Below are positions 1-26,166 of a stretch of DNA of 26,166 nucleotides, one piece after another (position 1 is the first letter of the stretch; each line of letters begins with the position of its first letter). The notes under the pieces are model-generated. The model saw only the letters and a program-made list of their open reading frames with translations, had not been told where the DNA came from and did not search any database. Made by a program: the position numbers and the translations under genes. The stretch comes from a virus, in the IMG/VR virus record IMGVR_UViG_3300027770_000223, positions 1-26,166 of that record; one strand, written 5' to 3'.

Positions 1-10
1 ATTATTTTTA

Positions 11-688
11 TTACTGTTGATAATTATTATCCTCACCGCTATTAGGTTGGAATGAATTTTTAATATCGTTACTATTAATATCGGTTACTTGGTCTGAAGT
101 TAACACATAATCATTTTTTCCTGTTTTTTGCATTTCATCTTGTTTGTCGTCAAAAAAATCTGTTAACTTTTGATTGAAGGGGTAAGAGTCGTATGTTCTA
201 AGTTCCAATTTTTCTTGTGGAGTCTTTTCTCTATACTTTTCAATTTTATTTTCAAGAGTATTAAGTTTATTCATTATTGCATCCATCTCAGATAATTTTT
301 CTTCCATTTTAGAAATTTGGCTAAAAAGGTTTTCAAAATATTCATCTTGCTTTTTTTCAATATTTTTTTGTGAGTCAACTAAATCAGTAACATCAAGTTC
401 TTCAGATTCTAAACTTTCAGTTTCTTCTGATTCACCATCGTCATCTATTTTTTCAACATCCTTATCAACATCAACATCAATTACTTGAGGTGGTGTTGCG
501 GTTTCTGCGGATGGTACTCCTTCAGGTGCTGGTGGAGCAATTGCCCCTTGTTCGCCAGGTGCTGGTGCCAACGCACCTAAATCAGCTCCGGGTTCTTCTG
601 TTGGTGAAGGAGCGTTCTGTTCTGTAATATAATTATTGATACTTCTGTATCTTTCAATTTCGTTTAATATTTTTCTATCTAAGCTCAT
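11..688 (-). CDS. Acidic proline/alanine-rich coiled-coil protein, candidate internal or virion protein
   Basis: I do not recognise a named family. The 225 residues fall into four parts. The first is an N-terminal amphipathic segment (about 1-23) ending in Ile-Thr-Glu followed by Gln. The second is a Pro/Ala/Gly-rich low-complexity stretch (25-68). The third is a very acidic run (70-105), followed by a heptad-like coiled coil (about 108-153, pattern of I/L/M with K/E). The last is a polar tail rich in Asn, Asp and Gln. There is no signal peptide or membrane segment. The N-terminus resembles capsid-targeting leaders cut by T4-type prohead proteases after (I/L)-x-E. That is inference. The gene starts 4 bases after the stop of the upstream 74-aa gene, so both are probably translated from one late transcript. 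It is the last visible gene of the tail module. It could equally be a scaffold-like or tail-fibre accessory protein. Confidence 0.75.
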   Translation of the reverse strand: MSLDRKILNEIERYRSINNYITEQNAPSPTEEPGADLGALAPAPGEQGAIAPPAPEGVPSAETATPPQVIDVDVDKDVEKIDDDGESEETESLESEELDVTDLVDSQKNIEKKQDEYFENLFSQISKMEEKLSEMDAIMNKLNTLENKIEKYREKTPQEKLELRTYDSYPFNQKLTDFFDDKQDEMQKTGKNDYVLTSDQVTDINSNDIKNSFQPNSGEDNNYQQ

Positions 689-692
689 ATTT

Positions 693-917
693 TTATCCGT
701 TTAATAATTGTTTTATTCCCTTTGCGGTTTCAACTTTAACTCTTCTGTTTGTAGTAACTTGATGACCAGCCCTTTCAATAAGACCGTCTCTTTCTCTTAC
801 TGTATAACAATCTCCTGTATCTAAATCACAAACTTCTTTTGTTCCGTTTCCATTATCTTCCTCAGAATATCTAACAGATTTTCCAAGATAATTGTCTAAT
901 GTTGATTTTAAATTCAT
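693..917 (-). CDS. Small conserved-looking phage protein of unknown function
   Basis: This is a 74-residue soluble protein with no recognised domain. A central segment, about residues 29-49, has two cysteines seven positions apart (Cys-Asp-Leu-Asp-Thr-Gly-Asp-Cys) followed by Tyr-Thr-Val-Arg-Glu-Arg-Asp-Gly-Leu-Ile-Glu-Arg. This well-defined motif suggests a conserved fold rather than chance coding. The C-terminus is basic. It has its own gap upstream (918-956) containing a TATTTAT box 21 bases before the start, so it may head a two-gene unit with the 225-aa gene that follows after 4 bases. No function is proposed. Confidence 0.7.
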   Translation of the reverse strand: MNLKSTLDNYLGKSVRYSEEDNGNGTKEVCDLDTGDCYTVRERDGLIERAGHQVTTNRRVKVETAKGIKQLLNG

Positions 918-931
918 AAAATACTTTTTAT

Positions 932-938
932 ATAAATA
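932..938 (-). promoter_or_regulatory. TATTTAT box, candidate late promoter for the 74-aa/225-aa pair
   Basis: On the minus strand the 39-base gap between the hub-like gene and the 74-aa gene reads TATATTTATATAAAAAG, with TATTTAT starting 21 bases before the ATG. The same heptamer occurs before six other virion gene starts in this window. The gap is very AT-rich, so on its own this site would be weak evidence. Confidence 0.4.
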
Positions 939-956
939 TACGGTTAATGGATTAAA

Positions 957-3900
957 TTATTTCGGGACATACACAAGTTTAGATGCACTAGTTACCACTA
1001 TGTTTTTTGAACTACTAATAACAATATTATTTTCTTGTAAAACATTTTGTGCCGGTTTAGGTATAGAAACCACAATCATTTCACCACTAAGAATACTAAC
1101 ACCTGTTGTCACTAAAATACCATTAATTGTGACACCTGTCGTAAACTCTAATCCAACACCTTTAATAGTGATAATAGTACCTGTAGTTCCTGTTGACGGT
1201 GAAAAAGAATTAATCGTTGGTGGTGGGCAAGTAGGTGTTGGTGATGGTGCAATATTTAAATTATTTATTGTCTTAGTTGTTTCCACTAACGGAAGTGACC
1301 CTTCCAATAATTCTTTATTTTTAGAACTATTTAATCCAGCACTTTTAGCAGAATTTAATGCAGATTTAAAACTTGATATTGCCGTAGTATAATTTTTCAC
1401 ATCATACGCACTTTCACTAACTCCATTTGGAACCCAATAACATGAGTAATATTTTGGTAATCCTATTTGTAATATTCTATTAACATTATTAGATAATCTA
1501 GAAATCATAAAATTAATAAAGAAATCTAAATTTGCAAAAGCCGCTATTGGTTTCGATTCTGAATTAGAATTATTTTGTCCTCCAACATTTAAACAATAAT
1601 ACGTTGGTGAAAAATAATCACTAGTTGCTCCGTAATCTTGAACTAATTCTATATTAGCAATGTTATAATTAGATGCTTTAAAAACTCCTCCTGTTTCTTG
1701 AAGTGGGAAAGTTCTAATATAACATATTGAATATATTATTGTTTTTAATATTTCGTTATTAGTTCTGCTATTAATGGCATCAACCAATTGTTGCGGAGTT
1801 AAATTAGTCTGTACTTCGTTTTCAACAATATATTTTTCATAAGCCGGCGCTAATTTAGTAGTACAACTATTAGTTGTTGCTTTAGTATTATCAGACTTTT
1901 GAGATGTTTTTGCTGTTTTGTTTTCATTAGTAATTGTTACGTTAATTGCTTCTTCTTTTTTTGTTTTAATCATATCTTCTATTTTTGTTAATAGATTTTG
2001 ATTAATACTTTGAAGATAATTGTCAATTGAAGGTAAATCATATATTCCTTGTCTAGTTCCACTAAATTTTGTTTGGAATTGTCCAGGTGTTATTGTGTGA
2101 GATACTTCAGTAATAACATATGGTCCATTGAACATTGGTACGTGCCTAAGATTAAAATACATCATTGGTTGTATCATCGCATTACCAAAACTAACAACTT
2201 GGCATTGATAACTTCTTTGTTTATATAAATTATATAAACTTACATTTTGTGTTGCGACATTTCTTCCTGTAAAATTGCTAGACATGTCTAAATAGGTTTG
2301 AATGGTTTCGGAGGTTGCCTTTCCATTATCTTGTGAAACACTAAAAGAATAAAACACATTTTGATTTCTTATACCAATATCCACATTAAACCCAACACAC
2401 TTATTTGAAACCGCCCAATCTTTTTTATTTTTTAAATCTTCTATTAATGGATTTTCAGACGCTCTTCTCATTTCAAAAGAATCATCCCTAAATCTAAAAT
2501 TACCTTTTGGTAAATCTAACAGTCCTGACGGTTTGCTAGCATAAAAACAAACCATTTTTGGGCTTGAGTTTCTATAATCAACATTTAAAAATGTTCCCCA
2601 CATGTTATTTGCAAAAGCCAATGAACCTTCAGCATTATCTTGTATAAGTCCATTTACATCTTGTACATTATAAAAATTAACATATGCCGGTAATGGCATT
2701 ATTACAAAATTATTTTTTATCAAAATACCGCTTATGAGTGTATACACACTCATTTTCATATTTAAAGAATTGGCGTTTATTGTATTTTTTAAACTAAAAA
2801 TATCTACTAAAATTGTATCTCCAATATTTCTTGACGCTCTATCCAAAAACATAAAATCTTCAAATAAAGTTTTTGTTTTAAAATCAGAACCAGCAATCCA
2901 TTTATCATTTATTGCTTTGAATGATTCATAAGTTTCAACTTTACCGACTTGTCCATCAACTGCACTTTGTATTGTTTTTTCAGGTAGTTGTTGATAATTT
3001 GGTAATGTTGCTCTTACTTTGGTTAAAGTTGTATTAAAAAAGTTGTATTGCAAATTTGTCATATCACTCAAATACAAATATAAATCCGCTTTAAATTCTA
3101 CACTATTGAGCGATGTATTATTTAATTTTTGTGTTGCATACATTTTAATTAGTTGATTACATATGACAATATTATCAACACTAAATTCTATGTTATTATC
3201 AATAAAAAAATCAGTGATAAAAGAACCGGTATTTTTATATACTAATTCAGGTATAGTTGAAAATCCAACTTCCGTTTCTAAGGCCAACCATTCAGATGGA
3301 TAATTTATTTTAGAACTTTGAAGAGTTGTTTGTCCTGATTTTGAAGGTAAACTACCAACAACATACGGATTAAACTGAATCGGACTATCTACTATTGGTG
3401 TTGTGTTTAATGAAATGAATGAATCAAAAACCCTTCTATTATAATTTGATGGATTACCATATCTCAAAATAACATCATATTCTAAAAAAGATTTTATAAT
3501 ATTTACATAATTTGTTAACTGATTGTTTATAGTATCTTCAAAATATATTTGTTCTGATGTTGTTTTGTCTTTAGGGTTTATTGTCATTAAATGTCTAAAT
3601 AAAAGTTGGAAATTTTTAAACCCACTATTCATATCAATTTGAGACGCATCAATAGGTTCAAATGTAATCAACCCTAAATCTATATCTGTAACTGGTTTAC
3701 AAAAATTTAAAAACTCTTGTTCAAATTTATCCAAAACATTTTTATCAAAAACAGAAAATATTTCTTCTATTTTTGAATATGTGTTAACCGACAATAAAGA
3801 CATTGGAGTTTGTTCCGTTGTTTTAGGGTCAATAAAATTTAAATAAGAATCTGGTTCTGGTTTAACCGTTTGGTCATTATCAAAATAACCGTAGTTGGAA

Positions 3901-6900
3901 GAACCCCATAATAATCTAACTGAACCATTATACATTGAGGGGTTGTTTGTTAAATCCACAACTGTGGTATTTCCAATAAAACATTCTGATTTTGTTTGAT
4001 TAAACTTTGCACCGAAAGAAGGGACAACAAAATACTTTTCTTCTTTAGTGTTGTCTTTTGGAGCACAATCTGAACCACTTAAGTAATCATCTATTTTATC
4101 CGGTAATAAAACAGACCAAGTTTTTAAATTTAATGCCTTGTACCCTTGAATCCCACTAATGTTAGAACCTTGTAAGTTAAATATTTTTAACCCATTATTA
4201 ACACTTTTTTGAATCTCTTCGCTCGTATATCCACTATATAAATCATACCCATTATAAAATACATTAAAATCATTAACCACTTTTGGATAAAATCCTGGTT
4301 GTAATTTTATTGTTGGTCGACCTTCGTCTATTTGAACTTCTTCTTGTAAAACAATATTTGTTTCATTAACTTCTCCTGTATTTGTAAAAGTATATTCTTT
4401 ATCTATCGAATTTGTTATTGGGTCATAATTTTCAGTATAATTAAAATTACTCCATATTCCATCCAATATATCAATACCAGATTCTTTATATTTTTTATAC
4501 CTATACCATAAAGAACCAAATTTTAAAACCCACGGATATGGCATCTTATGTATTGCTCCAAATTTCTTTAAACATGATGAGATATAATCCAAATTTTCAC
4601 TGTTTAAAGATTGGTATCTTTCTCTCAAAGATGCTAATGGTAATGAGTTTAAGAAAAGATATGCCGCTTGAATATATGGGTGTTTATCTTTTCCTCTTAC
4701 ATTATATACACCATTTTGAATTGCGTTTATAAAATAAGGTGTGTTTAAAATTGACGTTGTTTTTTTACTCGTATTAAGTATTGTTGGTATCTGATTTCCC
4801 GTATTTTTATTTGGAGAAACAAAATAACAATACCCTTCACTAGGAATAAAGTCTTTTGGTTTTCTTTTAAAATAAAAAGCGTTTAATTCTTCAGAATTTG
4901 TTATTGCAGGTATACTAACATTTAAATATGAAAAATTTGTAACAGGTCTATTAATTGTATAGTTATATACATCATTAAAATTGGCAATTACATTTCTATC
5001 TTGAAAAACAGTTAAAACTTTATTTGTATTATAAACATATTGATTTTGATTATTAGAACTCAAATTCATATTTTTAGTCACCCATTCATTATTTGTAAAA
5101 GGATATGTATCAACAATTAAAGGTTCATTTGATGCGTTTTTTACTAATTGAGTTAATGCTGGCGATTGCGGACTATTCTGTGGTGTCTTACCTAAATTGG
5201 TAACATTTAAAATACTAAATGAATTTTCAGTAATACCTTTAATATATGGAGTAACATAAAAGTCTTTTATAAAATCTTGATACGCTCTTCCCGTTCCTTG
5301 GTTTGATATATCTTTCAAAAAAGATTGATAATCGTTCGAATTATAATTAAAGTTTTTTAACTTTAATGCCAAATAAGGTGAGCTAACACCTAAACTAGTA
5401 ACAATATTATTAGTTTCTGTTTCAATGTTTAAAGTGATTAAATCACTAACTTGATTTTGATTTGCTCTTATTAAACCAGAATAATGAGATGTTAATAATT
5501 GTCTTTCCCAAATTTCATAAAAGAACTTAATTTCTTCCTTATTTTGATAAGCAATTCCTGTTTGCGGAAATTCAATAGCGTTTATATTAATTAAATTTGT
5601 TACTGTATTAGAATCTGTTGTAGGTTGTGATGTTGGATTATCAGCCCTTTTAACAAGTCCTCTCAAAAATTCTTCAACAAACTCAACTTCAGGCCATACT
5701 TGATAATTCCATCCTTGTGTTTGGTCAACAATTGATGGGTCGGCAATATATTTTAACTGAAATCTTCCTTTTTTATCTTCTGGTGTTTCCACAAAAAATT
5801 GTGGCCAAGGGTAAACAGGTATTTGTGATGTGGATAATCCTTGATTTTCTTGTTGGGCTCCGCTAGAAATAGGAACTTTGTCTTTTGTTTCAGTGCTTGG
5901 TGCTGATGAAGGGTTATCTAAAATTGCCTGTTTTCTTATTGGGTCATATTTTACATTCCACGCATTTGTATGTACATCATCCATTAAACGAATAAAAGCT
6001 TCCGCAGATGCCATAATAACTGCCGTTATATTTCTTACTGTTGGTTTAAACCCAATTCCTGTTGCAGAACTTTCAATTTTTTTAGCTAAATCCGCAGTTA
6101 ACAATGTTTCGTATTCTGACAATTTTTTATTTGCTTCGGCTTCCATTCTTGAAATGGTCTTATCAAATCGTTCTTCTCCATCAAATACAAAAAAACTAGG
6201 CATAACAATTGCCTTTGGTATTGGTACTTGAATGTTAGCAATTCCAATATCTACCGTTTCAATATCAAAAGTTAATTTAAATAAATCTTTATATGTTTCT
6301 ATTATTTTTTTTATACTTTCAGCTGTTGCTGTTGTAACACCAGTTTGTCTTTTTGTTGTTTCTTTCCAATCTATTAAATTAAAATTAACATCTTTTTTAA
6401 AAATATCATATTTAATACTATTTTTAATTTCGGTTTTTGATTTATTACCTAACGTTGGGTTATTCGCTAAAAGTCCATTATATCTCTCAACAATTTCTTT
6501 TAGTTTTGTTTCTGCACCACTTTTTGCCGCAGTATCAAGATTTTCTCTAAAAGTATAAACTAAAGTTTTATCGATTAAAATAATTGGCCTTGGATTTAAA
6601 AATGTGTTAAACCAAGAATTTTGAGCCGCCCTTATTTCATCAAAGTATTTTTTTAAATTTTCTTTATATGTTCTAATATTTGTCAGTGGTTCCAAGTCCG
6701 CCTTTTTATATGAATCCGCAATTGTTTTTTCAAAATTGTCTAATTTGGCTGATAATTGAATTAAGGTAAGTTCTGGAAAATTTGGAGCGAGTAATCCTTT
6801 TGATTTATATTCACTATAAACTTCAACAATTTTTTGATATCCTTTTTCAGTCAATAGTTGTTCAACAATAGCATCTTTACTATTTGACGCTTGTTTATTA

Positions 6901-7751
6901 TTTCCTGATTGTTTTACTTGTCCTTCCACATTTGTATTGTTTTGTGACAAATCTGTTACTGATTTTGTCACATCAAATTTTTGACTATACATGTTTGGTG
7001 TGGCAACCAAATTACCCACTGAAATCTCATTTAATACGTTGAATTTAAATCCATGAAAATTTAAAGTAACTTGGTAATTACCACTAAATGAATTAAATCT
7101 AGCATTAAATTTTTCAAGATTTAACTGATATCTTATGGCTTGTCCATAATACCCTTTTAAAGTTAAATAAAAGGGACAAAACGGCATGTTAAAAAACGCC
7201 GAATACGGTGAGTTATTTCCAAGTTGGAATAATGCCTTTCCTTGTACGTCTTCAAGTTCAATTGTAACTGATGGTATAAAAGATGTATTTGTATTTACAA
7301 CTATACTTGTAATACCAAGTAGTCCATTATCAATCACATTTTGTGGGTCAACAACAGTATTTACAACATATGGCTTACTACCATCTTTAGGATAAATTGT
7401 TTCCTCTTTAGGTTGATTTTGACCAGTTTGATTTACAGTGTTTTTACCTGTAAGTTCATCATAATAACCATCATCCAAATATCCGTTTTTTGAAGGTTTT
7501 AAAAAATTTATTTTGGCAATCGATAATGTTCTTAGTCTATCTTCAGGACTACCTCCAATAGCCAACTTAGTTCTTGGAACTATTTCTGCCTCAAGATTAG
7601 CATACATAACCATATTTTCATGGTCAATTAATCTTTCAGATACTTTTCCAAAAGCGTCAATTGTTTTATTTGGGTCAACAACAATAATATTATTGTAGTC
7701 AAATTCAACAAGAATGTTTCCGCTATTATCTGATGTATATTTACCTGCCAT
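957..7751 (-). CDS. Giant baseplate hub-like protein with cell-wall-hydrolase-like region and C-terminal IPT/TIG domain
   Basis: This 2264-residue protein is probably part of the central baseplate/hub that the tail uses for attachment and wall penetration. A beta-rich region at about 145-245 looks like a tail hub building block. At about 1856-1905 the pattern Gly-x5-Pro followed by Phe-Asn-Gly-Pro-Tyr-x-Ile-Thr-x-Val-x-His, Pro-Gly-x-Phe-x-Thr and Gly-x-Arg matches the beta-barrel of gp27/late-control-D-type hub proteins. At about 1963-2150 a region with Gln-Glu-Thr-Gly-Gly (Glu near 2019), Asn-Tyr-Asn-Ile and a helical tail resembles glucosaminidase/lysozyme-type domains. This is weaker. A Pro/Thr linker then leads to an IPT/TIG Ig-like domain (about 2178-2262; Ser-Pro-Ser-Thr-Gly, Gly-x-Gly-Leu). 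The middle 1500 residues are Asn/Ser/Thr-rich and not recognised. The start overlaps the upstream gene by 11 bases, implying coupled translation. T4 gp27 is about 390 residues, so this is greatly enlarged. Confidence 0.7.
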   Translation of the reverse strand: MAGKYTSDNSGNILVEFDYNNIIVVDPNKTIDAFGKVSERLIDHENMVMYANLEAEIVPRTKLAIGGSPEDRLRTLSIAKINFLKPSKNGYLDDGYYDELTGKNTVNQTGQNQPKEETIYPKDGSKPYVVNTVVDPQNVIDNGLLGITSIVVNTNTSFIPSVTIELEDVQGKALFQLGNNSPYSAFFNMPFCPFYLTLKGYYGQAIRYQLNLEKFNARFNSFSGNYQVTLNFHGFKFNVLNEISVGNLVATPNMYSQKFDVTKSVTDLSQNNTNVEGQVKQSGNNKQASNSKDAIVEQLLTEKGYQKIVEVYSEYKSKGLLAPNFPELTLIQLSAKLDNFEKTIADSYKKADLEPLTNIRTYKENLKKYFDEIRAAQNSWFNTFLNPRPIILIDKTLVYTFRENLDTAAKSGAETKLKEIVERYNGLLANNPTLGNKSKTEIKNSIKYDIFKKDVNFNLIDWKETTKRQTGVTTATAESIKKIIETYKDLFKLTFDIETVDIGIANIQVPIPKAIVMPSFFVFDGEERFDKTISRMEAEANKKLSEYETLLTADLAKKIESSATGIGFKPTVRNITAVIMASAEAFIRLMDDVHTNAWNVKYDPIRKQAILDNPSSAPSTETKDKVPISSGAQQENQGLSTSQIPVYPWPQFFVETPEDKKGRFQLKYIADPSIVDQTQGWNYQVWPEVEFVEEFLRGLVKRADNPTSQPTTDSNTVTNLININAIEFPQTGIAYQNKEEIKFFYEIWERQLLTSHYSGLIRANQNQVSDLITLNIETETNNIVTSLGVSSPYLALKLKNFNYNSNDYQSFLKDISNQGTGRAYQDFIKDFYVTPYIKGITENSFSILNVTNLGKTPQNSPQSPALTQLVKNASNEPLIVDTYPFTNNEWVTKNMNLSSNNQNQYVYNTNKVLTVFQDRNVIANFNDVYNYTINRPVTNFSYLNVSIPAITNSEELNAFYFKRKPKDFIPSEGYCYFVSPNKNTGNQIPTILNTSKKTTSILNTPYFINAIQNGVYNVRGKDKHPYIQAAYLFLNSLPLASLRERYQSLNSENLDYISSCLKKFGAIHKMPYPWVLKFGSLWYRYKKYKESGIDILDGIWSNFNYTENYDPITNSIDKEYTFTNTGEVNETNIVLQEEVQIDEGRPTIKLQPGFYPKVVNDFNVFYNGYDLYSGYTSEEIQKSVNNGLKIFNLQGSNISGIQGYKALNLKTWSVLLPDKIDDYLSGSDCAPKDNTKEEKYFVVPSFGAKFNQTKSECFIGNTTVVDLTNNPSMYNGSVRLLWGSSNYGYFDNDQTVKPEPDSYLNFIDPKTTEQTPMSLLSVNTYSKIEEIFSVFDKNVLDKFEQEFLNFCKPVTDIDLGLITFEPIDASQIDMNSGFKNFQLLFRHLMTINPKDKTTSEQIYFEDTINNQLTNYVNIIKSFLEYDVILRYGNPSNYNRRVFDSFISLNTTPIVDSPIQFNPYVVGSLPSKSGQTTLQSSKINYPSEWLALETEVGFSTIPELVYKNTGSFITDFFIDNNIEFSVDNIVICNQLIKMYATQKLNNTSLNSVEFKADLYLYLSDMTNLQYNFFNTTLTKVRATLPNYQQLPEKTIQSAVDGQVGKVETYESFKAINDKWIAGSDFKTKTLFEDFMFLDRASRNIGDTILVDIFSLKNTINANSLNMKMSVYTLISGILIKNNFVIMPLPAYVNFYNVQDVNGLIQDNAEGSLAFANNMWGTFLNVDYRNSSPKMVCFYASKPSGLLDLPKGNFRFRDDSFEMRRASENPLIEDLKNKKDWAVSNKCVGFNVDIGIRNQNVFYSFSVSQDNGKATSETIQTYLDMSSNFTGRNVATQNVSLYNLYKQRSYQCQVVSFGNAMIQPMMYFNLRHVPMFNGPYVITEVSHTITPGQFQTKFSGTRQGIYDLPSIDNYLQSINQNLLTKIEDMIKTKKEEAINVTITNENKTAKTSQKSDNTKATTNSCTTKLAPAYEKYIVENEVQTNLTPQQLVDAINSRTNNEILKTIIYSICYIRTFPLQETGGVFKASNYNIANIELVQDYGATSDYFSPTYYCLNVGGQNNSNSESKPIAAFANLDFFINFMISRLSNNVNRILQIGLPKYYSCYWVPNGVSESAYDVKNYTTAISSFKSALNSAKSAGLNSSKNKELLEGSLPLVETTKTINNLNIAPSPTPTCPPPTINSFSPSTGTTGTIITIKGVGLEFTTGVTINGILVTTGVSILSGEMIVVSIPKPAQNVLQENNIVISSSKNIVVTSASKLVYVPK

Positions 7752-8064
7752 AATAATAAAAATGATTTTCTAATGAAGCTTTATAATCTTGTAAAGATGG
7801 TATTAAAGGAAAAGGTATTATTAATACCGCACCATCATATATATAATTTTCTAACCCTCCAAATTGAGGATTTGCTTGCAAAATTAACCATCCAAAATAA
7901 GGTGAGTTATAATATTCTTGAGAAACTTTATCTAACCTACTTTTAGCAACTTTATATATATAAGCTTTATCAGTTGTCTTTTGAGGCAAATAAACAAAAG
8001 GAACTACTGTTTGTTCTCCATTTATTAAAAATTCGTTATATCTATTATAGTAAGGAAATCCCAT
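7741..8064 (-). CDS. LysM-like baseplate wedge protein (T4 gp53-like)
   Basis: This is a 107-residue protein. Residues about 33-88 read as a LysM-like/tail-protein-X fold: Val-Ala-x-Ser-Arg-Leu-Asp-Lys-Val-Ser at the first strand and helix, then Tyr-x2-Ser-Pro-Tyr-Phe-Gly-Trp-Leu-Ile-Leu-Gln-Ala-Asn-Pro, then Ile-Tyr-Asp-Gly and the terminal strand Leu-Ile-Ile-Pro-Phe-Pro. This is the signature of phage wedge proteins such as T4 gp53, which joins neighbouring wedges in the baseplate. T4 gp53 is nearly twice as long, so only the core is kept here. The start codon shares a base with the stop of the 1685-aa gene (TAATG), and the 3' end overlaps the hub-like gene by 11 bases. The three are therefore one tightly coupled translation unit. 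The assignment to a wedge/hub LysM protein is fairly sure, equivalence to gp53 less so. Confidence 0.75.
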   Translation of the reverse strand: MGFPYYNRYNEFLINGEQTVVPFVYLPQKTTDKAYIYKVAKSRLDKVSQEYYNSPYFGWLILQANPQFGGLENYIYDGAVLIIPFPLIPSLQDYKASLENHFYYYGR

Positions 8065-11000
8065 TAATTTAATTTTATTTTAGAAACATATACATTTGTT
8101 CCAACCGAAGTGTTCCATGTTTTTGTGTTAGTATTTTGATTTCCAGTTTGTGTTGCGTTATTCAAACTGATAATTAATTTTTTTTGTTCACTCCCTGGAT
8201 TATTTGAAGTTTTATAAGTAAACATTCTTTTTTTGTTTTTTGGAAAAGGCGTATATACCACAAAATCCTTAAACGCACCTTTTTCAATACTATTTAGGAA
8301 TTCTGTTGTAATACTATTTTCATTTTCAAATTTAGGTTTTGCAATACTTAACCAATAAAAAGAAAATTCTTTGTCTATATCAGTATTTCCATTACCAAGT
8401 ATAGTTGAATTATTCATAATATCACCAATAATTTCTTTTTTAAACGTTTGAAAATTTTTATCGTCAATAATGTCGTTTGATAAAATCATATACATTCGTC
8501 TGAAAGTTTTATTACTAAATTCTTCCAATTTACTAAATGGATTAAAAACCTCTTTTAATAAAGTTTTTGCACTTGTATTATCATTTTCACTATTTCCACC
8601 ATATAATAAATAACCATTATAATTTGTTGACTCATATTTAAACGACACCGGATTTTGTGCTAATTGATAATACCCAATTAATCCATCTCCAATTTTTTTA
8701 ATATCTTGATTTAATTCGTCTAAAGTTGTACCAACACTTCCTTGATAAACATCTGTTGTTCCGCTAATATTGTATATTACAGTATTGCCATTTTTTTCTT
8801 GATATCCATCAGTTCCTTCCGTTGGAGTTGGTGGATACAACAATACGTTAGCCTTACTAAGATAATGTATATAATTTTGTTGAGCGATTGTGATACTTTG
8901 TGTTATCTGTGTTATATCGTTTTGATATCTTGATTTTTTATTTTTAATAAAATTACCATAATTATGCTTTAACTGCCTAATAACTTTTTCAGAAAACCCA
9001 AGTTTTTTTTGTGACATGTACTTTATAAATCTATCCTGTTCTTCTTCATTATCGGTTTTAATGTTAGATATTAAATCGTCAAATACTTTATCTATTCTAT
9101 AAGCTAATCCATTCTTTTTACTATCTAAATTTGGTTTTCCAATTAATTGTACATTAAAGATTGTATTTGATAATAAATTTCCATCAACATATAACCTTTC
9201 AGCCGTCCAATTTTGAAGTAACGCATTATTATATTGTTTAAGAGATTCTTTACTTTTATTAATAAAATTGATAAAATAATTTTGAGATGCTTCGGAAAAA
9301 TTATCCATAAATGTTGCATAAGATATTGTTCCTGAAGTGTCTCCGCTTTGATTTTTTACTGTTGAAATTATTGACCCGATAGTATCACCATTAGATTGTC
9401 CATTATTGTTTTGAACTTGATTTGTTGTTGGTGGAACAGTTTTTAGATAATCTGAAAAGTTTTTATCTATGATTTTTAAACTGTCATCAGTTACATCCGC
9501 TCTATCATCATACATTTCAGTATTAGCATAATAATTAAACGATAAAGCATTTTGAAGTTTATCAACAGCCGTTTTTAATCCGCTACCTCCAACAAAATTA
9601 AATCCTAATGTAATGTTTGCAATCATTGGTTGTATTCCAATTCCTTCAGGATTTAAATCTAAATTTTCATAAGTTATATTTAAACTTGTTGGAATAATTT
9701 TGGTATTATAAAAATCACCGACTCTTAAAACTAAAACAGGTGGAGAACCAAATGCTGTGTTTGTTGCATCATTGTACTGTAATTCTGGTTTACCGTCAGG
9801 TGAATTTTGTTTTATTGTTGGTATTGTATCTCCAGGTCTCATACACTGTTGTAAAAAAGTAAGTCTAGAATTTAATCCTTCAGGTGTTGTAGAATGAAAA
9901 GCCGGTTGAAAAAATTTTAATTTTTCTTTTAGATTATCATAAACCATAGGTGTATCCTGTTTTATTGTTTCAAAATAATCACATTCTGACAATAAGGCCC
10001 TTAAGACTTTTTTTGTTATATTATCATTAGGTTTAGGATTTTGTTCTAAATTTTGTGGTTTTGTTGTTGCCGGAATTCTTGTTCCAACTAAAACATCTGG
10101 TGGGTTTTGTTGTGTTACATTTACTGGTTCTTGTGGTGGTGGTTGTTTTAGCGTTGATGTTATAGATGATATGTACGCTCTTCTACAAGCCATAGCATTT
10201 GTAGTATAAATTTCTTTAGAAATTTTTTGATTGTCTCCATCATTGTCACTACAACTAACTTTTTCTGCAGGCATAAATTTAGCAGATTTTGCATCATATT
10301 TTAATACTTCAGCATTTTCCCCTAAAGCCTTTCCTTTATTAATAATTAATCTTGTTGTTTTAATCCACTTTTGGATGGTGGTGTTTGATGAAAAAAATAT
10401 AAACGCAGAATCAATTCTTTTTTCAGATAGTGTTTGATTATATGTTTTTGATGCTGGAGGTGAAGTTGTTCCATCAATAGTTATTGTTACAGTTCCTTCT
10501 GTATTATTAGTTAATTGTTTGTCTAGTTCATTTATAAAATCATATAACTTATCATAGTTAGATGTTACAACGCTATTAAAAAATGATGAGGTTTGTTCTG
10601 AAGTGCTTGGTGATTGTTGTTGATAATATGTTTTATTACCTGATGATGTATATCTACTATATTCGGTATCGTAATTAACACCAAAAGTTTTTGGATAATC
10701 ATTTCCAAAATAAAACCCCAAATTTTCAAAAGTTTTAAATGTTACTTCTGGCGCAGAATTTGCACCATTACTTGAGGTAACCGGTTGACTAGCGCTATTA
10801 CCAGGAGAGTTATTACCAGATTGTACTGTTTGAAGTGAGTATTGTAGTTGTTCTTTTGTTAAATTTTTTGATGAAATCGCATCTTGTAAGTTTTGTAAAT
10901 CATTTGGTGGTATTGTATAATATTTTTTAGCCAATTCATATAAGTCATATTTTAAACATCCTGCAAAAAAAGATTCTAACATTTGGTCTATTCTTGCTTT

Positions 11001-13121
11001 GTTTGTTTCATTTGTTAATATTTTATTTACAATAACATTTAAAACTGATGGATGGTCAACAACAACTTTCCATTGTAAATTACCACCTCTACTTGTATTT
11101 TTGTATGTGTATACCGGTTCTGGTCTTCCAATAAAATCGGTGGTGTTCCAATTCGCACTAACGGTTTCAGTAAAAACTAATCCATACGGAGGAAACCACA
11201 TTACTCTACCCCCATTTGGTCCTCTTTCACATATTGCCAAATCAGATACCGTATATCCAGGTGAACCACCTGTTCTCCACGCCAAATTTTCCAATGAAAA
11301 CATATATTTCTTAGCATAAATTTGAGTTGTGTCTCCAATTAAATTACTTGAGTCCTGTCCACCTTCTCGTTTATTTGGTGCAATATTAAGATTATATGTT
11401 TTGTCAAAAACAGAATAACTGAATTTTCTACCTTCAGTTGTCATACCATCTGTTTTTTGTAAATTATTATATTGAAGATACGGTATGTCTTTCGCAAAAA
11501 CTCTACAATATTCTGTGCCAACCTCATTTCCTATCGAACCAACGTAACTTAATACTCTTGAACCTTTTGTTAATTCTTTATATCCATCATTGAACACTTT
11601 ACTTACTTGGTCAATAGCGTTACCTACGTGTTGTAATCTTCTTCCTCCGCTTGGTTGACTATCAATAATTCTTTGGGTATCATCAAGTATTGAACCTTCC
11701 CTAAATGTTCTATTTGTTGACTCTGTTGAGTCGTATGATGTTTGTTTAAAGTTTTGACTTTGATTTGTTACTTCTCCACCAATACCAACTTTTTTACCAG
11801 CATTACCTTTATACTTTGGAGATACCCAAGTAAATCCTCCTTCAATATTACCACCATCACTATACGTAGGACCATTAGCACCCAACCTTACGTCTTGGCT
11901 TGGTCCCTCATATAACTGAGCCATTTCTTGTGGACCATATACAGGTGATTGTTGTTCTTGACCAAATGAATTAACTGGTAAGTCACCACCAGGTGAAAAT
12001 ATTCTTGACGGGTCAGATGTTTTTGAACCAACATAAAAATCACTATTGTTAGTTGTTGAGCCTACAAGAACTCCAGCTACTCTATCAAATAGAGTTCTGT
12101 CGTAATCAGGTTTAAATTTGTTATAATCTAAATTACCAAATAATCTTGATTTTTGACCTCCTCCTGTATTATTTAAAAATAATTGTGAGCCAGTTTTATC
12201 ACCACCTAATAATCTATTAAAAAATTTACCAACGCCATTATTTGATTGTCTAAAAGCGTTTTGTAATTGTGCTATAGTTGTTGGTTGTCCTGGATTAATA
12301 CTTGTATCAAAATACGAACCCGGTATTGTTGATACCGGTAATATACTTCCTGCTAACCTTAAAGCATAATTGGTTGCAGCTAATACAGGATTGGCCGGCA
12401 TTGTAATAGTATAATCAGGTTCTATAAGTGGAACCCTACCTGTAACTAAATTCAATACGTCAGTACCACTTCTAACATTAAAAACGTTAGTTCTTCCTAC
12501 TGTATTTTTTGCTATCTCCCTATTAATGTTATTTTCAAAAGATTCTTTTAATTTTACAGCACCTAATCTAGCCAAAAAAGAGTCTTGACTTAATAAACCA
12601 TTACTACCTAAAGGGTCTTTAGTTAATAAAATAGATGCTGGAGAATATGATGAATTAACTATTGATGCCGGATATGGTTGACTATTTGGTGTTCTATCTT
12701 GGTCAGGTCTTACCGTTTCAAAAGATGCTATAGCATTTGCCGCATCAAAAATTTGTGTTGTATCCGCATAAGCATTTAATGGTCTCCAATTTCTTGGAGC
12801 ATCATATCCCTCATCAATTATATGAGCGTCTTGGAACCCATATTCACCTTCATTTGATTTATTATTTAACAAAGAACCTGGGTCAGGGACTTGTTTATAT
12901 CCACCATCATTACCATATTGGTTTAATGGAAATAATTTATTCGCAAAGGAAGGTTCATCAATAAGTTGGTCCGGACTATCTATAACAGATAAATCTGATT
13001 GAATTACTTCGTAATCAATTGGGGGGTCAGCTTTATTGGGGGACTTGGCATAAGGTACTAAGTTCCTTGTTATCAATTTTTTTCTAAACCCCGCAGAATC
13101 TATCAGTAGTGGACTTGGCAT
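8064..13121 (-). CDS. Very large baseplate structural protein
   Basis: This is a 1685-residue protein with no transmembrane segment or signal peptide. The first 600 residues are rich in Asn, Gly, Pro, Ser and Gln and look extended or modular. Two more ordered stretches stand out. Residues about 607-700 hold Trp-Phe-Pro-Pro-Tyr-Gly, Phe-Ile-Gly-Arg-x-Glu-Pro-Val-Tyr-Thr-Tyr and Val-Asp-His-Pro-Ser-Val-Leu-Asn. Residues about 1125-1210 hold Thr-Ser-Leu-x-Ile-Thr-Tyr, Asn-Pro-Glu-Gly-Ile-Gly-x-Gln-Pro-Met and a Gly-Gly-Ser-Gly-Leu loop, a pattern I associate with tube-initiator/baseplate proteins. It lies directly after the tape measure gene and is coupled to the gp53-like and hub-like genes. 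That is the place of T4 gp48/gp54/wedge genes, so baseplate is the best call. A TATTTAT box precedes the start by 23 bases. No single T4 protein is a clear counterpart. Confidence 0.7.
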   Translation of the reverse strand: MPSPLLIDSAGFRKKLITRNLVPYAKSPNKADPPIDYEVIQSDLSVIDSPDQLIDEPSFANKLFPLNQYGNDGGYKQVPDPGSLLNNKSNEGEYGFQDAHIIDEGYDAPRNWRPLNAYADTTQIFDAANAIASFETVRPDQDRTPNSQPYPASIVNSSYSPASILLTKDPLGSNGLLSQDSFLARLGAVKLKESFENNINREIAKNTVGRTNVFNVRSGTDVLNLVTGRVPLIEPDYTITMPANPVLAATNYALRLAGSILPVSTIPGSYFDTSINPGQPTTIAQLQNAFRQSNNGVGKFFNRLLGGDKTGSQLFLNNTGGGQKSRLFGNLDYNKFKPDYDRTLFDRVAGVLVGSTTNNSDFYVGSKTSDPSRIFSPGGDLPVNSFGQEQQSPVYGPQEMAQLYEGPSQDVRLGANGPTYSDGGNIEGGFTWVSPKYKGNAGKKVGIGGEVTNQSQNFKQTSYDSTESTNRTFREGSILDDTQRIIDSQPSGGRRLQHVGNAIDQVSKVFNDGYKELTKGSRVLSYVGSIGNEVGTEYCRVFAKDIPYLQYNNLQKTDGMTTEGRKFSYSVFDKTYNLNIAPNKREGGQDSSNLIGDTTQIYAKKYMFSLENLAWRTGGSPGYTVSDLAICERGPNGGRVMWFPPYGLVFTETVSANWNTTDFIGRPEPVYTYKNTSRGGNLQWKVVVDHPSVLNVIVNKILTNETNKARIDQMLESFFAGCLKYDLYELAKKYYTIPPNDLQNLQDAISSKNLTKEQLQYSLQTVQSGNNSPGNSASQPVTSSNGANSAPEVTFKTFENLGFYFGNDYPKTFGVNYDTEYSRYTSSGNKTYYQQQSPSTSEQTSSFFNSVVTSNYDKLYDFINELDKQLTNNTEGTVTITIDGTTSPPASKTYNQTLSEKRIDSAFIFFSSNTTIQKWIKTTRLIINKGKALGENAEVLKYDAKSAKFMPAEKVSCSDNDGDNQKISKEIYTTNAMACRRAYISSITSTLKQPPPQEPVNVTQQNPPDVLVGTRIPATTKPQNLEQNPKPNDNITKKVLRALLSECDYFETIKQDTPMVYDNLKEKLKFFQPAFHSTTPEGLNSRLTFLQQCMRPGDTIPTIKQNSPDGKPELQYNDATNTAFGSPPVLVLRVGDFYNTKIIPTSLNITYENLDLNPEGIGIQPMIANITLGFNFVGGSGLKTAVDKLQNALSFNYYANTEMYDDRADVTDDSLKIIDKNFSDYLKTVPPTTNQVQNNNGQSNGDTIGSIISTVKNQSGDTSGTISYATFMDNFSEASQNYFINFINKSKESLKQYNNALLQNWTAERLYVDGNLLSNTIFNVQLIGKPNLDSKKNGLAYRIDKVFDDLISNIKTDNEEEQDRFIKYMSQKKLGFSEKVIRQLKHNYGNFIKNKKSRYQNDITQITQSITIAQQNYIHYLSKANVLLYPPTPTEGTDGYQEKNGNTVIYNISGTTDVYQGSVGTTLDELNQDIKKIGDGLIGYYQLAQNPVSFKYESTNYNGYLLYGGNSENDNTSAKTLLKEVFNPFSKLEEFSNKTFRRMYMILSNDIIDDKNFQTFKKEIIGDIMNNSTILGNGNTDIDKEFSFYWLSIAKPKFENENSITTEFLNSIEKGAFKDFVVYTPFPKNKKRMFTYKTSNNPGSEQKKLIISLNNATQTGNQNTNTKTWNTSVGTNVYVSKIKLN

Positions 13122-13137
13122 CTATACGTTATTTATA

Positions 13138-13144
13138 ATAAATA
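13138..13144 (-). promoter_or_regulatory. TATTTAT box within a perfect inverted repeat, upstream of the 1685-aa gene
   Basis: On the minus strand TATTTAT-T-ATAAATA (plus-strand 13130-13144) is a perfect 7-bp inverted repeat. The box begins 23 bases before the ATG. The right half also spells TATAAATA, the T4 late promoter element, on the coding strand. It lies in the 46-base gap after the tape measure gene. Its role as a late promoter is inferred from recurrence at other virion genes. Confidence 0.45.
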
Positions 13145-13167
13145 GATTATCTATAATTTTTTTAAAT

Positions 13168-15147
13168 TTAGGCCATCCCTGTTTTTTTTATTGCACCGTC
13201 ATCAACTAAACTTTTTCTAACAAAATCAATGACACCATCTTTAAATTCTTTTCTAAATTCAACACTCCCCAAACTATCTTCAAGTAATTTTTTATCCACA
13301 CCTAATGTTGAATTAATATTAATATTCATAGTTAAAGTACCAAAATCAATTTGTCCATCAACAGCAGTTGTTAATGATTCATTACCTGTTCCTTTAACTC
13401 CTCTTAAATTATCATAATTGGCAGATGCAATTTGACCTGTTTGATTTGGTGAGGCAACAACTGGCATACGAACATTTTGATTCGCTTCCGCTTGTGGTGT
13501 CATTTTTGTTTGTGGTTTGGTTGTGTTTGGATTTGTTACTTGTGTTGTTGGTTTTTGTTTTGTTGTTTGTTTTTCCCCGTTAAGATATTTTGCCAAAGGT
13601 TCAAATATTTCACTTTTAGCATATTTTTCAATATCACTTCTTCCTGGTTCTATTTTTTTATTGATATCTTTAATAGCGTCTTTTAATACCGTTAACGCGT
13701 CTCCTTGTACTCCTTTAAATTTGCTTTCTAAGTTTTTTTCAGTTTCTTTTATTTTTAATTGGAAATCTTTATCACTCATCTTATCTTTACCTTTAACTAA
13801 ATCCGCAATTCCTACCATAGCTTTAGATAATTCTTCCGTAATTGGAGCTTTCTGTACAACTCCGCTAACAGTTCCAGTAACAACATTGGAAAGTCTATCA
13901 AGTCCTGAAATATTTTTTCTAATAACAGACAAATCAGCAACACTATATCCTGCCTTTTCTGCAATTGATTTAACATCCGCAGCAATTCTTTGGGTAATAT
14001 CCATTTGACCTCTAGCGATATCTTCCATAGTTTTTGGAGATTTTTCTTGAATCTCCTTTAATTTACCAAACTGGTCTTTTGTTACGTCTCCAAGGCCTTC
14101 CCATATTTCTTGTCCTTGTTTATCTAACCCAAGTTTAACTTGATATTTACCATCTTTCATTACCGCCATATTCGCCAATAATGTCCTATCATCTTCAGGA
14201 ATATCTAATTTAACATCAGATAATCTTCTATTTAAATCAGCGGATGCAATTGCCGCTTTTGATAATTCAGCTGCGGTTGTTCCTAATGGACCTGCCATTT
14301 CTTTTAAAGTTAAAATCCCTTGTGGATTTATTTTGAATGTTTTTGTTTTTTCATCAAATTCCGTAAACTGTTGTGTCGCTTTAATAATACTATCTTGTAA
14401 TGCTCCCGGATTTACCAAAGCATCATTCATCATAGTTAATGGGTCACCTAAATCCCCAACAGCAACTCCCAATCTTTGAAATGCAGATGCAGCTTCTATA
14501 GCTCCTTCAGGACTTAACACTTTATCCGCAAAATCTGCAGTTATTCTCATATCAAATTTTAACATTGAAGCTTGTGCTGCCATCTTTGTTAAACCTTCAA
14601 CACCATTAGAAAAATTAAATCTATTTAATAGGTCCATGTTGTTTAAAACATCTCCCATAACTGTTTTGGCATTAAGTCCAATACTTTGAACATAATGCAC
14701 AGAATCCTCAACATTTTTACCTATATTTTCAGTTTGAACTCCAACATTACTAAATGCGGTAACAATACTTCCAACACTTTTACCTAAAACTTGTGATGTT
14801 GCATATAATTTTCCAATAACTTCTTCTGTTTCAATAACATTTCTTCTAGAAGATTCCGCAATATCTGTTATTGTTTGTCCAACATCAGTTATAGAACCAC
14901 CAAGTCTTGTAACAACAGGAACTGCGTTTGCAAATGCCGAAGACATTTCATCAATTCTTGTTCCAGAAGTTAAGAAACTTTTATCTAATGTTTTTGCCGC
15001 CAAATACATTTTTTCAGCAGACATAGCCATATTTTCCAAAATCTCAGATGAAAAAGTTTTTTTAAAAGAATCTTTCATAGATTCTAATTCTTTTTTATAC
15101 TCTGCGGCTAATTGTTCAGGAGTTTTTTGTTGTTCAAAATCGGCCAT
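13168..15147 (-). CDS. Tail tape measure protein
   Basis: This 659-residue, largely alpha-helical protein sets tail length and is threaded through the tube lumen before ejection. The first 300 residues show the tape-measure pattern of alternating helices rich in Ala, Ser, Val, Met and Gly, with Ser-Arg-Arg-Asn-Val-Ile-Glu-Thr-Glu, Gly-Val-Gln-Thr-Glu-Asn-Ile-Gly and Ala-Ala-Gln-Ala-Ser-Met. Residues about 410-440 resemble a Gly/Val-rich hydrophobic stretch. Residues 510-590 are a Lys/Thr/Gln/Asn/Pro linker, followed by a short C-terminal domain. At about 0.15 nm per residue the length predicts a tail near 100 nm, close to T4 (gp29, 590 residues). It follows the gp26-like and 59-aa genes, as expected for a tape measure behind its chaperones. 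A hairpin and then a TATTTAT box lie just upstream, so it probably has its own promoter. Confidence 0.85.
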   Translation of the reverse strand: MADFEQQKTPEQLAAEYKKELESMKDSFKKTFSSEILENMAMSAEKMYLAAKTLDKSFLTSGTRIDEMSSAFANAVPVVTRLGGSITDVGQTITDIAESSRRNVIETEEVIGKLYATSQVLGKSVGSIVTAFSNVGVQTENIGKNVEDSVHYVQSIGLNAKTVMGDVLNNMDLLNRFNFSNGVEGLTKMAAQASMLKFDMRITADFADKVLSPEGAIEAASAFQRLGVAVGDLGDPLTMMNDALVNPGALQDSIIKATQQFTEFDEKTKTFKINPQGILTLKEMAGPLGTTAAELSKAAIASADLNRRLSDVKLDIPEDDRTLLANMAVMKDGKYQVKLGLDKQGQEIWEGLGDVTKDQFGKLKEIQEKSPKTMEDIARGQMDITQRIAADVKSIAEKAGYSVADLSVIRKNISGLDRLSNVVTGTVSGVVQKAPITEELSKAMVGIADLVKGKDKMSDKDFQLKIKETEKNLESKFKGVQGDALTVLKDAIKDINKKIEPGRSDIEKYAKSEIFEPLAKYLNGEKQTTKQKPTTQVTNPNTTKPQTKMTPQAEANQNVRMPVVASPNQTGQIASANYDNLRGVKGTGNESLTTAVDGQIDFGTLTMNININSTLGVDKKLLEDSLGSVEFRKEFKDGVIDFVRKSLVDDGAIKKTGMA

Positions 15148-15167
15148 AATATTTTTTTTGTTCTATT

Positions 15168-15174
15168 ATAAATA
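15168..15174 (-). promoter_or_regulatory. TATTTAT box, candidate late promoter of the tape measure gene
   Basis: On the minus strand the box starts 27 bases before the ATG and immediately follows the 15176-15203 hairpin. The context CTATTTATAATAGAAC also includes TATAAT. The box is centred in an inverted repeat (TTCTATT, 3-base spacer, AATAGAA; 15161-15177). Hairpin then box then start is consistent with termination followed by new initiation. Confidence 0.45.
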
Positions 15175-15175
15175 G

Positions 15176-15203
15176 AAGAAGGACTGATTTTTCAGTCCTT
15201 CTT
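15176..15203 (-). terminator. Strong 12-bp hairpin after the 59-aa gene
   Basis: AAGAAGGACTGA and TCAGTCCTTCTT form a perfect 12-bp stem with a 4-base loop. Read on the minus strand, the stop codon TGA of the 59-aa gene is the last triplet of the 5' arm, with loop AAAA. The downstream bases (CTATTTAT) are U-rich but not a clean U tract, so it may be a weak terminator or an RNA-stability element. The symmetric stem could act on either strand, but no plus-strand gene ends here. Confidence 0.6.
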
Positions 15204-15371
15204 GTTTTCTTCAATCCATTTATCGAGAAGATATTTTCTAACGAAAATTGGCATCTTTTCGAAATCTTGATATGTTATTTTCATTAATGTATTCAAATAG
15301 TAAAATTCATCTATTTGACCTTTCCTATAATCAGAAGAAAGGACGAAAGAAATCAACCCCAAACCCAACAT
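15192..15371 (-). CDS. Overlapping small protein, candidate tape-measure chaperone/hub assembly factor (gp51/gpT-like)
   Basis: This 59-residue reading frame starts inside the 3' end of the gp26-like gene and overlaps it by 41 bases in another frame. It fills the otherwise empty space before the tape measure gene. The protein has a hydrophobic start and then the ordered part Ile-Asp-Glu-Phe-Tyr-Tyr-Leu-Asn-Thr-Leu (20-29), Tyr-Gln-Asp-Phe-Glu-Lys-Met-Pro (34-41) and a helix Arg-Lys-Tyr-Leu-Leu-Asp-Lys-Trp-Ile-Glu-Glu (45-55). Short helical proteins of this style, with a 'D-F/V-x-x-M/L-P' turn, sit between gp26 and the tape measure in T4-like phages (gp51) and as the T part of G/GT chaperones in siphophages. 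The ATG at 15371 has an AGGAG about 15 bases upstream, which is rather far. An internal ATG at about 15284 would leave only 30 residues. Frameshifting from the gp26-like frame (+1 or -2) is an alternative way of making it. Confidence 0.6.
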   Translation of the reverse strand: MLGLGLISFVLSSDYRKGQIDEFYYLNTLMKITYQDFEKMPIFVRKYLLDKWIEENKKD

Positions 15372-16074
15372 TAAATGTTAGTTTTTCTCCTGATGGGGCT
15401 GTTACTGTTCTATTCATATCTAATTTTGGTTCGTTTGAATCCATAAATTGTCTAATATATTTTGAATCCGCAATAGGCATTTGTTCTACAAACTTTGCAA
15501 TTTCGGCTCTATCAGTACTTCCGTCAACTTCAATAATTTCTTTTTGTAGTCTCCATGTTACTTTCGGAGCAACTCTTCCTTGAGGATACGACTCTGTCAT
15601 TTTTTGTATTTCCATAACCTCACCATAACTTAATGGTTTTATCTTAACCGTTGATTGTGATTTAGGTAATGGTGTTACAAACGTACCATCTTCTAATGGA
15701 GTTTGTCCATTAATTATTGGTAATTCATCCAATCTAACAGTTGTTTGAAATGGTTTCCTTGTTTGGGGGTCAGTTAAAGTTAAATTTATTTCCGGTCCGA
15801 AAGCAGTGTTTCTTAAGAATATTAAAACTGATTCAACATCACCTTCTAATAAATCTTCCACTCTAACATCTGGTTCGTATATCTTTGCTCTAAGAAGGTT
15901 TAATGTAAGGTCTGCTCCTCCAGCCATTAATATATTTTCATCAGAAGCAGTTAAGTATCCAACTTTAATTGACTTTTTTTTATTTTTATAAAAAACTCCT
16001 TGTGATGGTAAAGGAACCACATCGTGTGGTAATGTAAAATTTTGTTGAGCGTAGTCTCTAGTTTGATTATCCAT
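15331..16074 (-). CDS. T4 gp26-like baseplate hub assembly protein / tape-measure chaperone
   Basis: This is a 247-residue soluble protein. The N-terminal third carries the family pattern Leu-Pro-Ser-Gln-Gly-Val-Phe-Tyr (22-29), a short basic strand, Leu-Thr-Ala-Ser-Asp-Glu-Asn-Ile-Leu (41-49), Leu-Leu-Glu-Gly-Asp-x3-Val-Leu-Ile-x-Leu-Arg (about 75-88) and Phe-Gly-Pro-Glu-Ile. This is typical of T4-type baseplate proteins of the gp26 group (Pfam T4_baseplate family, from memory). These help build the hub and are placed directly before the tape measure and its partner. The C-terminus ends Phe-Phe-Arg-Pro-Phe-Phe and overlaps the 59-aa gene. An intrinsic terminator ends two bases before the start codon, so expression seems to need read-through from the tube gene or from a weak promoter in 16116-16158. 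T4 gp26 is about 208 residues. Confidence 0.7.
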   Translation of the reverse strand: MDNQTRDYAQQNFTLPHDVVPLPSQGVFYKNKKKSIKVGYLTASDENILMAGGADLTLNLLRAKIYEPDVRVEDLLEGDVESVLIFLRNTAFGPEINLTLTDPQTRKPFQTTVRLDELPIINGQTPLEDGTFVTPLPKSQSTVKIKPLSYGEVMEIQKMTESYPQGRVAPKVTWRLQKEIIEVDGSTDRAEIAKFVEQMPIADSKYIRQFMDSNEPKLDMNRTVTAPSGEKLTFNVGFGVDFFRPFF

Positions 16075-16076
16075 AT

Positions 16077-16115
16077 AAAAAAATTAACCGTAAAGTTTAT
16101 GTGCTTTACGGTTAA
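16077..16115 (-). terminator. Intrinsic terminator after the tube gene, abutting the gp26-like start codon
   Basis: On the minus strand TTAACCGTAAAG (16115-16104), an 8-base loop and CTTTACGGTTAA (16095-16084) form a perfect 12-bp stem, followed at once by seven T (16083-16077), then AT and the ATG of the next gene at 16074. Stem plus U tract is the classical rho-independent form. No room remains for a promoter between it and the start codon. Confidence 0.85.
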
Positions 16116-16158
16116 GTATAATTGTTATTATTTTTAAATAAATCTTTTCTTTAAAAAA

Positions 16159-16647
16159 TTAGTAAACTAATACACATCTGTCCATTCTTAGTGTTGCTGC
16201 GATTGTTGCCAAAGCATCTGCATTGTAAGCTAATGTATTAAAGTTAACATCTGTTAAGAATGTACCATATAATATCCATTTTTCAACAACAACTCCAGTT
16301 GGGTCCAGCATTTCCAAGTCAATGTCTTTCTTATACCCCGCAGCGTATCCCATTCTACCTGTAACAGACTCAGCGTGTAGACGAACCCATTCCATTAGGG
16401 CTTGAGCCGCAGAAGGTCCTATTGGGTCTCTAAATGTCACGTTAAGTGTTTGCCAGTTAAATCTACCCGCAACAAATGTTGATGTATTTAAAAAAGGTAT
16501 TTCTACAGGATTGATAGTGATGTGAGGTCTTTGGGCTGTTTCTACAAACCACTCATTTATTCCCAAACTTGATGGAAATCTTAAAATGAATCGATTCTGA
16601 CGTTTCGGTTCATACGGTATCGGCATTTTCATTAGTAAATCAGCCAT
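16159..16647 (-). CDS. gp19: Tail tube protein (T4 gp19-like)
   Basis: This 162-residue protein is almost the exact length of T4 gp19 (163). Hexamers of this protein stack into the inner tube through which DNA leaves. Family features visible are the N-terminal Pro-x-Arg-Gln-Asn-Arg-Phe-x-Leu-Arg-Phe-Pro strand (15-26), Ala-Gln-Arg-Pro (38-41), the Phe-Asn-Trp-Gln-Thr-Leu-Asn-Val-Thr-Phe-Arg-Asp-Pro-Ile-Gly block (about 63-77), the helix Ala-Leu-Met-Glu-Trp-Val-Arg, and the C-terminal strands with Leu-Asp-Pro-Thr-Gly-Val-Val-Val-Glu-Lys-Trp and Asn-Thr-Leu-Ala-Tyr. It lies downstream of the sheath gene as usual, with a HAD-like gene between them. A TATTTAT box precedes it by 39 bases, and a strong intrinsic terminator follows, fitting high expression as a separate transcript. 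Confidence 0.92.
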   Translation of the reverse strand: MADLLMKMPIPYEPKRQNRFILRFPSSLGINEWFVETAQRPHITINPVEIPFLNTSTFVAGRFNWQTLNVTFRDPIGPSAAQALMEWVRLHAESVTGRMGYAAGYKKDIDLEMLDPTGVVVEKWILYGTFLTDVNFNTLAYNADALATIAATLRMDRCVLVY

Positions 16648-16679
16648 ATTATTATAATTTTGTTTTTTTGTTTATTTTT

Positions 16680-16686
16680 ATAAATA
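16680..16686 (-). promoter_or_regulatory. TATTTAT box, candidate late promoter of the tube gene
   Basis: On the minus strand CGATATATTTATAAAAATAAAC sits in the 90-base gap between the HAD-like gene and the tube gene (length over several short pieces: CGATA, TATTTAT, AAAAATAAAC). The box starts 39 bases before the ATG. It recurs at other virion genes. The rest of the gap is plain A/T-rich sequence. Confidence 0.45.
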
Positions 16687-16737
16687 TATCGTACTTAAAA
16701 ATTTTTCTATTTACTTTATTTTTAAATAAATTATTTC

Positions 16738-17565
16738 TTATTTAACTTCCTTCTTAATTCCTCCGGCAGTAGAATAAGTCTTAACTAGTTTATCTGGTTT
16801 ATCTTTAAAATGTTTATTCATTACTTCAACATTTCTAATATCATCATCAGAAAATCCAATTAATGGTTTATCTGGTATAAATTTATTGCTAATATCTTTT
16901 TTTAGATACGCTTTTTTATTTAATAACGATGCCATCCCTTTTATGTATGATACAAAATCATCCATTGCCATAACCTTTAATTCTTCAGGGTTAGCACTAG
17001 AACCTCCACCAAACGTTACAGGATGGTATTTGTTAAGTTCTAAATAAGATTTAATAAGTTCATTATCTGACATATCATCTTCATCCACAAAAGACCTATA
17101 TTTTTTTAAGTTTTTAACTAACTCATTTTTATTAATTCCGTTAAATCCCGTAATAATATAATTGTATATTGCTTGTTTTAATGTGTTTGGATTATGTCCT
17201 CTAGCGGTGATTATAGAAAAAATAGACCCATTGTTTATTGATTCTTTAAAATCATCAAATGCTGGTCCTGGTTTTGCCTTCATCGCATCAATCAGAAAAG
17301 TTTTATCTCCTTCGGTTCTAAAGTTTCTGAAAGGACTTTCAGCAAATCCTACAATTTTTTCTCCATTATAATTAAAGGGTTCTTTACCAATCATTGTTCT
17401 ATATTCGGCAAAATCTTCAGTACTCATTCCGACTTCATCACCTTCTTCATTTTTTAGAATAATTTTTGTTGGCATATGAACAATATTATCATCCCAATCG
17501 AATGCATAATATTTCATGTCAGGAGTACCTTCTTCTTTAAAACCTTCTTTAAATTCTTTTCTCAT
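16738..17565 (-). CDS. HAD-superfamily hydrolase-like protein encoded between sheath and tube
   Basis: This 275-residue protein shows three HAD phosphohydrolase motifs. Motif I is Phe-Asp23-Trp-Asp25-Asp-Asn27, with nucleophile and acid/base aspartates. Motif II is Ser-Ile-Ile-Thr120-Ala-Arg-Gly-His. Motif IV is Ile-Gly-Phe-Ser-Asp240-Asp-Asp. The Asn in place of the usual Thr/Gly of motif I, the 'TARGH' form of motif II and a helical insertion between motifs II and IV are typical of a phage HAD branch. Its substrate is not known to me; a nucleotide or nucleic-acid 3'/5' phosphate is one possibility. The given start makes a short Lys/Glu-rich lead. The ATG at 17517 (Met17), with AGAAGG about 10 bases upstream and directly before the catalytic strand, is a good alternative start. 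A terminator hairpin ends 10 bases before the start, so expression should be low relative to the sheath. Confidence 0.75.
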   Translation of the reverse strand: MRKEFKEGFKEEGTPDMKYYAFDWDDNIVHMPTKIILKNEEGDEVGMSTEDFAEYRTMIGKEPFNYNGEKIVGFAESPFRNFRTEGDKTFLIDAMKAKPGPAFDDFKESINNGSIFSIITARGHNPNTLKQAIYNYIITGFNGINKNELVKNLKKYRSFVDEDDMSDNELIKSYLELNKYHPVTFGGGSSANPEELKVMAMDDFVSYIKGMASLLNKKAYLKKDISNKFIPDKPLIGFSDDDIRNVEVMNKHFKDKPDKLVKTYSTAGGIKKEVK

Positions 17566-17575
17566 GTTAAATTAA

Positions 17576-17602
17576 AACTGGGATACAAAATGTACCCCAG
17601 TT
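17576..17602 (-). terminator. Terminator-like hairpin after the sheath gene, just before the HAD-like start codon
   Basis: Read on the minus strand, AACTGGGGTACA pairs with TGTATCCCAGTT (12 bp with one G-U wobble) around a 3-base loop, followed by TTTTAATTTAAC and then ATG at 17565. The U tract is interrupted by two A. It lies 7 bases after the sheath stop codon. Confidence 0.75.
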
Positions 17603-17609
17603 ATTTTTA

Positions 17610-20600
17610 TTAGATATTTTCAAACGAAGCACCTGTTGGTGTGATGAAGAACTCAATATCGATGAATTCTAACGCCTTCGTAGGTTTAAGATATATTTTA
17701 CCTGTTAGTGTATTTCTATCCAAATCTTCTGGAGAAGAAGAAACTGTTACACGGAAATCGTAAAGACCTCTATCTCTTCTGATTGAATCCAAAATAGGAT
17801 TAACACTATCTAAGAATTGTTGTCTAACGATTTGGTCGTTTTGTTCAAACAATAATCTTACAGCTACAGCAGATATTAACTTACGAGCTTGTAGTAATAA
17901 TCTTCTTACATTCAACCTATTCAACGCTGATTCAGTTACTTGTAAAGTTTTGTTACCCCAAATTACAGTTCCTACATCGGAGAAAGTAGCGATTGGGTTA
18001 ATTCTACCTTGATAAAGTGTATCTCTATCTTCTTGAGTTAACTTACGTCTAGCTTTAATTGAATTTACAAGACCTCTTGTGTAACCCGCTGATGCGAACC
18101 AAGGGAATGCAATGTTATCTGTTAATGCTAAGTTTCTACAAACTTCACCTGTTGGTGGAAGATATATTTGTGTGTTATTTACAGTATCTCTTACAAGTAT
18201 CCAAGGATAGTAAGTCGCTGTATAGTTTGAGTCAATCCCTGTGTTATCAAGGTTATCAACAGCCTCTTGTGGATAAATCACGTCATATTGACTTGTTCCG
18301 TCAGGAGTATACATGTTATAATCTGGTGTTGTTGCGATATACACAGAATCTGCTCTTTGATATTGAACCATACTAATGGCTTCTTCTACTAAGTTTGAGT
18401 TATTAACGTAATCGATACCTGGAGTTACAAAAACATTAATGTTTGTTGCTTCAGGATTTGCAAAAGTTAAAATACCAAGTAAGTAAGCGTAGTAGTCAGA
18501 GTTTGCAAAATCTTGAGTATTGTTTTGAACAACAATTCTCTTGAACATTCCGTCTCCTGTTGCTGTTGGGTATCTTGTTGAAGGTGCCGCTCCTGCTAAA
18601 TAACCGGAAGCACCTAATTGGAATCTGTCTTGGTTTGTTCTATATTCTCTATAGATATCCCATCCATCAAATCCACCAGCAAAACATATTGTATATTTTC
18701 TTGAGTAAATAAAATAATAAGGATTTTCTTGAGTTTCTGGGTCAAATCTAAAATCTGCAACTCCACACTCAAAAGCAGTTTCACCACTTGTTAATAATTC
18801 AGAACTTGAAATTGAAACTACAGTAGCTCCTGAGTCCATATGGAATCCTTTACTTAAGTAATTCCATGGCGCAGAATCAGTTGCAGTTTCCCACCCAACT
18901 ACAGGGTTTTGTTTACCTTTATATTCTAAGAAAGACTCATCGATTCCAAGTTGACTTGAGAAACCTAAATAAGTTCTTCTAACAATATCACCTCCAGATT
19001 CAACAGCATTAGAACCTCCTGAACTTGTTCCGAATGGAGGGTCGAATACTACTTCACCAGGATAATAATATTTTGTTTTATATACAGGGTATGGGGATGG
19101 ATTATCAACACTCTCATATTCTCTTTGAGTATACCCATAAAATCCACAAGGAAGAGCATCTACAGGATAATCATCTGCCATTTCCAACATAATGTATTTT
19201 GAAATTAATGCAAATTCACCATTAGAAGAGCCTATCTTTTTAGCTACAAAACTATTTAAACCTGGGTCCATTGTACAATTTGTGAACTTTTCAATGACAA
19301 TAGGATTTGCATCTGTGTCGTAGAAATTTCTAACTAATACATCAAACGTCATATTATTAAATGATAAATTTGCGATTGAAACTTTAATTTCTGTATTTGC
19401 CGCAGCTCCATCAGATATTGAAATAAATTTAAATAATCTATAAACTTTATTACCTCTTAATTCTGAAACTAAGAAAGGAGTTTCTGGTGATTGATATTTT
19501 TCTAAATTCCAAGCAATAGATGAAGGGTTTTGACTTCTTGCATCTGGAAGAGCAATTAAGTCACATTTTAAACCACGAATATAACCTTTGTTATAAGCAT
19601 AATTTAATGTTGCTTGATAATACTCCTCAACAAAAATGGGAACCTGAGTTCTGTTTTTACCAAAGTTATCAATACCAAGAACCTTTGTAATATATTTTGA
19701 AGAAGAGGCTAACATTGAAACTTCAAATGAGAAAGTTTTACTATCGTTAGTAATACCTGAAAGTAAAAATGTTGCATATGGGTTTTGAGTTATACCTGAA
19801 TACTGACCACTACAAACTAATTGTAAATCAGTCAATCCACTAACCTCATAAACAGGTCCATGGTCAACACTGCTAGCATTATTAGAATATAACGATATAC
19901 CTCTTGAACGAAGTGTTGAAACAACCATATTATTAAAATTACTATATGCTGTTCCTGTGAAAGAATATGTAGCTCCTGATGTTGTACCTGTAAAAGTATT
20001 TGATGCTCCAGAAACTAAAGATGTTACAACGTAATCAAAAGAATATCCTGTATAATCATTACCACTTGTAATGTCAAAATTAGCGTAAAGCCAAGGGTCA
20101 TTAGAAGATGCGGTTAAATCATTTGTTGCCAAATCATTTGTATCACATCCATAAACATTAGTAATTGCGGAATATGTTGCTGTAAGTCCAGTATAATCGT
20201 CTTCAGGTATTGCACCATACATAACAACAGTTGTTGCTGATGTTTGAGGACTATCGTAGATAGAATTAATTATATTAGTAAAATCTTGAGATAGTGTCGA
20301 TACACTACCATCAGATAATCTATATTGTTTGTTTAAGTTAACCAAAATTTCATTAGGTAAAGTAGTTGTGAATGATAACGTATTTGCCGATGAATTACCT
20401 GTAAAATTTGCTGTCCAAGTATCCACAGATATTACAGAATCAATATCAATTGTTGTTGGGTCAACATTAGCAATCAAACTAAGACTCCACGAAGGACCAG
20501 CGTCATAACCAGATAATCCTAAAACCCTGGTTACAAATAATTGATTTGATTGTTGTAAATAAGATTTGGCAATATAAGCCGCTTCGTATTTAGGGATTTG

Positions 20601-20819
20601 AGTATTCACAAACTTAATGGGTTCTGTACCCCCAAAGTAAGCTTGGAATTCATTGTAATTAGTGATAAAGATTGGTTCGAATGCAGGACCTTTTATAGTT
20701 TCCCCTACTAAACCTAACGTAGTAACACCGACACTTTGAGCTACAAATGATAAATCTGTCTCAGAAGTGTATACGCCTGGTGATACATATACTTTTTGAT
20801 TTGCTTGTGCTGTTGCCAT
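17610..20819 (-). CDS. gp18: Contractile tail sheath protein (T4 gp18-like, enlarged)
   Basis: This 1069-residue protein surrounds the tube and contracts to drive it through the host envelope. The N-terminus (9-22, Tyr-Val-Ser-Pro-Gly-Val-Tyr-Thr-Ser-Glu-Thr-Asp) and residues up to about 112 (Gly-Leu-Val-Gly-Glu-x2-Lys-Gly-Pro-Ala, Phe-Gly-Gly, Ala-x4-Leu-Gln-Gln-Ser-Asn-Gln-Leu-Phe-Val-Thr-Arg-Val) are classical. The C-terminal domain from about 880 onwards is classical too (Arg-Ile-Asn-Pro-Ile-Ala near 930, Val-Ile-Trp-Gly-Asn-Lys-Thr-Leu near 950, and the helix Arg-Leu-Asn-Val-Arg-Arg-Leu-Leu). Roughly 760 residues lie between, much more than in T4 gp18 (659 total). They include Ser/Thr/Asn/Gly-rich beta-type sequence at about 120-370 that probably forms extra outward-facing domains. 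It is transcribed away from the small regulator gene, with a TATTTAT box 41 bases before the ATG, and is followed by a hairpin. Confidence 0.93.
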   Translation of the reverse strand: MATAQANQKVYVSPGVYTSETDLSFVAQSVGVTTLGLVGETIKGPAFEPIFITNYNEFQAYFGGTEPIKFVNTQIPKYEAAYIAKSYLQQSNQLFVTRVLGLSGYDAGPSWSLSLIANVDPTTIDIDSVISVDTWTANFTGNSSANTLSFTTTLPNEILVNLNKQYRLSDGSVSTLSQDFTNIINSIYDSPQTSATTVVMYGAIPEDDYTGLTATYSAITNVYGCDTNDLATNDLTASSNDPWLYANFDITSGNDYTGYSFDYVVTSLVSGASNTFTGTTSGATYSFTGTAYSNFNNMVVSTLRSRGISLYSNNASSVDHGPVYEVSGLTDLQLVCSGQYSGITQNPYATFLLSGITNDSKTFSFEVSMLASSSKYITKVLGIDNFGKNRTQVPIFVEEYYQATLNYAYNKGYIRGLKCDLIALPDARSQNPSSIAWNLEKYQSPETPFLVSELRGNKVYRLFKFISISDGAAANTEIKVSIANLSFNNMTFDVLVRNFYDTDANPIVIEKFTNCTMDPGLNSFVAKKIGSSNGEFALISKYIMLEMADDYPVDALPCGFYGYTQREYESVDNPSPYPVYKTKYYYPGEVVFDPPFGTSSGGSNAVESGGDIVRRTYLGFSSQLGIDESFLEYKGKQNPVVGWETATDSAPWNYLSKGFHMDSGATVVSISSSELLTSGETAFECGVADFRFDPETQENPYYFIYSRKYTICFAGGFDGWDIYREYRTNQDRFQLGASGYLAGAAPSTRYPTATGDGMFKRIVVQNNTQDFANSDYYAYLLGILTFANPEATNINVFVTPGIDYVNNSNLVEEAISMVQYQRADSVYIATTPDYNMYTPDGTSQYDVIYPQEAVDNLDNTGIDSNYTATYYPWILVRDTVNNTQIYLPPTGEVCRNLALTDNIAFPWFASAGYTRGLVNSIKARRKLTQEDRDTLYQGRINPIATFSDVGTVIWGNKTLQVTESALNRLNVRRLLLQARKLISAVAVRLLFEQNDQIVRQQFLDSVNPILDSIRRDRGLYDFRVTVSSSPEDLDRNTLTGKIYLKPTKALEFIDIEFFITPTGASFENI

Positions 20820-20828
20820 TATTTAATA

Positions 20829-20871
20829 ATTCTATTATGGATTTATTTTAATGATAAATATTCAATAGAAT
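20829..20871. repeat. Inverted repeat flanking the sheath promoter box
   Basis: ATTCTATT at 20829-20836 and its exact reverse complement AATAGAAT at 20864-20871 flank the TATTTAT box, 27 bases apart. A shorter version (TTCTATT, 3 bases, AATAGAA) surrounds the box before the tape measure gene. It could be a binding site for a regulator of late genes. Function is not shown. Confidence 0.4.
20854..20860 (-). promoter_or_regulatory. TATTTAT box, candidate late promoter of the sheath gene
   Basis: On the minus strand GAATATTTATCATTAAAA lies with the box starting 41 bases before the sheath ATG. It closely resembles the site before the neck gene at 23073, sharing TATTTATCA followed by an A/T-rich run. 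It lies in the 120-base region shared with the divergent regulator gene. Confidence 0.45.
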
Positions 20872-20881
20872 GTGAAAAAAC

Positions 20882-20903
20882 TTGACTTTTAAATATATAT
20901 TTG
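20882..20903 (+). promoter_or_regulatory. Candidate promoter of the small regulator gene
   Basis: TATATTTG at 20896-20903 matches the Bacteroidota -7 element TAnnTTTG exactly. TTGAC stands at 20882-20886, but the 11-base spacing to it is shorter than usual for a -33 element, so only the -7 part is convincing. It would start transcription near 20910, after the first possible ATG (20907). Confidence 0.4.
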
Positions 20904-20912
20904 TAAATGGTG

Positions 20913-20924
20913 AGAATTAATTCT
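20913..20924. promoter_or_regulatory. 12-bp perfect palindrome, candidate operator of the small regulator
   Basis: AGAATTAATTCT is its own reverse complement. It starts 9 bases after the -7 element, so it would cover the transcription start. That is a usual site for autorepression by a dimeric ribbon-helix-helix protein, which the next gene encodes. The left half recurs at the end of the gene (21093-21101) within the direct repeat. Confidence 0.45.
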
Positions 20925-20939
20925 GCCTTTTTTCTACCT

Positions 20940-21101
20940 ATGAAAACAAAGAAGGAAATAAAGAACATTAAAATATCACCAGAGTCACATGATGTGTTAA
21001 AAAAATACTGTGACAAGAGGGGTATTAAGATTTATAAATTTTTGGAAAATTTAATTTTTGAAAAGTGTAAAGAGAAAAAAGATATCTATGGTGAGAATTA
21101 A
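20940..21101 (+). CDS. Small ribbon-helix-helix (Arc/MetJ-type) DNA-binding protein
   Basis: This is a 53-residue basic protein. After a Lys-rich start, Lys-Asn-Ile-Lys-Ile-Ser (8-13) fits the DNA-contacting beta strand. Pro-Glu-Ser-His-Asp-Val-Leu-Lys-Lys-Tyr-Cys-Asp-Lys-Arg-Gly forms the first helix and turn, and Lys-Phe-Leu-Glu-Asn-Leu-Ile-Phe-Glu-Lys the second helix. This matches short RHH repressors, which bind as dimers to palindromes. I chose the ATG at 20940 over that at 20907 because the latter lies only 4 bases after the promoter element and would add a hydrophobic N-terminus foreign to the fold. It is the only plus-strand gene in its neighbourhood: divergent from the sheath gene and convergent with the 346-aa gene, whose stop overlaps its own by 2 bases. 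Its likely role is autoregulation and perhaps timing of the sheath promoter. Confidence 0.75.
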   Translation: MKTKKEIKNIKISPESHDVLKKYCDKRGIKIYKFLENLIFEKCKEKKDIYGEN

Positions 21102-22138
21102 ACTAACTTACAATTATAAACAATTGTAGCATCTTTTGTATCATCATTTTTAGTGACTTCAATTCTTAAAATATCGTTTGTTGTAATTTGAATTATTTCA
21201 ACGTAACTACCGTAGTAATTGTTGTTTATATAAACGTCAAAAGAATCAACATTATCTGTCGATACTAAATTCATATTTGCCGTAAAATCTATAATATCAC
21301 TTAATGTATTATTATCAACAACGAATAAAAAGTCTAATTTAAATTCATCAGGATTTTCAGGGAACCTTGAAGGTTTCTTTCTTAAAAGACTTGTATCGAG
21401 TTCAAATAATTGAACCACCCTTGAAATAGCTGGTTTAACTTGAAACTCTTCTTCGTCGATTAGATAACCCAACATTGTGAAATCATAATTTTGTATATAA
21501 TATTTTCTTTTATCCAAATCCATAACAGACTCGTCAGAAATATTATTCATTATTATTGGAACATATTGTCCTTTAATAAAAGTGTATGCTTGTCTCGAAG
21601 AAAATTTTTGTAAAACAACTTTGTTTAGTTGATTTAATTCTCTCATTCTATTACAAATAATTTTTACACTATAGTTAATGTCTACAGGTACGGGTTGTGG
21701 TATTGTGTATATATCCATACCTTGTCTGTTTCCGTCCCAAGTTGGAACTGATGCGTAATAAAATTGTTTTCTATTTGGTATTGTATATTGTAATGATGGA
21801 TTTGTTCCGTATTTTACTTCAGGCATTCTAACAACAGTAATGAACGGAAGTTTAACGTTTAAATCGTTATCTTGAAAAGTTCCTGTTTCTGCAAACTGAG
21901 ACCAGTTTTGTGTTGTAATCATAATATCAATCATAGGTACAACAGCACCTTCACTCACAACTTTTAATTCTTCTTTAACAAAATCTAACATACCTCTATC
22001 CAAATCTGCATGTAATACTGATTTAGGTAGATACGTCCCATCTTTATTAATGTATTCCAATAATTGATGTCTGCGTTCAGATAGTTCTTTTTTTGGAACT
22101 AACGGTAATGTTTTTTTTATTTGTTTTGGAAACCCCAT
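21098..22138 (-). CDS. Candidate neck/tail-completion protein (gp15-like tail terminator possible)
   Basis: This is a 346-residue soluble protein. An N-terminal helical part (about 1-60) is followed by a beta-rich core with Val-Pro-Met-Ile-Asp-Ile-Met-Ile-Thr-Thr-Gln-Asn-Trp (about 67-79), Leu-Pro-Phe-Ile-Thr-Val-Val-Arg, and Pro-Gln-Pro-Val-Pro-Val-Asp-Ile-Asn-Tyr-Ser-Val-Lys-Ile, then an Arg/Asn/Gln-rich helix with Asn-Lys-Val-Val-Leu-Gln-Lys-Phe. This arrangement (conserved strand, helix carrying 'R-x-E-L-N-Q', then a Gly-Gln-Tyr-Val-Pro strand) resembles sheath-stabiliser/tail-terminator proteins of T4-like phages. The C-terminal 90 residues are a separate beta-type region. It is the last gene of a three-gene neck group upstream of the sheath gene, where such proteins are expected. 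Neck structural protein is likely; gp15 equivalence is tentative. Confidence 0.6.
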   Translation of the reverse strand: MGFPKQIKKTLPLVPKKELSERRHQLLEYINKDGTYLPKSVLHADLDRGMLDFVKEELKVVSEGAVVPMIDIMITTQNWSQFAETGTFQDNDLNVKLPFITVVRMPEVKYGTNPSLQYTIPNRKQFYYASVPTWDGNRQGMDIYTIPQPVPVDINYSVKIICNRMRELNQLNKVVLQKFSSRQAYTFIKGQYVPIIMNNISDESVMDLDKRKYYIQNYDFTMLGYLIDEEEFQVKPAISRVVQLFELDTSLLRKKPSRFPENPDEFKLDFLFVVDNNTLSDIIDFTANMNLVSTDNVDSFDVYINNNYYGSYVEIIQITTNDILRIEVTKNDDTKDATIVYNCKLV

Positions 22139-22140
22139 AA

Positions 22141-22554
22141 TTATTTTTTTGTTACAAATATTTTATCTTTAGAATTTATCATATTAACTTCATTTGCAGA
22201 ATAAACTGGTTCTTCACTATCTTTATATACAAAAGTATCAAACATATAAGGATTGTATGTTACAACTTTTCCAAATGGTTTTAGAGGTAAATCATCACAA
22301 GGAAATTCACAATAATCTAATAATTTACCTATTACAAATGCGTGAACATTTTTACTTTTTTCACTCCTAACTTTTTCCTTACCCCCTTGTCTAACTCTAA
22401 ATTCAACATCACCAAGTTTAACATAATCGGCATGCATAATAACTTTACCGTCATATGTTACTGAAAAAGTATGTTTATGTAAATTATAATAAACCATAAC
22501 TTTTTTACCTATAAATAAAGAATCAAATTGAGATTCGTTAATAACAATTTTCAT
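22141..22554 (-). CDS. Conserved-looking phage protein of unknown function
   Basis: This is a 137-residue soluble protein. After a short N-terminal strand (Met-Lys-Ile-Val-Ile-Asn-Glu-Ser-Gln), residues about 18-72 form a recognisable block: Val-Met-Val-Tyr-Tyr-Asn-Leu-His-Lys, Gly-Lys-Val-Ile-x-His-Ala, Phe-Arg-Val-Arg-Gln-Gly-Gly and Lys-Asn-Val-His-Ala-Phe-Val-x-Gly. I have a memory of short phage hypothetical proteins sharing 'N-L-H-K ... G-K-V ... R-K-N-V-H-A', but no function is known to me. The basic, His-containing block could bind nucleic acid; this is speculation. It is separated by 6 bases from the upstream gene and 2 bases from the downstream gene, so it belongs to the neck operon and may be a virion or assembly factor. 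Confidence 0.65.
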   Translation of the reverse strand: MKIVINESQFDSLFIGKKVMVYYNLHKHTFSVTYDGKVIMHADYVKLGDVEFRVRQGGKEKVRSEKSKNVHAFVIGKLLDYCEFPCDDLPLKPFGKVVTYNPYMFDTFVYKDSEEPVYSANEVNMINSKDKIFVTKK

Positions 22555-22560
22555 AATATT

Positions 22561-23073
22561 TTATATTCCTCTAAATTCGTTTTCATTTACAGGAGTTGCA
22601 ATAACCGTTCTATAAAAAGGACGGACTCCCCCGTACGTATGTTTATTATCTGAAACCACCCTACCATCATCAGACACACTATAGTATCTTACTTTTTTCT
22701 CATTTTCATAATATCCGATATAATCTCCAAACTGAATATCAACACCCATTTCACTAAGAGTTTGTTGATAAATAGAGAATCTTAAATTTCCTGGCTCATC
22801 TTGTTGAACTTTTGAGGTTCCAAGTTTTTGATTTGTTGGAGCCATAATCTGAACATAACCCTTAAGTTCAATAGGGGACAAAAATTGAATTCCGTCTTTT
22901 AATGCTTCACCATAAACATCATCCGTTTTTGTTTTATACCTATCAACACGATACAATATTATTGTAAAATTCATATCTCCCAATAACCATTCTTCACCCA
23001 TATTAATATCTAAATTATAATCTTCATCACCAAAGAATTTACCGAGACGTGTTACTGGAACTAATTTTTGCAT
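22561..23073 (-). CDS. Candidate neck/head-closure protein
   Basis: This 170-residue protein has mixed beta structure. Notable parts are Gly-Glu-Glu-Trp-Leu-Leu (25-30), Thr-Ile-Ile-Leu-Tyr-Arg-Val-Asp-Arg-Tyr-Lys (37-47), the beta segment with Pro-Ile-Glu-Leu-Lys-Gly-Tyr-Val (67-74), Phe-Gly-Asp-Tyr-Ile-Gly-Tyr-Tyr (115-122) and, near the end, Asn-Lys-His-Thr-Tyr-Gly-Gly-Val-Arg-Pro-Phe-Tyr-Arg-Thr (about 142-155). 'G-D-Y-I-G-Y' followed by 'Y-S-V-x-D-D-G' and 'P-F-Y-R-T' is a pattern of phage neck/head-closure proteins such as those between portal and tail. It is the first gene of the three-gene minus-strand neck group, with a TATTTAT box 31 bases before the start. It could correspond to T4 gp14; this is not proven. 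Confidence 0.6.
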   Translation of the reverse strand: MQKLVPVTRLGKFFGDEDYNLDINMGEEWLLGDMNFTIILYRVDRYKTKTDDVYGEALKDGIQFLSPIELKGYVQIMAPTNQKLGTSKVQQDEPGNLRFSIYQQTLSEMGVDIQFGDYIGYYENEKKVRYYSVSDDGRVVSDNKHTYGGVRPFYRTVIATPVNENEFRGI

Positions 23074-23097
23074 ATTATGTTTATTTTTTCCTTATTG

Positions 23098-23104
23098 ATA
23101 AATA
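23098..23104 (-). promoter_or_regulatory. TATTTAT box, candidate late promoter of the neck operon
   Basis: On the minus strand AAAGTATTTATCAATAAGG, with the box starting 31 bases before the ATG at 23073. It lies in the 58-base divergent region between the neck and SET genes. Toward the SET gene the same region carries only a weak plus-strand candidate (TTG at 23095 and TATATTTA at 23118-23125, 20 bases apart). Confidence 0.45.
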
Positions 23105-23131
23105 CTTTATTATTAATTATATTTACTCCAA

Positions 23132-23497
23132 ATGTTTATCAAACCACCAACTAAAATAGTGTTGAGGAAAAGTCCAATACATGGTCTTGGGGTTTTTGCG
23201 TCATCAAAAATAATCAAAGGGGAGGTATTAGAAGAATGTTCTTTCTTACCTTTTCCACAAACAAAGGAGGAAAAAATTCCCGTTTTTTCAAACTACGCAT
23301 TCTGTTTTCCAAAAGGTGAAATGTGGACAACACATGCCCTTGTAATGGGGTATGGTTCATATTATAACCATTCTAAAAATGCAAATGCTGATTGGTATAC
23401 AAAAAATGAAGAAGGTATTTTTGTTTTTTATTCAATAAATGATATCGAAGAGGGAGATGAGATTTTCACAAATTATAACAACGGAGTAATTTTTTAA
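23132..23497 (+). CDS. SET-domain protein, putative protein lysine methyltransferase
   Basis: This 121-residue protein is essentially only a SET domain, which transfers a methyl group from S-adenosylmethionine to lysine. The visible signature has three parts: Gly18-Leu-Gly-Val-Phe-Ala (cofactor-binding turn, with Ile-His before it), then Tyr78-Asn79-His80-Ser81 followed by Asn-Ala-Asn-Ala (cofactor and knot), then the C-terminal Glu-Gly-Asp-Glu-Ile-Phe-Thr-Asn-Tyr115-Asn with the catalytic tyrosine. Pre- and post-SET cysteine clusters are absent, as is usual for viral and bacterial SET proteins. The stop codon shares a base with the start of the SNF2 gene (TAATG), so the two are translated together. 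It is transcribed away from the neck operon. Substrate unknown: a virion protein, a host nucleoid protein, or the SNF2 partner. The family call is confident. Confidence 0.85.
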   Translation: MFIKPPTKIVLRKSPIHGLGVFASSKIIKGEVLEECSFLPFPQTKEEKIPVFSNYAFCFPKGEMWTTHALVMGYGSYYNHSKNANADWYTKNEEGIFVFYSINDIEEGDEIFTNYNNGVIF

Positions 23498-25257
23498 TGA
23501 CTGAATTTGCAAAATCTTTAGAATCAAAAGCGATGTCCATCCTTGAAACATATGATGGAGGTAATAACTATATTTTTGAATTAAAAAGAAAATCTCAAAT
23601 CAATAAAAAGTTTTATCCAACAAGAAGTCAATCTGAATATATAATTAACTTCCATGACAAACCCCCAAAGATTGCAAAAAAGTGGGTAATATTAGATACA
23701 TATTTTGCGCAAAAATTGGCGGACGATAAATTATATACACAAATACCTGAAAAAGTTTGGATTGAAAAATTATTGGCTGATAAAGAAAAGGCTTACCATG
23801 TTTGGGGAAAAGTTTTTGAAACAGAACAACTTCACGATTTTTGGTTACCAAAGGTTTCAATTATTAAAGACAACACAGTAAAAGATATTGTTATTAATTA
23901 TGACAAATATTCAAATCGTCCTCCATTACCACATCAAAAAGAAGCGATTCAAAAGTTAGTTGAAAATAAAAAATTTATTTTGGCCGATGATATGGGTCTT
24001 GGAAAAACCACCAGTACGATTATTGCCGCTTTAGAGTCTGGTGTAAAAAAAGTTTTGATAATTTGTCCGGCAACTTTAAAAATAAATTGGAAAAGAGAGA
24101 TTGAAAATTATACAGATAAGTCGGTGTTTATTTCCGAAGGTAAAAACTTTAGTACGGAACACGATTTTGTTATTATAAATTACGACATAATAAAAAACTT
24201 CCATGAAATTAAAAAGAAAGATAAGTCAGAAATTGTTAGAGCCAATTTTGATTTGGTTATTATTGATGAAGCACACTATATCAAAAATGTTACAGCACAA
24301 AGAACAAAACTAATTAATGATTTTGTAAAAAATATTGATAGGTTGTGGTTACTATCTGGTACACCGATGACATCTAGACCTATTGATTATTTTAATTTAT
24401 TAAGTTTGGTTGATTCTCCCACCGCAAAAAATTGGATGGCATATGCCATTAGATATTGCCAAGGATATCAATTTAATGTCGGGGGTAGAAAAGTTTGGAA
24501 TGTTGTCGGAGCATCGAATTTGGAAGAATTAAGAGATAGGACAGCTCCAACAATCTTAAGAAGATTAAAAGAAGATGTTCTTGATTTACCCGAAAAAATA
24601 ATCACACCAATCTATCTTAGATTAAAATCTAAAGAATATGAAGAAGTTATGGGTGAATATTATGATTGGTATGATAAAAATCCCGAAGAATCAAAATCAT
24701 TAACAATTCAGTTTACAAAACTTACAAAAATACGACAAATAATTGCAAATGAAAAAATAGAACAGACAATTGAATTGGCTGAAAATATTATTGAACAAGG
24801 AAAAAAAGTGATTGTATTTTGCAACTTTACAGAATCTTTAGAAAAGATAACCCAACACTTTGGTAAAATTGCCGTTAAGTTAAATGGGACAATGTCAAAA
24901 ATAGAAAAACAAAACAGCGTCGACCAATTTCAAGAAAATGAAAAAATAAAAGTATTTGTTGGTAATATTAAAGCTGCAGGTGTTGGTATTACACTAACCG
25001 CCGCTGAAGCTGTCATAATGAATGATTTATCTTTTTTACCTTCAGACCACTCACAAGCAGAAGACCGTAGTTATAGATACGGTCAAAAAAATAATGTTTT
25101 GGTTTACTACCCAATATTTGAAAACACAATTGAAGGTATCATATATGACATATTAAATAATAAAAAACAAGTAATTGCCACAGTGATGGGAGATAATCAA
25201 AACTCCGCCAACGCAGCTGAAGAAATATTACAAAGAATTAATGAGTTAAGGCAATAA
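23497..25257 (+). CDS. SNF2-family DNA helicase/translocase
   Basis: This is a 586-residue superfamily-2 ATPase. Motifs appear in order: Pro-His-Gln (145-147, Q motif-like), Walker A Asp-Asp-Met-Gly-Leu-Gly-Lys170-Thr-Thr, motif Ia Ile-Cys-Pro-Ala, Walker B Asp257-Glu-Ala-His, motif III Ser287-Gly-Thr-Pro, motif IV Val-Phe-Cys-Asn-Phe, motif V Lys-Ala-Ala-Gly-Val-Gly-Ile-Thr-Leu (492-500) and motif VI Gln520-x3-Arg-x2-Arg-x-Gly-Gln530. 'Met-Gly-Leu-Gly-Lys-Thr' with 'Arg-x-Tyr-Arg-x-Gly-Gln' is the SNF2/SMARCAL1 form rather than UvsW. The N-terminal 140 residues are not recognised and probably bind DNA or a partner. Such phage enzymes are thought to remodel forks or recombination intermediates, or displace proteins from DNA. 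No accessory HARP or nuclease domain is seen. It overlaps the SET gene by one base. Confidence 0.88.
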   Translation: MTEFAKSLESKAMSILETYDGGNNYIFELKRKSQINKKFYPTRSQSEYIINFHDKPPKIAKKWVILDTYFAQKLADDKLYTQIPEKVWIEKLLADKEKAYHVWGKVFETEQLHDFWLPKVSIIKDNTVKDIVINYDKYSNRPPLPHQKEAIQKLVENKKFILADDMGLGKTTSTIIAALESGVKKVLIICPATLKINWKREIENYTDKSVFISEGKNFSTEHDFVIINYDIIKNFHEIKKKDKSEIVRANFDLVIIDEAHYIKNVTAQRTKLINDFVKNIDRLWLLSGTPMTSRPIDYFNLLSLVDSPTAKNWMAYAIRYCQGYQFNVGGRKVWNVVGASNLEELRDRTAPTILRRLKEDVLDLPEKIITPIYLRLKSKEYEEVMGEYYDWYDKNPEESKSLTIQFTKLTKIRQIIANEKIEQTIELAENIIEQGKKVIVFCNFTESLEKITQHFGKIAVKLNGTMSKIEKQNSVDQFQENEKIKVFVGNIKAAGVGITLTAAEAVIMNDLSFLPSDHSQAEDRSYRYGQKNNVLVYYPIFENTIEGIIYDILNNKKQVIATVMGDNQNSANAAEEILQRINELRQ

Positions 25258-25300
25258 TTATATGTCATAGTCAATATGTGAAATAGAACATTATTGATGA

Positions 25301-25307
25301 TATTTAT
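25301..25307 (+). promoter_or_regulatory. TATTTAT box upstream of the gp13-like gene
   Basis: GATATTTATTATAAAAAAAG ends close to the ATG at 25321, with the box starting 20 bases before it. It is the only plus-strand member of the box set, and it lies upstream of a neck gene, as do the minus-strand ones. An in-frame ATG at 25297 lies upstream of the box; if the box is a promoter, 25321 is the start. Confidence 0.4.
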
Positions 25308-25320
25308 TATAAAAAAAGAT

Positions 25321-26166
25321 ATGCCTGTAATACCAGAACCAGAAAGGTCGAAAATATATACAAGAGTTAGACATTTATTGGGGGCTCCATTAAGAAGTGT
25401 TGAAATTGAAGATGAAATGATGGATTCTTTAATGGAACTTTCTATTCAAGACTATGAACAATATACTTTAGATTGGTTGATAGAAAGTCAGTGGGTTAAC
25501 TTAGTTAATTTAAATATGTCTGAAAAATCCGTGGCAAATGCATTGATAACAAGAACTATGGATTTTGAACAACAATTTGCTTATTCATATTCAAAAATTG
25601 TTGGTTTACAAACAATGGGTCCATGGGTTTTAAAAAAGGATTATTTTGTATTAAGTGCCAACACACAGAATTACGAGATACCTGCGGGTAGAGAAATAAA
25701 TGAACTTCTTTGGTTTAGTAATCAGGCTTGGACCGCATTTGGTTTGGGTGGGTTTGCTGGTGTTGGTGGTGGTATAGGACTTGGTGGTGACCAAGCAGGA
25801 TTTGCTCAAATGGGTAATCAAGGTTCTTATTATATGATGTCAGGATTTGATTATTTAATAAGAATGCAAGAGGCCAATATTCTTAACAGAATACTAGGTG
25901 GTTCATTAACATATAGAGTAACAGGACTACCCGATGGTAAGAAAAATGTTATGTTATATAATACACCGGGAGGAAGATTTAATTGGAATAATTATAGCAT
26001 GTATGTAGGAAAGGCTGTTTGGTATTGGTATTATGATGTAGGACCTGATGATAGAGCGGCATGTTTAAAACAAAATAAAGATGTAATAAAATTACCTTCT
26101 GATGTTCCTCTTGAAGAATTAAATTGGGTTGATTTAAATGTACCAGCACAACAATGGGTGAGAAGA
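25321..26166 (+). CDS. Neck protein, gp13-like (partial, cut by the window edge)
   Basis: The frame is open for 282 codons to the last base, so the 3' end lies outside the window. The N-terminus has Arg-Ser-Lys-Ile-Tyr-Thr-Arg-Val-Arg-His-Leu-Leu-Gly-Ala-Pro (9-23), then Val-Glu-Ile-Glu-Asp-Glu-Met-Met and a helix with Asp-Tyr-Glu-Gln-Tyr (about 46-50), followed by Trp-Leu-Ile-Glu-Ser-Gln-Trp. This short helical 'adaptor' beginning and the later Trp/Tyr-rich beta part fit large phage neck/connector proteins (T4 gp13 type). Residues about 141-164 form a glycine-rich low-complexity loop (Gly-Leu-Gly-Gly, Gly-Val-Gly-Gly-Gly, Gly-Leu-Gly-Gly). I chose 25321 over the in-frame ATG at 25297 because a TATTTAT box sits between them. 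It is transcribed with the SET and SNF2 genes or from its own box. Structural protein is likely, exact equivalence open. Confidence 0.65.
   Translation, partial: MPVIPEPERSKIYTRVRHLLGAPLRSVEIEDEMMDSLMELSIQDYEQYTLDWLIESQWVNLVNLNMSEKSVANALITRTMDFEQQFAYSYSKIVGLQTMGPWVLKKDYFVLSANTQNYEIPAGREINELLWFSNQAWTAFGLGGFAGVGGGIGLGGDQAGFAQMGNQGSYYMMSGFDYLIRMQEANILNRILGGSLTYRVTGLPDGKKNVMLYNTPGGRFNWNNYSMYVGKAVWYWYYDVGPDDRAACLKQNKDVIKLPSDVPLEELNWVDLNVPAQQWVRR

Follow-up and report, generated by a model that had tools for sequence, protein, structure and literature searches.

SET-domain proteins and SNF2 ATPases are textbook chromatin families, and in viruses of bacteria the two are here found encoded side by side, probably on a shared message. 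The arrangement belongs to a large clade of uncultured T4-related freshwater bacterial viruses, in which the SET gene has been repeatedly lost or swapped; it is an accessory, selectively maintained and probably co-expressed neighbour of the SNF2 gene rather than its obligate partner. The reading favoured here, with a probability of about 0.6, combines a UvsW-like SNF2 protein of the phage core with an accessory, co-expressed SET methyltransferase that the SNF2 protein does not need.

The window, i.e. the whole stretch of DNA that was analysed, is a virus record of 26,166 bp (IMG/VR IMGVR_UViG_3300027770_000223) with T4-type tail genes for sheath, tube and baseplate hub, together with a weak baseplate wedge match. 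The closest cultured relatives of the sheath protein include Flavobacterium phages, an observation that would fit a Bacteroidota host but does not prove one. The sheath protein itself (17610-20819, minus strand, 1,069 aa) matches sheath families in its final ≈ 290 aa only, the N-terminal remainder being a long extension. A small Arc/ribbon-helix-helix-like gene on the plus strand (20907-21101) interrupts the minus-strand tail module; it is strongly kept in relatives (77-100%) and has its own conserved element upstream. The features surrounding the SET gene are compiled in Table 1.

Table 1. Features of the SET slot and its borders in the window
Feature	Position	Strand	Remarks
Divergent conserved protein, left border of the slot	22561-23073	-	170 aa; 66-99% identity in the loci used
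Promoter-like element TTGATAAATAC...TATATTTA (TTG, 20-nt spacer, TAnnTTT)	23095-23125	+	conserved across loci
SET-domain protein, predicted vSET-like minimal protein-lysine methyltransferase	23132-23497	+	121 aa; PF00856; accessory gene, fixed slot
SNF2-family DNA translocase	23497-25257	+	586 aa; PF00176/PF00271, phrog_62; single-copy core gene
Right neighbour, possible head-tail adaptor	25324-26166	+	281 aa in view; phrog_211 E=0.023

The SET protein and its relatives

A first-pass annotation made from the letters of the window had recognized a minimal SET protein by its Asn79-His-Ser and Tyr115 motifs, and this assignment could be confirmed. The open reading frame matches PF00856 with E=4e-13 over the entire profile (1-105/105; 50.1 bits, the curated cut-off being 22.4), and N79-H80-S81, Gly20, Glu110 and Tyr115 are invariant among 36 phage SETs. 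The best PDB sequence match is 1n3j, the vSET protein (2.4e-9), and the best fold match of the AlphaFold model (pLDDT 89) is 3kma, again vSET (TM 0.74/0.84, E=1e-8), such that model and PDB fold comparison place the protein in the SET (beta-clip) fold. Since dN/dS ranges from ≈ 0.02 to 0.32 and is mostly < 0.2 across 26 pairwise comparisons, the SET gene is a real gene under purifying selection. Taken together, predicted fold, motifs and selection suggest an active protein-lysine methyltransferase.

The closest known counterpart is vSET of PBCV-1 (A612L; 1n3j/3kma), likewise a virus-encoded SET-only enzyme of ≈ 120 aa and the best match in both sequence and fold. According to the title of its PDB entry vSET acts on histone H3; it is, however, an enzyme of a Chlorella virus directed to Lys27 of a eukaryotic histone, whereas the SET protein described here comes from a virus of bacteria. 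Small stand-alone SET proteins also occur in prokaryotes, the bacterial and archaeal relatives being 32-42% identical; among them, Go1-SET of Methanosarcina methylates the chromatin protein MC1-alpha, as cited in PMC3980110. These cellular proteins differ from the phage SETs in two respects: in the tree the phage sequences separate from the 80 sampled cellular ones with moderate support (83), and none of the 80 bacterial and archaeal SET loci had an SNF2 relative within ≈ 5 kb.

Among the best 80 viral SET loci, SNF2 was adjacent in 71, the contig edge intervened in 3, and in the residual 6 the SET gene lay elsewhere without SNF2. About ten phage loci outside the clade, those of Stenotrophomonas phages included, hold a SET gene in accessory regions with SNF2 not nearby. 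The Stenotrophomonas phages Ps15 and Moby (Menderavirus; PMC9025141) are tailed viruses as well, and their SET proteins are ≈ 28-31% identical to the present one, but the genes reside among small hypothetical genes and have no adjoining SNF2.

The SNF2 protein as a probable stand-in for UvsW

The same annotation had read the downstream gene as an SNF2 ATPase with a complete set of helicase motifs, and this also held: both motor lobes score above cut-off (PF00176 7e-31, 107.8 bits; PF00271 2.4e-17, 63.6 bits), phrog_62 is matched with 6e-118, and the motifs DDMGLGKT, DEAH, GTP and QAEDR..RYGQ are invariant or nearly so among 24 SNF2 proteins. The structure model of the SNF2 protein is poor (pLDDT 58.5), too poor for a fold-level placement among the SNF2 subfamilies. 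The protein may resemble the SMARCAL1 subfamily. An assignment to the defence helicases ZorD, DpdE or DrmD was rejected, as the NCBIfam scores remained far below the cut-offs (ZorD 98 of 1500 bits, DpdE 98 of 500); the PADLOC matches cover the shared motor region. Phage SNF2 'DNA helicases' of phrog_62 have the same motor, and relatives are present in 2,044 of 50,697 phage records. Among the matches listed, however, the phrog_62 proteins of cultured phages reach at most ≈ 32% identity to SNF2 of the window, and the SET slot was seen in the uncultured clade only.

The SNF2 gene is single-copy in 18/18 large relatives. Eight of eight records, of which three measure ≈ 320 kb, have its product as their sole Helicase_C protein; T4 likewise gave a single Helicase_C match, UvsW, a protein of nearly the same length (587 vs 586 aa). 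T4 UvsW, on the other hand, has the domains UvsW_N and UvsW.1, both of which are missing from the SNF2 protein, a member of a different SF2 family; the protein can therefore be a functional stand-in at most, and its inclusion in the UvsW family was discarded. UvsW_N was undetected in 8/8 relatives, some of which may be fragments, with the T4 control positive. Weak RecA-family matches compatible with UvsX, below the curated cut-off, were found in six of the eight. With no other superfamily-2 DNA translocase detected in these genomes, SNF2 most likely takes on the task of UvsW, and it probably stands in for the T4 protein. Snf2 in place of UvsW has been proposed for other jumbo myoviruses (PMC7824862), and the present analysis widens this proposal to a further group of large phages related to T4.

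Occupancy of the slot

Three scans of IMG/VR viral contigs with SNF2 proteins gave 152 distinct SNF2 loci, the set being defined by retention of the divergent 170-aa gene. The order 170-aa gene (minus strand), slot, SNF2 (plus strand) is common to all of them. SET is present at 69 of the 152 loci (one copy being degenerate) and absent from 83, an occupancy of 45% that is probably too high, the sample having been seeded on SET-bearing phages; when only this window served as seed, SET turned up at 17 of 80 loci. Wherever the slot is occupied (69/69), SET lies directly upstream of SNF2 on the same strand. The adjacency recurs beyond this phage, with order and strand constant. The 83 SET-less loci comprise 77 nearly empty slots (< 120 bp) and 6 with a minus-strand orphan only. 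No plus-strand gene other than SET was seen in the slot across the 152 loci, which leaves the slot unsupported as a generic cargo hotspot, and in 66 clade records searched whole every SET was located within it.

Two kinds of minus-strand gene were observed on the side of the slot facing the 170-aa gene. One is an orphan family of 102-113 aa without matches (L010:5612-5935 and similar), the other a gene of 299 aa that appears endonuclease-like by eye (L157:4055-4954).

The first-pass annotation had proposed a coupled two-gene system, and had taken a pairing restricted to close relatives, or either gene found alone, as outcomes that would speak against it. An obligate system is rejected on the presence/absence counts: the pairing is confined to one phage clade, SNF2 occurs without SET at 83 of 152 loci, including L005 with its ≈ 99% identical flanking proteins, and SET occurs without SNF2 at the roughly ten phage loci mentioned above. 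The annotation had also concluded from the TAATG overlap of the two genes that they are made together. The SET stop and the SNF2 start do share TAATG, with a 1-bp overlap at 23497, and at 53 of 69 junctions the SET stop and the SNF2 ATG overlap by ≤ 4 bases or abut; however, it is a weak sign of special coupling, since an identical overlap joins two tail genes of the window (7741-8064 and 8064-13121) at 8064.

Gain, loss and exchange of SET

On the SNF2 tree the presence of SET changes at least 17 times, 12 of the changes being forced by well-supported branches, a count that carries no direction of gain or loss. Three near-identical phages illustrate the process, one having the slot with SET-A, one with SET-B and one empty. 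L005 resembles an L006-like locus from which SET has been cleanly removed, both the promoter element and the ATG of SNF2 being intact, and the window combines flanks as in L005 and L006 with a SET of a different type. In L286 the SET gene is degenerate. For L005 and L286 loss is the simplest reading. Duplication is seen as well, with two SETs in tandem in L082, L337 and the L106 record. L357 and L044 have closely similar SET genes (dS 0.44) despite widely diverged SNF2 genes (dS 2.99), which points to SET transfer. A search for SNF2 residues that track SET presence found none among 12 independent pairs (475 tests); with the best residue following SET in only ≈ 3-4 of the 12 pairs, coevolving SNF2 residues were dismissed.

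A promoter-like element in front of the slot

At 146 of 152 loci the sequence TTGATAAATA occurs exactly once, on the plus strand, in the interval that separates the 170-aa gene from SET or, where SET is missing, from SNF2; it is kept both with and without SET in the slot. In 129 of these 146 loci exactly 20 nt lie between it and a following TAnnTTT box. The -7 box of the Bacteroidota sigma-A promoter is TAnnTTTG (PMC9723704). In its sequence, the promoter-like element of the slot resembles this promoter type. The TTG of the Bacteroidota sigma-A promoter lies 19-21 nt upstream. Because SET sits between the promoter-like element and SNF2, the simplest inference is that both genes are expressed from one message. 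A T4-type late promoter, TATAAATA, was considered as well and abandoned, its occurrences in the window equalling chance expectation. Should the promoter-like element be genuine, transcription would begin ≈ 2 nt from the SET start codon (23118-23134) and the message would be nearly leaderless.

Proposed roles and competing explanations

According to the favoured reading, SNF2 would move along double-stranded DNA at the expense of ATP and would branch-migrate or regress intermediates of recombination and replication. With a host-type promoter element on one side of the SET slot and the start codon of SNF2 on the other, both genes would be read as one message; selection would retain SET in some lineages, while others would have deleted, duplicated or swapped it. 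The SET product would most likely methylate lysines of a DNA-associated protein, be it a host nucleoid protein or a phage or host replication protein, as an optional, host-specific adjustment. A substrate of this kind is the leading guess, by analogy, because the characterized small SETs act on DNA-associated proteins. Phage-encoded HU was dropped as a substrate after PF00216 gave no match in 11 large records.

An independent accessory SET, active in anti-defence or host takeover on a substrate unrelated to DNA or SNF2 and simply borrowing the promoter of SNF2, would account for the repeated loss and swapping and for the isolated SETs that other phages keep in unrelated accessory regions away from SNF2. 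Such a gene would, however, be expected at other sites too, yet every SET of the 66 clade records sits in this one slot, and we hold this explanation to be possible at less than even odds. Because a slot in which SET is the only gene seen exceeds the expectation for random cargo, some functional link with SNF2 is conceivable, and co-expression with a loose tie of this sort is possible. A tighter arrangement, in which SET methylates SNF2 or the target protein of SNF2, and SNF2 works alone where SET is missing but is modulated by SET where the latter is present, is rather unlikely. The invariant position and strand of SET (69/69), the 53 tight junctions, the lack of any other plus-strand gene, the several SET lineages that hold the same slot and the tandem copies in three lineages would all suit it. 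Against it one has to set the 83 SNF2 loci devoid of SET, the other phages with SET and no SNF2 nearby, the 12 independent pairs in which no SNF2 residue follows SET presence, and the 0/80 result for bacterial and archaeal loci; the slot specificity itself is also explained by one ancestral insertion followed by losses and recombination.

It might finally be argued that the two genes are chance neighbours, or that SET is a decaying, functionless remnant, as the degenerate copy in L286 and the clean deletions could suggest. Strong purifying selection and the invariance of the catalytic residues in 36 proteins make this highly improbable, and for SET as a whole the selection data refute a functionless remnant. 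Going beyond the favoured combination of a core SNF2 and a dispensable SET, one may tentatively imagine a SET enzyme, supplied from the message of the translocase, that methylates lysines of a DNA-bound target (a host nucleoid protein, a replication protein or SNF2 itself) and so exerts an optional, chromatin-like control over phage DNA metabolism, although this is a doubtful extension. In the literature searched, no functional study was found on the part that lysine methylation plays for a phage. In this context the natural pairs with and without SET at near-identical loci offer a clean comparison for the role of phage lysine methylation.

Flanking genes

The pair had been placed between phage neck genes. 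What stands of this description is a weak phrog_211 match (head-tail adaptor, E=0.023, 6/15 members) for the plus-strand gene after SNF2, a gene for which no match was obtained in 50,697 phage records. The 170-aa protein had no family or PDB match, and nothing informative matched the flanking 346-aa protein. With the phrog_211 match alone in its favour, a neck identity of the flanking genes was not adopted.

Instead, SNF2 has its constant neighbour in a core gene that follows it directly, a superoxide dismutase fusion present at 116 of 119 loci. In relatives it sits between SNF2 and the right neighbour gene; it is absent from the window and from its closest relatives (L001, L005 and L006). In L008 (7785-9314) it encodes an Fe/Mn superoxide dismutase (PF02777 5.5e-40, PF00081) followed by a C-terminal domain of ≈ 270 aa without family match, in which a D...K-type pattern can be discerned by eye and which might be a nuclease. 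In the window, a member of the Phage_L5_gp82 family (PF25735, 1.1e-30) adjoins the slot on the minus strand at 22141-22554.
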